NCBI GenBank assembly: GCA_002355455.1
Contig: AP017375.1
Coordinates: 2,790,001-2,854,000 of the forward strand
Reading direction: 5' to 3'
Origin: Stanieria sp. NIES-3757
GTDB lineage: Bacteria > Cyanobacteriota > Cyanobacteriia > Cyanobacteriales > Xenococcaceae
DNA length: 64,000 nucleotides
Shown here piece by piece: positions 1 to 64,000 of this stretch; within the stretch, counting starts at the first letter, position 1; each line of letters begins with the position of its first letter. The notes under the pieces are model-generated. The model saw nothing but the letters and a program-made list of their open reading frames with translations, had not been told where the DNA came from and made no database searches. Position numbers and translations under genes: made by a program.

Positions 1-1
1 T

Positions 2-673
2 CTCTGCGCTGCTAGTTTAATCATGGTGCATTTAAGTCGTTTGAGCGAAGAAATTATTCTTTGGGCATCCGAAGAGTTTGGTTTTGTTACCCTCAAAGAT
101 AATTGTTCAACGGGTTCGAGTATTATGCCCCAGAAAAAAAATCCTGATGTGCCTGAATTGATCAGGGGTAAAACAGGCAGAGTTTTTGGTCATCTGCAAG
201 GTTTATTGGTAATAATGAAGGGGTTACCTTTAGCTTATAACAAAGATTTACAAGAGGATAAAGAAGCCATTTTTGATGGCGTTACTACTGTCAAAGCTTG
301 TTTAGAAGCAATGACGATTTTATTAGCTGAAGGATTAGAATTTCGCACGCCAAGACTAGCAGCAGCAGTAGCTGAAGACTTTTCTAACGCTACCGATGTC
401 GCTGATTATCTTGCAGCTAAAGGTGTTCCTTTTCGAGAAGCTTATAATTTAGTCGGAAAAGCAGTTAAAACTAGCCTCGCGGTGGGTAAACTACTTAAAG
501 ATTTAACCCTAGCAGAATGGCAACAACTGCATCCTGCTTTTGAAGCGGATATTTATGATGCGATCGCTCCTAAACAAGTGGTTGCAGCCCGTAATAGTTA
601 TGGTGGGACTGGTTTTCAACAAGTTAGTCAAGCTATTGCTAGAGCGAAATCCCGACTTCAAAATAATTTTTAA
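2..673 (+). CDS. argH: Argininosuccinate lyase, C-terminal part (cut by left edge)
   Basis: This is the last step of arginine synthesis: argininosuccinate is split into arginine and fumarate in the cytoplasm. The frame is open to the left edge, and codons before the first internal ATG (position 23) already match the family ([12 protein letters not shown]), so the gene starts outside the window. The fumarate-lyase superfamily signature [12 protein letters not shown] is encoded near 112-147 and contains the mobile catalytic-serine loop. The C-terminal helical domain ([20 protein letters not shown]) is typical of ArgH. About 224 residues are present of roughly 460 expected. A Nudix gene follows after 16 bases in the same direction, so the two may be cotranscribed. 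Family assignment is firm. Confidence 0.95.
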
Positions 674-689
674 TCTTATTATTACCTAG

Positions 690-1151
690 TTGATTATGCG
701 TCGTTATTGGCGATTTATTACTACCGTACTTGGCATTATTTTTCGTCATCCTATTACAGGAGTTACGATTATTCCTATTTTATCTGATGGTCGAATTGTC
801 TTAGTTAAGCGTCAAGATACTGGACAGTGGGGTTTACCTGGTGGGATGGTAGATTGGGGCGAAGATATTCCTAACAGCGTCTATCGAGAATTAGAAGAAG
901 AAACTGGGTTAAATTTAGTCAAAATGAAGCGTTTAGTTGGAGTTTACTCTGCACCAAACCGTGACCCTAGAATTCATTCTATATCGATTTTGATTGAAGC
1001 AGAAGCACAAGGTCAATTAGAAGTTAGAGATAAGTTAGAAATTTCAGAAGTTAAAGCTTTTTTACCAGAAGAGTTACCTTTAGGAAATCTTAGTCACGAT
1101 CATGATCGTCAATTAAAAGACTATCTTAACGGTGTAACAATGATCGCCTAG
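690..1151 (+). CDS. Nudix hydrolase
   Basis: This protein of about 153 residues belongs to the Nudix family, which hydrolyses nucleoside-diphosphate-linked substrates. The complete 23-residue Nudix box lies at residues 52-74: G, five residues, E58, seven residues, R66-E67, then EETGL. The divalent-metal-binding glutamates are all present. The substrate cannot be told from sequence. No strong ribosome site is visible: the frame opens with TTG at 690, and an ATG at 696 (MRRYWRF) is an equally likely start. A hydrophobic N-terminal stretch (residues 8-18) is short and need not be a membrane segment. It lies 16 bases after argH and probably shares its transcript. Confidence 0.9.
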   Translation: MIMRRYWRFITTVLGIIFRHPITGVTIIPILSDGRIVLVKRQDTGQWGLPGGMVDWGEDIPNSVYRELEEETGLNLVKMKRLVGVYSAPNRDPRIHSISILIEAEAQGQLEVRDKLEISEVKAFLPEELPLGNLSHDHDRQLKDYLNGVTMIA

Positions 1152-1345
1152 CTTAACTTTTTTACTTCATCTAAATTGACAAATAAATTTTGATTTTAGT
1201 TATTTTAATTTCTATTTTTATTTAATAGTTTAAAATAGCAAAAATAGAAATAATACAAAATATGTATTTAAGAGTGAATTAAATTTAGTTAACAAGTTTA
1301 TCTTGTTAGTTATGACAAACTGTAGAGTAAATTAAATCAGAAGTT

Positions 1346-1660
1346 TTGCGATTGATTAACAGACTGATACTTATTATTGTAATATTTTTACTTATAAATT
1401 TTTGGGGAGCTACTCTTCCTGTCGAAGCTGCTTTTTGTCGAAATCTTAATAATCATAATATTTGTATTGTACAAATTAAGCGTAGTGCTAAATATTATTG
1501 GGAATATCGAGCAACTATTAGTATTGATGGCAAAAAAAGACTAAGAGAAATTTATGATTGTCGCACTCATTCTGTGATTAAAGCTGATCGTCAAATAATT
1601 CCTTTTGAATCTAATGGTGTAGGTGAACTAATTTGTAGTAGGTTTGCTAAAACTAATTAA
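1346..1660 (+). CDS. Small secreted protein, unknown
   Basis: I do not recognise the family. The 104-residue product starts with a clear signal peptide: a positively charged N-terminus, a hydrophobic core (LILIIVIFLLINF) and a probable cleavage near VEAAFC. The mature part of about 75 residues has four cysteines (FCRN, NICIV, YDCRT, ELICS), which could form two disulfides in the periplasm, and is rich in basic residues. The frame opens with TTG at 1346 and has no in-frame ATG near the N-terminus, so the start is uncertain. It stands alone in an AT-rich region, facing the convergent CCA-enzyme gene. Confidence 0.55.
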   Translation: MRLINRLILIIVIFLLINFWGATLPVEAAFCRNLNNHNICIVQIKRSAKYYWEYRATISIDGKKRLREIYDCRTHSVIKADRQIIPFESNGVGELICSRFAKTN

Positions 1661-1764
1661 TCATTTTTGTTGATTGTTAATAGTTGATTATTCATCCCTC
1701 ATAATTAGTAATTGGTAACTGTAACAGCTAATTTAAGAAATGTTGTCATTAAATTAATTATTGA

Positions 1765-3006
1765 CTATTTATTCTTGTCCGCTTCAAATTTTTTAATTAA
1801 AGATTGAGCAAATTGTAAAGCTTCTGCTTTATTAGTAATATTTCCTTCAATATACGCCACTTGAATTTCAGTTAGTAATTTACCAATTAAAGGTGAAGGT
1901 CGCAAAGATAAATGTTTAATTAGATCGTTCCCATTAACTAAGGGTTGAGGATGAGCAATTGAGTCTTGAGGATTTAGATATCTGGCAATTAAAGGATTTA
2001 ATATTGTTCTAGAAACACCTTGCGCGATCGCAACTACTATTAAAATTGGAAAAATATCTTTAACTTCTAAAAAGAAAAAATATTGTTCTTTTAAACTCAT
2101 GACAGAACTATTTTGTTTTAGTTTTGGTAATTGTTTGAGTATAGTAAGAATAACTTTAATTTGTTGACGAGAATATTTTAAATTGATTAATTCTGCTTCT
2201 GCTTGCTGAGGTTCTTGAGTTACTAAAAGGGCTAATTTTGCCAAACTTAACCAATTAATATAATTAATTTGCCAAGCTTGCCAAGTTTGATTAAACTCAT
2301 CTGTAACTGCATTAATGATTGAAAGTTTTTCTAATTGTTCTCGCTCGATTTGGGGTAACCAAAAATTTAATAAACCATCTTCCCAAGCAGCAATCAACCA
2401 CTGATTAGATTCAGGAATAGCTAATAAATAATTTAGCTCGCTTTGAACTCTTTCGGCTGCAACTTTAGTTAATAAATTTGCTAATTCTTTAATTGTTTTT
2501 TTTGTAGTTGGTTCTATCGTAAAATTTAATTGGGCTGCTTGACGATAAGCTCTTAACAATCGTAAAGGATCGTCAACCAAATTATGACCAGAAACCATTC
2601 TAATGGTATGTTTTTTTAAATCTTCAAAGCCTTGAAGAGGATCGATTAATTTTTGAGCATGAATATTGTAAGCGATCGCATTAATAGTAAAATCTCTACG
2701 ATATAAATCTTTAACTAAATTTTGTCCTTCTTGTTGAGCAAAATCTAACGTACCTTCAGGAAAAACTACTCTAGCAATTTGTCTTGTTTCATCTAAAATG
2801 ACAAATCCAGCTTGATAATAATTAGCAATTTTTTTAGCTATTTCTACAGCATGATCTGGAACAACAAAATCTAAATCAAAATAGCTTTTTTCTCTCTTTA
2901 GTAAAGCATCTCTTACTGCACCACCTACTAAACAAGCTGACTCGGGTAACCAATCTAAACTAAATGGTACCTTGGGCAGAGCAAGACTAACTTCTTTAAC
3001 ACTCAT
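1765..3006 (-). CDS. cca: CCA tRNA nucleotidyltransferase / poly(A) polymerase family
   Basis: The enzyme builds or repairs the CCA end of tRNAs, or in split systems adds only C or A; it could alternatively be a poly(A) polymerase. The class II nucleotidyltransferase head is complete: LVGGAVRD near residues 26-33, the metal-binding DLD at 44-46, and RRDFTINAIAYN at about 103-114. The RNA-binding helical domain follows (DDPLRLLRAYRQAAQLNF). At 413 residues it has the usual bacterial length, and I see no HD phosphohydrolase domain at the C-terminus. The ATG at 3006 is followed 85 bases away by the divergent ycf34. Cyanobacteria may carry separate CC- and A-adding enzymes, so the exact specificity is open. 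Confidence 0.9.
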   Translation of the reverse strand: MSVKEVSLALPKVPFSLDWLPESACLVGGAVRDALLKREKSYFDLDFVVPDHAVEIAKKIANYYQAGFVILDETRQIARVVFPEGTLDFAQQEGQNLVKDLYRRDFTINAIAYNIHAQKLIDPLQGFEDLKKHTIRMVSGHNLVDDPLRLLRAYRQAAQLNFTIEPTTKKTIKELANLLTKVAAERVQSELNYLLAIPESNQWLIAAWEDGLLNFWLPQIEREQLEKLSIINAVTDEFNQTWQAWQINYINWLSLAKLALLVTQEPQQAEAELINLKYSRQQIKVILTILKQLPKLKQNSSVMSLKEQYFFFLEVKDIFPILIVVAIAQGVSRTILNPLIARYLNPQDSIAHPQPLVNGNDLIKHLSLRPSPLIGKLLTEIQVAYIEGNITNKAEALQFAQSLIKKFEADKNK

Positions 3007-3093
3007 CGATGAATTAACAAAACATTAAACAAAACTTTAAATATATCCTTGTCTGAGCTAAATTAACAAGAAAGCACGACAATAATTAAAGCC

Positions 3094-3342
3094 ATGTGTA
3101 TTTGTGTAAACTGCTATTTTGTCGACCGTTGTCAAACCTATCACGCAGTAGAAACCCAACACCAACAGCCTCATCTCACTGAACATCCAGATTTTGAAGC
3201 TCAAGAACCTACCATTAATGTTAATATTCGCACTAAAGACGACTTAATTGAAATGGAATGGGATGTGGTTGGCTGTCACAGTTTTTTACGAGAAACTGGC
3301 AAATGGGCAAACTTACGTCCTGGTGAAGCAGTACCTACTTAG
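3094..3342 (+). CDS. ycf34: Ycf34 family protein
   Basis: This 82-residue protein matches Ycf34, which is conserved in cyanobacteria and algal plastids. The cysteine-rich N-terminus MCICVNCYFVDRC places cysteines at residues 2, 4, 7 and 13, followed by TYHAVE, with a further cysteine in the C-terminal half (VVGCHSF). Published work on the Synechocystis homologue links Ycf34 to an iron-sulfur cluster and photosynthetic electron transport; that role is inferred here from family membership. It is divergent from the CCA gene and lies 90 bases before dedA, so it may be the first gene of a short transcript. Confidence 0.88.
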   Translation: MCICVNCYFVDRCQTYHAVETQHQQPHLTEHPDFEAQEPTINVNIRTKDDLIEMEWDVVGCHSFLRETGKWANLRPGEAVPT

Positions 3343-3432
3343 TTTCGATAATTGTTTACCCCCAACAAATTGACACTTTACCCTAATTCACGCCAAGATG
3401 TGAATGTAGGTAAACCTTTGTAAAGGTTCTCA

Positions 3433-4062
3433 ATGTCTATAGAGCTTCTATCGTTAGATAACGTTCAAGAAATCGCCCGCCAATACGGTTACTGGGCGGT
3501 ATTTATTGGGATTGCTTTGGAAAATACTGGTATTCCATTACCAGGAGAAACTATTACTATCGTGGGAGGCTTTTTAGCAGGTAGTGGTGAGTTAAACTAC
3601 TGGTTTGTCTTAGCTAGTTCAGTTTCTGGAGCAGTCTTAGGGGATAATTTTGGTTATTGGATTGGTAAAGTTGGCGGTTGGAAGTTTTTGGTACGTGTCG
3701 GAAGTATGTTTCGGATTCCAGAACAACAGTTAGAATTAGCCAGAGACAAGTTTAGTAAAAACGCTGCTCAAGCCGTATTTCTTGGTCGTTTTGTCACTTT
3801 GTTACGTATTTTTGCTGGACCTTTGGCAGGAATTGCACAAATGCCTTATCAAAAATTTTTTATTTATAATTTGGCTGGTGCAGCGGTATGGTCTTTGACG
3901 ATTGTCAGTTTATCCTATTTTTTAGGAAAAATTGTTTCTCTACAACAAATAGTTGAGTGGATTGCTCAAGCTGGAATGCTTGCTTTGTTGATTGTTGTAA
4001 TTGTGTTATTAATTTCTTTCCTTTGGGAATATCGACAAAAAACTCTCATTCCTAAAGATTAA
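3433..4062 (+). CDS. DedA family integral membrane protein
   Basis: This inner-membrane protein of the DedA/VTT family has 209 residues. The diagnostic N-terminal segment ENTGIPLPGETITIVGG is present, followed by GDNFGYWIGKVGGWKFL and the conserved FLGRFVTLLRIFAGPLAG. Four to five hydrophobic segments are visible, the last near residues 175-197. DedA proteins are implicated in lipid (undecaprenyl phosphate or phospholipid) flipping and envelope homeostasis; which substrate applies here cannot be seen. The start ATG at 3433 lies 10 bases after an AAAGG-type site. A 545-base gap follows before amt. Confidence 0.88.
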   Translation: MSIELLSLDNVQEIARQYGYWAVFIGIALENTGIPLPGETITIVGGFLAGSGELNYWFVLASSVSGAVLGDNFGYWIGKVGGWKFLVRVGSMFRIPEQQLELARDKFSKNAAQAVFLGRFVTLLRIFAGPLAGIAQMPYQKFFIYNLAGAAVWSLTIVSLSYFLGKIVSLQQIVEWIAQAGMLALLIVVIVLLISFLWEYRQKTLIPKD

Positions 4063-4607
4063 TTTAGGAGTTTTAATTACTCCGTCATGGTTTGAAGTAA
4101 GTTGGTTTTGGATTAAAGATTCTCAATATAGAGTTGTTAAAGTTTCTAATATTGATAAATTCACTTGTTGAGTTAATTTACAATTTATATACACTTTTGA
4201 CCTGATTACTTAACTGTTACTTTACATTTTATTTAAAGTTAATCATCGAATAAAAACCTGTATATGTATCGTCATATACAGAAAAATTATTTCAAAAAGA
4301 CCACTCTTGATCGTTGCGATTAATCGAGTAAAACTATTAGTCAGGACTTAAAAAATCTTGACTAAAATATAGCCATTTTTTGTAGAACTCTTTTCTAAGA
4401 CTAAAAATTTAGTTAAACACTTAAGATTGGCGTTGATAACTGTAAGGTGGATAAAACTGGCTTAAATTCAAATTAAATTTTTGAGCCAGTCAGCCCAATA
4501 AAAAAATTAGTCAAGTGTAATCAGTCTCAGAATTTCTAGACATTTGATCTAGAAAAACTAATTACCCAACTGTTATCTATCAATAAACACTAAATTGTAA
4601 ACAGATT
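4063..4607 (+). promoter_or_regulatory. Upstream region of amt with inverted repeat and NtcA-like box
   Basis: This 545-base stretch has no gene. At 4258-4281 there is a perfect 9-base inverted repeat, CTGTATATG and CATATACAG, around a 6-base spacer. Within it, 4266-4279 reads GTA-N8-TAC, the consensus of the cyanobacterial nitrogen regulator NtcA, which controls amt genes in studied species. The box is not centred on the inverted repeat, lies about 330 bases before the start codon, and I see no convincing TAN3T element about 22 bases downstream. It may be NtcA, another dimeric regulator, or chance. The remainder is AT-rich without other clear signals. Confidence 0.4.
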
Positions 4608-6155
4608 ATGTTTCAAACGACTCTTAAAAAGAGAAAATCGCTCGACTTAAATCGGCGATCTAACACAAAATCATCTTCTTCATCTTATCTTGAACCTTTG
4701 CAAACTGTCTTGAGATTTTTTTCTCCTTATTGGCTGGCTTGTATTCCTTTAGCTGCCATTATTGTAGTTGTTTGGAATACAGCAGCAGTTGCTCAAGATG
4801 CTGAGGCTTTAACACCAGAGCAAGTTCAAGGAGCTTTAAATGCTACTTGGGTTTTAATAGCTGCTATTCTGGTAATTTTTATGAACGCAGGATTCGCAAT
4901 GTTAGAAACCGGATTCTGTCGTCAGAAAAATGCAGTTAATATTCTTGCCAAAAACCTAATTGTATTTGCTTTAGCTACTTTAGCTTATTGGGCAATTGGC
5001 TTTGCCTTAATGTTTGGTACTGGTAACGGTTTTATTGGTGCCAGTGGCTGGTTTTTGACTGGAGAGCCAGCAACCTATGGATTAGAGCCATTTCCTACTG
5101 GTTTACCTGTACCTTTATTTTTCCTCTTTCAAGCAGCTTTTGCTGGTACAGCAGCTACGATTGTATCTGGGGCGGTAGCAGAACGAATTAAGTTTGTTGA
5201 CTTTATTATTTTTAGCCTTTTACTTACTGCGATTTCTTATCCGATTACTGGACATTGGGTGTGGAGTTCTAGTGGTTGGCTATTTAATCTTGGTTTTCAT
5301 GATTTTGCTGGTTCAACTGTGGTTCACTCTGTTGGCGGATGGGCTGCTTTAATTGGTGCTGCATTTCTTGGTCCTAGAGAAGGTAAATACCAAAACGGTA
5401 GAATTAGTGCTATTCCTGGTCACAATATGAGCATTGCGACTCTAGGTTGTTTAATTCTCTGGATTGGCTGGTTTGGTTTTAATCCTGGTTCGGCGTTGGC
5501 TGCTAATGAAACAGTACCTTTTATTGCAGTTACTACTAACTTAGCTGCTGCTGCTGGTGGTGTTACTGCTACTTTTACCTCGTGGATAAAAGACGGCAAA
5601 CCTGACTTATCAATGGTGATCAATGGTATTTTGGCTGGTTTAGTTGGTATTACCGCAGGTTGTTATGTAGTTGACTATTGGGGCGCGCTAATTATCGGTT
5701 TAATTACTGGTGTTGTAGTTGTTTTCTCAGTTAGTTTCTTTGATTCAATCAAAATTGATGACCCTGTTGGTGCAACTTCGGTTCACTTAGTTTGTGGTAT
5801 TTTAGGAACTTTAGCAGTGGGTATCTTTGCTAATCCTAATAATATCGCTCAAGGTGGTGCTGAAGGCGCGATCGCAGGATTGCTTTATGGCGGTGGCGTA
5901 ACCCAACTAATCAACCAAATCGTTGGTGTTTTAGCGGTTGGTGCTTTTACTGTAGTTTTTAGTGCGATCGCTTGGGGTGTGATTAAAGCTGTTTTAGGTA
6001 TGCGCGTCACTCTTGAAGAAGAAATTAATGGTTTAGATATTGGCGAACATGGTATGGAAGCTTACAGCGGTTTCGTTAAAGAATCTGATGTAATTTCTGG
6101 TAGCACTAGTACTATTAGTGGTTCTAGTTCAATAGCTAGTAATACAGAATTCTAA
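4608..6155 (+). CDS. amt: Ammonium transporter
   Basis: This Amt/Mep/Rh-family channel moves ammonium across the cytoplasmic membrane as a trimer. The 515-residue product has an N-terminal basic, serine-rich stretch and a hydrophobic segment ending near VAQDAEAL, compatible with a cleaved or extra leader. Eleven membrane helices then begin with [20 protein letters not shown]. The twin pore histidines are present in [13 protein letters not shown] and [14 protein letters not shown]. The cytoplasmic C-terminus ([20 protein letters not shown]-like region) matches the conserved regulatory tail. A serine/threonine-rich extension of about 25 residues follows. A possible NtcA site lies upstream and a strong terminator downstream, so the gene is likely monocistronic. 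Confidence 0.95.
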
Positions 6156-6184
6156 CCATCTCAACCAAAGGATAAAAAAAGAAA

Positions 6185-6233
6185 CGCCCGTGTTTCAGCT
6201 TAGAATTATCTAAGATAGAAAGCGGGTTTTTTT
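6185..6233 (+). terminator. Rho-independent terminator after amt
   Basis: A long imperfect hairpin has outer arms CCCG (6187-6190) and CGGG (6223-6226), with inner arms CTTAG and CTAAG around AATTAT. It is followed directly by a run of seven T. It sits between the amt stop and the ispH start, separating the two transcripts. Confidence 0.75.
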
Positions 6234-6240
6234 AATCACA

Positions 6241-7449
6241 ATGGATACAAAAGCTTTTAAACGTTCACTACAACAATCAGAAAATTATCATCGCAAAGGT
6301 TTTGGACATGAAGCCGAAGTTACTGATGCTCTTAATACAGAGTATCAAAGTAATTTGATTCAAACTATTCGCAATAATTCTTATCAATTAACCAAAGGAG
6401 ATGTCAGTATTCGTTTAGCAGAGGCTTTTGGTTTTTGTTGGGGAGTAGAAAGAGCGGTGGCAATGGCTTATGAAACCCGTCAACATTTTCCCACCGAAAA
6501 AATTTGGATTACTAATGAGATTATTCATAATCCTTCAGTTAACCAGCGTTTGCGAGAAATGGAAGTCGGTTTTATTGATGTAATCGATGGCAATAAAGAT
6601 TTTTCGGTGGTTCAATCTGGTGATGTCGTGATTTTACCTGCTTTTGGTGCCAGTGTTACCGAAATGCAGTTGCTCAATGAGCGTGGTTGTACTATTGTAG
6701 ATACTACCTGTCCTTGGGTGTCTAAAGTTTGGAATTCGGTAGAAAAACACAAAAAACGCGACTATACTTCCATTATTCATGGCAAATACAACCACGAAGA
6801 AACAATTGCTACCAGTTCTTTTGCAGATAAATATTTGGTAGTGCTTAATTTACAACAAGCTGAATATGTAGTTAACTATATTCTTCATGGTGGCGACCGC
6901 ACAGAGTTTTTAACTAAATTTCAAAATGCCTATTCTGAAGGATTTGATCCAGATTTAGATTTAGTCAGAATTGGGATTGCCAATCAAACTACTATGCTCA
7001 AAAGCGAAACCGAACAAATTGGTAAGTTATTTGAACAGACGATGCTCAAAAAATACGGGCCAATAGAATTAAATGAGCATTTTATGAGCTTTAATACTAT
7101 TTGTGATGCGACTCAAGAACGTCAAGATGCGATGTTAAATTTGGTCGAAGAAGATTTAGATTTAATGGTAGTAATTGGTGGTTTCAATTCTTCTAATACT
7201 ACTCATTTACAAGAAATTGCAATTGAACATGGAATACCCTCTTATCATATCGATAGCGTAGCTCGAATTGGTGAAGGAAATCATATTGAGCATAAACCTT
7301 TGGGTAAAGATTTAGAAATTAAAGAAAATTGGTTACCAGAAGGTAAGATTACGATTGGAGTTACATCAGGTGCTTCTACTCCTGATAAAGTAGTTGCTGA
7401 TGTGATTGAAAAGATTTTTGACCTTAAAGCTACCCTGGTAAATGTGTAG
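6241..7449 (+). CDS. ispH: 4-hydroxy-3-methylbut-2-enyl diphosphate reductase
   Basis: This is the last enzyme of the MEP pathway. It reduces HMBPP to IPP and DMAPP and so supplies carotenoids, phytol and quinone tails. The three cysteines that hold the Fe-S cluster are visible at about residues 66 ([11 protein letters not shown]), 157 ([11 protein letters not shown]) and 288 ([13 protein letters not shown]). The length of 402 residues, with an N-terminal extension of about 50 residues, is the cyanobacterial/plant type, longer than the E. coli enzyme. The HNPSVNQRL and [14 protein letters not shown] segments also match the family. The gene lies directly after the amt terminator. Confidence 0.96.
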
Positions 7450-7867
7450 GAGTTTTTAAGGAACCAAGATTAAGAGATTGCCGATCCAGTAAACTTTAAA
7501 ACTTCCCTAAAGTATTCGAGCTCGATTTGGTTGGGTTACGGCGAAGAAGATCGGTTAGATTTTTAGAGCTACTCGCCTAATCCATCCTACTTCTTTTATT
7601 TAGCAGATAGCGAAAATTGACGATTCAAGGATTTTGAGTTTTTCGAGTTAGAACTAAGACAAACTCCAACTAAAAGCGATCGCTTTGACAATCGCTCTAT
7701 TTGTCAAACAGAAAGAGGTCGCGAAACTTTAATATAGATATTATTCCGTTGTGATTAAACTTATACAAAAAATCATACATCTTCTACAAATAACAAATAA
7801 GATCGCGAACGTTAGAGAATAATACTTATAAACAAAAAAGATCTAAAAATAAATTTCACAAACAATT
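7450..7867. other. Gene-free spacer between ispH and the GGDEF-EAL gene
   Basis: This spacer of 418 bases has no convincing reading frame. It holds a HIP1 octamer near 7677 and a short inverted pair, GCGATCGCT and AGCGAT-like arms. The promoter of the GGDEF-EAL gene must lie here, but I cannot place it. Confidence 0.5.
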
Positions 7868-9346
7868 ATGTCTATAAACGACGGTTGTGACAATAGATGT
7901 GGTTTATACAGAGAACTAGAACAACAAGTACAAGAAAGAACAATACAATTAAAACGAGTCATCAGCGAACTCAAGCAAGAAATTAGCAAACACAAACAAA
8001 CACAAAAGCAACTTTTTCACCAAGTTTTACACGATGCCTTAACAGGTTTACCCAATCGTAAGTTGTTCATGGAGCATCTGCAAAAAGCACTTCAACGCAG
8101 CAAAAGAAATCAAAATTACTTATTTGCAGTTTTATTTATCGATCTCGATCGCTTCAAAATTATCAACGACAGTTTGGGACATGGTGTTGGCGACCGACTG
8201 TTAATCGCGATCGCCCATTTATTAAAACAATATTCTCGTGATGTCGATACTGTTGCTCGTTTAAGCGGTGATGAATTTGCCCTTCTACTCGACGATCTTA
8301 AGGATAGTAGCGATGCGGTCGAGATCGCCGAGAGAATTTTAGAAAAAATCTCTTCTCCGATTGCTTTGAATGAGCGTAAAGTTTTTACTGGTGCAAGCAT
8401 TGGCATTGCTTTGAGTTCGGCAACTTACCAAAATGGGAACGAATTGCTGCGAGATGCAGATATTGCCATGTATCGGGCAAAATCTCAAGGAAAAGGACGC
8501 TATGCAGTTTTTGATCGCCAAATGTATATTCAAACACTCCATCTATCACAATTAGAAACAGACTTGCGCTTTGCTTTGGAACGTCAAGAGTTTATCGTTC
8601 ACTATCAACCGATAATATCCCTAAAAACGGGTCAACTTGAGGGTTTTGAGGCACTGCTACGCTGGCAGCATCCAGAAAAAGGATTAATTTACCCTAGTGA
8701 ATTTATCGCGCTCGCGGAAGATACGGGTTTAATCGTGCCTATCGGCGAATGGTTATTACGAGAAGTTTGTTCCCAACTTCGTAGTTGGCAACTTCAATTT
8801 CCCGCTGCTGTATCTCTTCAAATAAGCGTTAATCTCTCCAGCAGACAAATTCAACAATTCGATTTCATTGACAAATTAGACGAAATTTTGAGCCAAACTG
8901 GCTTACAAGGCGAATATCTCCGCTTAGAACTTACTGAAACCATGCTTATGAATCGAGGTGAAAAGACGCTCGAACTTCTGTCACAAATAAAAGCTAAAAA
9001 AATTCAATTAAGTATCGATGACTTCGGTACGGGATATTCATCTTTAAGTTATTTGCATCGTTTTCCCATTGATTCTCTAAAAATCGATCGCTCTTTTGTT
9101 AATTCGAGCGATAGCAAACACAAAAAGCTTGAAATAGTTAGTACCATTATTACTCTGGCGCATTCTTTAGAAATTAAAGCGATCGCTGAAGGAGTAGAAA
9201 CATTGGAGCGATTAAATCAATTAAAAAATTGGGGATGCGATGAAGCTCAAGGATACTTGTTTTCTAAACCCGTTGACGTTCGGTTAGCCGAATCTTTCAT
9301 CGCGCTACCAATCGACAATAGTAAATTGCACTATACGAAACAATAA
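7868..9346 (+). CDS. GGDEF-EAL cyclic-di-GMP enzyme with coiled-coil N-terminus
   Basis: This soluble 492-residue protein could both make and degrade the second messenger c-di-GMP. Residues 15-50 form a predicted coiled coil. The GGDEF domain (about 55-215) has LTGLPNRKLF, the metal-site segment FIDLDRFKIINDSLGHGVGD, and the active-site loop as SGDEF at 133-137. The inhibitory RxxD motif (RDVD, 124-127) lies exactly five residues before it. The EAL domain (about 230-480) has EALLRW at 261-266, ELTETM, DDFGTGYSSL from 384 and IDRSFV. Both domains therefore look catalytically competent; the Ser in SGDEF is a tolerated variant. No PAS, GAF or membrane input domain is present, so the sensory input is unclear. 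Confidence 0.93.
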   Translation: MSINDGCDNRCGLYRELEQQVQERTIQLKRVISELKQEISKHKQTQKQLFHQVLHDALTGLPNRKLFMEHLQKALQRSKRNQNYLFAVLFIDLDRFKIINDSLGHGVGDRLLIAIAHLLKQYSRDVDTVARLSGDEFALLLDDLKDSSDAVEIAERILEKISSPIALNERKVFTGASIGIALSSATYQNGNELLRDADIAMYRAKSQGKGRYAVFDRQMYIQTLHLSQLETDLRFALERQEFIVHYQPIISLKTGQLEGFEALLRWQHPEKGLIYPSEFIALAEDTGLIVPIGEWLLREVCSQLRSWQLQFPAAVSLQISVNLSSRQIQQFDFIDKLDEILSQTGLQGEYLRLELTETMLMNRGEKTLELLSQIKAKKIQLSIDDFGTGYSSLSYLHRFPIDSLKIDRSFVNSSDSKHKKLEIVSTIITLAHSLEIKAIAEGVETLERLNQLKNWGCDEAQGYLFSKPVDVRLAESFIALPIDNSKLHYTKQ

Positions 9347-9583
9347 ACAGGGCGATAAGTTGTAACTGTTTACAGAAAAAGAGTTGTATATAAAGTTATC
9401 CAATAAATTGACACCATTAATTTAATATGAAATAGAAAAAATAATGCTACCAATAGTTAGATTTAAGTTCTGGTTCAGCTAAGAGCTAAAAACTAAAAAC
9501 GATCCTAACCGTAGCAAACATTTAAGTATTTCATATAATTTTTAATTTTTAACTTGACTCTAATCCTCTGCTCTCTTGCGCTT

Positions 9584-10519
9584 TTAATTTTTAGATTTAC
9601 TTGCAGTATTTGCTTGAATTTCTGCAATTTTTTCTTGAGTTTGTCGCATTTCCCGTCCCAAAGATTCGGTAACAAATTTAGGTAATTGGGCTGATTTAGA
9701 ATTAGCATGATTAAAATGATTCCAAGCATCTTGTAAAATCGAAACATCCTCTTTGTTTTTGCCAATTTTTCTTAAAATTTGACCTTTAAGATAAAAAAGT
9801 TCGGGATTTTCTGGCGCGAGACCTAATGCTCGCTCGACAAATTCTAAAGCGCGGTCATATTTATCTAAATCTCGATAAGCTACTGCCAATCCTCGATCTA
9901 CTAAATAATTAGGGGCAGCAAATTTTTCAAAGCGCGCGATAGCTTGTTCTGGACTAGAAAAAGGTAGATTAACTGCTAGTAATAAATCCATATATCCTTT
10001 AATTAAATTTAATTCTGGATCGTTAGGATCGTTTGCCTCAGCAGCATCAAGGAATTTAAAAACTAACTGTAATTTATTAATTGCTCCTACAGGCCCTTCT
10101 TTTTCGTATATATAAGCTCCATCGAGAAAATGTCCGACGGCTAAATAAAGATTGCCTCTAACTGGATCGAGATTTTGTAATGCCTGAGCTTTTTCTAGAG
10201 TTTTGAGAGCGTATTTTTTCAGAGTTTCCCAATCTTCTTCGGTATAAGCTAAAGAAGCTTTCATAGCATAGACGAGAGGTTCATTAGCTTCTTTAGATTC
10301 TGCTAAAGTTAATTCTTGCCCGACTGTTTTATAATTGCCTTGTAAAAAAATAATTTTGAATGCAGATTCAGTATGTTCGCCAATATCACGAGTATTTTCA
10401 CTTCTAAAAGGATCGGCTGCTAATGCTGGAGAAGTTCCGCCAAAACAACTTATTCCAATCAGTAAACCTGTAGCTAAATAAGCTTTTTTATGCTCGATTA
10501 ACCGAAGAAGATTTTTCAT
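9584..10519 (-). CDS. Exported TPR protein (Sll0314/Alr1548-like)
   Basis: This 311-residue protein has an N-terminal signal peptide: a basic start, hydrophobic LATGLLIGISCFGG, and cleavage near ALAADP. Helical repeat segments follow. A clear TPR unit reads NYLVDRGLAVAYRDLDKYDRALEFVERALGLAPENPELFYL at about residues 205-245 (split in this description), and other repeats are weak. It resembles a cyanobacterial family known from Sll0314 and Alr1548, recognised from memory only. The function is unknown; a periplasmic or lumenal scaffold is plausible. It is isolated and convergent with the GGDEF-EAL gene. Confidence 0.8.
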   Translation of the reverse strand: MKNLLRLIEHKKAYLATGLLIGISCFGGTSPALAADPFRSENTRDIGEHTESAFKIIFLQGNYKTVGQELTLAESKEANEPLVYAMKASLAYTEEDWETLKKYALKTLEKAQALQNLDPVRGNLYLAVGHFLDGAYIYEKEGPVGAINKLQLVFKFLDAAEANDPNDPELNLIKGYMDLLLAVNLPFSSPEQAIARFEKFAAPNYLVDRGLAVAYRDLDKYDRALEFVERALGLAPENPELFYLKGQILRKIGKNKEDVSILQDAWNHFNHANSKSAQLPKFVTESLGREMRQTQEKIAEIQANTASKSKN

Positions 10520-10869
10520 ATTTTACAGTTTCTAAATTAATTAAAATTGACGTATTTAAAATTGGCTAGTTCCATAGAAATAAAAAAAAAGATTGTTTGC
10601 TCGAGTGAAAAAGTTTATTGACTTAAATATATATTGAGAGAATTAGATTTAAAATTTGTTTTTGAAAAAATATAAAAAAACTTAAAACAATAAAATATCG
10701 ATATTAACAAGTAAAATAAAAATAAAAGCTGATAGTTTTAATGAAGTATAAAATTAACCTAAAAAATTTTATTAAAATTATTCCAATTTGCTAGTTTTTT
10801 AATGAAAGCGATCGCTTTACGAGACTAGGCAATTAACTACCGACACACTATCTTTTCTATCATTAACTG
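10520..10869. other. AT-rich divergent intergenic region
   Basis: A 350-base, very AT-rich divergent region lies between the TPR gene (minus) and the ABC ATPase gene (plus). It holds a 14-base palindrome, AAAGCGATCGCTTT, near 10804, built around a HIP1 octamer. No gene is seen. Promoters for both flanking genes must be here, but none is distinctive. Confidence 0.5.
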
Positions 10870-11526
10870 ATGCTTTCTCTTAAAAACCTGGTTTATCATC
10901 CGACAGCTACACCTATTCCCATTCTGAAAAAAATTAATTTAGAATTAGCCCCTCAAGAATTAGGCTTAATTATTGGACCTAGCGGTTCTGGAAAAACTAC
11001 TCTACTAGAAATTTTAGCAGGGCTGGCAGAGAGAACAGGAGGAGATATTTACTGGCGTACTCAAGAACTTACTGCAATCCACTTACAACAATTAGCAGGG
11101 ATTGTGTTTCAGTTTCCCGAAAGGCATTTTTGTGGTAGTACCATTTTAGAAGAATTACGTTTAGGTCATCCCGAATTAGGAACTGAAAGGGTTAAAGAAG
11201 CTTTGAGCGAAGTAGGGTTAGATCATCTTTCTTTTCAAACTTCTCCTCACGATCTTAGTGGTGGACAACAACGCCGTTTAGCTTTAGCAGTTCAATTAAT
11301 TCGTCAACCAAATATTTTGATGTTAGATGAACCAACGGCAGGCTTAGATTGGTCAATGCGGATACAGTTGACCAAACTACTGGCAAAACTAAAAGAACAT
11401 TGGACATTACTAGTTGTAACTCATGATGCTGGTGAATTGGCAAAAATTGCTGATCGCATTTGGAAAATTGACCACGGTGAATTAAAATCTATCGATCCAG
11501 GTAGCTTGAACAATCCACAACTATGA
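10870..11526 (+). CDS. ABC transporter ATPase, ECF/CbiO-like
   Basis: This cytoplasmic ATPase subunit has 218 residues. Walker A GPSGSGKT is at 36-43, signature LSGGQQRR at 129-136, and Walker B ILMLDEP at 149-155, followed by the switch histidine in VVTHD. The Q-loop reads QFPERHF, a form typical of energy-coupling-factor and cobalt/vitamin importers (EcfA/CbiO) rather than exporters. No membrane or substrate-binding partner lies nearby, so the substrate is unknown. The stop overlaps the rsmG start by four bases (ATGA), implying translational coupling. Confidence 0.85.
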   Translation: MLSLKNLVYHPTATPIPILKKINLELAPQELGLIIGPSGSGKTTLLEILAGLAERTGGDIYWRTQELTAIHLQQLAGIVFQFPERHFCGSTILEELRLGHPELGTERVKEALSEVGLDHLSFQTSPHDLSGGQQRRLALAVQLIRQPNILMLDEPTAGLDWSMRIQLTKLLAKLKEHWTLLVVTHDAGELAKIADRIWKIDHGELKSIDPGSLNNPQL

Positions 11527-12263
11527 GGGAAACCAATCCAGAGAATTTGCCAGAAATGTCAGAAATTTGGCAAAAAACCCTACAATGGCAGCCCAATAAT
11601 CGACAACAACAATACTTTATTCAGATTTATCAAGAAATTATTCAAGGTAACCGCAAACTCAATCTGACTAGGATTACTTCGCCTGAAGAGTTTTGGGAAA
11701 AACATCTTTGGGATTCTTTGGCAGGTTTATTAGATTTTCCCCTAGATACTCATCCGAAACTCAATGTGATTGACATTGGCACAGGAGGAGGATTTCCAGG
11801 GTTACCGATGGCTGTAGTATTTCCCCACTGGCAAGTTACTCTGTTAGATTCGACCAGGAAAAAAATCGCTTTTTTAAGCAATTTAGCTAGTAAGATTGGT
11901 CTTACTAATGTAAAAACGTTAGTAGCCAGAGCAGAAGTAATCGGACAACAACTACAACATCGAGAAACTTACGATTTGGCAACTATTAGAGCAGTAGGAA
12001 CAGCTTCGGTTTGTGCTGAATATGCCCTACCCTTAGTAAAATTGGGTGGTTTAGCCATACTTTATCGTGGACACTGGCAAGCAGAAGATACTGAAGCTTT
12101 AGAATCAGTCGCTAGTGAGTTGGGTAGTAAAATTGAAGCGATCGCAGCTTTAACTACTCCGATTACTCATAGCATTCGTCACTGTATTTATTTACGCAAG
12201 CATTCTCCTACTCCCAAGCAATATCCCCGTGCCGTTGGTGTACCAAATCAGCAACCGCTTTGA
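11523..12263 (+). CDS. rsmG: 16S rRNA (guanine-527 N7)-methyltransferase
   Basis: RsmG (GidB) methylates G527 of 16S rRNA using SAM. The 246-residue product contains the family segment NRKLNLTRITSPEEFWEKHLWDSL and the SAM-binding glycine loop VIDIGTGGGFPGLPMA, followed by VTLLDSTRKKIAFL and ATIRAVG. Length and motifs match the family, with a short C-terminal tail (YPRAVGVPNQQPL) also usual in cyanobacteria. It overlaps the upstream ABC ATPase by four bases. Confidence 0.94.
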   Translation: MRETNPENLPEMSEIWQKTLQWQPNNRQQQYFIQIYQEIIQGNRKLNLTRITSPEEFWEKHLWDSLAGLLDFPLDTHPKLNVIDIGTGGGFPGLPMAVVFPHWQVTLLDSTRKKIAFLSNLASKIGLTNVKTLVARAEVIGQQLQHRETYDLATIRAVGTASVCAEYALPLVKLGGLAILYRGHWQAEDTEALESVASELGSKIEAIAALTTPITHSIRHCIYLRKHSPTPKQYPRAVGVPNQQPL

Positions 12264-12344
12264 ATCAGTTATCAGGAAGTAAAAAGTAAAAAGGTTTATC
12301 TGCTATAGGCTGTGGACGAACAATCGACCATTAACAAAGAACTT

Positions 12345-12701
12345 ATGAATTTAAGAAGTATGAATGTAAAGAAAATTGTAATTATTGGGATGATTATTTC
12401 AATTTATTGGTTAATTTACCCTCATCATTCCGTTTTTGCCTCAGATTTAGATACAGGAGCTAAGATTTTTGAAGTTAATTGTGCTGGTTGTCATCTTCAC
12501 GGTGGCAATATTGTCCGTAGGGGGAAAAATTTAAAACAGAAGACATTACAAAAAAATAAACTAGATTCAGTAGAAGCGATCGCTTCGCTAGTCACTCATG
12601 GTAAAAATAATATGCCAGCCTATCAAGACCGTCTTGAGTTAGCAGAAATAGAAGCAGTAGCAAATTATGTTCTTCAACAAGCTCAAGCTGGCTGGAAATA
12701 A
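12345..12701 (+). CDS. Cytochrome c6-like haem protein
   Basis: This small exported c-type cytochrome probably sits in the thylakoid lumen or periplasm. After a signal peptide (IVIIGMIISIYWLI, cleavage near VFASDL) the mature domain has the haem motif CAGCH and the axial-ligand region NNMPAY, ending QQAQAGWK as in PetJ proteins. In classical c6 the segment before the ligand reads YQVTNGKNAMP; here it is SLVTHGKNNMP, so leucine replaces the conserved glutamine. That substitution is reported for low-potential c6B/c6C-type proteins, so this may not be the plastocyanin substitute. The frame extends to a GTG at 12312; the ATG at 12345 (or 12360) is a better start. Confidence 0.85.
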   Translation: MNLRSMNVKKIVIIGMIISIYWLIYPHHSVFASDLDTGAKIFEVNCAGCHLHGGNIVRRGKNLKQKTLQKNKLDSVEAIASLVTHGKNNMPAYQDRLELAEIEAVANYVLQQAQAGWK

Positions 12702-12785
12702 AATACGATCAAAATGATGGATAAGTGTGTATGCTGATATAGGATTTAGAGGCAAGATTGTCCTCCGTTATCTACTGTTCGCTCT

Positions 12786-13634
12786 ATGATGATCTTTGGC
12801 TTTCAATTCCAGTCTCCTGGTCCAATTTTAGTTGAACTTGGTCCGATCGCTATTCGTTGGTATGGTTTTTTAATTGCTTCGGCGGTTTTAATTGGCGTAA
12901 CTCTTTGTCAATATTTAGCCAAACGTCGCGGTGTCAATCCTGATTTGTTAGGAGATTTAACCATCTGGTTAGTGCTTGCTGCGATTCCCTGTGCCAGACT
13001 CTATTATGTTTTGTTTGAGTGGGAAGAATATTCCCAAAGACCAGAAGATATTATTGCAATTTGGAAAGGTGGCATTGCTATTCATGGAGCAATCATCGGT
13101 GGTACGATCGCATCAATTATTTTTGCTCGCCTCAATAAAGTTTCTTTTTGGCAATTAATGGATTTAGTTGTTCCTGGTTTAAGTTTAGGTCAGGCGATTG
13201 GAAGATGGGGTAACTTCTTTAACTCTGAAGCTTTTGGTCGTCCTACTGATTTACCTTGGAAACTGTATATTCCTCCTAGTCGTCGTCCATTAGACTATCT
13301 CAACTACGAATATTTTCATCCTACTTTTCTCTACGAATCGATTTGGAATTTATTAGTTTTTGTTTTGCTGTTGTCGCTGTTTTTTTGGGGATTAAAAAAT
13401 AAAGGCAAGTTACCTGTCGGGGCATTAGCTTGTATTTATCTTCTTAGCTATAGTCTCGGTCGGGTTTGGATTGAAGGGTTACGAACTGATAGTTTGATGC
13501 TTGGACCCTTAAGAATTGCTCAAATTGTTAGTTTAAGCGCGATCGCTCTTAGTTTGTTAGGATTAGTTTGGCTTTATTGGTGGAAACGTCCTCTTCCTGA
13601 TGTAGTCTCTTCTTCGCGTAGGACTAATGGCTAA
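12786..13634 (+). CDS. lgt: Prolipoprotein diacylglyceryl transferase
   Basis: Lgt transfers diacylglycerol from phosphatidylglycerol to the lipobox cysteine of prelipoproteins in the cytoplasmic membrane. The 282-residue polytopic protein has the Lgt signature [17 protein letters not shown] at about 137-153 with the essential arginine and asparagine, plus [12 protein letters not shown] and the C-terminal [15 protein letters not shown]. About seven hydrophobic segments are visible. The ATG at 12786 is followed by a second ATG codon; either may be used. It overlaps cobM by eight bases, so the two are cotranscribed. Confidence 0.95.
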
Positions 13635-14427
13635 TTTAAATTCTTTTTCTGATTCTCAAAATTCTCTCAAACCTGGTGTTTATATTATCGGTGCGGGCCC
13701 TGGCGATCCTGAATTACTAACTATTAAAGCCTACAAAATTCTTCGACAAGCTGATGTAATTCTTTATGCTAATTCCTTAGTTCCCAAGCAAATGTTACAG
13801 GATGTTCGTCCTGATGCTGAATTAATTCCGACAGGTAATAAAACCTTAGAGGAAATTGTTCCTTTGATGATCGAGCGAATTAAAGCAAATTTAGTTGTAG
13901 TTCGACTTCATTCAGGTGATTTGAGTCTTTATAGTGCCATTAATGAACAAATACAAGCTTTAGCTGCTGCGGAAATTTCTTTTGAATTAATTCCAGGAAT
14001 AAGTGCCTTTCAAGCTGCTGCTGCTAAACTAAGTACAGAATTAACTATACCTGAATTAGTCCAGACTATTATTTTAACGAGAGTCAGTGGTGCTGCTTCT
14101 GCTGTGCCTGAATCAGAAGAATTAGCTTCTTTAGCTGCCCATCAAGCTAGTTTATGTCTTTATTTAGCTGCCCGTCACGTTGAGGTTGCCCAACAAAAAC
14201 TACTGCAACATTATCCTTCTGATACACCTGTCGCAATTTGTTATCGTCTTGGTTGGGAAGATGAACAAATGTGGGTAGTACCTTTAGAAGAAATGGTAGC
14301 TGTCTCACAAGCTAATAACTTGATCCGTACAACTTTATATTTGATTAGTCCTGCTTTACAAAAAGCTAGTCCAAGTCGTTCTCGTTTGTATCATCCTCAG
14401 CATTCCCATTTATTTCGCCCACGTTAA
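13627..14427 (+). CDS. cobM: Precorrin-4 C11-methyltransferase
   Basis: CobM/CbiF adds a methyl group at C-11 of (cobalt-)precorrin-4 in corrin ring synthesis. The 266-residue protein has the tetrapyrrole-methylase landmarks: [18 protein letters not shown] near the N-terminus, [18 protein letters not shown], and [13 protein letters not shown], the SAM pocket. The order and the LVPKQML segment fit CobM better than other corrin methylases. No other cobalamin genes lie in the window, as is common in cyanobacteria, where they are scattered. It overlaps lgt by eight bases. Confidence 0.93.
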
Positions 14428-14720
14428 TCAGTTAATCAATATCTAGATTGTACTAGCCAGAATTTCTGCATCTCTCGAAAGAGAAGAATATGCGTTTAAG
14501 CCAGACAAATGCTGCCCAAATCATCCAAAATTTTTTTTACGAATCACTTTTGTAAAAGGAACTACGGAATATCTTCATTTACCTCGCCTAATTTGCTTAT
14601 CTAAGTATATAACTACTAAATCATTGTTAAGAAATACTAAGAAGATTGATTCTATTATCTAGGATTAAATTCATTTGGCTGATTAGGATTAGCTTTTTAT
14701 CACCGAGGAAATAAAAAAAT

Positions 14721-16163
14721 ATGGAGTTTTTAACTGACACAGTAATACTCTCACGCCTACAATTTGCCTTAACAGCTATTTTTCATATGCTTTGGCCAGT
14801 TTTGACTACTGGTATGGCAATTTATCTAATTGTGGTCGAGGGTTTATGGCTCAAAACTCGGAATAAAAATTATTATTATCACGCTCGTTTTTGGTCAAAA
14901 CTATATGTTCTTAATTTTGGCATTGGGGTAGCGTCGGGAATTCCGATGGAATTTCAATTTGGTACGAACTGGACTCCTTTTTCCCAAGCTGTAGGAGATT
15001 TTTTCGGCTCTGTTTTAGGCTTTGAAGCTTCGATGGCGTTTATGCTTGAAGCTGGTTTTTTAGGCATTATGCTGTTTGGTTGGGAACGAGTTCCGCCTGT
15101 GGTGCATTATTTTGCCACAATCATGGTAGCTTTAGGAGCAAATTTATCTATTTTTTGGATTTTAAGTGCAAATTCTTGGTTGCAAACTCCTGCTGGAGGG
15201 CAATTCATTGACGGTCACTTTGTAGTAGGCGATTACTTCCAGGCAATTTTTAATCCTTTTATGCTCAATAGTGTTCTTCATATGTTCTTTGCAACTTTGG
15301 AGACTTCGTTATTTGTCATTGGCGGAATTAGTGCTTGGTACATTCTGAATCAAAAGAATTCCGAATTTTTTGCTCTTTCTCTAAAAATCGTTTTGGCGAT
15401 TGCGATCGCGGTTACTCCTCTACAAATTTACATTGGACATTTAAGTGGCGAACAAGTTTATCATCACCAACCAACTAAATTAGCAGCGATGGAAGCTCAA
15501 TGGGAAACAATTCCTGCGGGAGAATCTCCTGCTTGGAGTGCGATCGCTCTACCCAATGATCGAGCAGAAAAAAATGACTGGGAAATCTCTATTCCTGGTT
15601 TACTAAGCTACATCCTCGAAATCAAACCCCAACTATCCGAACCCGTTTTAGGTTTAAAAGAATATGCTCCAGAAGATCGACCTCATCAAATTGGGTTGAT
15701 TTATTATGCCTTTAGAATCATGATCGCGATCGGCTTTTTTTTAGCTGGTTTGATGGCGGTAACAACCTTACAATGGTTACGAGGAAAGCTTTCACCAGAC
15801 AAGATCACTCAACAACGCTGGTTACTTAGAATTTGGATGTTAGCTGCACCTTTAGGCTATATTGCCGTTGAATCTGGCTGGATTGTACGTTGTGTGGGTA
15901 GACAACCTTGGACGGTTTACGGAGAAATTCGCACGGTTGATGCTGCTTCTCAGTTACCTGCTAGTAATGTACTTACTTCTCTGACTGTTTTTGCGATTGT
16001 CTACAGTATTTTGTTTGTTTTCGCACTTTATTTTGGTAGTCGCATTATTCGGATTGGCCCTAACTTTAATTTACCTGTACCGGGAGAAGAAGTTGCTGAA
16101 GAATTAGATACTACGCCAGCCGAACATCGTCCCGATAGTCGTCCTGTAGAAGCACAACAATAG
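14721..16163 (+). CDS. cydA: Cytochrome bd-type quinol oxidase subunit I
   Basis: Subunit I carries the three haems and oxidises quinol, reducing oxygen to water without proton pumping. The 480-residue membrane protein begins with the conserved RLQFALTAIFHMLWPVLTTG, which holds a haem-ligand histidine, and includes ASGIPMEFQFGTNW, GFEASMAFMLEAGF and the GRQPWTVYGEIRT segment of the C-terminal quinol-binding side. The quinol loop is short, as in cyanide-insensitive (CIO) oxidases, rather than the long E. coli form. An ACCGAGGAAAT ribosome site precedes the ATG. cydB follows after 12 bases. In cyanobacteria this oxidase is a respiratory or photoprotective electron sink. Confidence 0.95.
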   Translation: MEFLTDTVILSRLQFALTAIFHMLWPVLTTGMAIYLIVVEGLWLKTRNKNYYYHARFWSKLYVLNFGIGVASGIPMEFQFGTNWTPFSQAVGDFFGSVLGFEASMAFMLEAGFLGIMLFGWERVPPVVHYFATIMVALGANLSIFWILSANSWLQTPAGGQFIDGHFVVGDYFQAIFNPFMLNSVLHMFFATLETSLFVIGGISAWYILNQKNSEFFALSLKIVLAIAIAVTPLQIYIGHLSGEQVYHHQPTKLAAMEAQWETIPAGESPAWSAIALPNDRAEKNDWEISIPGLLSYILEIKPQLSEPVLGLKEYAPEDRPHQIGLIYYAFRIMIAIGFFLAGLMAVTTLQWLRGKLSPDKITQQRWLLRIWMLAAPLGYIAVESGWIVRCVGRQPWTVYGEIRTVDAASQLPASNVLTSLTVFAIVYSILFVFALYFGSRIIRIGPNFNLPVPGEEVAEELDTTPAEHRPDSRPVEAQQ

Positions 16164-16175
16164 TTATTTAGAATC

Positions 16176-17186
16176 ATGGAATCTCTTCAATATTTTTTAC
16201 CCCAGGTTTGGTTTTTTGTTTTGGCACTGTTTTTATTTCTTTATGTGATGTTAGATGGATTCGATTTGGGTGTAGGAATTCTCTCAATCACAGCCTCTAC
16301 AGAAGAACGTCGCGGAATGTTAATGACTAGTTTGGGCAATGTTTGGGATGCTAATGAAACTTGGTTAGTTTTGATGGGTGGTGCTTTATTTGGTGCGTTT
16401 CCTTTGGCTTATGGCACAATTCTTCAGGCTTTATACATTCCCGTAATGGTGATGATTTTTGGTTTAATTTTTCGCGCCGTCGCTTTTGAATTTCGTGAAA
16501 ATGCTAGAACTAAGGTATTTTGGAATATCGCTTTTGGTGGTGGTAGTTTTTTAGCTGCACTGGGACAAGGTTTTGCTCTGGGAGCAATTTTACAAGGTAT
16601 TGCAGTAGATGATGCTGGACACTTTATTGGTGGAACTTGGGACTGGTTAAGCTTGCGATCGCTTTTAACTGCTTTAACTTTGATTCAGGGTTATGTTTTG
16701 ATTGGTTCGACTTATCTGATTACAAAAACAGAGGGAGATTTACAAGCTACTCATTATTGGACTGCTAGAATTTCGGCAGTAACGACTTTTATCGGTGCAG
16801 TTTATTTAACCATTACCACTCCAATATTTTCTGAAAGCGCGCGAGCCAGATTGTTTGATCCTCCCTTAGTTTATATCTTTGCTTTAATTCCTTTATTGGG
16901 AGCTTTGTTAATCTTTTTGCTGCTCAGAAGTCTTTATTTAAAGCAAGAAAGAAGACCGTTTGTCTGGACTTTATTGCTGTTTTTGGTGTCATTTATTGGT
17001 TTGGGGTTAGTTATTTTTCCCTATATCATTCCGACTCAAATTACAATTTACCAAGCTGCTGCCAGTCCTAGCTCTTTGGTGTTTATGATTATTTTTATCG
17101 GTTTTTTAATTCCTATTATGCTGGCTTACAACATCTATAACTATATTGTGTTTCGAGGCAAAGTTGTTAGTATTGAGCCAGAATAA
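16176..17186 (+). CDS. cydB: Cytochrome bd-type quinol oxidase subunit II
   Basis: Subunit II is the structural partner of CydA. The 336-residue polytopic protein begins with the family segment LFLYVMLDGFDLGVGIL and then GNVWDANETWLVLMGGALFGAFP, the strongest CydB signature. Further conserved parts are AVAFEFRENARTKVFW and the C-terminal helix ending YNYIVFRG. It is 12 bases downstream of cydA, same strand. It converges with recN with only 14 bases between the stops. No CydX-like small subunit is evident next to it. Confidence 0.95.
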   Translation: MESLQYFLPQVWFFVLALFLFLYVMLDGFDLGVGILSITASTEERRGMLMTSLGNVWDANETWLVLMGGALFGAFPLAYGTILQALYIPVMVMIFGLIFRAVAFEFRENARTKVFWNIAFGGGSFLAALGQGFALGAILQGIAVDDAGHFIGGTWDWLSLRSLLTALTLIQGYVLIGSTYLITKTEGDLQATHYWTARISAVTTFIGAVYLTITTPIFSESARARLFDPPLVYIFALIPLLGALLIFLLLRSLYLKQERRPFVWTLLLFLVSFIGLGLVIFPYIIPTQITIYQAAASPSSLVFMIIFIGFLIPIMLAYNIYNYIVFRGKVVSIEPE

Positions 17187-17200
17187 TCTGATTACTGGTA

Positions 17201-18970
17201 TTAACTAGTTTGAGTTTGTTGCTGACGGTAATTGGCAGCTTTATTAAGAAGAGAATCGGCAAAAGAAACAGCTTCATCGGCAGAATGTCCACCAGTTAAT
17301 TGAGCTAATTCCTCTCGACGCATGAAATGATTTTCTAACGTTTGAATTCTGACTACGGTACGCAGATCTGGCAAAGAAGAATCTCCATTTTGTACAGAAT
17401 AACTTGCCAAAGATTCTTCAATAATCTGTTTTTCTACTTTAAAATGAATATCCGCCATCGCAGCAATCAAAGGTTGATGGGTAACGCATAAAACTTGATG
17501 TTGTTGACTTAGTTGGTGTAGTTTTTCTGCGATCGCTTGAGCTACTTTTCCTGATACTCCTGCATCGATTTCATCAAAGATTAGGGTGCTAGAATTATTT
17601 TCTGCATCGGAGAAACAGGCTTTTAATGCCAAGAGAAAACGACTCATCTCCCCACCAGAGGCAATAATGGAAAGGGGTTGGACTTCTTCTCCAGCATTGG
17701 GACTAAAATAAAACACAACTTTGTCTATGCCTTTGGCTGTAGCTGCAATTGGAATTAAACGACATTCAAAGACAACTTTAGCCATCGCCAAGGGTTTTAG
17801 TTCTTTAACTAACTGTTTTTCGAGTTTTTTGGCAGCAGTTTTACGTAATTGAGTTAATTGACTAGCAAGTTGATTATAATTAGCCTGTGCGGTTTGATAT
17901 TCTGCTTCTAAAACTTCAATCGATTGACCACTATCATTAAGTTCGGCTAACTCTTGTTGAAGTTGTTGGTAATAAGCGATCGCATCGGCTAAATTGGGGC
18001 CGTATTTACGGCAAATACGTTTTAATACTCTAATTCTTTCTTCTACTTCTGTCAGACGCTCTGGATCTGCTTCTAATCCTTCCCCATAGCTATTAATTTG
18101 TTGTCCTGCCTCAACGATTTGATTAATTCCTGAGCGAACCATTTCTAAAATAGCGTCTAAATCGCGGTCATAATCAACCATTTCTAGTAAAGTAGATTCC
18201 GCTTGAGCTAATAAATCGGCTGCTGCTGGTTCTTCTGTATCATTCTGATAAAGGATTTGATAAGTACGATAACTAAGCTTTTGTAAATCTACCACATGGG
18301 ATAAGCGATCGCGTTCTTGTTCGAGTTGTTCCAATTCGTCTTCTTCACCTAATTCGGCTTCTTGTAATTCTTTAATTTGATAAGATAAGATATCTTGTCT
18401 TTGTAATCGCTCTTGCTCCGATTGACGGCGTTTTTCTAAAGCTTGTTTGGTTTGTAAGCAAATTGCATAACTAGCAGTTACTTGTTCGCGCTGTTTTAGT
18501 AAAGATTTACCACCATATAAATCCAACAATTCCCTTTGCATTTCAGGAATTAACAGATTAACAGTTTGTCCTTGAGCGGTAATTTCTACCAAGCGATCGC
18601 GCAATTCACTAATTAACTGACGATTAGCAACTACTCCATTAACCCGACAACGAGAACGGAGATTACCATTATTATTGCTAATTTCTCGACTACAAATGAC
18701 ACTATCTTCATCTAAAGGCTCTAGTTCTTTTAGTTGTAGCCACTCGATCAGATTAGAGTCTACCTGGAAAGTTGCTTCAACAATCGCACGCTGACAACCA
18801 GCACGAATCATCCGATGATTAACTTTACCACCCAACGCCACATCAATCGCATCGAGAATAATTGATTTTCCTGCTCCAGTTTCACCCGTCAGAACATTTA
18901 AACCTCGGTCAAAATCTAATTCTAGACGGTCAATTAAAGCAAAATTACTAATTCTTAGACCTAATAGCAT
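17201..18970 (-). CDS. recN: DNA repair protein RecN
   Basis: RecN is an SMC-like ATPase for recombinational repair of double-strand breaks. The 589-residue protein has the N-terminal FALIDRLELDF and Walker A GETGAGKS (about 30-37), then a long central coiled coil (about 150-390, many glutamine and leucine heptads). The C-terminal ATPase half has the signature SGGEMSRFLLALK and Walker B TLIFDEIDAGVSG. All nucleotide-binding elements are intact. The ATG lies at 18970. The gene is convergent with cydB. Confidence 0.95.
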   Translation of the reverse strand: MLLGLRISNFALIDRLELDFDRGLNVLTGETGAGKSIILDAIDVALGGKVNHRMIRAGCQRAIVEATFQVDSNLIEWLQLKELEPLDEDSVICSREISNNNGNLRSRCRVNGVVANRQLISELRDRLVEITAQGQTVNLLIPEMQRELLDLYGGKSLLKQREQVTASYAICLQTKQALEKRRQSEQERLQRQDILSYQIKELQEAELGEEDELEQLEQERDRLSHVVDLQKLSYRTYQILYQNDTEEPAAADLLAQAESTLLEMVDYDRDLDAILEMVRSGINQIVEAGQQINSYGEGLEADPERLTEVEERIRVLKRICRKYGPNLADAIAYYQQLQQELAELNDSGQSIEVLEAEYQTAQANYNQLASQLTQLRKTAAKKLEKQLVKELKPLAMAKVVFECRLIPIAATAKGIDKVVFYFSPNAGEEVQPLSIIASGGEMSRFLLALKACFSDAENNSSTLIFDEIDAGVSGKVAQAIAEKLHQLSQQHQVLCVTHQPLIAAMADIHFKVEKQIIEESLASYSVQNGDSSLPDLRTVVRIQTLENHFMRREELAQLTGGHSADEAVSFADSLLNKAANYRQQQTQTS

Positions 18971-19047
18971 TTATAAAGAAATTATTTACTATACCCAGTT
19001 TGATTTTATTCAGAAGTTTAGTGTAGCGAAAGATAGCAAATAGAGCT

Positions 19048-19077
19048 TGTAGAGACGTAACATGTTATGTCTCCACA
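19048..19077. repeat. Short palindromic repeat (GTAGAGACGTAACATG type)
   Basis: A 30-base near-perfect palindrome lies between recN and bgtA; one arm reads TGTAGAGACGTAACATG and the other TTATGTCTCCACA. A diverged relative lies at 48980-49007. Sequences of this type recur between genes in many cyanobacteria. It could fold at the end of the bgtA transcript. Confidence 0.6.
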
Positions 19078-19098
19078 AAAGTCGACGGTACTTTATAA

Positions 19099-19854
19099 TT
19101 ATCCTTGCATCATCCGACTCAAGAAAGCTTTAAGGCGATCGCTCTTAGGATTCCTAATCATCTCTGCAGCATTACCCTGTTCTTCAATTTTACCCCGGTC
19201 CAAAAAAATTGCCTGATTAGCCACATCGCGAGCAAACTGCATTTCGTGAGTAACTACTACCATAGTCATTCCTTCTTCAGCTAATTGCTGCATGGTACAT
19301 AACACCTCTCCGACTAATTCAGGATCGAGAGCAGAAGTTGGTTCATCAAATAACAAAATTTCTGGCTGCATACAAAGACTTCGAGCGATCGCAACTCTTT
19401 GTTTTTGTCCACCCGATAGTTGTTCTGGATAGACATCAGCTTTACTAGCTAAACCCACTTTTTCCAAATAATGTAACGCTATTTCCCGAGATTCAGATTC
19501 GGGTTTATTTAAAACTTGATGAGGAGCAAGCATCAAATTTTTCAAGACTGTTAAATGAGGGAACAAATTAAACTGTTGAAATACCATTCCCACCTTAGTT
19601 CTTAAAAATCGTAGCGTCTTAGAGTTAATTTTAGCTGGGGATAAATCAACATCAAGGACTTGCAATTTTCCGTCATTAATTGTCTCTAAACGATTAAAAC
19701 AACGCAATAACGTACTTTTGCCACAACCAGAAGGCCCAATAATCGAAACAACATCGCCTCGATAAAGACAACCACTTACACCCTTAAGAACTTCGAGATC
19801 GCCATAACTTTTATGTAAATTTTCAAAAGCGATTGCGAGGGTTTCGCTTGTCAT
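19099..19854 (-). CDS. bgtA: Polar amino acid ABC transporter ATPase (BgtA-like)
   Basis: This ATPase energises uptake of basic amino acids and glutamine. The product of about 251 residues has Walker A GPSGCGKST, the family Q-loop VFQQFNLFPHLTVL, signature LSGGQKQR, Walker B ILLFDEPTSALDPE and the switch VVVTHEM. It is nearest to GlnQ/HisP-type importers. The frame extends to an ATG at 19878, but the ATG at 19854 has a GAGG site six bases upstream and is preferred. It is divergent from the fused binding-protein/permease gene at 20076; in Synechocystis the BgtA and BgtB genes are unlinked, so this pairing supports a common system. Confidence 0.88.
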   Translation of the reverse strand: MTSETLAIAFENLHKSYGDLEVLKGVSGCLYRGDVVSIIGPSGCGKSTLLRCFNRLETINDGKLQVLDVDLSPAKINSKTLRFLRTKVGMVFQQFNLFPHLTVLKNLMLAPHQVLNKPESESREIALHYLEKVGLASKADVYPEQLSGGQKQRVAIARSLCMQPEILLFDEPTSALDPELVGEVLCTMQQLAEEGMTMVVVTHEMQFARDVANQAIFLDRGKIEEQGNAAEMIRNPKSDRLKAFLSRMMQG

Positions 19855-19883
19855 AGTCAGACCTCGAATTAGTAACAATATTG

Positions 19884-19925
19884 GTCGAAGGTACTCCGCC
19901 GTGAGAAGGCGGAGCCTGCTTCGAC
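19884..19925. repeat. Two-step hairpin repeat in the bgtA leader
   Basis: An inner stem CTCCGCC/GGCGGAG (loop GTGAGAA) is stacked under an outer stem GTCGAAG/CTTCGAC, with small bulges GTA and CCTG. It lies in the presumed 5' leader of bgtA. It resembles dispersed GC-rich hairpin repeats of cyanobacteria, of which other members appear at 23378, 26376, 26534 and 60818. Confidence 0.7.
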
Positions 19926-20075
19926 TTCGTCAAATTTATGCTAATTTTTTTAATCAAATTGTAAAACGCAATACATTTTTCTGTCAATCTAAGAATCAAT
20001 ACTAATCGAAATGGAGAGCCAACAATTATTCCATTTCCGACAGCCACCAATTAGATAGAGGAGCAAGGCAGCAAA

Positions 20076-21584
20076 ATGGCTAAACTCAAAAGATTAAATT
20101 GGCTCAAACAATTGTTCTTGTGGTTGCTAGGTTTTTTGTTCGTGATTAGTTTGGGATGGTTACCCAACCAAGCACAGGAAGCAACAACTTTAAGAGTAGC
20201 AACAGAACCAACTTTTCCTCCCTTTGAAATGAAAGCCGAGTCAGGGGAAGGTTTAACAGGATTTGACGTTGACTTGATGCAGGCAATTGGCAAAGAAGCT
20301 GGTTTGAATATTGAATTTATCAGTTTACCTTTTGATGGCATTATTCCAGCTTTACAGTCTCAAACCGTAGATGCAGCAATTAGTGGGATGACGATTACTG
20401 CTGAACGCGCACAAACAGTTGATTTTTCTCGTCCCTATTTTAAAGCTGGTCTAGCGATCGCTGTTAGAGAAAATGAAGATCAAATTGAAAGTTTTGAAGA
20501 TTTAGCCAATCAAAAAATTGCCGTTCAAATTGGCACAACGGGAGCTAGAGAAGCAGCTAAAATCCCAGGAGTTGAGATTAGCACCTTTGATAGTGCTTCC
20601 CTGGCACTACAAGAATTAGTCAATGGCAGAGTTAACGCCGTCGTTAATGACGCGCCTGTCACTCTTTACGCTATCAAGCAAGCTAATCTTCGAGGAGTCA
20701 AAATAGTAGGGGAGTTAGTCACAGAAGAATATTATGGAATTGCTTTTCCTAAAAATTCTCCTAACGTAACCAGAGTAAATATAGCTTTAGCTACTCTACT
20801 AGAAAACGGTACTTACGATTCAATTTATCAAACTTGGTTTGCTGGAGAAGCACCCGAACTTCCTGCTGTCATTGAAGAAACTCAGGCAGAAACTAGCTCG
20901 CCTCTCGATCTAGGTAGATTGTTTTCTAACTTGCTTTTAGGTGCTGTTGTAACTTTAATGTTGACAGCAATATCGGTTGTCTTTGGTTCAATTGTTGGAA
21001 TTTTAATTGCTATTGCTCTAATTTCTCCTTATTCTCCTTTACGCTGGTTTTGTCGGGCTTATGTCGAGTTTTTTCGTGGAACTCCTTTATTAGTTCAAAT
21101 TTTTATGATTTATTTTGGTTTACCAGCTTTATTGCAAGGGATGGGGATTAACTTTAGCTTTGAACGTTTTCCAGCAGCAGTGACGGCGTTAAGTCTTAAT
21201 TTGGGAGCTTATTTAGCAGAAATTATTCGCGGTGGCATTCAATCAATTGAACAAGGACAATGGGAAGCTTCAGAATCTTTGGGGATGGGTTCGGTTCAAA
21301 CGATGCGCTATGTTATTTTTCCCCAAGCTTTACGCAGGATTTTACCACCTCTAAGCAATGAGTTTATTACCCTGCTTAAAGATACCAGTTTAGTCGCCAT
21401 TATTGGTTTTGAAGAATTATTTCGTCAGGGACAGTTAATTGTTGCCACTACTTATCAAGCGTTTGAAGTGTATGCTGCTGTAGCTTTAGTTTATTTGCTT
21501 TTGACTTCTCTTTCTGCTGCTGGTTTCCGATGGCTAGAGCATTATCTTAATCCTTTATCTAAGAAAAACAAAGTCAAAGCTTAA
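20076..21584 (+). CDS. bgtB: Fused amino-acid binding protein / ABC permease (BgtB-like)
   Basis: A single 502-residue chain carries both the solute-binding and the membrane domain of a polar amino acid importer. Residues 1-34 are a signal anchor. A periplasmic binding domain (about 38-268) starts LRVATEPTFPPFEMK and contains GFDVDLMQAIGKEAGL and the AISGMTITAERA segment. The permease domain (about 290-495) has the EAA-type loop QWEASESLGMGSVQTMRYVI and KDTSLVAIIGFEELFRQG. This fusion is characteristic of cyanobacterial BgtB (glutamine and basic amino acids). A GAGGAGC site precedes the ATG. The partner ATPase is divergent at 19854. Confidence 0.92.
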   Translation: MAKLKRLNWLKQLFLWLLGFLFVISLGWLPNQAQEATTLRVATEPTFPPFEMKAESGEGLTGFDVDLMQAIGKEAGLNIEFISLPFDGIIPALQSQTVDAAISGMTITAERAQTVDFSRPYFKAGLAIAVRENEDQIESFEDLANQKIAVQIGTTGAREAAKIPGVEISTFDSASLALQELVNGRVNAVVNDAPVTLYAIKQANLRGVKIVGELVTEEYYGIAFPKNSPNVTRVNIALATLLENGTYDSIYQTWFAGEAPELPAVIEETQAETSSPLDLGRLFSNLLLGAVVTLMLTAISVVFGSIVGILIAIALISPYSPLRWFCRAYVEFFRGTPLLVQIFMIYFGLPALLQGMGINFSFERFPAAVTALSLNLGAYLAEIIRGGIQSIEQGQWEASESLGMGSVQTMRYVIFPQALRRILPPLSNEFITLLKDTSLVAIIGFEELFRQGQLIVATTYQAFEVYAAVALVYLLLTSLSAAGFRWLEHYLNPLSKKNKVKA

Positions 21585-21628
21585 ACCCATGAGGTTTTTG
21601 TTAATTGTTAATGGTTGATTGTTCGTCC

Positions 21629-21690
21629 ACAGATAAACACGGATAAACACAGATGGAGTTATAGATTGGTAGTGTTTTTTGTTGATAGTT
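21629..21690. repeat. Dispersed repeat, copy 1 (CCACAGATAAACACGG type)
   Basis: The stretch starting TCCACAGATAAACACGGATA and continuing to TAGTGTTTTTTGTTGATAG recurs with few changes at 42784-42850. It lies between bgtB and the porin gene. Short tracts of this type are common intergenic repeats in cyanobacterial genomes. Confidence 0.65.
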
Positions 21691-21738
21691 AATCGTTAAC
21701 TGATAACTGATAACTGAAAAAAGGGTGTGAGGAAAATT

Positions 21739-23313
21739 ATGTACAATCAATTTCAATTTTTAAAACCAAGCTATTTTTTGATTTGGGTAACAGTTGGTTT
21801 GTGTTCAACTCAAGTAGTTGCCGAACCAATTCCTGCATCGGATCGTTCTTTAGATCAACTTACTAATGTCTCTCAATTAAGAGATGTTTCTCCTGGTGAC
21901 TGGGCATATCAAGCTTTACAAACTTTAGTAGAACGCTATGGATGTATTGTTGGTTATCCTAATCAAACTTTTGGTGGTCAACAAGCTCTTTCTCGTTATG
22001 AATTTGCTGCTGGTTTGAATGCTTGTCTGAATAGTATTGAAAGATTAATTGAGCAAAATACAGCGATCGCTCAAGAAGATTTAGAAACATTAAAGCGTTT
22101 AAACGAAGAATTTACCAAAGAACTAAATACTTTAGGCACCAGAGTCGATAATTTAGCAGAAAGAATTACTTTTTTAGAAGATCATCAATTTTCAACTACA
22201 ACTAAATTCTTTGGAGAAGCGATCGCGACTGTTTCTCAAGTTTTTGGCGAAGAAAGAGCGGATGATGGTACAGAAAATGATACTCAAGCTACTCTTAATT
22301 ATCGTTCTCGTTTAGTATTCGATACGAGTTTTAGTGGAGAAGACAGATTACGAGTTCGTTTGCAAGCAGCTAACTATGAGTTTGCCCGTGCGGGTAGTAA
22401 TTTAACCGACTTTAACTTTAGTGCAGCTACCGATAACGACGTTTTGCTTAATAAACTTCAATATCTCTTTCCTGTCGGCGACAATGCTACGGTTTGGTTT
22501 TCTCCAGTCAATATTACCCTAGACGATCTTGCCGATCCGCTCGCTCCTTTTACCAATTCCTTTACCACAGGTTCAATCTCTTTCTTTGGCGCGATCGCTC
22601 CTATTTATTTACTCAGCGATAATAGTGGTCCTGGTTTTGGTGCTAGTTACAATTTTACCGATGCTTTAAATCTAAGTGCTTATTATTCGGCTGGTAATGG
22701 GAATAGTCCTAATTCAGGCGAAGGTTTATTTAATGGTCAATATGTTACTGGCGCACAACTAAACTATTCACCCACACCAGAAACAGGAATTGGTTTGGCT
22801 TATTTACATAGCTATTTTCCCCAAAACTTTACCGAAGATTTCTCTGTACTAGGTTTTACTGGTACAGCTAACTCCGACGCACCTTTTGGAGATAATTCTA
22901 CTGCCACCGATAACCTCGCTTTACTCTGGACTTGGCGCATCAATCAAAAAATAAGTTTAGAAGGTTGGGGAATGTACACCAAAGCTTATGGAGAAGGAGG
23001 CGAACGTGATGGCGATACAGCAGACATTTGGAACTGGAAAGTTAGTCTGGCTTTTCCTGATTTATTCAAAGAAAATAATCTGGGAGTAATTACCGTAGGA
23101 AGTCCTCCGACTGCCTATCACATTGAAAACGAGAATAATCTTGCCAACGTACCTGTAGAAACTGAAGACACTCCTTGGTTAGTTGAACTATTTTATGTCC
23201 ATAAACTGAACGACAATATCTCAATAACTCCTGGTGCATTTTTAATCATCAACCCCGAAAATGACCGAGATCCGCTTTGGGTTGGTACAATTCGCACAAG
23301 CTTTGAATTTTAA
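21739..23313 (+). CDS. SLH-domain OprB-type outer-membrane porin
   Basis: This outer-membrane beta-barrel channel is of the cyanobacterial SLH-OprB family, whose members are studied as iron or inorganic-ion porins. After a signal peptide ending near QVVAEP there is an S-layer-homology domain (about residues 50-110) with LRDVSPGDWAYQALQTLVER, GYPNQTFGG and LSRYEFAAGLNACL, which anchors to peptidoglycan. A short coiled coil follows (about 115-165), then a beta-rich barrel ending in phenylalanine (RTSFEF), the usual outer-membrane insertion signal. The frame reaches a GTG at 21727, but the ATG at 21739 has GAGGAAA directly upstream. The product has about 524 residues. Confidence 0.9.
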   Translation: MYNQFQFLKPSYFLIWVTVGLCSTQVVAEPIPASDRSLDQLTNVSQLRDVSPGDWAYQALQTLVERYGCIVGYPNQTFGGQQALSRYEFAAGLNACLNSIERLIEQNTAIAQEDLETLKRLNEEFTKELNTLGTRVDNLAERITFLEDHQFSTTTKFFGEAIATVSQVFGEERADDGTENDTQATLNYRSRLVFDTSFSGEDRLRVRLQAANYEFARAGSNLTDFNFSAATDNDVLLNKLQYLFPVGDNATVWFSPVNITLDDLADPLAPFTNSFTTGSISFFGAIAPIYLLSDNSGPGFGASYNFTDALNLSAYYSAGNGNSPNSGEGLFNGQYVTGAQLNYSPTPETGIGLAYLHSYFPQNFTEDFSVLGFTGTANSDAPFGDNSTATDNLALLWTWRINQKISLEGWGMYTKAYGEGGERDGDTADIWNWKVSLAFPDLFKENNLGVITVGSPPTAYHIENENNLANVPVETEDTPWLVELFYVHKLNDNISITPGAFLIINPENDRDPLWVGTIRTSFEF

Positions 23314-23377
23314 TTGAAGATTAAATTTTTTTTCAAACTAAATTCAAAATTTATACTTTTAATTTTTACTTTTTGAT

Positions 23378-23420
23378 AGGGGCGTTGCTTCGCACCCTTC
23401 GGGAAGCGTGAATTGCCCCT
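23378..23420. repeat. GC-rich hairpin repeat upstream of pyrB
   Basis: Outer arms AGGGGC (23378) and GCCCCT (23420) enclose inner arms GCTTC and GAAGC. This is a typical short mobile-looking cyanobacterial hairpin in the spacer between porin and pyrB. It overlaps the artificial upstream extension of the pyrB frame. Confidence 0.6.
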
Positions 23421-23490
23421 ACTTTTGCCTTTTGCCTTCTTACCTGCTACCCTTATTGTTGCCTCGACTAATTCTCATTGTTTCAAATTA

Positions 23491-24489
23491 ATGGCAACAA
23501 CTACCTGGAAAAGACGGCATATCATTTCTTTAGTCGATTTTACTGCTGCTGAATACGAAACAGTCTTACAAACTGCTGCTAGTTTCCGAGAAGTGCTTTC
23601 GCGAGGAACTAAAAAAGTACCAGCCCTCCAGGGACAGGTAGTAACTAATATGTTTTTTGAGGCTTCAACTAGAACTCGCAGTAGTTTTGAATTAGCAGCT
23701 AAACGACTCTCCGCAGATATCCTGAACTTTGCACCTGGAACTTCTTCTCTCAGCAAAGGAGAGACTATTTTAGATACAGCAAAAACCTATTTGGCGATGG
23801 GAACAACCATTATGGTAATTCGCCACGAACACGCTGGAGTTCCCACCATGATTGCGCAAGAAATGGACCGCCTCGAATCAGGAGTTTGTATTCTCAATGC
23901 TGGAGATGGACAACATCAACATCCTTCCCAGGCATTATTAGATCTTTATACAATTACTTCGGTTTTAGACCCAGAAAAACCACGTTTAGAACTTTTAGCA
24001 GGCAAAAAAGTAGCAATTGTAGGCGATATTCTTCATTCTCGCGTTGCTCGTTCTAATATTTATAGTCTGACAGCAGCAGGGGCAGAAGTTCATTTGGCAG
24101 GGCCACCAACCTTATTACCTCGATTATTTGAAAAATTTCTTGAAGAGGGACATCCAGGTAAATTATTGGTTCATTGGCATTTAGAACCAGCTTTAGAAAA
24201 TGCCGATTTTGTCATGACGTTACGTTTGCAAAAAGAACGCATGACAGAAAACTTAATTCCCAGTTTAAGAGAATATCATCGATTATATGGAATTACTCGC
24301 GATCGCATAAAATTATGTCGATCAGAAGTTAAAGTTTTACATCCTGGCCCTACTAACCGCGGTGTAGAAATTACTTCTGATTTAATGGATGACCCTAACT
24401 TAAGTTTAATTCCTCAACAAGTAGCTAGTGGGGTCGCAGTCCGCATGGCACTACTTTATTTAATCGGTAGTAGTCATAGCCAAAATTAA
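23491..24489 (+). CDS. pyrB: Aspartate carbamoyltransferase catalytic subunit
   Basis: PyrB condenses carbamoyl phosphate with aspartate, the committed step of pyrimidine synthesis. The 332-residue product has the carbamoyl-phosphate site [31 protein letters not shown], and the aspartate-binding [11 protein letters not shown]. The open frame extends upstream to a TTG at 23413, but that part lies in a repeat and does not look like protein; the ATG at 23491 ([10 protein letters not shown]) matches the family start. pyrE lies elsewhere in the window (40796), so the pathway genes are scattered. Confidence 0.95.
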
Positions 24490-24532
24490 CTATTTTAATT
24501 GTGATTGCAAACTCTACCATTTCAATAATCAA

Positions 24533-24557
24533 AACCTCGGCTGACTGTACCGAGGTT
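24533..24557 (+). terminator. Hairpin after pyrB
   Basis: A perfect 8-base stem, AACCTCGG/CCGAGGTT, with a 9-base loop lies 43 bases after the pyrB stop. It is followed by an AT-rich tract with only a weak T run. It is a likely transcript end. Confidence 0.55.
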
Positions 24558-24727
24558 AATTAGTTTAGATGAAATACTGAAATGTTTGGTGGGATTTGGA
24601 GCTTGTTTAGCTCTTAGCTAAAACCTTAACTCAAATCAAACTATTGGTAACATTCTTTTTTATATTTCATATTCAAGACAATATTTATTGATTATTAATA
24701 GTTAAAATTGGTCAATTAATTTTTCCT

Positions 24728-25081
24728 TTAGATCACGCGAAAGATAAAGGGATAACGAAAAGCTTGATTTGAATTATTAATGCAGTGAAGAATTGCCCAA
24801 ATCGAAAAACCCCAGTGATAGACAAACCAAATTGGACCTAAAATAAAGCCTAGCAAACCTAAGGTAATAAAAGATAAAAAGGCAATGATGCTACCATATA
24901 GCCAAACATTGAGGTGAAAATTAATTGCTTCTTTAGCGTTTTCTTTGACGATTGGATCTTCCGAAACAAAAAGAATACCGATAGGAATTCCAATCGAAAC
25001 AACTAAAGCACTAATAAAAATCGAAGCATGAGAAATAGCAGAAAGTAATTTTTGTTTGTCTAAATTAGTGTCTGTTTGCAT
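24728..25081 (-). CDS. DUF4870 family membrane protein
   Basis: This 117-residue protein has three hydrophobic segments and the DUF4870 landmarks: HASIFISALVVSIGIPIGIL near the start, VKENAKEAINFHLNVWLY in the middle, and WAILHCINNSNQAFRYPF at the end. The family resembles Tic20-like small membrane proteins; no function is established. A strong ribosome site (AGGAGGG) precedes the ATG at 25081 by a few bases. It is monocistronic and divergent from the cupredoxin gene. Confidence 0.8.
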   Translation of the reverse strand: MQTDTNLDKQKLLSAISHASIFISALVVSIGIPIGILFVSEDPIVKENAKEAINFHLNVWLYGSIIAFLSFITLGLLGFILGPIWFVYHWGFSIWAILHCINNSNQAFRYPFIFRVI

Positions 25082-25298
25082 CTGCCCTCCTGAGGCACTT
25101 AATTTGGGTTAACTGTTAATACAGTTTCATCCTAGCGTCTACCCCAAATTTTGAAGAGTAAAGTTTACTACCAGAATTGGGAGGTTTGCCGAACTTAAAT
25201 CGATCTAGGTAGTTGCTTCTGGCATGACAGACTAAATACTTCTGCTGAAACTTTTTTACGATTGATATCAGAGCTAATTTCGCCACAATCAAAGGCAA

Positions 25299-25328
25299 CT
25301 AAAATTAATTTAAAAAAAATAATTTTAG
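25299..25328. promoter_or_regulatory. Inverted repeat directly upstream of the cupredoxin start
   Basis: A perfect 9-base inverted repeat, CTAAAATTA and TAATTTTAG, with a 12-base A-rich loop ends 10 bases before the ATG at 25339. It could be an operator or an RNA stem that covers the weak GAG ribosome site. The spacer upstream (25082-25298) holds no convincing gene. Confidence 0.4.
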
Positions 25329-25338
25329 AGCAAAAATT

Positions 25339-25800
25339 ATGTATTCAATCCTAAATTGGTTACAGCAAAAAGTCTTTTTGAGCAGGTTATCAATATTGGT
25401 AGGAATTTTTTGTGGTTTTTGTTTAGTTTTGTCTCCAGTTGCACTAGCTAATCAAACTCCAACAGAAATTAAGGTTAGTTTAGGCAATAGTACGGGAGAA
25501 TTGAAGTTTTTTCCTAATCATCTCCAATTTAAAGCAGGAACACCATACAAATTAGTTTTTGATAATCCTAGCCCTGAAAAACATTACTTTACAGGTAAAG
25601 ACTTTGCTGACGCTAGTTGGACAAAAAAAGTTCAGGCAGGCAAAGTTGAAGTCAAAGGAGCAATTCATGAACTTGAATTAAAACCAGAGGCTGAAGCAGA
25701 ATGGTTTTTAACTCCGATGAAAGCAGGAAAATATGAATTCCATTGTTCTATTCCTGGACACGCCGAAGCAGGAATGACAGGCAACATCGTAGTTGAATAA
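25339..25800 (+). CDS. Plastocyanin-like cupredoxin
   Basis: This exported type-1 copper protein has 153 residues. The signal peptide (LSILVGIFCGFCLVLSPVALA) ends near residue 37. The mature beta-sandwich has the first histidine ligand in SPEKHYFTG and the C-terminal ligand loop FHCSIPGHAEAGMTG, which supplies Cys, His and Met. All four ligands of a blue copper site therefore seem to be present. The spacing Cys-x4-His-x4-Met (CSIPGHAEAGM) resembles plastocyanin, but the N-terminal half differs from true PetE, so a role in periplasmic or lumenal electron transfer is inferred, not shown. Confidence 0.85.
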   Translation: MYSILNWLQQKVFLSRLSILVGIFCGFCLVLSPVALANQTPTEIKVSLGNSTGELKFFPNHLQFKAGTPYKLVFDNPSPEKHYFTGKDFADASWTKKVQAGKVEVKGAIHELELKPEAEAEWFLTPMKAGKYEFHCSIPGHAEAGMTGNIVVE

Positions 25801-26135
25801 AAGATTTTTTGCGTCTGTCTCTAAATATACTTTTAATCCTAGAGATTGTTTCTGACAAGATTTGAGAGTAAGTCAGTCAATGTGCCTCAGGAAAACTATT
25901 AACTTTTATAAAAATTTCGGTCTGAAATGAAGAATGGTAAAATAATATACAGAATAAATTTGGTATTATTTGTATTGAGACTTCAAATTTAGTGAGTTCT
26001 ATTCACTGAAGTCCCAATCCAATTAAGCAATCATTATCCTAGTGGATAAAAATTTAGGGTATTTAACTTACAGTTAGAGATATTCAAGCGTAAAACGAAG
26101 ATTTATCTTCTAACTTAGTCAATCGGAGGTAATTA
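25801..26135. other. Gene-free spacer with a stem-loop (25979-26013)
   Basis: This 335-base region has no gene. At 25979-26013 an outer stem GACTTCA/TGAAGTC encloses an inner AGTGA/TCACT, giving a stable 35-base hairpin about 120 bases before the DUF4278 start. It has no T run, so it is more likely a leader element or small repeat than a terminator. Confidence 0.5.
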
Positions 26136-26327
26136 ATGAAACTACATTTTCGTGGCTTAACATACGATAGCCCCCATACTGAATGGGAAATAGCAGAAGG
26201 CGAAGTTGGCGGTTCTTACCGTGGCTCACCCTGGCGAATTCATCGCTTAATTGAAAAACATCGTTGCCGTCATCAGATCAACGAGATGGTCTATCGAGGA
26301 GTTCACTATACTAAAAATCCTGGTTAA
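26136..26327 (+). CDS. DUF4278 domain protein
   Basis: This short protein of 63 residues belongs to DUF4278, a small cyanobacterial family. It starts with MKLHFRGLTYDS, then a glutamate-rich strand (WEIAEGEVGGSYRG) and PWRIHR, followed by a basic stretch and a repeated RGVHYTK motif. The function is unknown. An unusually good ribosome site, GGAGG, sits 7 bases before the ATG, suggesting high translation. The family is often encoded in stress- or light-responsive contexts, but nothing here shows that. Confidence 0.8.
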   Translation: MKLHFRGLTYDSPHTEWEIAEGEVGGSYRGSPWRIHRLIEKHRCRHQINEMVYRGVHYTKNPG

Positions 26328-26349
26328 TTTTGCTTATTAATAATTTTTC

Positions 26350-26431
26350 CTACAGTTGTCAGCGACTACGAAGTACCTCGGCAAAGCCGAGACCGCTATT
26401 AAATAATTTAATTTTATTACTGGCAACTGTA
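26350..26431. repeat. Miniature inverted-repeat element with GC hairpin
   Basis: Terminal arms TACAGTTGTCAG (26350) and CTGGCAACTGTA (ending 26431) match as inverted repeats with one mismatch. At its core is CTCGGC-AAA-GCCGAG (26376-26390). The 82-base size and structure fit a small non-autonomous repeat. The hairpin core is shared with the repeats at 26534 and 60818. Confidence 0.5.
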
Positions 26432-26481
26432 ATTAATAACCATCTCCCATAAAAACAATTTTATTAATTAAACTTAGGCAA

Positions 26482-26937
26482 ATGTTATATCATTCTTCTA
26501 TTCGTCGCGATTTAAATTTTGACAAAACCCAGAGCGATCGCTTCGCGCCTCGGCTGCGCCGAGATCGCCCTTTATCTTTAGAAATTACAGAAAACGAGAT
26601 TAATAATCAACTTCAAGGAAAAGCATGGAAATATCGTTATCCTAGACATATTCCTCAGTTTCCAACTAGTTCTCATCAAAGTGCGATCTCTTATCAACGT
26701 CATTCTTTACCAACTACTTGTAGATTAGCAATTTCTTCTTTCAAAACAAGTGAAGAATTAAATTTTGATTTTAATCTGTGGCAGGCTCGATCCGATCACG
26801 ACGAAATCAGACAACTTCATTTAGAGAATCTTCGCCAAAATCTTGAACGTCGTTTGCAAGCTGCTAAAGCTAATCAAGATGATTATTTAGTTAATTTACT
26901 TAAATTAGAATCTCAGCAATTGGAAATGAATGTTTAA
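26482..26937 (+). CDS. Hypothetical protein carrying an in-frame hairpin repeat
   Basis: I do not recognise this 151-residue protein. The N-terminal third is basic and the C-terminal 50 residues (HDEIRQLHLENLRQNLERRL, then a leucine-rich end) look like a helix or coiled coil. Residues about 18-30 (SDRFAPRLRRDRP) are encoded by a GC-rich hairpin repeat at 26534-26568 that includes a HIP1 octamer and CTCGGC-TGC-GCCGAG, so a mobile repeat seems to have been tolerated in frame. No clear ribosome site precedes the ATG. It may be cotranscribed with the DUF4278 gene. Confidence 0.6.
   Translation: MLYHSSIRRDLNFDKTQSDRFAPRLRRDRPLSLEITENEINNQLQGKAWKYRYPRHIPQFPTSSHQSAISYQRHSLPTTCRLAISSFKTSEELNFDFNLWQARSDHDEIRQLHLENLRQNLERRLQAAKANQDDYLVNLLKLESQQLEMNV
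26534..26568. repeat. HIP1-linked hairpin repeat inside a coding region
   Basis: Arms GCGATC/GATCGC enclose CTCGGC-TGC-GCCGAG. The element is of the same type as those at 26376-26390 and 60818-60845, here inside the 26482 gene and in frame. Confidence 0.6.
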
Positions 26938-26995
26938 TTTAAGATTAGTTTGATTGATTATAAAACCGAGTGAGAAAATTCAATCTATCGATCAC

Positions 26996-27040
26996 AAGGG
27001 GCTTTTAAAGATCGAAATTTATTTTTGATCGAAGCCCCTT
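26996..27040. terminator. Hairpin, possible bidirectional terminator
   Basis: A perfect 9-base stem, AAGGGGCTT/AAGCCCCTT, has inner GATCGAAA and TTTTGATC arms. It lies after the 26482 gene and just before the transposon end at 27103. The T run is weak, so termination is probable but not certain. Confidence 0.5.
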
Positions 27041-27102
27041 CAACATTTCAACCTTCCTTCGCAAGTTTAGAATAACCAATTGCTTAATTTTGCCTAGCTA
27101 TC

Positions 27103-27121
27103 TGTAACGGACTGAAATTAT
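27103..27121 (+). repeat. Left terminal inverted repeat of the outer transposon
   Basis: TGTAACGGACTGAAATTAT is preceded by GCTATC. It is a perfect inverted match to 36415-36433. It begins TGT, as do Tn7-type ends. Confidence 0.85.
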
Positions 27122-27152
27122 CGGTGTTTTCAGCCCACATTAAATGAAACTA

Positions 27153-27347
27153 TATAGCACTACTTATTTAGGTTAGGACGAAAAACCCTGTAAGGGACGG
27201 GGCGTACAAGGTGAGGGGGCGGTTGGCGAGGTTGCCTCGCCAACTTCAGACCCCCGTGCGGAATTCGATTCCGCACACAGCCCCTCCGCTTCGTGAATCG
27301 CCCCTACGATCTATAATGATGTCCTAATCTTTCTTTGTACTGCTATA
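27153..27347. mobile_element. MITE, copy 1 (195 bp)
   Basis: The ends are imperfect inverted repeats of about 27 bases: TATAGCACTAC...TTAGGAC at the left and GTCCTAA...GTACTGCTATA at the right. They are flanked by TA as for IS630/mariner-type insertions. Inside are two perfect hairpins, TTGGCGAGG/CCTCGCCAA (loop TTG) and GTGCGGAAT/ATTCCGCAC (loop TCG). A shorter relative with the same ends is at 42866-42970. It lies within the outer transposon beside the ATPase fragment and encodes nothing. Confidence 0.75.
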
Positions 27348-27699
27348 ATTCCAGCAGCTTTCGTTCTCTTTTTTCGGGTTGGGTGGAAACTTTAAAGTCT
27401 TTTTCAATTGATAAATCGTAAAACAAAGCTGTAATCAGAGTAGATAGGTTAACTCGGTCGGATTCTACAGCTAAAGAACGAGAAACAATGATTTCCTTAG
27501 CTTTGCCTAAATCTGCTATCAAACGTTGTAAAAAGGTAGTCTTACCAGAACCAACGATGCCAGAAAGAGCAATTAATCTTCCCTGAGTAATAATTTTGCT
27601 AATTTCTTGTTCCAAATGGGTTTGGGCTTCGGTGGTAAAAAAACCTAAGTGATCTAGCTCTTGCTCCAAACCAAAGAAATTCATGACCTCGCTGAACAT
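27343..27699 (-). pseudogene. Truncated AAA ATPase of the outer transposon (TniB/ExeA-like)
   Basis: Only about 118 residues remain of a protein that normally has some 270. Walker A is intact (ALSGIVGSGKTTFLQR, about residues 44-59), after an N-terminal FFGLEQELDHLGFFTTEAQ typical of ExeA/TniB-like transposition ATPases. The frame ends in the right arm of the MITE, and Walker B and the sensor regions are missing. Even without the MITE the transposon-end sequence would give a stop at once, so the loss came from an earlier deletion next to the end. A GGAGGAG ribosome site precedes the ATG, 13 bases after the transposase gene. Confidence 0.75.
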
Positions 27700-27712
27700 A
27701 ACCCACTCCTCC

Positions 27713-29001
27713 TTAACGACTAAAATAATCCCCGATTTCTCTCATAACTTCCTTTTTGTTAAGGGTCTTTGAGAGAATGGAGTCTACAGTTGCCATCTGT
27801 TCTGGAGTGAGTTTTGCCAGAGGTTTGAGTAAATAATCGGCAATCGCTACTTTGGCAGCAATAACATTTTTAAACTCCAGTTCTTCAAAAGGGTCTGGGT
27901 CAACAAAAGACTGAACGGGAAAGGGAATCAAATTATCTTTGATGACTGGTAACTTAACCGTGCCAAGGGCAGAATCTGGTAATGTCAACTGTTTGGCTAG
28001 AGCCTCAATGCGCTCGCTTCTTTTTTGAGTCGGGGTTTTCTTAAAACTGCGATAACTATCGAGCGGGATTGGTTTACCGATAGGCGTATAAGGACCATAA
28101 CGAGTCGATTGATGTTCGACATACAATTCGCTATCAAACAAGCCCCACCAGAGAATTACTTTCTCTCCTGCTAAATCGGGTTCTACTTCATATGCCACTC
28201 CATCTACAGTTACGCGAGCGTCAATTCCCACTTTTCTTTGTTCTGGTTCTCTAGCAAAGGTGCAAAATCTCTCCCAACTGCACATTTCTCTAATTCCTTC
28301 TCGTTTTTTCCTTTGGCACGAGCCGTAACTCGTCTACCGCCTTTTCCTTCGGGTACATGGGTGCGCACTTCAACCCCCAGATAATTCATTACTTTCTGAA
28401 AGACTCGACTGCGACTAACTGGACCGTTATCCAGGTAGAGCATTTTAGGAATTCCTTGGAAGGGAAAACCTTCTGTAGTCTTGGCAGACATGGCATTGAA
28501 TAGGAATTTTAATGCTGCTGCTGTATCTTCCCCATAAACCTCGTGGTATTCCTGATAAGCTACTCCACTGCGGTCATCAACCACGCTGTACAGCATCAAT
28601 AATTGCTTTCCCCGACCTGGTTCTAACTCAATAGAGTTTTTCAGTCGCTTGAGGTCGCTCGAACTTAAATCGAAGTGCCAGCATTGGTTGCTGTATTCGG
28701 CTTCAAAGCGAACCGCAGGTGGCTGGCGAGATAATCTTTCTTTGTCGTATCCCCATTGTTTGAGATAGCGATTGACGGTAGTTTTCTTGAGTAATCCCGA
28801 CGGTGCTTGCAGATGTCCGTCTTCGGTATTGATTCCATGTTCTTCCAGCAATCTAATTGCCTGTACGGTGGAGAGATGACGACCCTGACCGTTGCTCGTT
28901 CTCACTTTCAGAGCAGCAATAATTTCACAGTACCGCAGTAAGGTTGGTTTGGGCATAACTCGCGGTTGTCCATAATCGGCACGACGGACTGATTTGGGAG
29001 T
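27713..29001 (-). pseudogene. rve-type transposase of the outer transposon, interrupted and deleted
   Basis: This is a DDE transposase of the TnsB/TniA/Mu type. The remaining N-terminal part (from TPKSVRRADYG) has helix-turn-helix-like segments, then the catalytic aspartates in QCWHFDLSSSD and MLYLDNGPVS. After VTARAKGK the frame breaks near 28300. The C-terminal part continues in another frame (GIREMCSWERF... to IGDYFSR) with a Mu-type beta-barrel region (DARVTVDGVAYEVEPDLAGE). About 40-50 codons, probably including the area of the third acidic residue, seem to be lost. The apparent start at 29088 lies inside the IS630 copy and is artificial; the true start is at 36210. Confidence 0.8.
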
Positions 29002-29011
29002 TATAGTCGTT

Positions 29012-29573
29012 TTAAATAAGAATTGAGGGATTATCTCTTTCAGAATAGTCTTTAACGATTTGGGCAACACTTGTACCTTCGGGGGCATACTTTCTTCTCT
29101 TTTTCATGGCAGCAAAATCATGTTCAATGGAATTGAAATCGGGGGAATACCTGGGCAAAAATAACACCTGGTGTCCTCTTGCCTCCGCAATTTCTTCTAT
29201 TCTGTTTTTGCGATGGATAGGGGCATTATCAAGTATCAGAGTCGAGTTGGGGTATAATTCCTCGGCATTGCCATTGCTCTAACCATTGTTCAAAACCCGC
29301 AGCATTGACACTTCCTTGAATTAACATTGGAGCCAGTAATTCTCTATCTCGCCTAGCTGCTATTAAGTTTTCTCTGGCGGTTCGTTTTCCTGTTCTCGAA
29401 CCATAAATTTTTTTACCTCGTTTGGCGTAACCATAATCTTGATATACACGATTGTCAAAACCGCATTCATCAATGTAAGTTAAATTTTGGCTTCCTTGTT
29501 GTTGAACAATCTGCCGTAATTGCTTAAGAAATTTCTGTCTCTCTCGATGATTACGCTCTCGATACCTTTGCTG
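29012..29573 (-). pseudogene. IS630 transposase DDE half, frameshifted (copy 1)
   Basis: In the minus frame after an A8 tract the sequence reads LTYIDECGFDNRVYQDYGYAKRG, with the first catalytic aspartate, through NAAGFEQWLEQW. A frameshift near 29225-29275 then moves to a second frame with LILDNAPIHRKNRIEE and LFLPRYSPDFNSIEHDF, which hold the second aspartate and the glutamate. All DDE residues survive but not in one frame. The same break is in copy 2, so the defect predates the duplication or is bypassed. Confidence 0.75.
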
Positions 29574-29874
29574 TTTTTTTTCTCGTAATTTTCATTTGTT
29601 TGATTGCATACCAGATCGCGGTGGTATGCACTCCAAAATGTTCTGCCCGGTCTTTGAGTTTGGCATCAGGTTCATCTTTAATATGCTGTTCTAAAGCCTT
29701 CCAATTTAGTTTGCGCTCGCGGTGTTTAACTTTAGTAGGAGCTAAATTATCTCGTTTCAACCAATTGTGTACTGAGCCTTCTGAGACAGAAAAACGTCTG
29801 GCAGCTTCAGCTTTAGCTCCACCCGCCTCCACAAATGCCACTACTCTTTGGCGTAAATCTACACTATAAGTCAT
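29551..29874 (-). CDS. IS630 transposase, helix-turn-helix half (copy 1)
   Basis: This 107-residue DNA-binding half of an IS630-type transposase has AEAARRFSVSEGSVHNWLKR near residues 20-40 as the first helix-turn-helix, and a second in KLKDRAEHFGVHTTAIWYAI. The frame ends shortly after a run of eight A (29574-29581 on the other strand), where slippage would join it to the DDE half. Its predicted protein is identical to that at 35836. Confidence 0.85.
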   Translation of the reverse strand: MTYSVDLRQRVVAFVEAGGAKAEAARRFSVSEGSVHNWLKRDNLAPTKVKHRERKLNWKALEQHIKDEPDAKLKDRAEHFGVHTTAIWYAIKQMKITRKKTAKVSRA

Positions 29875-29973
29875 TACTCTCTTGCTACACTCAGTTCTTA
29901 TTTAAATTTACTATATAACCACAACTTACTGCACTGTTTTTAAAATATAGATAATTGAGTTAAATCAAACAGT

Positions 29974-31116
29974 TAAGTGCCTATGCAAAATTAATTGTAT
30001 ATTTCGTCCCAAAGTTTATGAGGATGTTTTCTACAGCTTTGACTAAAGTAGAATAACTCTCATAAGCATTTGTTTCTAGCCACTGATATTTAATAAATCT
30101 CCAGAATATTTCTATAATATTCAACTGGGGAGAATAGCTAGGCAAAAAGAATATTTCTAATCCTTTCTTTGACCATTCCTCTTCCTTATCCCATAAAAAT
30201 CTATTTTGGTGAATTGAGGAATTATCCATAATCAATACAGTTTTTTTGGTCAGCTTTTCACAAAACTTATCAAGGCAAGCTATTACGACATCACTATGAA
30301 TACTGCATTCAAAGGTATAGGCTTCTAGTTCATTTTGTCTTGTTAAGAATCCCAACACATTTAATCTTTTACTTGGTTGGCTGGGCACTTCTATTTTTTG
30401 ATTCTTTTCTTGCCAGGCATAAGGAAGATATGGGAGCAGACGCTCATCCAGTTTCATCTACATACCTAATTTCTATTTTTCCAATTTTCTCAAGTTGAAT
30501 TAGTTGCTCTAATTCTTGGCACTTTCGAGTATAAAATTCAGGAACTGGCTCTCCTCCTACTCTTCTTTTAATCCGATACCATCCCATTTGAACAAATTTT
30601 ATGACTCTTTTGATAGTATCTTTGCTTGCTGTTATTCCCCATTGCGTATGAATTTTTTCTTGCACTAACCCAAGATTTTTGGGTGTTTCTTTTACCCATT
30701 CTTTAATGATTTTTTGTTGCTGCTCATTAAAAATATTTTTTCTTCCCTGACCTGGGTGATTATAGAGTCCCACTAAACCACAAGTTTCCCAATTATTAAA
30801 CCAGTTATAAATTGTGTTGCGACTTACTTTGAATATTTTCATCAACTCCGATATTTTGTAACCTTCATAACTTAATTGAATTGCCAGCGCTCTCTGTCTC
30901 ACTTGGTAGTATTTACTCTGTTGATAAATTCTTGTTAATAGTTTTAGTGTTTCTTTGGTTAAACCTTTGATATATCTCATTAGGTATCTATATTCAGCTT
31001 TGAATCCAGTTAGCGATCGCCCACTAGCTAGCCGCGATCGCTATACTTTTTAAACTCCAAAATAATTATTTAACACTTCAGCAAAAAATATACAAATAAA
31101 TTTGCTTAATTACTTA
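29974..31116 (-). mobile_element. Second, different IS630-type insertion sequence
   Basis: The element contains two overlapping transposase frames. Its ends are imperfect inverted repeats: TAAGTGCCTATGCAAAATTA (29974) against, inverted from 31116, TAAGTAATTAAGCAAATTTA. Both continue to a common TTGTATATTT. TA lies at each edge. The total is about 1.14 kb, the normal size for IS630. It is unrelated in sequence to the 914-base copies. It interrupts a small reading frame that continues at 31117. Confidence 0.75.
29981..30980 (-). pseudogene. IS630-type transposase, frameshifted
   Basis: The N-terminal frame (30444-30980, 178 residues) has a Tc1-like helix-turn-helix (GYKISELMKIFKVSRNTIYN) and a helical domain ending IEIRYVDETG, which includes the first catalytic aspartate. 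The C-terminal frame (29981-30457, 158 residues) has LDERLLPYLPYAW, VLIMDNSSIHQN with the second aspartate, and LPSYSPQLNIIEIFW with the final glutamate. The frames overlap by 14 bases at DETG, where an intact protein would continue; a small deletion is likely. The element is probably not autonomous. Confidence 0.8.
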
Positions 31117-31322
31117 TTAAGGATCGCTATGATGTTAGACAATTTCTGATCGACCTAAGAGAGTACATCGACGAGCGAGCTTGCGATTTTAAAGTGGATA
31201 TGAACATGAGGGACGAGAACGAGGCTTTAGTCGAGCTTTTGGAGTACCTGAAGCGGCAGATTAAAGGGCATATTGAAGTGGTAGACCTACTCAAGCAAGA
31301 AAATCAAAATAACTGGAAGTAA
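31117..31322 (+). pseudogene. Reading-frame remnant interrupted by the second IS630
   Basis: About 68 codons in one frame have no start: KDRYDVRQFLIDLREYIDER, then an acidic helical stretch to QNNWK and a stop. Removing the IS630 at 29974-31116 (with one TA) extends the frame upstream to IIELNQTVIK, consistent with the IS having landed in it. No family is recognised. It is followed by a terminator-like hairpin. Confidence 0.3.
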
Positions 31323-31329
31323 AAGCTTT

Positions 31330-31352
31330 GGCAGGGTATCTTCTCCCCTGCC
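31330..31352 (+). terminator. Terminator-like hairpin
   Basis: GGCAGGG and CCCTGCC arms form a 7-base stem with a 9-base loop, followed by TTCTAT. It lies 8 bases after the remnant frame at 31322. Confidence 0.4.
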
Positions 31353-31755
31353 TTCTATACCATTAATGGGATAACTACGCAAGAGCTATTAAATCTTTTA
31401 ATAGGTGATTTGGCAATGCTAATTCCCATAATGAATTAGCAGGGCTTATAGTGCTTGCTCTATCTAGGATACAAGCCCATAGCTAACGTTGGATAATATG
31501 TGTTTCCGGAATTAGCTTGACAGAACCATTACTACAAAAGCAATAGAATGATAAGCGGCTAATACCGATAAAAATAGGATAACAGCACTGGTATTAATGG
31601 CGATCGCAGACTCTAGGAAATTACTTTTTAAAGTTATCGTTATCAATCTTGAACAAAATCGCGATTATCAAAATTTGTATTGAAAATAATCTTTTAAGAA
31701 GAGGTTTTTCTAGTATAAAAATAAAGTTTAATTACTTCATATCCTTGAGCTTAAA

Positions 31756-31872
31756 TTGGTTTTTGTAATTGGCACCGGCGCACAGCCAGGGAAAAGCGGT
31801 GAGAATGGCGGGAATAGTCCAGCTATAATACCTTGGAATCCTCCTCCGCCTCCGCCTCCGCCTGACGTTTAA
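31756..31872 (+). CDS. Possible short Gly/Pro-rich peptide
   Basis: A 38-codon frame opens with TTG at 31756. It has a hydrophobic start (VFVIGTG), a glycine/asparagine-rich middle (PGKSGENGGNSP) and eight consecutive prolines encoded by a CCTCCG repeat before DV-stop. There is no good ribosome site. It may be the C-terminal remnant of a larger protein, or chance; the regular composition is the only support. Confidence 0.2.
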   Translation: MVFVIGTGAQPGKSGENGGNSPAIIPWNPPPPPPPPDV

Positions 31873-32071
31873 AAAGCGATAACAAAAAAAGCCTAAATTC
31901 GGGAATCTAAGATACCGAATATGTGCGATCGCGAATTACACGAAACTACCAAACTATGTTACTAAGGAGAGCACTTAATAGTGAACACTTTTCGAGCAGG
32001 AGGTCTTCAGCATGCCTTTTAGCAAGTTCACAATGTTAACCATTTAACTACAAAATTAAAAGGAAATCGAT

Positions 32072-32647
32072 ATGTCAGAAGCATCCACACAGCAGCGCGA
32101 CTGGACAAAACCCGCAGCGATGGCGATCCCGAAAGGGGGATTTATAGAAGGGCAAGAGGAACAGGGACGATACGGTCCCATCTTTCCCCAGACTCCTGCG
32201 TGTTATGGCTTTACGATCATCGCAAAGATCATTCCCGGCAGAGAGGAAACCATTCGCGACTATGGGAAGAAGCTCGAAGAAACGATCGCCAATCTTCCCG
32301 ATGCCCTTGCCGTACTCAAGCTACACTACCTGCGCTGGGTACTCTTCGACATTGGGGCAGATACCTACTTCATGTACCAGGGAATCTTTGACACCGACTT
32401 CGACAAATACACCGAGGATGCTGTGTCCCTCTTCTCGGCGTACGGCATTAACACAGTCTTTGAAAACCTTGAGGGGTTTCCCGAAGATTGGAAGACGAAT
32501 ACTCCAGCGTTCATCAAGTTTGTCCGGGAACACCAGTGCCCGAGCTTCCTAGAATATGGAGAATACCCCTATGTCAGCTCTGACGAAATCAAAAAGGCCC
32601 TCAAACTCAAGGCGGCGTTCTCCACCATGCTCGACCAAATGCAGTAA
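32072..32647 (+). CDS. DyP-cassette gene 1: small alpha+beta protein
   Basis: This 191-residue protein begins the GC-rich cassette. I recognise no named family. The middle (YGFTIIAKIIPGREETIRDY, LHYLRWVLFDIGADTYFMYQ, then IFDTDFDKYTEDAVSLFSAY) resembles the ferredoxin-like module attached to some large DyP-related peroxidases, where a similar RW...FxSNFD pattern occurs. This is a resemblance from memory. There is no signal peptide or membrane segment. A ribosome site (AAAGGAAA) precedes the ATG. It is followed 18 bases later by the DyP gene, so a role as peroxidase partner is inferred. Base composition is well above that of the flanks, and there is no HIP1 site. Confidence 0.7.
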   Translation: MSEASTQQRDWTKPAAMAIPKGGFIEGQEEQGRYGPIFPQTPACYGFTIIAKIIPGREETIRDYGKKLEETIANLPDALAVLKLHYLRWVLFDIGADTYFMYQGIFDTDFDKYTEDAVSLFSAYGINTVFENLEGFPEDWKTNTPAFIKFVREHQCPSFLEYGEYPYVSSDEIKKALKLKAAFSTMLDQMQ

Positions 32648-32665
32648 TTCGATATAAGGTTTGAT

Positions 32666-33988
32666 ATGCTTGAATTTGATGATATCCAGCACATTTTATT
32701 GACTCGTACGCCCGCTCTCACCGGGCGGTACGAATTCCTGTCGTTCCGTAATCCTGATGATGGTCGGAAGTGGCTATCCGCGATCCTCGAAACGGTAAAA
32801 TCTGCCCAAGAGGCAACCGCTTCGATGGAGGAGGATGAGCGATGGGTCAGTGTGGCCTTCACCTGGAACGGTCTGCGGGCGCTGGGGGTTGATGAAGCCT
32901 CACTGGACACGTTTCCCGAGGAGTTCAAGCAGGGCATGGTTGCTCGTGCGGAAGTCCTCGGGGACACCGGCGCAAATCATCCGGACCATTGGGTCGGGGG
33001 TCTGGCCGGTCCAGATCTCCACGCCATCGTCATCCTCTTTGCTCGCGATAACGTAGAGCGCGAACGGTGTAAAGAAAAGCACCAGCAACTCGTCGCACAG
33101 TATGAGGGAGTCGAGGTCCTCTCGTCGCTGGATCTGGAAGCAACGCCGCCTTTCAACTACGCCCATGACCACTTCGGTTATCGCGATCGGCTATCGCAGC
33201 CAGCGATCGAAGGAACTGGCGAGGAACCAACCCCCGGTTCTGGTGCGCCGCTGAAAGCGGGCGAGTTCATCTTGGGCTACCCAGACGAAAACGGACCTCC
33301 TGCCAATCTACCGCAACCCGAGATCCTCTCCCGCAACGGCAGCTATATGGCTTATCGACGCTTGCAAGAACATGTCGTTGAGTTTCGTGAATTTCTGCGT
33401 CAGCACGGTCAGACGCCGGAGGAGCAGGAACTGGTGGCGGCGAAACTGATGGGTCGTTGGCGCAGTGGTGCCCCGCTGGTGCTTGCACCGGACAAGGACG
33501 ATCCAGCACTGGCTACCGATCCCCAGCGGAACAACGACTTCAACTATAAGACGATGGACCCGCATGGTTATGCCGTACCGCTCGGTTCCCATATCCGTCG
33601 TCTCAATCCTCGTGATACGGCAGCCAATATGAACCGACGACGGATGATTCGTCGCGGGGCGACCTACGGCCCGCCACTTCCGGAGGATGCACATGAGGAC
33701 GGTGTAGAGCGTGGCATCGCGGCATTCGTAATCTGCGCCAGCCTCATTCGCCAGTTTGAGTTCGCGCAGAATGTGTGGATAAACGACAAAAACTTCCATG
33801 AACTTGGCAATGAGCGCGATCCGCTCATCGGCACGCAAGACGGCACATTAGAATTCAAAATTCCGAAGCGTCCAATCCGGAAAAAAATCACTGGCATGCC
33901 AGCCTTCACCACTGTCCGGGGCGGAGCTTACTTTTTTCTGCCGGGACTCAAGGCACTTCGATACCTTGCGTCACTCGGTTCTGCCTGA
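32666..33988 (+). CDS. DyP-type haem peroxidase
   Basis: This dye-decolourising peroxidase has 440 residues and uses H2O2 with a haem cofactor. The catalytic-aspartate motif reads HFGYRDRLSQPAIEG, with Asp at about residue 174; family consensus is GxxDG, so the last glycine is arginine here. The proximal haem histidine is at about 309 in GSHIRRLNPRD, and the distal arginine region is MIRRGATYG (327-333). The C-terminal domain ends in FTTVRGGAYFFLPGLKALRYL, as in the family. There is no Tat or Sec signal and no encapsulin-targeting tail, so it is probably cytoplasmic. The substrate is unknown. Composition differs strongly from the host genes. Confidence 0.93.
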   Translation: MLEFDDIQHILLTRTPALTGRYEFLSFRNPDDGRKWLSAILETVKSAQEATASMEEDERWVSVAFTWNGLRALGVDEASLDTFPEEFKQGMVARAEVLGDTGANHPDHWVGGLAGPDLHAIVILFARDNVERERCKEKHQQLVAQYEGVEVLSSLDLEATPPFNYAHDHFGYRDRLSQPAIEGTGEEPTPGSGAPLKAGEFILGYPDENGPPANLPQPEILSRNGSYMAYRRLQEHVVEFREFLRQHGQTPEEQELVAAKLMGRWRSGAPLVLAPDKDDPALATDPQRNNDFNYKTMDPHGYAVPLGSHIRRLNPRDTAANMNRRRMIRRGATYGPPLPEDAHEDGVERGIAAFVICASLIRQFEFAQNVWINDKNFHELGNERDPLIGTQDGTLEFKIPKRPIRKKITGMPAFTTVRGGAYFFLPGLKALRYLASLGSA

Positions 33989-34051
33989 TGAATGCCCGAT
34001 CAATCAACACTCGTTCATTGCAAACACAGCAACCCAAAAGGGGGGATACTC

Positions 34052-35071
34052 ATGAATGCTGTCATTTCAGCCGCACGCACTTACAACCAGAACCATGTGC
34101 CTCGCCAATACACCCGAGGTAAACGAAGGGTGACCATCTATTGGACCTGGAGCTACCCCTGGGAAGCCAATAGAGATCTCACGGAAATGGATAATCGTTT
34201 TTCAACCATGACCGAGGTCCGCCGAGTAACGTGGCCTGCCTATGAATCACCGGAGTGGGGTGTGTCGCAATTTCTCCAGGGAATCGAGGGGACGCTGGAG
34301 TTGTTTCACCGCTCCACGCTCGACTTCCAGCAATTAGTGGGTGAGATCACCGATCGTCCGGTTGCGGTGTTCCAGCGCGTCGATCAGGCGGGATATGCAC
34401 TTGCGATCGACGAACGGATTCTAGCGGATACGGACACGCTGATGGTGTTCGGACTGGATCATCTCATTTCTCAACAGGAGGCGGCACCGGAGGAGATTGC
34501 GGCGATCCGCGAGTGGCTCAAACGCGAAGGCACCTGTCTGCTGATTGGGCCTCATCATGATGTTGGTTTCACCGATGACATGCAACAGCGTCAGATGGAG
34601 TACGTTCATCATGGTGATGCCCTTGTTCCACGCCAACAGCGGTTTGGCCAATATACCCGTTCGCTGATGAAAGCACTTGGGGTGCCGGTGCTGAATCAAT
34701 ATGGACTTCGGCCAGCCCTTGTCGAAGGCACCAAGGAGATAACACCGCTGACGATCAACAAGGATCTGGACGAACTTGGATTGCTCAACGGGGTCACTAC
34801 CTTTAATTTCCATCTCCACCTGCCTCATTATGCGCTGACCACCGATGACACAAACTCTATTCATGTGTTGGCACGCCAGCCTATTGACCTTAATCGGCCA
34901 CACCCTTTCACCCAGGAGGGCAACACCGAATTCAACTCCTTCATCTGGATGCCTCCGAAAGACGAACGCGCCGGACATATCCTCCTGGCTGACTCAACCA
35001 TCTTCACGACGCTGTTTGGCGGTACGAACAGCTTGAATAATTTTTGGAAGAATATTGCCGTGATGAAGTGA
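34052..35071 (+). CDS. DyP-cassette gene 3: unknown protein
   Basis: I do not recognise this protein. The frame opens at 33992, but the ATG at 34052 has a strong GGGGGGA site 7 bases upstream and gives 339 residues. The centre (ADTDTLMVFGLDHLISQQEA and REWLKREGTCLLIGPHHDVG) looks like an alpha/beta fold of the class-I glutamine amidotransferase/ThuA kind, without a clear catalytic triad. Histidines are frequent (PHHD, YVHHGD, FHLHLPHYAL), so metal binding is possible. The C-terminus has HILLADSTIFTTLFGG. It is codirectional with, and close behind, the DyP gene. Confidence 0.65.
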   Translation: MNAVISAARTYNQNHVPRQYTRGKRRVTIYWTWSYPWEANRDLTEMDNRFSTMTEVRRVTWPAYESPEWGVSQFLQGIEGTLELFHRSTLDFQQLVGEITDRPVAVFQRVDQAGYALAIDERILADTDTLMVFGLDHLISQQEAAPEEIAAIREWLKREGTCLLIGPHHDVGFTDDMQQRQMEYVHHGDALVPRQQRFGQYTRSLMKALGVPVLNQYGLRPALVEGTKEITPLTINKDLDELGLLNGVTTFNFHLHLPHYALTTDDTNSIHVLARQPIDLNRPHPFTQEGNTEFNSFIWMPPKDERAGHILLADSTIFTTLFGGTNSLNNFWKNIAVMK

Positions 35072-35296
35072 GATCCTAACCCTGCCTAAAGCTAAGGAAG
35101 CTGTCATATAGTGCCAAATAGGATTAAAATCACTACTCTGATTAACTTTCCAAAATCTATATCCTAGTCATGCGATTGCTAATCATCTCAGTTAAAAAAT
35201 TCTTGATTTGAAGTAGTGTCAAAATTTTTGAGAGGAAACAAGCTATCTCTATAAGGTTTTTACATCAATTTTAAACAAATTTTCAATATAGTCGTT

Positions 35297-35858
35297 TTAA
35301 ATAAGAATTGAGGGATTATCTCTTTCAGAATAGTCTTTAACGATTTGGGCAACACTTGTACCTTCGGGGGCATACTTTCTTCTCTTTTTCATGGCAGCAA
35401 AATCATGTTCAATGGAATTGAAATCGGGGGAATACCTGGGCAAAAATAACACCTGGTGTCCTCTTGCCTCCGCAATTTCTTCTATTCTGTTTTTGCGATG
35501 GATAGGGGCATTATCAAGTATCAGAGTCGAGTTGGGGTATAATTCCTCGGCATTGCCATTGCTCTAACCATTGTTCAAAACCCGCAGCATTGACACTTCC
35601 TTGAATTAACATTGGAGCCAGTAATTCTCTATCTCGCCTAGCTGCTATTAAGTTTTCTCTGGCGGTTCGTTTTCCTGTTCTCGAACCATAAATTTTTTTA
35701 CCTCGTTTGGCGTAACCATAATCTTGATATACACGATTGTCAAAACCGCATTCATCAATGTAAGTTAAATTTTGGCTTCCTTGTTGTTGAACAATCTGCC
35801 GTAATTGCTTAAGAAATTTCTGTCTCTCTCGATGATTACGCTCTCGATACCTTTGCTG
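35297..35858 (-). pseudogene. IS630 transposase DDE half, frameshifted (copy 2)
   Basis: It has the same content and the same frameshift as 29012-29573: an upstream part with YIDECGFDNRVY and a downstream part with LILDNAPIHRK and YSPDFNSIEHDF in another frame. Confidence 0.75.
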
Positions 35859-36159
35859 TTTTTTTTCTCGTAATTTTCATTTGTTTGATTGCATACCAGA
35901 TCGCGGTGGTATGCACTCCAAAATGTTCTGCCCGGTCTTTGAGTTTGGCATCAGGTTCATCTTTAATATGCTGTTCTAAAGCCTTCCAATTTAGTTTGCG
36001 CTCGCGGTGTTTAACTTTAGTAGGAGCTAAATTATCTCGTTTCAACCAATTGTGTACTGAGCCTTCTGAGACAGAAAAACGTCTGGCAGCTTCAGCTTTA
36101 GCTCCACCCGCCTCCACAAATGCCACTACTCTTTGGCGTAAATCTACACTATAAGTCAT
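35836..36159 (-). CDS. IS630 transposase, helix-turn-helix half (copy 2)
   Basis: This protein has 107 residues, identical to that at 29551-29874. It has two helix-turn-helix segments (FSVSEGSVHNWLKR; FGVHTTAIWYAI) and runs into the A8 tract at 35859-35866. Confidence 0.85.
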   Translation of the reverse strand: MTYSVDLRQRVVAFVEAGGAKAEAARRFSVSEGSVHNWLKRDNLAPTKVKHRERKLNWKALEQHIKDEPDAKLKDRAEHFGVHTTAIWYAIKQMKITRKKTAKVSRA

Positions 36160-36198
36160 TACTCTCTTGCTACACTCAGTTCTTATTTAAATTTACTA

Positions 36199-36210
36199 TA
36201 ACTCAAACAT
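36199..36210 (-). pseudogene. First four codons of the outer transposase
   Basis: On the minus strand ATG-TTT-GAG-TTA (MFEL) ends exactly at the TA edge of IS630 copy 2. Joining it to the sequence beyond copy 1 (ACT-CCC-AAA, TPKS at 29001 and below) with a single TA restores one frame, MFELTPKSVRRADYG. This shows where the composite unit was inserted. Confidence 0.8.
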
Positions 36211-36433
36211 TTATCGCCCATCGTTATTGACACGAGCTGAATGATAGAACTGAAAAGAGATACAGCTTGTTTTCAATTATTGTGAGTCGAGATTTATAAT
36301 TTCAGTTTAGTTTCAGTTAATTTGGTCTCAGTTTCAAATAATCTGGGTCGAAGCGAAATTATAGTTTCATTTAATGTGGGCTGATTCTGCCAATGATTTC
36401 AGGTCGGAGTGATTATAATTTCAGTCCGTTACA
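36211..36433 (-). repeat. Transposon end with repeated transposase-binding-like motifs
   Basis: Reading inward from 36433 on the minus strand, a TGAAA[T/C]TAT-like motif recurs about seven times: ACTGAAATTAT, CCTGAAATCAT, AATGAAACTAT, TTTGAAACTGA, ACTGAAACTAA, ACTGAAATTAT and AATTGAAAACA. Such arrays are the binding sites of TnsB-type transposases. The opposite end (27103) has only two matching blocks, so the ends are asymmetric as in Tn7 relatives. Confidence 0.7.
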
Positions 36434-36505
36434 GCTATCTAACACTTGATCTCGATCTCGTTTGAGTTAGAGTAGTAATTATTTTTCGACTCGACAAATC
36501 GAGCC

Positions 36506-37474
36506 ATGACTAAAGTAAGTGTAATTATTCCTGCTTATAATGGCGATCGCTATATTGACAAGGCAATTGATAGTATTTTGCACCAAAGCTATCGTGATTA
36601 TGAAATTATCGTTGTTGATGATGGTTCTAGAGATCGTACGAGTCAAATTGTACAAAGTTATGGTTCAAAAGTTCAATATATATCTCAGCAGAATCAAGGA
36701 GTAGCAGCAGCCCGTAATCGAGGGCTAGAAATAGCTCAGGGAGAATATATTGGTTTTTTAGACCAAGATGATTTTTTTTTACCAAATAAACTCGCTTTAC
36801 AAGTAGCTTTATTAGAACAACAACCTTTTCTTGGTATAGTTAACAGTGGTTGGCAAATTGTTAATCAAGATGGTGCGCTTTTAGCAGCAGTAAAGCCTTG
36901 GCAAACCTTACCCAAACTAGATTTGGTTAGTTTAATTGTCTGGAAACCTGTCTTTCTCGGTGCAATGCTGTTTCGAGATTCTTGGTTAAAAAATTCCGAT
37001 GGTTTTGATATTCAACTAGAACAAACTCCTGATGTAGATTTAGTCTTACGTCTAGCTCAAATGGGTTGTCAAGCGGATTGGATAAAAGGCGAAACCGTTT
37101 GCTATCGTCAACATGAACTTAACGCCTCCAAAAACACTCTTCTACAAGCGCAAGAATTAGACTTCATTCTCGAACGATTTTTTGCTCAAGCTAATCTATC
37201 GCCAGACATTAAAGATTTAGAAAATCAATCTCGTTATCAAAGCTTAGTTTGGAGTGCTTGGCGACTTTATGAAACAGGATATTTAGTAGAAATGGCTAAA
37301 TACTTGCTTAAATCTTTGTCTTATACCAATAAACCTCACACAGAAACCATATTTGAATGGATTCAAGTCTTTAAAAACTACGCTTCAGAATACGGCAATG
37401 AAATTGATGTCTATCAACTAATTAATACTCAAGAATGGCAAGAGTTAATTAGCCGATCTATGTTTTTAATATGA
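36506..37474 (+). CDS. Family 2 glycosyltransferase
   Basis: This GT-A fold, inverting transferase has 322 residues. It has the family start VSVIIPAYNGDRYIDKAIDSI, IIVVDDGSRDRT, GVAAARNRG and the metal/nucleotide motif GFLDQDDFFLPNK, followed by a variable acceptor region. No membrane helix is seen. The substrate is unknown. It lies just outside the transposon and stands alone, although the surface-glycan locus begins about 9 kb downstream. A HIP1 site is inside its first codons. Confidence 0.9.
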   Translation: MTKVSVIIPAYNGDRYIDKAIDSILHQSYRDYEIIVVDDGSRDRTSQIVQSYGSKVQYISQQNQGVAAARNRGLEIAQGEYIGFLDQDDFFLPNKLALQVALLEQQPFLGIVNSGWQIVNQDGALLAAVKPWQTLPKLDLVSLIVWKPVFLGAMLFRDSWLKNSDGFDIQLEQTPDVDLVLRLAQMGCQADWIKGETVCYRQHELNASKNTLLQAQELDFILERFFAQANLSPDIKDLENQSRYQSLVWSAWRLYETGYLVEMAKYLLKSLSYTNKPHTETIFEWIQVFKNYASEYGNEIDVYQLINTQEWQELISRSMFLI

Positions 37475-37589
37475 ACTAAAAAAAAACAATGTTACCAATC
37501 GATTTGGAAAATTAAATAAATTTTCCCCTTTTTTGCCTATTTCCCGAGTAAATCCGACCTTCAAAGTGAGTTAAATTCTAGAGAGTATA

Positions 37590-37661
37590 CTGGGGTGCTA
37601 GGATTCGAACCTAGGAATGGCGGGACCAAAACCCGCTGCCTTACCGCTTGGCTACACCCCA
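37590..37661 (-). tRNA. tRNA-Gln (anticodon TTG)
   Basis: On the minus strand TGGGGTG pairs with CACCCCA as acceptor stem. The D-arm reads TAGCCAAGCGGTAAGGC, the anticodon loop TTTTGGT gives TTG, and the T-arm contains GGTTCGAATCC. The discriminator base is G, as in bacterial tRNA-Gln. CCA is not encoded. Confidence 0.93.
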
Positions 37662-37936
37662 ATTCAGAATGCCTTAAATATATTAGCAGTTCATTCCCCA
37701 AATTTGTCAAGTATTTACCAAAATAATTTTAGCTCTGATGCTCGATGTACGCTGAAGAGTTTGATGTAGCATTGATTCGTGCATCTGGAAAAATTTGCTC
37801 TAACTTTGGCACAATGCTTAACAAGGTATTTTGAAAATGAAGTTGAGAATAATCCTTTAATGCTATAACTGAATAATGTTATTTTTGAGTTTTTGCTAGC
37901 TCACTTAACTTAAAAAGCCCTATTTCGGTATTTTTT

Positions 37937-39352
37937 TTAATCGTCACTAAATTTAGAAGATAAACCATTTTCATTAATAGAGTTGTTATGGTTATCGTTA
38001 TGATCGTGATGGTTGTGAACTTCATCAGAAGATTCATGACGATAAATTTGCACTAAATGAAGTCGATTTTCTTCTATTTTGGTCACAGTAAAATCTAAAT
38101 TTTGATATTGTAAAGTTTCTCCTAAACTAGGAATTTTTTGCCATTGATCGAGTAAAAACCCTCCTAAAGTGTAATAATCCTCACCTAAAGGCAAGTTTAA
38201 TCCCAATAATTCATTTACCTCTTCTAAATTCATTTGAGCAGGAACTATAAAAGTTTGCTCATCAAGCATTTGCATTGATTCCGTTTCAATTTCTGTAGCA
38301 TCGTTACTATCACCAATAATTTCTGCAATTAAATCGTGGAGAGTTACTAATCCTGACGTACCACCAAAATCATCAACCACAATCACCATTTCTTGTTGCG
38401 ATCGCTGCATTAAAGGTAACAATTCATTTAAAGGAGTAGATTCAGCAATAAAGCGTACCGGTTTTACCCAAGCTTGAATCGAGGAGTCATTGAGTAATTT
38501 TCCTTCAGCCAAAGGAACAGCTAAATCTTTATAATCTATCAGTCCTTGAATATCATCTAAAGATTCGCCAATAATTGGATAACGAGAATATTCTGTATCG
38601 GCAACTTTAAGTAGTAGTTCGGCAAAAGTAGCAGTTAGGGGTAAAAATTCAATTCTAGTGCGAGGAATCATCACTTCTATCGCCGTAACTTCTCCAAATT
38701 CAAAAACATTATTCAGTAATTCTCGTTCTTCTGCTTCTAAACCGATTGATTCTCTTTCTGTCGCAATAATCAGTTGTAATTCTTCTGAGGTTACTTGGTT
38801 GTACCATCCCTGACCAGTATATTCAATTCCCGCTAACCTTAGTAGTAAACGAGTTGATTGATTTAAAACCCAAATAAAAGGACGAAAAATTCTGGCGATT
38901 ACCAAACTTGGTGGACCAAAAAACTTAGCTAATTGTTCTGAATAAATTAACGCAACTGATTTAGGACAAAGTTCTCCTAAAACTATTTGTAGATAAACTA
39001 GAGTAAAAAAAGAAATCGGAATTGCCAAAGAATGAGCGATCGCATCTGTTACTATAGTTGGTAAAGGTAATTTAGCAATAGCTTTAATTACAAAACCTGC
39101 CATCACTTCTTCACCAATCCAACCCAAAGCTAGACTAGAAAGAGTAATACCTAACTGAGTAGTAGATAAAAGGCGATCAATACTTCTTTGCAAAGATTGA
39201 ACAGTTTGCGCTTGCAAATCGCCTGCCTTAACTAACTGGCTAATACGAGTACGCCGAACAGAGACAATCGAAAATTCTGCTGTAACAAAAAAAGCATTAA
39301 TAGCAATCAACACAAATATTGATAAGAGAGGAAAAAACGGTCGACCAGTCAT
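37937..39352 (-). CDS. CNNM/CorC-type (HlyC/CorC) transporter with His-rich tail
   Basis: This inner-membrane protein has 471 residues. It has a DUF21/CNNM membrane domain (about 1-200, starting ALIAINAFFVTAEFSIVSVRRTRI), two CBS domains (about 215-340, with VMIPRTRIEFLP and VVDDFGGTSGLVTLHDLIAEI) and a CorC_HlyC domain (about 360-435). Family members are linked to magnesium or other divalent-metal efflux and tolerance. The last 30 residues hold the cluster HNHHDHNDNHNN, a likely metal-binding tail and not part of the family core. It is separated by about 90 bases from the next upstream gene on the same strand. Confidence 0.88.
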   Translation of the reverse strand: MTGRPFFPLLSIFVLIAINAFFVTAEFSIVSVRRTRISQLVKAGDLQAQTVQSLQRSIDRLLSTTQLGITLSSLALGWIGEEVMAGFVIKAIAKLPLPTIVTDAIAHSLAIPISFFTLVYLQIVLGELCPKSVALIYSEQLAKFFGPPSLVIARIFRPFIWVLNQSTRLLLRLAGIEYTGQGWYNQVTSEELQLIIATERESIGLEAEERELLNNVFEFGEVTAIEVMIPRTRIEFLPLTATFAELLLKVADTEYSRYPIIGESLDDIQGLIDYKDLAVPLAEGKLLNDSSIQAWVKPVRFIAESTPLNELLPLMQRSQQEMVIVVDDFGGTSGLVTLHDLIAEIIGDSNDATEIETESMQMLDEQTFIVPAQMNLEEVNELLGLNLPLGEDYYTLGGFLLDQWQKIPSLGETLQYQNLDFTVTKIEENRLHLVQIYRHESSDEVHNHHDHNDNHNNSINENGLSSKFSDD

Positions 39353-39438
39353 TAATTAAATAAAAAAACTAAACTATAATTTGGTATTTGCTTTCCTTGA
39401 GTCAACTCATACCATTATTTTTTTTAAACTGATCGTAA

Positions 39439-40116
39439 CTATCTTGTCACTGGAATTTCCGTTAACTTAAGTTCTAGTTTTTGATCGGGATAATCAGTTA
39501 AAGTTAGGGAAATATTATTGCTCTGGTCTAATAACGCTAAAGGAATTTTCAAACTACCACGAAAATTTTGACCATTAGCAGGTAACTCTCCTGGCAAACC
39601 TTCGGGAATTGCACTAATTACTCTTCCTTGTTCGTCTCTGACATCAATAAAACTGTAGAGAAAACGTATCGTATCAGAGCCTTCATTTTTTAAGTTTAAA
39701 TCTAGTAAAAAAGAACTACCATCAGTTTTTGCTGTAACCAATTCTAAGGTAACTCCTTGAGAACTATTTTTCATCGGCAAATTAGAATCAGACTGTTCTT
39801 CGTCGATAGTATGGCTAACTGAATTATAAGATTTTGGTAATTGTGATTGTTCCTTTGAACTTTCTGCGTTTTCTTGTGCATTAGTTAAGTTGTAAACTTC
39901 AACCAAAACTTTCTTTTCATCGACTAATTCTAAACCTTTATAAGGACCTGTTAAAGGTTTCTTTCTTAATTTATTGTCTGTCTTCACTTCTGGTTGCGTC
40001 ACCACTTTCAGTGCTTCTTGTCCCATCAGATAACTAATAAAAGCACTGGTACTACCAGCAGCCAACATCATGACAAATAAAGTCAAGATGAGTATTACTG
40101 TGGATTTGGTTTTCAT
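39439..40116 (-). CDS. Membrane-anchored protein, unknown
   Basis: This 225-residue protein has one N-terminal hydrophobic segment (VILILTLFVMMLAAGSTSAFI) that serves as anchor or signal. A polar linker follows (about 45-125), then a C-terminal beta-rich domain of about 95 residues (VTLELVTAKTDGSSFLLDLN, FLYSFIDVRDEQGRVISAI, ISLTLTDYPDQKLEL). The pattern resembles small periplasmic immunoglobulin-like or DUF4352-like domains, but I cannot name a family. It is on the same strand as, and upstream of, the CNNM gene. Confidence 0.7.
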   Translation of the reverse strand: MKTKSTVILILTLFVMMLAAGSTSAFISYLMGQEALKVVTQPEVKTDNKLRKKPLTGPYKGLELVDEKKVLVEVYNLTNAQENAESSKEQSQLPKSYNSVSHTIDEEQSDSNLPMKNSSQGVTLELVTAKTDGSSFLLDLNLKNEGSDTIRFLYSFIDVRDEQGRVISAIPEGLPGELPANGQNFRGSLKIPLALLDQSNNISLTLTDYPDQKLELKLTEIPVTR

Positions 40117-40205
40117 GCGATCGCTTTTAAGTTAAGATAACTAAATTTCCTAAATTTACTAATATAATGCTAAATTGATGATAAATTAAAGGGAAAAGTA
40201 AACTA

Positions 40206-40278
40206 CCAGGGTTGGCCGAGCGGTTTAGGCAACGAACTCATAATTCGTGCTAGGCAGGTTCAACTCCTGCACCCTGGA
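40206..40278 (+). tRNA. tRNA with CAT anticodon, probably tRNA-Ile2
   Basis: The acceptor stem is CCAGGGT/ACCCTGG, the anticodon stem ACGAA/TTCGT around loop CTCATAA (CAT), and the T-arm GCAGGTTCAACTCCTGC. The D-arm TGGCCGAGCGGTTTAGGC and the AACTCATAATT anticodon region resemble plastid trnI-CAU, in which C34 becomes lysidine and reads AUA. Elongator tRNA-Met is the alternative. Initiator features (three G-C pairs flanking the loop) are absent. Confidence 0.8.
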
Positions 40279-40352
40279 TCGAAATAGCTTAAATTAATAA
40301 TAATTAGTCAAAGCTGATTACTTAATCATAGTCAAAAATAGTAATTAATTAT

Positions 40353-40709
40353 TTATTCGCTAAAACTATAGTTAGGATTTTCGCCTAAAGAAGTATTGAA
40401 GGGATTGTTTAAATCTCTCGTCCGAATCAAAGCAGTACTACCAGCTTGCTGTTCTAAACCATCATGATAAATAGTATTAACTAACTCTCCTTCGATAGCA
40501 ATCTGTAATTCTGGAAAACGATTAAAGCCAAAAATAGTATTTAGTTGTCTACTCCAATCATCGCTCTCGAAAGCATCTCCAGATTTAGCAAAATAAGCTT
40601 CTTCAAAAGTTGCTGCAACTTCAGATTGTGCCATTGCTTTAATATTAAATAAACTAGTAACCGCAGTTATTAACAAAATTTGACCAACTACTGTAAACTT
40701 AATGGACAT
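40353..40709 (-). CDS. Small exported protein, unknown
   Basis: This 118-residue protein has a signal peptide (VVGQILLITAVTSLFNIKAMA, cleavage after about residue 27). The mature part is acidic with FEEAYFAKSGDAFESDDWSRQLN and contains no cysteine and no known motif. It is a candidate periplasmic or lumenal protein with no family recognised. It is divergent from pyrE with 86 bases between the starts, and sits just after the tRNA. Confidence 0.6.
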   Translation of the reverse strand: MSIKFTVVGQILLITAVTSLFNIKAMAQSEVAATFEEAYFAKSGDAFESDDWSRQLNTIFGFNRFPELQIAIEGELVNTIYHDGLEQQAGSTALIRTRDLNNPFNTSLGENPNYSFSE

Positions 40710-40795
40710 TGTGCATTATCCTCGGTAACTTCTGCTCAATCCTAACTGAAGATTTATCGAACCAACAGTATTGCAATAAATTTTCTTGATCGATA

Positions 40796-41395
40796 ATGAA
40801 TCCAACTATCTTATCTGAATTAACTACTGCAAATTTCGCTCGACTGCGTCAAATTCTCTTAGAATTATTGGTTGAATATGCTTATGTTGAAGGTGATTTT
40901 GTGTTATCTTCGGGAGCAAAAAGTAGTTACTATATCAATGGTAAACAAGTAACTTTAAGAGCAGAAGGAGCTTTAGTTATTGGTCGTTTGCTCTTAGCTC
41001 TTTTGCCACAAGATACGGATGCAGTAGCTGGTTTGACTTTAGGTGCAGATCCCATTGTCAGTGCCGTCAGTGTAGTTTCTGCCTATTCTAATCAACCCAT
41101 TCCTGCCTTAATTATTCGTAAAGAACCAAAAGGACACGGAACTAAAGCTTATATTGAAGGTCCTAATTTAACTCCAGGTGCAAGAGTAGTAGTTTTAGAA
41201 GATGTTGTCACTACTGGTAAATCTGCTCTACAAGCAGTAGAGCGTCTAACCGCGTGCGGTTACCAAGTAACCCAAATCGTCGCCTTAGTAGACAGAGAGC
41301 AAGGAGGCGCAGAGTTATATCAATCTCAAGGCATTGAATTTAAAGCTTTATTTTCTATTAAAGAAATTCAACACGTTGGTTCTATGTCCAGGTGA
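40796..41395 (+). CDS. pyrE: Orotate phosphoribosyltransferase
   Basis: PyrE joins orotate to PRPP to give OMP in pyrimidine synthesis. The 199-residue protein has the PRPP-binding loop VVVLEDVVTTGKSALQAVERL, the flexible-loop segment IRKEPKGHGTKAYIEG and the N-terminal FVLSSGAKSSYYINGKQVTL, all characteristic. Length fits the family. It is monocistronic; pyrB lies at 23491. Confidence 0.95.
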   Translation: MNPTILSELTTANFARLRQILLELLVEYAYVEGDFVLSSGAKSSYYINGKQVTLRAEGALVIGRLLLALLPQDTDAVAGLTLGADPIVSAVSVVSAYSNQPIPALIIRKEPKGHGTKAYIEGPNLTPGARVVVLEDVVTTGKSALQAVERLTACGYQVTQIVALVDREQGGAELYQSQGIEFKALFSIKEIQHVGSMSR

Positions 41396-41511
41396 CCTCG
41401 ACATATCCCAAAGTCAACAATATGAAGCTTAAAAATACTTTATCTTTTGTTATGTTTTGCTTAAAAACTATCGGTTAAGCTGAAAATAGTAGAGCAATCA
41501 TAAAATATATT

Positions 41512-42015
41512 ATGAATAGTATTTCCGTTCGCAACCCAATTAACTGGTCTACTATTATTCTGTTTGTATTAGGATTTTGGCTGAGTAGTAGTTTGCTGTT
41601 GGATTGTTTAGTTATTCCTGGTTTGTTGGCAGCTGGGATGATGACTCAACCAGGATTTGCTAGTGCTGGATATCTGATTTTTGGGACTTTTAATCGTTTG
41701 GAATTATTAGCTGCTGCGACTGCCTTAAGCGGTTGTTTGGTATTTCGGTATCGACACAATTTTCCCCATGGGCAGGAAATTTGGTCGCTAGTTTTAGGCA
41801 CAATTTTGCTAGCTATTCCCTTAGTTTATACCTATATTCTGACCCCCGAAATGAGTAGTTTAGGATTATCTTTAGATGTAGCCAATCTGAGCGCAAAAAA
41901 TTTTCCTACTATGACAATCATGCATGGAATTTATTGGGTACTAGAAATTAGCAAACTAATCATTGGTAGTATTTTATTGCGTTGGTTTTATCGCAGTAGT
42001 TGTACTTTAGTTTAA
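41512..42015 (+). CDS. Four-helix membrane protein (DUF4149-like)
   Basis: This 167-residue protein has four hydrophobic segments: about 15-40, 57-80, 92-112 and 138-160. The sequence resembles DUF4149/TMEM205-like proteins (an early SSLLLDCLVIPGLLAAGMM, FGTFNRLELLAAA, and a late MHGIYWVLEISKLIIG). No function is established. It is convergent with the next gene, with 18 bases between the stops. Confidence 0.7.
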   Translation: MNSISVRNPINWSTIILFVLGFWLSSSLLLDCLVIPGLLAAGMMTQPGFASAGYLIFGTFNRLELLAAATALSGCLVFRYRHNFPHGQEIWSLVLGTILLAIPLVYTYILTPEMSSLGLSLDVANLSAKNFPTMTIMHGIYWVLEISKLIIGSILLRWFYRSSCTLV

Positions 42016-42033
42016 GCGAATTTTTTAGTAAAA

Positions 42034-42714
42034 TTAGGATTTTAAATAGTGAGTGATTTCTGAACGGCAAACGTACCAAAAATAAGAAGTAAGATTAATC
42101 AAACCGAGGAGTTTCGTGCCATCTTCAAGCATGGCATGAGCTCCAGGACTAGAAACTGGTGTAAGATCGATAGCTGTTGAAAAAGCAAATAAAAAGAAAG
42201 CAATTAGTAAAGGAAAATAAGGTGTAAGCTTGATTTTTTGCCAAAATAAACGACCATATAAAATTAAAATTACACCATAAAAAGAATAAACTACAGTTTT
42301 AACTTTAAGATAACTACCAAAAAATACAGTCAAAATTAAAGTAAGACGAAAGCGATCGTCAATATATAATAAAGTCATTAATAAAGAACTAACTAATAAA
42401 AAAACTTGAGAACGACGATTGAGTTGAGCAGATAAAGTACTAGTAAATAAACATACTGCGATCGCACTACACCAAAGAATTTCTGAAATACTGGTTAACC
42501 AACCCCAGTAGTAAGTATTAATCGAAAAAGGATCACTAAATAAATTTTCAACTCCTTGTCCTTTACTTCTTAGTTTGCCATAAATACTAAGACTACTAAG
42601 AATAGTTATGACTAAAAGATTTAACCAAATTAAAAGGCGAATACGACTAAAATGTTGTTTTCCTGTATGAAAAAAAAGTTGTTTTGGTTGCCAGTTAAAT
42701 ATTTTTTGTTTCAT
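42034..42714 (-). CDS. Polytopic membrane protein, unknown
   Basis: I do not recognise this protein. It has six or seven hydrophobic segments over about 226 residues, with a central short loop YIDDRFRLTLILTVFFG and a C-terminal EDGTKLLGLINLTSYFWYVC. The open frame reaches a GTG at 42792, but that part lies in a dispersed repeat (42784-42850) and is unlikely to be coding; the ATG at 42714 (MKQKIFNWQ) is preferred. Nothing in the context points to a role. Confidence 0.6.
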   Translation of the reverse strand: MKQKIFNWQPKQLFFHTGKQHFSRIRLLIWLNLLVITILSSLSIYGKLRSKGQGVENLFSDPFSINTYYWGWLTSISEILWCSAIAVCLFTSTLSAQLNRRSQVFLLVSSLLMTLLYIDDRFRLTLILTVFFGSYLKVKTVVYSFYGVILILYGRLFWQKIKLTPYFPLLIAFFLFAFSTAIDLTPVSSPGAHAMLEDGTKLLGLINLTSYFWYVCRSEITHYLKS

Positions 42715-42783
42715 GAAGTTCTTGTGCGCAAAAATGTTACAGAGATATCCTAGTATTTTCTTAAAAAAAACAGCAAATAAAAA

Positions 42784-42850
42784 TTCGTCCACAGATAAAC
42801 ACGGATAAACGCAGATAGAGTTATCGGTTAGTAGTGTTTTTTGTTGATGG
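42784..42850. repeat. Dispersed repeat, copy 2 (CCACAGATAAACACGG type)
   Basis: TCCACAGATAAACACGGATA and the following TAGTGTTTTTTGTTGATGG match 21629-21690 with a few differences. It lies in the 42715-43095 spacer together with the second MITE; no gene is present there. Confidence 0.65.
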
Positions 42851-42865
42851 TTAACTGATCACTGA

Positions 42866-42970
42866 TATAGCAGCTGAATTATAGGTTAGGACACAGTATT
42901 TAACGTAGAAGCGAACGGTGGTTCGTTCCTACAAGACTTGTGAGTCCTGATCTTTCCTTCGACTGCTATA
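42866..42970. mobile_element. MITE, copy 2 (105 bp)
   Basis: Ends TATAGCAGCTGAATTATAGG... and ...TTCCTTCGACTGCTATA are imperfect inverted repeats. Each arm has the inner GGTTAGGAC / GTCCTGATC blocks as in the 27153 copy. It is TA-flanked. The interior has a small hairpin, GAACG(G)...CGTTC. It is non-coding, and shorter than copy 1 because the central part differs. Confidence 0.7.
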
Positions 42971-43095
42971 ACTGATAACTTAAATGACTGCTTTAAACCT
43001 TTAATTTAAGCTTTATCCATATTTTTATAAGACTTAGAGATAATTAACTGTTAAATAATTAATATCTAACTGACAAAATAAATTTAAACTTTCTT

Positions 43096-45165
43096 ATGTT
43101 TCACAAGAGATTGCTGACGAGAAGACAAACTTTTAAGTTGAGCTTGGGGTTAGCAACTGCTGTTGGCATTGGAGCTTTTGGCAGAAATTCAGTTAATAGA
43201 AATTCTCCAGCAGAAGAATTATCAGAAATTACTAATCTCACTGCTCAAAATATTAATGCTGCTCAAATCGATGAAAATAACATTACTCAAACTATTTATG
43301 TTAATATCAATGCTCCTAACGCCTCAGATCATAATTCAGCCTCTTCAACTCAGCCTTTAAAATCTCTTAGTGCAGCCCTCGAACGAGCCAAACAATATTT
43401 AAATAGAGGAGAAGGAACAAAAATTATTCTTTATCCTGGTGTATATCGGGAAGGAGAATTAGTCATTGATGGAGAACAATTAGCCCCTCAAGCTAAAGAT
43501 GCGGTTCTCATCATTGAGGGTGTAAATAAAGAAGTAGTTATTAGTGGTGCTGAAGCATGGCATCCTTCTAGCTGGAAAACCATCAAAAGGAATGGAATTG
43601 TTTATTACGAAAAAGACTGGTTATACGATTTTGGTAATAATGACGGTGCTTGGGGTAAATACAATCCTCCAGATGTTATAGCTCATCGTAGTGAAATGGT
43701 GTTTGTTAACGGACAACCCTTAAAACAAGTTTTACTAGAAAAATATAGTTACACCACACCTAATGATTATCAGGGCAAAGGTTATTATAGTTATCTTGGT
43801 TATGAACAACCCTACAACGTTCTTCAACCAGGAACTTTTGGAATAGCCGAATTAGAGCAAAATGGTAATAAAATTTATTTTTGTCCTCCAGAGGGAACCA
43901 ATTTTTCTCAAGCAGAAGTAGAAGTTTCCACCAAAAGATTTTTGTTGCGATTTTTCCACATGGAAAATGTCGTATTGCGTCGATTAAATTTTCAGCATAG
44001 TGCTAATGAAATTGAAATTCCTGGAGCAGCAGTAATGTTTGGTCCTTGGTATGGTGAGAATAAATTTCGAGGTAACAATATTCTAATCGAAAACTGCAAT
44101 TTTAGTTGGAATAATGGCAGAGGTTTAAGTTTACTTCATCAGCAAAATGTTACTTTACGTGGTAATAAGTTTAACTATAACGGTTTTATGGGCGTAGATG
44201 CTCATACCCTTCTCAATACTCGTTGGAATAATAATGAAACTAACTTTAATAACTGGCGTGGGCATCAAGGTGGAATGCTGCAATGGGCAATAGCAGGAGC
44301 GAAAATTCATAATACTTGGAATGGTTTATTTCGCAATCATCGTACGATTGGAAATATGACGGTAGGATTATGGTTTGATATTGGTAATCGCAATATTACG
44401 ATCGATCATCTCATTGCACTTCACAATATTCGTGGTTTAGCTTTAGAAATTTCCCCAGGACCGTTTATCGTTCGTAATTCATTATTAGCTGATGACCAAG
44501 AAGTCAATTTTTTAGTTGAAAATGCTCATAACATTGTCTTATCAAATTCAATTATTTGTGCAGTTAATGGAGGAGATTCAGTCCAATTTACTTCGGCAAG
44601 TTCTCGTACCTATACTGATAGTCTGGGTCAAATTTTAGGACAGAATCAGGGTCAAGAAATACCAATTAACTTGGGTTCAACTAGATTCCAGAATAATTTG
44701 ATTGTTGCCAATCAGAAAGAACAAGCTTTAATCGTTCAAAAAACTGGAAATCCACAACTTTATCAGCAATTTCTTCAGCAGGAATATAGAGGCAAAGACA
44801 ATTCTTATTGGGCTCCTTTGAGAAAAACTTTTGGCATAGATTTCCAAAGAACTAACATGACTAATCTTAGTCAATGGGGAAATTATACTAAGGAAACAAA
44901 TTATCGGTGGCGAGAACCCTATTTTGTAGATTCAGAAAATTATGATTTTCGTTTAAGGTCAGATAGCCCTATCAAACAACTAGAAAGTAATTTGCCTATA
45001 CAACAAATAAATAGCGATACTATTGCAGAAATGAAGCAGTATTTAGCTTGGGTTCAAAATAAATCCACAACCAATTCTTCTGAGAATTTTTTCCAAAAAC
45101 TAAGAAATTTTTTCAACCAGGATAATAATAGTAATTCAGTTCATCAAGAAGAATACGCTGATTAA
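43096..45165 (+). CDS. Exported right-handed beta-helix protein
   Basis: This large exported protein has 689 residues. The N-terminus (LLTRRQTFKLSLGLATAVGIG) has a twin-arginine motif before a hydrophobic stretch, so Tat export is possible. From about residue 70, DUF1565-like strands begin (ASSTQPLKSLSAALERAKQY, IILYPGVYREGELVIDG). Parallel beta-helix repeats follow across 280-500 (VVLRRLNFQHS, ILIENCNFSWNNGRGLSLL, VTLRGNKFNYNGFMGVD, ITIDHLIALHNIRGLAL). Such folds usually bind or cleave polysaccharides. No catalytic motif can be assigned. It lies just before the sugar-nucleotide locus and may act on a surface glycan. Confidence 0.85.
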   Translation: MFHKRLLTRRQTFKLSLGLATAVGIGAFGRNSVNRNSPAEELSEITNLTAQNINAAQIDENNITQTIYVNINAPNASDHNSASSTQPLKSLSAALERAKQYLNRGEGTKIILYPGVYREGELVIDGEQLAPQAKDAVLIIEGVNKEVVISGAEAWHPSSWKTIKRNGIVYYEKDWLYDFGNNDGAWGKYNPPDVIAHRSEMVFVNGQPLKQVLLEKYSYTTPNDYQGKGYYSYLGYEQPYNVLQPGTFGIAELEQNGNKIYFCPPEGTNFSQAEVEVSTKRFLLRFFHMENVVLRRLNFQHSANEIEIPGAAVMFGPWYGENKFRGNNILIENCNFSWNNGRGLSLLHQQNVTLRGNKFNYNGFMGVDAHTLLNTRWNNNETNFNNWRGHQGGMLQWAIAGAKIHNTWNGLFRNHRTIGNMTVGLWFDIGNRNITIDHLIALHNIRGLALEISPGPFIVRNSLLADDQEVNFLVENAHNIVLSNSIICAVNGGDSVQFTSASSRTYTDSLGQILGQNQGQEIPINLGSTRFQNNLIVANQKEQALIVQKTGNPQLYQQFLQQEYRGKDNSYWAPLRKTFGIDFQRTNMTNLSQWGNYTKETNYRWREPYFVDSENYDFRLRSDSPIKQLESNLPIQQINSDTIAEMKQYLAWVQNKSTTNSSENFFQKLRNFFNQDNNSNSVHQEEYAD

Positions 45166-45198
45166 TGATTTAAAAAGTCAAATAAGATCAAAATATAA

Positions 45199-46173
45199 TT
45201 AGCTAGGGCGAGAAAACCAATTGACAGCATTTTCTAAAGCTAAATCAATTGAAGATTGAGGTAAACCTAACTCTGTGATTGCTTTAGTTGCGTCGTAATA
45301 CATTTTTTGTCTGGACATTCGTACCCCGTCTAAAGGAATTGAGGGTTGTTTACCAAACAAACTTAAAACTCGTTCATCAAGCCAAGCCACAGTATAAGGT
45401 ATCCAATAAGGAATAGTCTTTTGTGGTGCTGGTAAACCTGTAATAACTGAAAGTTTTGCTAATAATGCTTTGAGAGTAATATTTTGATTACCCAAAATAT
45501 AGCGATCGCCTGAACGACCTTTTTCTAAGGCTAATAAATGTCCCCAAGCTACATCTTTAACATCAATAAGATTCAAACCAGTATCAACATAAAAAGGCAT
45601 TTTTCGGCGCAAAAAACGCACAATCATTTCTCCAGTAGGAGTAGGTTTAATATCCCACACCCCAATCGGAGTACTAGGATTAACGATCACTAGATCTTGG
45701 CCTAGTTTACAAGCTTTAACAGCTTCTTGCTCGGCATAATATTTTGATTTTTTATAATCACCTACCAATTGATTTACAGGACTTTGATAAGTTTCATTAA
45801 CTGGAATGCCATTTTTTCCCACCCCAATTGCTGCTACCGAACTTGTATAAACAATACGCTCAATACCTGCTTGATGGGCTGCTTGCAGAAGATTACGTGT
45901 ACCTAAAACATTATCTTGATACAATTGTTTTTTACTAGCCTGCCACAAAGAATAATGAGCAGCAACATGAAATAACACCTGGCATCCCTGCATCTGTTGG
46001 GATAAATTAGAGTCGTTCAAATCTCCTTCAACGGTTTCGATGTCTAAAGAGTCTAGATTATCCAAACGACTGCTAAAACGGACTAAAACTTTTACTTTAT
46101 ATCCTTGTTGTAGCAGTAGTCGAACTAAATTAGACCCAACAAAACCAGTTCCACCTGTTACAAAAGCACGCAT
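45199..46173 (-). CDS. hpnA: NAD-dependent sugar epimerase, HpnA-like
   Basis: This extended short-chain dehydrogenase/reductase has 324 residues. The cofactor loop VTGGTGFVGSNLVRLLLQQG starts at residue 5. Next come FHVAAHYSLWQA, IVYTSSVAAIGV and the active-site GDYKKSKYYAEQEA (Tyr-x3-Lys). The sequence is closest to the hopanoid-associated epimerase HpnA, which is often linked to squalene/hopene genes; none is near here. It is divergent from rfbC with 216 bases between the starts. Confidence 0.82.
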   Translation of the reverse strand: MRAFVTGGTGFVGSNLVRLLLQQGYKVKVLVRFSSRLDNLDSLDIETVEGDLNDSNLSQQMQGCQVLFHVAAHYSLWQASKKQLYQDNVLGTRNLLQAAHQAGIERIVYTSSVAAIGVGKNGIPVNETYQSPVNQLVGDYKKSKYYAEQEAVKACKLGQDLVIVNPSTPIGVWDIKPTPTGEMIVRFLRRKMPFYVDTGLNLIDVKDVAWGHLLALEKGRSGDRYILGNQNITLKALLAKLSVITGLPAPQKTIPYWIPYTVAWLDERVLSLFGKQPSIPLDGVRMSRQKMYYDATKAITELGLPQSSIDLALENAVNWFSRPS

Positions 46174-46389
46174 GAATAGTTGTTGAGCGATGGACTACTT
46201 GGCAATTATAAACCTATGTCTAAGATTGTCCGTTAATTATTGATTGATTTAAATTTTCGATTAATTGTAGCTTGCTAACACGGTTTGTTTGGGAAGTTTG
46301 CGCTAGTTACACCCCCCAGTTTAACTATTAAACCATCTAAATTTTCACTTCTGTAGGTTCTAATTTTTAAAATAATACTCGAATAAATC

Positions 46390-46935
46390 ATGAAGATAAT
46401 TAGCACTAAAATCCCTGACGTTATCATTATTGAACCACAAGTGTTTGGCGACGAGCGCGGTTTTTTCCTGGAAAGTTACAATGAGAAAACTTTTGCCCAA
46501 AAAACTGGTATTCAAGAGAAATTTGTCCAAGATAATCACTCTCGTTCTGCTAAAAACGTTCTCAGAGGATTACATTATCAAATTCAACAACCTCAAGGAA
46601 AATTAGTCCGAGTAGTTATTGGAGAAGTGTTTGATGTAGCTGTGGATCTAAGAAAAAGTTCTCCTACCTTTGGCGAGTGGGTAAGCTGCATCTTGAGTGC
46701 AGAAAATAAAAAATTATTGTGGGTGCCTCCAGGATTTGCTCATGGTTTTTTAGTTTTGTCGGAAATCGCCGATTTTCTCTATAAAACTACTGACTACTAC
46801 GCCCCTGAGTACGAAAGAGCAATTCTTTGGAATGATCCTACTCTCAACATTGATTGGCCACTACAAACTACTCCTCACCTTTCGGCAAAAGATCTAGCAG
46901 CCCAAACTTTACAAACAGCCGAGGTATTTTTATGA
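46390..46935 (+). CDS. rfbC: dTDP-4-dehydrorhamnose 3,5-epimerase
   Basis: RfbC/RmlC catalyses the third step to dTDP-L-rhamnose. The 181-residue cupin-fold protein has FFLESYNEKTFAQ, the catalytic region KNVLRGLHYQIQQPQGKLV (His base) and VAVDLRKSSPTFGEW, then WVPPGFAHGFLVLS. All conserved positions are present. The stop overlaps the rfbD start (ATGA, 46932-46935), so translation is coupled. It opens a complete rhamnose operon. Confidence 0.96.
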   Translation: MKIISTKIPDVIIIEPQVFGDERGFFLESYNEKTFAQKTGIQEKFVQDNHSRSAKNVLRGLHYQIQQPQGKLVRVVIGEVFDVAVDLRKSSPTFGEWVSCILSAENKKLLWVPPGFAHGFLVLSEIADFLYKTTDYYAPEYERAILWNDPTLNIDWPLQTTPHLSAKDLAAQTLQTAEVFL

Positions 46936-47825
46936 GTAAAATTGTTCTTACAGGAGTTACAGGACAAGTAGGTCAAGAGTTGCAACAAACTCTAAGTTCT
47001 TTGGGAGAAGTGATTGGCTTAAAACGTCACCAGTTAGATTTAACCGATCCGCTGTCGATTGAAGAAGTAATGAGCCAAATCAAACCCAATATTATTGTCA
47101 ATGCAGCAGCTTATACCGCAGTAGATCAAGCTGAAACTGAAGCAAAACTAGCTAATACAATTAATGGTATTGCACCTACTGCCATGGCAGAAGTAGCGGA
47201 AAAAATTGGGGCAACTTTGGTACATATTTCCACCGATTATGTTTTTGATGGTCGCAACCATACTCCCTATCATGAAGAAGATGCTACTAATCCGATTGGA
47301 GTATATGGAAAATCGAAACTTTTAGGAGAAGAAGGCATTATCAATAATTGTTCTCGTTATTTAATTCTCCGTATTGCTTGGGTATATGGTTCTCGCGGAC
47401 ATGGTAACTTTGTGAAAACAATGTTAAAGCTAGGAGCAGAACGAGAAGAAATTCGGGTAGTTGCCGATCAAATCGGAAGTCCAACTTGGTCTTATGATAT
47501 TGCTGTAACTATCACTCAAATGCTGGCGAGAGAAATAGCTGGAAGTTCAGTTTTGCCAACAGGAATTTATCACTTTACTAATAGTGGTGTAGCTAGTTGG
47601 TACGATTTTGCCGTAGCAATTTTTGCCGAGGCACAACAATTAGGATTTCCGCTCAAAGTTAAGCAGATTGTGCCAATTACAACTTCTCAATATCCTACTC
47701 CTGCCCAACGTCCAGCTTATTCAGTACTGAACAAAACTAAAATAACTGAAGCTTTGGGTGTACATCCTCCTTATTGGCGACAGTCTTTACAAAAAATGCT
47801 GGTTCAGTGGCGTGGGCTGATCTAA
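46932..47825 (+). CDS. rfbD: dTDP-4-dehydrorhamnose reductase
   Basis: RfbD/RmlD reduces the keto intermediate to dTDP-L-rhamnose. The 297-residue SDR has GVTGQVGQEL as cofactor loop, NAAAYTAVDQAE, the STDYVFDG block and the active-site YGKSKLLGE. The open frame extends upstream to 46854, but the ATG at 46932 (MSKIVLTGVTG), overlapping the rfbC stop by four bases, fits the family start. rfbA follows after 34 bases. Confidence 0.96.
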   Translation: MSKIVLTGVTGQVGQELQQTLSSLGEVIGLKRHQLDLTDPLSIEEVMSQIKPNIIVNAAAYTAVDQAETEAKLANTINGIAPTAMAEVAEKIGATLVHISTDYVFDGRNHTPYHEEDATNPIGVYGKSKLLGEEGIINNCSRYLILRIAWVYGSRGHGNFVKTMLKLGAEREEIRVVADQIGSPTWSYDIAVTITQMLAREIAGSSVLPTGIYHFTNSGVASWYDFAVAIFAEAQQLGFPLKVKQIVPITTSQYPTPAQRPAYSVLNKTKITEALGVHPPYWRQSLQKMLVQWRGLI

Positions 47826-47859
47826 ATCGGTCTCATTTATTACTATTTAGGAACAAAAT

Positions 47860-48933
47860 ATGAAAGCACTTATTCTTTCTGGTGGTAAAGGTACTCGCTT
47901 ACGTCCTTTGACGTACACTGGTGCTAAACAACTTGTCCCTGTAGCTAACAAACCCATCCTCTGGTATGGGATTGAATCGATTATTACTGCTGGCATTACT
48001 GATATTGGGATTATTATTAGTCCCGAGACAGGTGCAGAAGTTCAAGCAAAAACAGGCAACGGCGATCGCTTTGGAGCGAGAATTACCTACATTTTACAAG
48101 ACCAACCTTTAGGTTTAGCTCACGCTGTCAAGATTGCTCAACCTTTTCTCGAAGATTCTCCTTTTGTAATGTATTTGGGAGATAATCTGGTTCAAAGTCA
48201 ACTCAATTTATTTTTAGATAAATTTAATTCTAAACATCTAGATGCCTTAACTTTACTTTGCGAAGTTGAAAACCCTACGGCTTTTGGGGTAGCTAGAGTT
48301 GACGAACAGGGGAAAGTTTTAGAACTAATTGAAAAACCTAAAGTTCCTCCTTCTAATCTCGCCTTAGTAGGGGTATATTTATTTTCTCCCGCCATTCATG
48401 AAGCGATCGCAAATATTGTACCTTCGCCTAGAGGTGAATTAGAAATTACTGATGCCATTCAGTATCTGATCGAAAGTCAAAAAAATGTTGAATCTTTCCA
48501 GTTACAAGGTTGGTGGCTTGATACAGGAAAAAAAGATGACCTACTCGCAGCTAATCAAGTTATTTTAGACACTTGCCTTGACTCAACTATTGCTGGGGAA
48601 GTTGATTCTAATAGCAAAATCAGTGGCAGAGTTCATATCGGTAAAGGTTCTCAAATCATTAATAGTACGATTCGCGGGCCTGTAACTATTGGTGAAAATT
48701 GCCACATTGAAAACTGTTTTATCGGACCTTATAGCAGTATTGCCGATCACGCTACCATCATCGATACCGAAATTGAACATAGTGTAATTTTAACTGAAGC
48801 TAAGGTAATTGGGATTCAACAACGAATTGTTGATAGTCTAATTGGTGCTAGGGTGCAATTAACAGTTACACCTCAACGTCCTAAAGCACTGAGATTTATG
48901 ATCGGAGACGATTCTCAAATCGAATTAGCTTAA
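47860..48933 (+). CDS. rfbA: Glucose-1-phosphate thymidylyltransferase (long form)
   Basis: RfbA makes dTDP-glucose from glucose-1-phosphate and dTTP. The nucleotidyltransferase head starts MKALILSGGKGTRLRPLTYT with the catalytic loop and AKQLVPVANKPIL, then YLGDNLVQ and WWLDTGKKDDLL. At 357 residues it is longer than RmlA of enterobacteria because a left-handed beta-helix tail follows (about 245-350: SKISGRVHIGKGSQIINS, VTIGENCHIENCFIGPYSSI). This StrD-like form is common in cyanobacteria and actinobacteria. Confidence 0.93.
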   Translation: MKALILSGGKGTRLRPLTYTGAKQLVPVANKPILWYGIESIITAGITDIGIIISPETGAEVQAKTGNGDRFGARITYILQDQPLGLAHAVKIAQPFLEDSPFVMYLGDNLVQSQLNLFLDKFNSKHLDALTLLCEVENPTAFGVARVDEQGKVLELIEKPKVPPSNLALVGVYLFSPAIHEAIANIVPSPRGELEITDAIQYLIESQKNVESFQLQGWWLDTGKKDDLLAANQVILDTCLDSTIAGEVDSNSKISGRVHIGKGSQIINSTIRGPVTIGENCHIENCFIGPYSSIADHATIIDTEIEHSVILTEAKVIGIQQRIVDSLIGARVQLTVTPQRPKALRFMIGDDSQIELA

Positions 48934-48979
48934 ATTGTTCCTTGGTTGTTGATCACTAATTATGCGACTGATAACTGAT

Positions 48980-49007
48980 GTAAAGACGCGACAGGTTACG
49001 TCTCTAC
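48980..49007. repeat. Short palindromic repeat, second copy
   Basis: GTAAAGACGCGACAGG and TTACGTCTCTAC form an imperfect palindrome related to 19048-19077. It lies between rfbA and rfbB within the operon. Confidence 0.5.
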
Positions 49008-49038
49008 TGGTAATTGATAACTGAATAACTATTAAATA

Positions 49039-50106
49039 ATGAATAAATCTCGAAACATACTTATAACTGGTGGTGCTGGTTTTATTGGTTCTAATTTCGT
49101 CCATCACTGGTGTAAAACTTATAACAAAGAGCGTGTTGTAGTCTTGGACGCGCTTACCTATGCGGGAAATCGCCAAAACCTCGCTACCCTAGAAGATAAA
49201 GCTAATCTACGTTTTGTTCATGGGAATATCTGCGATCGCGAATTAATCGACCGACTGCTTCAAGAAGAACAAATTGATAAGATTGCCCATTTTGCTGCTG
49301 AATCTCATGTAGATCGTTCGATTTTAGGTCCTGGTGCTTTTATAGAAACCAATGTGGTTGGGACGTTTACTTTACTCGAATCTTTTCGGCAAAGATGGGA
49401 AAACCAGGGTAAACCCTTAAATTATCGTTTTCTCCATGTTTCTACAGATGAAGTTTATGGAAGTTTAGCACCAGACGACCCTGCCTTTTCCGAAACTACT
49501 CCTTATGCACCAAACAGTCCTTATTCGGCATCAAAAGCAGGTAGCGATCATCTTGCCCGTGCTTACTATCATACTTACGGAATGCCTACCATAATTACCA
49601 ATTGCTCAAATAATTATGGTCCTTATCACTTTCCTGAAAAACTTATTCCTTTAATCTGCATTAATATTTTGCTTGGTAAACCCCTACCAGTGTACGGAGA
49701 TGGTCAAAATATTCGAGATTGGTTGTATGTCGAAGATCATTGTCGTGCTTTAGATGTCGTCATCAATCGTGGTAAACCAGGAGAAACTTATAATATTGGT
49801 GGCAATAACGAAGTCAAGAATATTGAACTAGTTCAGCAAATTTGCGATTTGATGGATGAACTTGCATCTGAATTACCCCTTACTCCAGCACGCAAACTAA
49901 TAAGCTTTGTTAAAGACCGACCGGGACACGACCGTAGATATGCGATCGATGCTACTAAAATCAAAACTGAATTAGGCTGGACTCCTCAAGTCACTGTACA
50001 AGAGGGATTACGTCAAACAGTATTATGGTATTTAAATAATCGTTCTTGGTGGCAACCTTTACTGTCTCCAGAATATCAAAGTTATTATCAACAAGTTTAT
50101 TCCTAA
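49039..50106 (+). CDS. rfbB: dTDP-glucose 4,6-dehydratase
   Basis: RfbB/RmlB converts dTDP-glucose to the 4-keto-6-deoxy sugar. The 355-residue SDR has [43 protein letters not shown], the active-site STDEVYGS and [17 protein letters not shown] (Tyr-x3-Lys), and [15 protein letters not shown]. Length and motifs are complete. With rfbC, rfbD and rfbA it gives the whole dTDP-L-rhamnose pathway in one 3.7-kb block; the order C-D-A-B follows neither the pathway nor the enterobacterial order. Confidence 0.96.
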
Positions 50107-50561
50107 TTTCTAACTAGATTAAGTTGTTAATTAACTAACAAGTCCAATTAAATATTTTTACATAATCCAGCTAGCTAAATTTCAAGCTAGCTTATTTTAT
50201 ATTAGGTTGATCGTATTAGAATACTCATAAGTTAAAACGTAATTTAATCAAGATTTTTTAGCTGTTATAACTAAGTAAATTTATTTATTTTTTGGGTATT
50301 GTTGCCCAATTAAAATCCATTCAATAATTACTAATTATTAGTATAAATACTATTTACGTAAAATCAATTAAATAGAAAAACATAAAAAAAATAATACTTG
50401 AATATTCTTGAAACACTTGATATTTTAGTATTATTAAGATTTTCAATAAATTTAATTTATTAATCTTTAATTATTTTTTTTGTCTAATCCATGAAGATTC
50501 GACCAATAGTTTTTTAAAATTTCTAACTTTAAATTACCTAATATCAAGTTTAAAACAGCTA
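50107..50561. other. Spacer after rfbB with a terminator
   Basis: This very AT-rich spacer has 455 bases and no gene. A terminator-like hairpin is at 50169-50192. The remaining 370 bases, with many A/T runs, probably hold the promoter of the large TPR-glycosyltransferase gene; no specific site stands out. Confidence 0.5.
50169..50192 (+). terminator. Terminator after rfbB
   Basis: Arms AGCTAGCT and AGCTAGCT (self-complementary) have loop AAATTTCA and are followed by TATTTTATATT. It is 63 bases after the rfbB stop and marks the end of the rhamnose operon. Confidence 0.65.
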
Positions 50562-53500
50562 ATGACTTTATCTAAGGTTAGTAATTGCAGCAAAGCAGTT
50601 GATGATTATCCACCAGCTTTAGAATCTTTACTAAATTCTCTTGAAAATCATGAAAAATTAGCAATAAATTTCAGACAACAAGGTAATTTTACTGAAGCGA
50701 TCGCTCATTATTTAGATGCTATTAATTTAAAACTAAATCGAGCTAAGTTTACCCCAACAATTTCTCAAATGAAATCTCAACAAATAACATCTCAAAACGA
50801 AGAGCAACAATCTGAATTTATTCAGTTACCTACGCCTAGTTTTAGTTGGCAAAATTTTATTCCTCCCTATCAGCACATACCTGAATCTCAATCTTCCCAG
50901 GCTACTTTGGCTCAACTAGCTATAACTGCTAATACACAGATTTTGATGCCTAAATTGGAAGTAGCACAGATTTATCTAGAACAAGCAATCATTTACTGGG
51001 AAAATCAGCAATGGGAAGAAGTAATTAAAGCTTGCCAAAATGCTCTGAAAATTAATCCAACTATAGTAGAAGCTTATAAACTTTTAGGTAATGCTTATCA
51101 AAGAATTGGCAATACAACCGAGGCAATTGGTTGTTATGCTAAAGCTTTAGAACTGCGTCCTGATTTAGCAGAAGTTTATGCTAATTTGGGTACTCTTTAT
51201 GCAGGTAAACAACAATGGCAACCAGCACTTAATTATTATCAAAAAGCCTTAATTTTTAAACCTGACTTTCCTGGGGTTTATAAGCATTTAGCTAAAGTGT
51301 GGCAACATTTGGGTAACCCAAACAAAGTTAGAGAATATAATCAATTAGCAATTCAATTACAAGCAAAACCTGACTTAGCTTTTCAACAGCATTTTCAGTT
51401 GGGTGAACAATTACTTAAAATAGGTAAGTTTCAAGAAGCTATTCATCAGTATTCTCGTGCGCTTGAGTTGGCTCCTACTTCTATTGAAACTCATCAAAAA
51501 TTAGCGATCACATTGGAACAATTGGGAGAATGGCAACAAGCTAGCAAATATTATCAGCGAGTTTTAGAACTGAAAAATAATCATCATCAATTAACAGTTA
51601 ATCCGATTGAACAAAAATTTTTAAATTCTCACCATAGTCCAGAACAATTACAAATTTCCCCAGCCAAAAATTCTGATTCAAAATTACAACAATATTTACA
51701 AAAAGCCGAGCAAAATCCTAACTCGGCTGAAGCGCAAGCTAATGTAGCTAGTATCTATGCCAAACAAAAACAATGGCAAAAAGCGATCGCGTATTATCAA
51801 AAAGCAATTCAACTCAATCCTAATTTTGCTGGAGCCTATCGTAATTTGGCTAGAGCTTTAACCGAGTCAGGAAAAGAAGATCAAGCAATTTCTGTTTGGT
51901 TACGAGCAATTCAGTTAGAACCTGAGAAAATTAAAGCAGAAGAATATTTACAACTAGGTAATCAACTCTTAAAACAAAGAAAGTCAGATAAAGCGATTGC
52001 CTGTTATCGTCAGGCAATTCAATTGCAACCATCTTTGGGAGAAGCATATGTGCGTCTTGGGGAGTTACTGAATCTAGCAGGACAAAAACAACAAGCACTC
52101 AATTGTTATCAACAAGGACTTAAAAACAGCCCTAATTATGCTCCACTACATTATCAGATTGCTCAAACTTGCATCGAACAACAACAATGGCAAAAAGCTG
52201 GCGAGCATTATCGAGCAGCTATTAAAATAGAGCCTAATTATTGGGAAGCTTATCATTATTGGGGTGAAGCTTTAACCAAACAGAAAAAATGGCATGAGGC
52301 AATAGAAGCTTATCGTCAGGCGATTAACATTAATCCAGATTTTTCTTGGTCATACAATAATTTAGGATACGCTTTAATTCAAATCGAACAATGGCATGAC
52401 GCAGCAGAAGCACTTCGTCAGGCAGTTAAACTTAATCCTGAATTTGTTTGGTCACATTTCAATCTCGGAGAAGCTTGTAGCAAACTCAAACTCTGGGATA
52501 AGGCAATCACTGCTTATCAGTCTGTACTTGCCTCCGATTTGCCAAATATTCATAATAAATTAGGCGATGCACTTTATCAAAGAATTCAAAGCGATCGCGA
52601 ATTAGCACTAAAATGTTATCGACAAGCGATCGCCCAAAACCCCGATCAACCTCATAATTATCATCAAGCAATCGCGATCGATAAATATAATTCAGAACTT
52701 TACATTGGTCTTGGCAATGCTTTAGTCAAGCAGGAAAAACTAGATGAAGCAATTATCGCCTATCAAATGGCAATGCAAATTCAACCGCGTAATTTAGAAG
52801 CTTCAATTCGTTTAGACAATACTTTACTGAAAAAAAATCCCCAAACCGATGTCAAGAAAATTCTTGAATCCCTTGTCGCAGAAGAGCCTCAATCATCATC
52901 CCAAACAGAGCAACTTGCTACAAATAAATCAGTAATAGTTCTACCCCAACGCGAGTGTCCCACGGTTTCAATTATTATTCCAGTCTACAACCAACTTCAA
53001 TACACGCTTCAATGTTTACAAGCCTTAGTCAATCAGATTCAAGCCACAACTTTAGTTGAAGTTATTGTTATTAATGACTGTTCTCAGGACAAAACTCAAG
53101 AGACATTAAGTGAGATTGAAGGCTTAATTTTGATTAATAATAACGAGAATTTAGGCTTTATTCATTCTTGTAACAAAGGTGCAGCACTAGCTAAGGGTAA
53201 ATATCTTTACTTCCTCAATAATGATACTGAGATCCGTCCCAACTGCATTGAAAGTTTAATTGATGTCTTCCTCCAAGACGAACAGGTAGGTGCAGTAGGC
53301 TCGAAACTAATCTATCCCCAAGGCTCTCTTCAAGAAGCTGGTGGAATTATTTGGCAAGATGCTTCTGGTTGGAATTATGGCAGAAATGATAATCCTCATG
53401 ACCCTCAATACAATTACTTACGCGAGGTAGATTATTGTTCTGGAGCAAGTTTAATGGTGAAAAAAGTCATTTTTGAAGCCTTAAAGGGCTTTGAAACCGA

Positions 53501-54866
53501 TTTTGCTCCTGCTTATTACGAAGATACAGACTTATGCTTTGCTATTCGCCATCATTTAGGCTTAAAAGTCATGTATCAGCCAAAATCTGAAGTAGTCCAT
53601 TATGAAGGTATCACTTCAGGAACTTCTACCAATAGCGGTACCAAAAAATATCAAGTAATCAATGCAGCTAAATTTAAACAAAAGTGGCAATCAGCCTTAG
53701 CAACGGAACTGTATCAACCTAATCAAGGTGCAGAGAATGTGCCTCAAACTGCAAGGAAATACTTAGGGCAAAAAACTATTTTAGTGATAGATACTTATAT
53801 GCCCTGCTATGACAAAGAATCTGGCTCAAAACGTCTCTTCCATCTTCTGACAATCTTTAAAGAACTTAATTATCACGTTATCTTTGCAGCCGATAATGGT
53901 GTTAAAGACGAACCCTACACCTCGATTCTCCAAAATCTTCAAATTGAAGTTCTCTACACTCAAGACGGTTACGGAACAATTCCTGAAGAACAGATCAAAG
54001 CTAGATTACCTTTAGTAAATTTTGCCTGGATTTGTCGCCCCGAACTTAACGAAAAATACATCCCAATCATTCGGCAACAACCAAATATCAAAATTATCTA
54101 TGACACTATCGACTTACATTATTTGAGAATGAAACGTGCTTGGGAATTAGCTCCAGAAAGAAATATGCAAGCAGCAACTGAATGGATCAATATGCAAGCC
54201 AGAGAACTAACAATTTCTCATCAAGCAGATGTAACTATTACAGTTACTTCTGTAGAAAAAAACATACTACAAGAGCAGGGTGTTTCTAATGTAGCAGTTG
54301 TTCCTAATCTTCATACTCCTTATTTAGGTGAAACTAAAGATTTTCATAGTAGAGAAAATATTTTATTTATCGGTAGTTACACCCATCCTCCTAATGTAGA
54401 TGCTGTGTTATGGTTGTGTGAAGAAATTATGCCATTAGTATGGGCAAAAATACCGAACCTTAAGGTAACTTTACTCGGCAGTAATCCTACTCCAGAAGTA
54501 AAACAATTAGAAAGCGATCGCATTATTGTACCTGGTTATATTGCTGATGTAAGTTCATATTTTTTAAGCCATCGAGTGTTTGTTTCTCCTTTAAGATACG
54601 GCGCAGGAATGAAAGGAAAAATCGGGCAAAGTTTGGAATATGCTTTACCAGTTGTTTCTACTTCTGTTGGTATAGAAGGAATGAATTTAATTCACGAAGA
54701 AAATATTTTAGAAGCAAATAATACTGAGGAATTTGCAAATCAAATTTTAAGACTTTATCAAGATAAAAATCTTTGGAATCAGTTAGCAAGCAAATCTCAA
54801 GAAGCACTTATTCCTTATAGTTGTGAAGTAGTTAAAGCTTCTTTGAGAAAATTTTTGATGATTTAA
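50562..54866 (+). CDS. Giant TPR protein fused to GT2 and GT4 glycosyltransferases
   Basis: This protein has 1434 residues. Residues about 30-780 hold roughly eighteen TPR units, many with the AIxxYxxAIxLxP pattern (for example [16 protein letters not shown]). From about 800 a family 2 glycosyltransferase starts ([20 protein letters not shown]), with [11 protein letters not shown] as metal motif and [12 protein letters not shown]. From about 1085 a second transferase follows, of GT-B/group 1 type, with [19 protein letters not shown] near 1266 and the nucleotide-sugar motif [19 protein letters not shown] near 1346. There is no signal peptide. The TPR may gather partners or protein substrates, as in TPR-containing O-glycosyltransferases; acceptor and sugars are unknown. 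The TPR part is paralogous to 61125. Confidence 0.9.
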
Positions 54867-54938
54867 TTTTTTATTTTAAAAAATTAAATATCTATCGATA
54901 TTTCAAGTCAATAATTAATTAAAATTAAACTTATTTTT

Positions 54939-57617
54939 ATGAGCGTACAAAATATTAGCCAAGCTTCGCAAAAACTATCAATACAAGAATGTTTAGATCG
55001 AGGAGCCTTATTAATTAAAGAAGGAAACATACAACAAGCTATTGAAATTTATCAACAAGGCTTAAGCTACCATACTAATTCTGCAAGTATTTATTTTAAG
55101 TTGGGCATAGCTTTGCTAGAACAAGGCAATTTATCAGAAGCTTATGAGAATTTCTACAAATCAGTCGCACTTGAAGCTGATTTTCATTGGGGTCATTATG
55201 GTTTAGGACTTTTTTTTGCACAACAGGGTAAATTATCTGAAGCAGTCGATGCTTATCAACAAGCATTAACTCTTAACCCAGATGATTTTTTAATTCATCA
55301 AAAACTTGGAGAAATTTTTTTGGAACAGAATCAGCTAGATTTAGCTGAACAACATTTTCTCGAAGTAATCAAATTAAATGACAATTTTCATTGGGCTTAT
55401 TATCGTCTTGGTCAAGTTTATGAAAGATTATCGAAATTAGATGAGGCAAAAAATTGCTTTCTCAAGACAATCGAAATCGAGCCTGATTTTCAACTCGCCA
55501 AAAAACATTTAGCTTCAGAATCATTTGAAGAAATTATTAAAAAAGCTAATAGTGATTTTGAAAATCAACAGTTTCAAAAAGCTTTGACTATGTATGAAGT
55601 GTCATTAGCTTTCAATCCTAATCACTATCATTCCATGTTGCGTAAAGGAGAATGTCTATTTAGATTAAAAAGATATTCTGATGCGGAACAAACACTACTA
55701 ATAGTCAATCAAAAATTCGGCGATCAATTTTGGCTTTTAATTTGTCTTGGAGAAGTTTATTTTCACCAATCCAAAATTAAAGAGGCAATTGTATCTTTTG
55801 AAAAAGCAATCAATATAGATAACAAAAATTTATGGTGCTGGCATTTATTGGGCAAGTCTTACCAAGCTATTAATGAATATCAACAAGCGTTAGCTTGTTT
55901 TAATCAAGTTGTTGAAATTGACTCGAATAATGCTCTTGGTTATCTTGGTTTAGCTGAACTAGAAAAAGAACAAGGAAATAAATCAGAAGCACAAGTTTAT
56001 TGGTGCAAAGCTATTGAATATCAACCTCACAATAAATGGTCTTATATTAGTCTAGGATATTCTTACCTTGAAGATAAAAAAAATGAACAAGCAGAAGACA
56101 TTTTTAATCAAGCTCTCAGCTTTTTTGGAGAAGATTTTGATGTTATTTTTGCAGCAGCACACGCATATTTATCAAAACGAGATTGGCATAAATCTGCTCA
56201 AATGCTTGAACAGGCTTTAGCGATTTGTCCTAATAACGAAGAAGTTAAAGTTAGATTACTAGAGTTATATTGCTATTCAGGTGATTTAAATAAAGCTAAA
56301 GATTATTTTAATAGCTTAACAATAACTACTGTACCACCTAATTCTTACTATCAAGCTGTAGCTAAATTATTTTGTGAATTGGGAGAATGGGAAAAAGCTT
56401 TTGATTTTGCAGCAGAAGCAATTCTTAAAGAACCTACCAACATACACAATCATAGTTTATTTATTAAAGTTGTGCGTAAGAGTAAAAAATTTAAGGAGGC
56501 TTTAAATGTCATAGAACAAGAGCTTGACAATCCAGAAATCAGAACTAATTTTTTACTAATCAAAACTGCCATCCTCGAACAGTTAATAGAACCAATTAAC
56601 GAAGCGAGACAATGTCTATCTTTAATAAAACAAGAAAATTCATGCTCACGAGATTTAGTTATTTGTGAAAACCGATTAAGATTAAAAGAAAATATTTTTT
56701 CTGATCAACTTTCTCAAGTAGAATCAATTAAAACGAAAATATTTTACTGTACAGATAAAGCTTATAGTCTACCAACTCTAGTTTCTATATTTTCACTACA
56801 TAAACATAATAAACATAAACTAAAAAATAATCCGATTTATGTTGTAGCAGATGAGCCTACTTTAAAATTAATCAAAGAAGCTTATCAAGTTTTAGCTCAA
56901 AACTTAAATTTAATCATCGAGTTTATCGATATTGAATCTTTATTCAAAGGGCTTAGTGATTATAACCTTACTACTGGTTATGGTGTTTTTACGGGAGGAG
57001 ATTCTCTTTCTAGAACAGCTTATTATAGACTGTTTTTTGGTCAAGTATTAAATGATATTAGTCCGAATTCTCGCTGGCTATATATAGATTCGGATACTAT
57101 TATTCTTGATTCTCTTGAAGAAATTGATTATTTAGATTTTAATGGTTATCCCATTGCAGCTCGTAGAGAAAGACTAAAATCTGAAATAGAAGAAGCAATT
57201 AAAACTAATAATTTAAAAAGTGGAAGATATTATAATTCTGGAGTCATTGCTTTTGATTCAAATCATCCCAAATTAACTGATTTATTAAATAAAGCAGTTA
57301 GAATTGCAGTCGAAGAAGGACATAAACTTCTTTACCACGATCAATGCGCTTTAAACATAGCATTTGATGGTCAAATTGCCGATTTATCTCCTCGCTTTAA
57401 CGATTTCTATCCTCCTTATGACCAAAGAACATTCGATGAATTAATGTTAAGAGACCAGAGTTTAATTATTCACTTATTAGATCGACCTAAACCTTGGGAT
57501 TCTCTTAATAAGCATCAAGGCTCTATCTTATGGTTTCAATTATTAGAAGATATGTCAAGATTTTTGCCAACAAAATATATGTACGAGCTTTTTGAAGTAC
57601 TTCAATCTTCTATCTAG
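54939..57617 (+). CDS. TPR protein fused to a GT8-like glycosyltransferase
   Basis: This protein has 892 residues. TPR units fill about 15-560 (for example KLGIALLEQGNLSEAYENFY and GEIFLEQNQLDLAEQHFLEV). From about 600 a retaining GT8-type domain follows: KIFYCTDKAYSLPTLVSIFS, then WLYIDSDTIILDSLEEIDYL near 716 with the DxD metal motif, YNSGVIAFDS, LLYHDQCALNIAFDG and a late HLLDRPKPW. These are the LgtC/glycogenin landmarks. The protein is cytoplasmic. It follows the 1434-residue gene after 72 bases and probably shares its transcript. Its acceptor is unknown. Confidence 0.88.
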   Translation: MSVQNISQASQKLSIQECLDRGALLIKEGNIQQAIEIYQQGLSYHTNSASIYFKLGIALLEQGNLSEAYENFYKSVALEADFHWGHYGLGLFFAQQGKLSEAVDAYQQALTLNPDDFLIHQKLGEIFLEQNQLDLAEQHFLEVIKLNDNFHWAYYRLGQVYERLSKLDEAKNCFLKTIEIEPDFQLAKKHLASESFEEIIKKANSDFENQQFQKALTMYEVSLAFNPNHYHSMLRKGECLFRLKRYSDAEQTLLIVNQKFGDQFWLLICLGEVYFHQSKIKEAIVSFEKAINIDNKNLWCWHLLGKSYQAINEYQQALACFNQVVEIDSNNALGYLGLAELEKEQGNKSEAQVYWCKAIEYQPHNKWSYISLGYSYLEDKKNEQAEDIFNQALSFFGEDFDVIFAAAHAYLSKRDWHKSAQMLEQALAICPNNEEVKVRLLELYCYSGDLNKAKDYFNSLTITTVPPNSYYQAVAKLFCELGEWEKAFDFAAEAILKEPTNIHNHSLFIKVVRKSKKFKEALNVIEQELDNPEIRTNFLLIKTAILEQLIEPINEARQCLSLIKQENSCSRDLVICENRLRLKENIFSDQLSQVESIKTKIFYCTDKAYSLPTLVSIFSLHKHNKHKLKNNPIYVVADEPTLKLIKEAYQVLAQNLNLIIEFIDIESLFKGLSDYNLTTGYGVFTGGDSLSRTAYYRLFFGQVLNDISPNSRWLYIDSDTIILDSLEEIDYLDFNGYPIAARRERLKSEIEEAIKTNNLKSGRYYNSGVIAFDSNHPKLTDLLNKAVRIAVEEGHKLLYHDQCALNIAFDGQIADLSPRFNDFYPPYDQRTFDELMLRDQSLIIHLLDRPKPWDSLNKHQGSILWFQLLEDMSRFLPTKYMYELFEVLQSSI

Positions 57618-57678
57618 TTTATTCAATAACAATCTGTCTAAATTATTGTTAAATTTGTACTTTGTGGAAAAAGAAATT

Positions 57679-58737
57679 ATGGCTGCAACTAAAAAACTTT
57701 ATATTCATGTTGGGCATCAAAAATGCGGTTCTACAACTATCCAACACTGGTTAAAAAAGCATGAAAAAAATTTAGAAACAATGGGGATAAAATACCTAAG
57801 AGCTGGTAGAGGCGAATTAGGAAACTCTTATGTTCATCATGAACTTGCTTTGGAGGTATTAACAAATAATTTAAAAGATGGAAAAAATAATATATTTGAT
57901 AACCTTAAACAAGAAATAAATAATTCTGATGCAGAGCATTTTATAATTAGCGCAGAAAATTTCATTCAGATAACAGAAAAAAAACAACTGCTACAGTTAC
58001 GTGATTGTCTTCCCACTAATCTAGAATTAAATTTAGTTTTTATTTATAGAAATCAATATCAATGGTTATCTTCTCAATGGGCTCAATTGGCAAAAAATGG
58101 AACTACTTTTGATGACTTTGATACTTGGTTTGAGCGTTTTGCCCAGTCTTTACGTGCCTTAAGATATAATGAAATCTGCGATTTTTGGGATCAATATTTT
58201 CAACCTTCTTATTTACATGTTTTGTCTTTTGAAGATTTAGTTTATTCCAATAGTGGTTTATTAAGTAATTTTTTTGATTTGATTGGAATTGACAGTATAC
58301 CTTCTGATTTATTTCAAGAATCTAAAAACTACAATATCTCACCTTCTTATAAAACAATTCTTTTATGTCAACAAATATTTTCTTGTATCAAAGAAACTGA
58401 AGAGCTGTTATGGTTATTTCAACAAGAAGAACATATTAGAATAAGAGAAATAATTTCTAAATATATACAAGAATTTTCTCAAGATAGAGGATTTAATCAA
58501 GAAAAAATTGATTTTATGTCTCTGGAACAGAAAAAACTTGTATTTGATTACTATTATGGTTCTAATCTAGAGTTAATAGATAGATTTGCCTCGCGAGATA
58601 AATTTAAGCTTTTTCTAAAAGCACCTACAGAATCAAAAAATTATATGGATCTAAAAAATATAATGACCGATTTATCTCCATCATTATTAAATGAGGCAAT
58701 GGCATTTGTTATGATTCAATTAGCTGAATCTAAATAG
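57679..58737 (+). CDS. Sulfotransferase-like protein
   Basis: This protein of about 352 residues has a P-loop-like PAPS-binding motif near the N-terminus: LYIHVGHQKCGSTTIQHWL (5'-phosphosulfate loop). A 3'-phosphate segment LVFIYRNQYQWLSSQW lies at about 122-137. These match the family of bacterial sulfotransferases found beside glycosyltransferases. The frame is open from 57592, overlapping the previous gene by 26 bases, but the ATG at 57679 (MAATKKLYIHVG) with AAAGAAAT upstream is the better start. It would use PAPS to sulfate a glycan, which suggests that the polymer from this locus is sulfated. This is inference from family and position. Confidence 0.78.
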   Translation: MAATKKLYIHVGHQKCGSTTIQHWLKKHEKNLETMGIKYLRAGRGELGNSYVHHELALEVLTNNLKDGKNNIFDNLKQEINNSDAEHFIISAENFIQITEKKQLLQLRDCLPTNLELNLVFIYRNQYQWLSSQWAQLAKNGTTFDDFDTWFERFAQSLRALRYNEICDFWDQYFQPSYLHVLSFEDLVYSNSGLLSNFFDLIGIDSIPSDLFQESKNYNISPSYKTILLCQQIFSCIKETEELLWLFQQEEHIRIREIISKYIQEFSQDRGFNQEKIDFMSLEQKKLVFDYYYGSNLELIDRFASRDKFKLFLKAPTESKNYMDLKNIMTDLSPSLLNEAMAFVMIQLAESK

Positions 58738-59012
58738 ATATTACTTTTTTAGGCACAAATAAAGCAATTAATCAAAGACAAATCCTTTTATAAATTTTAG
58801 GTTTTTGTTTAATTTCGCGGTGGATTTATATAAGTTGAAAATATAGATTAAGTTGAGTTTGAAAATAACTAATATCACAGCATAATCTATTAAAATTGGG
58901 TTAAAAAGATGAAGGCTATTAAGGAGCTAGCTCAAATATGTAACAAAGTTTTGTAAAATTTATTGGTTTATAACAATTATTTGACTAAATATTGATAACA
59001 ATGAGGTGAAAA

Positions 59013-59855
59013 ATGGTTACTAATAACAAATCTATAGAAAAAGCAAAAGCAAATTTTGAAAAAGGTAATGAATTAAAAGAGCAAGGAAATTTTGAAGAAT
59101 CGATCCAAAGCTATCAGCAAGCAATCAAAATTAAACCTAACTATACTCAACCATTACCCAAGTTAGCCGAAATTTATGAATCTCAACAAAACTGGTCAGA
59201 AGCAGTTAAATGCTATCAACGAATGATTGGTTTAAATCCAGTAAATCATGCTCCTTATCTGAAATTAGCTAAAGTTTTACAACAACAAAACAAAATTCAT
59301 GGCGCGATCGCAGCTTATCAAGAAGCAATTGAGTTAAAACCCGATCTTCCTGCTCAAGTTTACAAACAATTAGGAGATTTACTTCTACAAGAAAGAGATG
59401 AAGTAGAAGTTGCAATTGGCTATTATCAAAAAGCAGTAGAATTAAATTCCAAATGGAATGCTGGTTTTTATACTAAATATGCCAATACATTGATGAAACA
59501 AAAACGTTTTGATGAGGCGATCGCTTATTATCAAAAAGTGATTCAACTTAAACCAGACTTGGCCAAAGCTTATCTATCTTTAGGTGATGCGTTGTTTAAA
59601 AAAGGACAACTTGATGAAGCAATGGCTAGTTATCAGAAAGCAATTCAGCTTCAACCAAATTTTGTAGGAGCATATAAAAAATTAGGAGATATTTTCAAAC
59701 ACAAAGATCACTTAGATACAGCAATTCGTTGTTATCAAAAAGCTATCGAAATTAAACCAGATGCTACTTATATTTTCCGTTTACTCGGCGATATTTTGAA
59801 ACAACAGGGTAAAGAACAAGAAGCCGAACAATATTATGCTCGTGCTACTCAATAA
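59013..59855 (+). CDS. TPR-only protein
   Basis: This 280-residue protein is built almost wholly of TPR units, about seven or eight in tandem (for example AIQSYQQAIKIKPNY-like, AIAAYQEAIELKPDLP, AIAYYQKVIQLKPDLAKAYL, AMASYQKAIQLQPNFVGAY). It has no signal peptide and no catalytic domain. It resembles the TPR parts of its neighbours and may be an adaptor for them. A short AGGTG site precedes the ATG at 59013. A rho-independent terminator follows directly. Confidence 0.85.
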   Translation: MVTNNKSIEKAKANFEKGNELKEQGNFEESIQSYQQAIKIKPNYTQPLPKLAEIYESQQNWSEAVKCYQRMIGLNPVNHAPYLKLAKVLQQQNKIHGAIAAYQEAIELKPDLPAQVYKQLGDLLLQERDEVEVAIGYYQKAVELNSKWNAGFYTKYANTLMKQKRFDEAIAYYQKVIQLKPDLAKAYLSLGDALFKKGQLDEAMASYQKAIQLQPNFVGAYKKLGDIFKHKDHLDTAIRCYQKAIEIKPDATYIFRLLGDILKQQGKEQEAEQYYARATQ

Positions 59856-59891
59856 TTAATTATAAGATATCAAATAAAGTTTTAAAGAGTC

Positions 59892-59922
59892 GGTTCATGT
59901 TTAATTTGAACCACTTTTTTTT
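59892..59922 (+). terminator. Rho-independent terminator after the TPR gene
   Basis: Arms GGTTCA and TGAACC with a 9-base loop are followed by AC and eight T (59915-59922). It is 37 bases after the stop of the TPR-only gene. Confidence 0.85.
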
Positions 59923-59979
59923 ATGATTTAAACTAGGCAATTAAATAATAAATATTCAAATTTGATGATCCCGAGTTCC

Positions 59980-60750
59980 TTAACGTTTTAGATAAATAAG
60001 ACTAAGAGGAATAATACTTTCGTCTTCTAAAACAGCTTGTAACTCTAATTCAGCTTCTGAACCCATAGCTGTTACTGAAAAAGGAGTTTCAAAACCACTA
60101 TTAGCTGCTGCTGGTATATCTGGATAGTGCTGAATAATTGCTGGGCGAGGTTGTTCAACTGGAGTTTCAATCAAAATTTTTCCTTGGTAAATGATTCTAA
60201 CTTTTTTAGCTAGTGACTTTTTACCTAATACCCATCCTTTAAATAAGATAGAACCTGCAATAGCTTTACTTTCTGAAAGAGGAGAACCAATTCCAAAACC
60301 CCATAAAGCTTCAAAATCTTTTTGGGGTAAACGTTTAACTTCTACTACCTGAATAGGAGCCTGAATTTGTTGTAGCCAATCTTGAGAATTGATTAATTTG
60401 GATTGTGTTTGTTGGAATTGAGTTTGGTAATTTTCTAACTGCTGTTGCTTTTGTTGAAGTTGTGTTTGACACTGCTGAAGTTGAGTTTTGGTTTGTTGCA
60501 GTTGAAGTTGTTTTTCTCCCAATTCTATTTGAAAACCTTGATTAATTTGGAGTTGTGCTAAAGCTCGTTTTAGTTCTAGCTGGGATTGTTGTAATTGAAT
60601 TTTTAAACTATTTAGTTCAGATTCTGTTTGGTTAGATTTAATTTTTGTCGATTCTATTTGTCGCTGATATTTATCTAAAATACCATTTGAAAGCCAATTA
60701 GATAATTTTAATCGCCAACTCAAAATTTTCGCTCCTTCTGCAACCTGCAC
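59980..60750 (-). CDS. Glutamine-rich coiled-coil protein with C-terminal beta domain
   Basis: This 256-residue protein has two parts. Residues about 25-130 form a long glutamine-rich coiled coil (SELNSLKIQLQQSQLELKRA, QLQQTKTQLQQCQTQLQQKQ). The C-terminal part of about 115 residues is beta-rich (AGSILFKGWVLGKKSLAKKV, PVEQPRPAIIQHYPDIPAAA, NSGFETPFSVTA). Similar GWVLG...ANSGF modules occur next to glycosyl- and sulfotransferase domains in cyanobacterial proteins, recalled from memory. The frame opens with GTG at 60750, and no ATG exists in the N-terminal part. It is the only minus-strand gene in this locus. The function is unknown. Confidence 0.7.
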   Translation of the reverse strand: MQVAEGAKILSWRLKLSNWLSNGILDKYQRQIESTKIKSNQTESELNSLKIQLQQSQLELKRALAQLQINQGFQIELGEKQLQLQQTKTQLQQCQTQLQQKQQQLENYQTQFQQTQSKLINSQDWLQQIQAPIQVVEVKRLPQKDFEALWGFGIGSPLSESKAIAGSILFKGWVLGKKSLAKKVRIIYQGKILIETPVEQPRPAIIQHYPDIPAAANSGFETPFSVTAMGSEAELELQAVLEDESIIPLSLIYLKR

Positions 60751-61124
60751 TTAATAGTTTTAAGTCGGTCTAATTTTATCTTATCGCTTAGTCGATTTCT
60801 ATAATAGCGATCACTCGTTGCGCTTCGGCTTTGCCGAGACCGCAATCAAGTAGTGATAATTGATCATGTATTAATTAATGTTTAATTCTTTCAAGAAATA
60901 TTTTTTTTTATCGACGATACTAGCAATCTGTTGTTAATTTTGGGCTGAATTTTGCTTCTTGAAAGTTTTTACAGAGATCATGGAAACATTTAGCTGAAAT
61001 TAATCCGAATTATTAACTAAAAATCTCGTATTTTCACGCAAGTAATTTTTACCGCACTTTCAATAAAATTACTGTGGTTTCAGGCTGAATTTTATTCCTT
61101 TCTCTTCGCTATCTCAGCTTAATT
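60751..61124. other. Divergent spacer with hairpin repeat (60818-60845)
   Basis: This region has 374 bases and no gene. At 60818-60845 outer arms TTGCG/CGCAA enclose TCGGC-TTT-GCCGA, a member of the CTCGGC/GCCGAG hairpin family seen at 26376 and 26534. The promoters of the coiled-coil gene (minus) and of the long TPR gene (plus) must lie here, but none is distinctive. Confidence 0.5.
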
Positions 61125-64000
61125 ATGTTTGATCGTCTGAAAAATTTGTTGAATTCTGCTGCTTTTGTCAACACGTTGGTTGGACGGGGCGTACAATCAA
61201 GTTCGGAGGACAACCCCTCACAAGCTGGGGTTGCTCCAATTTCTCCTAATGCCAACTATGAGGATAATGTTAGCCCAAAGTCTAAAAATGTTAATTCTTA
61301 CTTAAAATTACCAGATTTAGCTAGCACTAAAATTTATCAAGGAGATCGACTTTGGGAGCAAAGTAAGTTTACTGAGGCAATTAAGCTTTATCGTCAAGCA
61401 GTAGAAATTGAACCAAATTTAGGATTAGCGCGTCAAAAATTGGCGGTAGGTTTGCAAAAAATTGGCAAAATTCCCGAGGCAATGATTCACTACCGCAAGG
61501 CGATTATGCTCAATAATTCGTGGACTGGGGAAGGAGAGACTTCACAGTTACAGTTATCTGAGTCTGAGCAGGAAAAACATTTTCTGTCTCACCTAGCTAT
61601 TAATACAGAAAATCAAGAAGAGAATTCTCCCCGTAATTTCTCAACCAAATTACAACTTCCTGACTTCGATCTTAATTCACCGCAATATAGACAGCTATCA
61701 GCAGTATATTCTTCAGAAAAATCGTCTTTTTCTTTTAAATTAATTGAAAAATCGTCTACTCATCCAGAGCTTAGTTCTACCAAACCTGAAATTGCTCATA
61801 GCTCAGGATTAGAAGCTGCCCGAATTTACCTACAGCAAGCTTTAGCCTATTGCGATCGCCAAGAATGGCAACAAGCAATAGTTGCTTGTCAGCGAGTATT
61901 GGAAATTGAGCCTAATTCGGCAGAGGCTTATAAAATTTGGGGCAATGCACTGCAAAGAAGTGGTAAAACCGCTGAAGCAATGGGTTATTATGCTCTAGCG
62001 ATCGCTATACAACCAGATTTGGCTGAAGTATATGCAAATTTAGGCAGTTTATATGCTGGGCAAAAGCAATGGCAACAGGCGATTGAATATTATCAAAAAG
62101 CGATTATTATTAATCCCAAATTTGCAGGTGTTTATGAAAATCTAGCGAAAGTTTGTCAGCAGTTAGGAGAAACAGAGCAATTTTGGCAATATCATCATCA
62201 AGCTTTAAGTTTAGAGCCAGAGCGAGCGAAAGGTAAAGATCATATTCTGTTGGCAGATTGGCTGAGAGAAGACAATCAGTTGGAACAAGCAATAGTTCAC
62301 TATCGTTATGGAATTAAATTAGAGCCTGAATTACAAGAAGGATATAAAAAATTAGCTCAGGTTTTAGAACAATTGGGACGATGGCAAGAAGCTGCTAGCT
62401 ATTATGAGCAAACTTGGCAGTATCAAAATCAATTAGCAGGGGATAATCCTGTTGAGCAAAAATTGCTATCAACTAATGAGATTGTTGTACAGTCTGCTCA
62501 TCAAGTTAAAGGAGAAATAACTCAACCAACCAATTCTGTTTCTACCGATGCTATTGATTTAACTATTGCTCAATATCAAAAAAAAGCTCATGATAATCCT
62601 AACTCAGCAGCTATTTACTCAAATTTAGGTAGTTTATACGCTCAAAAACAACAGTGGCAAGAAGCGATTACCTGTTATCAGCAAGCCATTCAGTTAAATC
62701 CTCAGTTAGCAGGTGTTTATCGCAATTTAGCTAGGGCGTTAGAAAAAGCGGATCAATCTGATAAGGCAATTAAATATTGGTATCACGCTTATAGTTTAGA
62801 ACCTGGCAGTGTTAAAGCAGAAGAACATTTGCAATTGGGCAATGCTTTTTTAAAACACAATCAATTAAAGGAAGCAGTAAATTGTTATCATCGCGCCTTA
62901 GAACTTTCTCCGAATTTAGCAGAGGCTTATTTACATCTAGGAGAAATTTTACATAGTAAAGGAAAATTAGAAGAAGCGATTCAATATTATCGCAAAGCTG
63001 TTCAACATAACTCTCAAATTGCTCTGCATCATTATCGTTTGGGATTTGTTTTCACCCAACAGAAACAATGGCAAGATGCTATTGTTTGTTATCAACAAGC
63101 GATCAAACTTCAACCCGATTATTGGGAAGCTTGTCATCATCTTGGTGATGCACTCAGTAAAGTATACCGATGGGAAGAAGCAGTTACAGCTTATCAAGCA
63201 GCAATTCAAGTCAAAGACGATTTTTCTTGGACACATAATAATTTGGGAGATGCCTTAGTTCAATTAAGACGATGGCAAGAGGCTGCGATAGCTTTTGAGA
63301 GAGCAAGCGAGTTAAACCCTGATTTTCCTTGGTCTTATTATAATTTAGGCGAAATTTTTACTAATTTAGGTAGATGGGATGAAGCGGTGGCAGCTTACCG
63401 TCGAGCCATTGAACTCAAACCAGATTTACCAACGGTAGGAATTAAATTAGCTGATGCCTTGGGACATCGCTCAAAAATAGATTCAGACCGAGCCTTGAGT
63501 TATTATCAGCAAGAGATTCAACTAAATCCTGATAATCTGCACAACTATTATAAAGCAATCGAAATTCAACCTGATAATGGCAAACTGTATTTACAATTAG
63601 GAAATGCTTTAGTTAAACAGAATCAGTTGGAAAGAGCGATCGTTTATTATCAAATAGCTCTTCAGTATCAGCCTCACAATCGAGAAATATCAACTCAATT
63701 AGAGAAATTATTACCAGGACAAACACAGTTTAATCAAAAACTTTTACTTAGTAGTCCTCAAGGATCATTAAAAGAACAACCAGAAAAAGCTGAAGCTTTA
63801 CTAGCAAAAGCTAAAACTTATCTGGGAGAAAATCAGCTCGATTTGGCAATTGTTGCTTTAAATGCAGCTTTGGAATTTCATCCTAATTATCCAGAAGCTT
63901 ATTTTCAATTGGGTAATGCTTTGACAAAACAGGCCGATCTTGATCGCGCGATTAAATGTTATCGTCAAGCTTTACAATTAGAACCGAATAACTGTTGGTA
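61125..64000 (+). CDS. Long TPR protein, runs off the right edge (partial)
   Basis: One frame from the ATG at 61125 stays open for 958 codons to the end of the window without a stop. It starts MFDRLKNLLNSAAFV and then has a low-complexity linker. Dense TPR units follow: for example [56 protein letters not shown], and AIKCYRQALQLEPNN at the edge. The units match those of the 50562 gene in order and detail, such as [14 protein letters not shown], NSAxxxxN-AS/GSLYA, YWEA and the unusual SDRxL...HNYxxAI block. The protein is therefore a paralogue and may also end in glycosyltransferase domains outside the window. No signal peptide is seen. Confidence 0.92.
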   Translation, partial: MFDRLKNLLNSAAFVNTLVGRGVQSSSEDNPSQAGVAPISPNANYEDNVSPKSKNVNSYLKLPDLASTKIYQGDRLWEQSKFTEAIKLYRQAVEIEPNLGLARQKLAVGLQKIGKIPEAMIHYRKAIMLNNSWTGEGETSQLQLSESEQEKHFLSHLAINTENQEENSPRNFSTKLQLPDFDLNSPQYRQLSAVYSSEKSSFSFKLIEKSSTHPELSSTKPEIAHSSGLEAARIYLQQALAYCDRQEWQQAIVACQRVLEIEPNSAEAYKIWGNALQRSGKTAEAMGYYALAIAIQPDLAEVYANLGSLYAGQKQWQQAIEYYQKAIIINPKFAGVYENLAKVCQQLGETEQFWQYHHQALSLEPERAKGKDHILLADWLREDNQLEQAIVHYRYGIKLEPELQEGYKKLAQVLEQLGRWQEAASYYEQTWQYQNQLAGDNPVEQKLLSTNEIVVQSAHQVKGEITQPTNSVSTDAIDLTIAQYQKKAHDNPNSAAIYSNLGSLYAQKQQWQEAITCYQQAIQLNPQLAGVYRNLARALEKADQSDKAIKYWYHAYSLEPGSVKAEEHLQLGNAFLKHNQLKEAVNCYHRALELSPNLAEAYLHLGEILHSKGKLEEAIQYYRKAVQHNSQIALHHYRLGFVFTQQKQWQDAIVCYQQAIKLQPDYWEACHHLGDALSKVYRWEEAVTAYQAAIQVKDDFSWTHNNLGDALVQLRRWQEAAIAFERASELNPDFPWSYYNLGEIFTNLGRWDEAVAAYRRAIELKPDLPTVGIKLADALGHRSKIDSDRALSYYQQEIQLNPDNLHNYYKAIEIQPDNGKLYLQLGNALVKQNQLERAIVYYQIALQYQPHNREISTQLEKLLPGQTQFNQKLLLSSPQGSLKEQPEKAEALLAKAKTYLGENQLDLAIVALNAALEFHPNYPEAYFQLGNALTKQADLDRAIKCYRQALQLEPNNCW

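Follow-up and report, generated by a model that had tools for sequence, protein, structure and literature searches.

DyP peroxidases are enzymes whose physiological role is not settled; several, among them DrDyP of Deinococcus radiodurans (DR_A0145, PDB 8re2/8re3, class C/V), seem to lack activity at the pH of the cell once purified without other proteins. Studied by itself, DrDyP was inactive at pH 7.5 with a six-coordinate low-spin heme and did not regain activity upon replacement of Met190 by Gly, and its authors speculate on interacting proteins (PMC10820274). The inactivity could also be intrinsic. Exposure to UVC/vacuum is reported to raise the levels of both DR_A0145 and its catalase-like neighbour DR_A0146 (PMC5731708).

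Among solved structures, DrDyP comes closest, with about 42% full-length identity, to a predicted heme peroxidase encoded in the 64-kb stretch of Stanieria sp. NIES-3757 DNA analysed here, which is referred to as the window. The two proteins share an altered fifth residue of the GXXDG fingerprint, Met in DrDyP and Arg in the window DyP, as well as a homologue of the protein termed P1 directly upstream. While DrDyP is then followed by a catalase-like protein, the window DyP is followed by the protein termed P3 (Table 1).

P1, DyP and P3 are encoded by three codirectional genes, whose positions the preliminary description of this DNA had given correctly, and the cassette is the cargo of a decayed transposon. 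The reading favoured here, rated slightly above an even chance, is that the three proteins are a heme peroxidase of two components and a companion enzyme, and that their genes form a module mobile between phyla which was brought in by the now-dead transposon. A ribosome-binding AAGGA precedes the ATG of P1; the P3 open reading frame opens at 33992, and the start of P3 is more likely at 34052, because its homologues begin near there.

Table 1. Features of the cassette and of the enclosing transposon (window positions), and the P3 relatives in Rhizobium (positions on the respective loci).
Feature	Position	Strand	Basis or remark
Left flanking direct repeat GCTATC	27097..27102	+	probable target-site duplication
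Decayed 9.3-kb transposon, cassette as cargo	27103..36433		both ends TGTAACGGACTGAAATTAT, inward; empty site in G011
Truncated AAA ATPase, transposition partner	27343..27699	-	domain match
C-terminal region of the transposase (Mu-transpos_C_2), out of frame through a frameshift	27713..28285	-	domain match
DDE transposase, catalytic region, lacking the 5' part at the IS insertion	28213..29001	-	rve match; weak IS481-type match
IS630-type element copy 1, interrupts DDE transposase	29002..29915	-	identical to copy 2
Second IS630-type transposase, frameshifted (178 aa and 158 aa)	29981..30980	-	transposase match
P1, partner protein of 191 aa; fold predicted as dimeric alpha+beta (ferredoxin-like)	32072..32647	+	without Pfam/NCBIfam family
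DyP, 440-aa DyP-type predicted heme peroxidase, motif GYRDR, not GXXDG	32666..33988	+	homology and motif
P3, protein of 339 aa; fold predicted as class-I glutamine-amidotransferase-like	34052..35071	+	PHHDVG, HHGD, HxHLPH, HPF invariant
IS630-type element copy 2	35287..36200	-	identical to copy 1
Right flanking direct repeat GCTATC	36434..36439	+	matches left repeat
P3 relatives in Rhizobium replicons	L022 7992-8978; L116 4992-5975; L117 4989-5954		

The foreign origin of the cassette, as proposed beforehand, is supported by its composition, by the enclosing transposon and by an empty site in a genome of the same genus. The cassette is richer in G+C than its surroundings in 1-kb windows (0.515, 0.568 and 0.536 versus 0.26-0.46 elsewhere), in gene GC (0.517, 0.570 and 0.532 for P1, DyP and P3 versus a host mean of 0.368, sd 0.032) and in GC3 (0.60-0.63 versus 0.24, z about 9), and its codon usage differs from that of the host, with distances of 0.39-0.44 compared to at most 0.163 for host genes of at least 300 aa. 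The cassette of Nostoc is likewise GC-richer than its surroundings, which in most other phyla is not the case. The octamer GCGATCGC, the lack of which had been put forward as a further sign, is indeed absent from the cassette and frequent elsewhere (49 copies in the window, none from 31932 to 36543), but with 2.3 copies expected in 3 kb at the mean rate, P(0) is about 0.10, and other stretches of 4.5 and 4.8 kb lack it as well, such that its absence is weak evidence alone and was rejected as a strong indication of foreignness.

The enclosing element combines a DDE transposase and an AAA ATPase with long inverted ends, which look intact, and a probable target duplication, as Tn7/Tn5053-like (TniA-TniB) transposons do; no TniQ-like ORF was noticed in the decayed element, and the family-specific transposase models gave a weak IS481 match only. 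The DDE transposase is 65-76% identical to transposases borne on cyanobacterial plasmids, where they precede an AAA ATPase gene. When the two flanks were joined and used as a query, they matched the same-genus genome G011 (L111) as one uninterrupted alignment of 86% identity that lacks 12 bp at the join, which is the clean empty site. The transposon is now dead. The two IS630-type copies of 914 bp which flank the cassette are 100% identical and the only full copies in the genome, which marks a recent insertion or exchange on both sides. A 28-bp stretch inside the left end (27153-27180) has three further copies elsewhere in the genome.

The homology of the window DyP extends over the whole domain, with DyP_N above cut-off and full-length matches to DyP structures, and TIGR01413 is matched with E 1e-27 at 96.9 bits, the cut-off being 100.5. 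The catalytic Asp (D174), the distal Arg (R329) and the proximal His (H309) are kept in nearly all members of the clade. GXXDG, on the other hand, is not intact, as its fifth residue is R175; among the 77 clade DyPs with at least 60% identity, this position holds Arg in 75 and Gln in 2, while it is Pro in one further copy (L175) and the normal Gly in a sister type with the gene order P1-P3-DyP. Because DrDyP, which also deviates in GXXDG, still counts as a DyP (PMC10820274), the window protein is filed as a putative variant of the DyP superfamily and not as a standard member.

With respect to P1, the suggestion that it might be the partner in a split peroxidase is well supported genetically, because a P1-type gene adjoins, or is fused in frame to, the DyP gene at 40 of 46 complete loci sampled by DyP alone. 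In this unbiased test, genomes of two phyla were picked by DyP only and the loci were scanned with a broad P1 profile; one of the 47 loci was cut off, and four of the 47 derive from two centre genomes already known for P1, the exclusion of which leaves 36 of 42. Fusion of a P1-like module to DyP domains, which had been mentioned in the preliminary description, is real, with single-ORF fusions at 7 loci of this sample. Four of them were read through in full, three being chains of 1400-1530 aa that combine P450, P1-type and DyP domains (L176, L177, L179), while the fourth joins P1, DyP and a GDSL lipase domain (L178). Tandem P1-P1 genes are common among the DyP-sampled loci, and P1 is present in all nine further plasmid loci (L120-L128), which were picked by DyP or P1 similarity. 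A peroxidase that depends on a partner is expected to stay next to it or be fused with it, and this pattern is seen here. No P1 match lies within the flanks of the more distant cyanobacterial DyPs L004-L010 and L013, including the long DyP-LysM protein L007, the exception among distant cyanobacterial DyPs being the pair L002/L003 with two P1-like genes. Counting against a two-component peroxidase, the broad profile detected no P1 near the wider-family DyPs L141, L146, L168, L169, L171 and L174. A literature search largely without subscription journals found no papers on P1-DyP or P450-DyP fusions.

The structural model of P1, of moderate confidence, predicts a dimeric alpha+beta fold, in agreement with its earlier designation as ferredoxin-like, and Foldseek relates it to many dimeric barrels, IsdI heme-degrading enzymes among them, by weak matches throughout. 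A homology between P1 and a stretch of the DyP barrel was considered and rejected, as the profile comparison was negative. Neither P1 nor P3 has a Pfam or NCBIfam family match or a match in the PDB by sequence.

P3 is histidine-rich, as noticed beforehand, and many of the His are invariant; the motifs HHD, HHGD, HxHLPH and HPF, which are retained even in 39%-identical Rhizobium proteins, look like a metal site. In the case of its model, also of moderate confidence, the best Foldseek matches are GATase-like domains, none with E under 0.001. The catalytic Cys at the nucleophile elbow of class-I glutamine amidotransferases appears to be missing from the predicted fold, in which C162 lies at the start of predicted strand 162-166, not at the elbow, and the conserved stretch after this strand reads PHHDVG.

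A scan of genome contigs yielded 307 relatives of P3, the best 80 of which (67-79% identical, about 11 phyla) were fetched. Among these best 80 of 307, 70 loci from about 11 phyla show P1-DyP-P3 in the same order and on the same strand, with trio proteins 60-89% identical; the 70 include L077 and L088, whose stop-to-stop frames start early, and most of the others either run into the end of a contig or follow the alternative arrangement P1-P3-DyP. The preliminary view of the trio as a functional unit gains from this co-occurrence, which reaches beyond close relatives and into different genomic settings, chromosomes included. Plasmid searches retrieved the trio in Nostoc, with a DyP 88-89% identical, and, in the order P1-P3-DyP with a DyP 45-47% identical, in Streptomyces. 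Differences between the window genes and those of Nostoc amount to 41-58% at codon position 3 versus 5-16% at positions 1 and 2, and because they concentrate at position 3 all three cassette genes are evidently under purifying selection.

The distribution is patchy, as P1 was found in 2 of 292 cyanobacterial, 4 of 199 Acidobacteriota (the phylum of L025) and 4 of 296 Actinomycetota genomes (the phylum of L049), centre genomes and weak matches counted, with an overall frequency of about 1-2% of the sampled genomes. The cyanobacterial copies fall into a single supported group of the DyP tree, over which those of Acidobacteriota, Planctomycetota, Pseudomonadota and Myxococcota are each dispersed. 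Taken together, the high identity, the patchy occurrence and the dispersed tree groups indicate that the cassette spreads horizontally. Nostoc sp. ATCC 53789 harbours the cassette on two plasmids (L017, L018), within a duplicated stretch, and one of these copies adjoins TnsA-type and ATP-binding genes; Mycolicibacterium frederiksbergense (G321; L106, L109, L110) possesses three P1-DyP copies, two of them with a P3 match. A defence system was rejected, as PADLOC gave no match of note.

In the favoured reading, P1 and DyP are most likely one enzyme in two parts, whereby P1 would bind DyP and complete or activate either the heme pocket or the substrate channel of the latter. This pocket putatively contains Asp174, Arg329, His309 and the extra Arg175 that replaces the fingerprint glycine. 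P3, His-rich and with a predicted glutaminase-like fold but no recognisable Cys nucleophile, is probably a metal enzyme which would supply the substrate or process the product, and in the trio it may fill the place taken by a catalase-like protein or a P450 in other lineages. The candidate substrate is a (hydro)peroxide of a lipid or of another hydrophobic organic molecule, to which the companions of relatives, Deinococcus included, point: oleate hydratase, 3-hydroxyacyl-CoA dehydrogenase, acyl-CoA thioesterase and the catalase-like protein, as well as a GDSL lipase, either adjacent or fused. Counting against this substrate, such genes lie near the P1-DyP-catalase relatives and not near the trio; a link of the trio to lipid genes of its own was rejected, since the oleate hydratase cluster matches P1-DyP-catalase loci only. 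A more far-reaching proposal, put forward tentatively and with less confidence, holds that class C DyPs are obligate two-component enzymes with the undescribed P1 family as activating subunit, and that P1-DyP(GXXDR)-P3 would constitute an undescribed pathway for oxidation of lipid-like hydroperoxides with P3 as a new His-rich metalloenzyme, present also in some bufferin operons.

The arginine found throughout the clade where the glycine beside the catalytic Asp would be expected can be viewed differently, as filling the distal pocket, such that the DyP would no longer be a peroxidase and the trio would be a heme-binding, -sensing or -handling complex; the likeness of the P1 fold to small heme-handling dimeric barrels, IsdI among the weak Foldseek matches, would be in line with this. 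Retention of catalytic Asp, distal Arg and proximal His in nearly all members, and the sister type P1-P3-DyP, which combines a normal GXXDG with the same partners, make such a loss of peroxidase function unlikely. The mixed neighbours of the trio that recur in several phyla, namely genes for an SBF transporter, a pyridine-nucleotide/FAD oxidoreductase, SDR, SnoaL-like and Phenol_MetA_deg proteins, would in turn suit detoxification of an organic xenobiotic or hydroperoxide, with the transporter and an NAD(P)H-flavoprotein as auxiliaries and P1 as a separate enzyme acting on the product instead of a DyP subunit. The predicted P1 fold also resembles monooxygenase or cyclase dimeric barrels, and horizontal spread befits an accessory trait; however, the accessory genes are optional and variable, while P1, unlike them, stays with DyP and fuses directly to it, and detoxification in this form is considered improbable.

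That three unrelated genes without joint function merely share a transposon would account for the window copy, which is transposon cargo. Such plain hitch-hiking was rejected as very improbable, since about 11 phyla share the trio with its gene order and orientation unchanged, in varied settings including chromosomes, with all three genes under apparent purifying selection and P1 in places fused to DyP, and it is strongly disfavoured by the co-occurrence counts.

The conserved and sometimes fused neighbour offers a direct test of the inactivity of DyPs by addition of the partner. The cassette moreover reveals two protein families, P1 and P3, which are absent from Pfam and NCBIfam and almost unchanged among soil and water bacteria of many phyla.

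Components of the cassette are found in other combinations. In Rhizobium (L022, L116, L117), bufB and bufC of bufferin operons enclose a P3 relative 37-39% identical, without P1 or DyP, unlike the trio; L022 keeps the invariant His motifs, and no described role was found for this bufferin-operon relative. In the P1-DyP-catalase plasmid clusters of Sphingobium, Agrobacterium, Roseomonas and Novosphingobium, a P1-type gene adjoins a 42%-identical DyP as in the trio, but these Alphaproteobacteria have a catalase-like protein and an oleate hydratase operon where the trio has P3. On the plasmids of L122, L125, L126 and L127, genes for oleate hydratase, hydroxyacyl-CoA dehydrogenase, thioesterase and TetR are divergent from those for the catalase-like, P1-type and DyP proteins. 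The P450-P1-DyP fusions likewise place a P1-type domain beside the DyP domain, yet differ from the trio as they do so in one chain, with an N-terminal P450 and a normal GXXDG.
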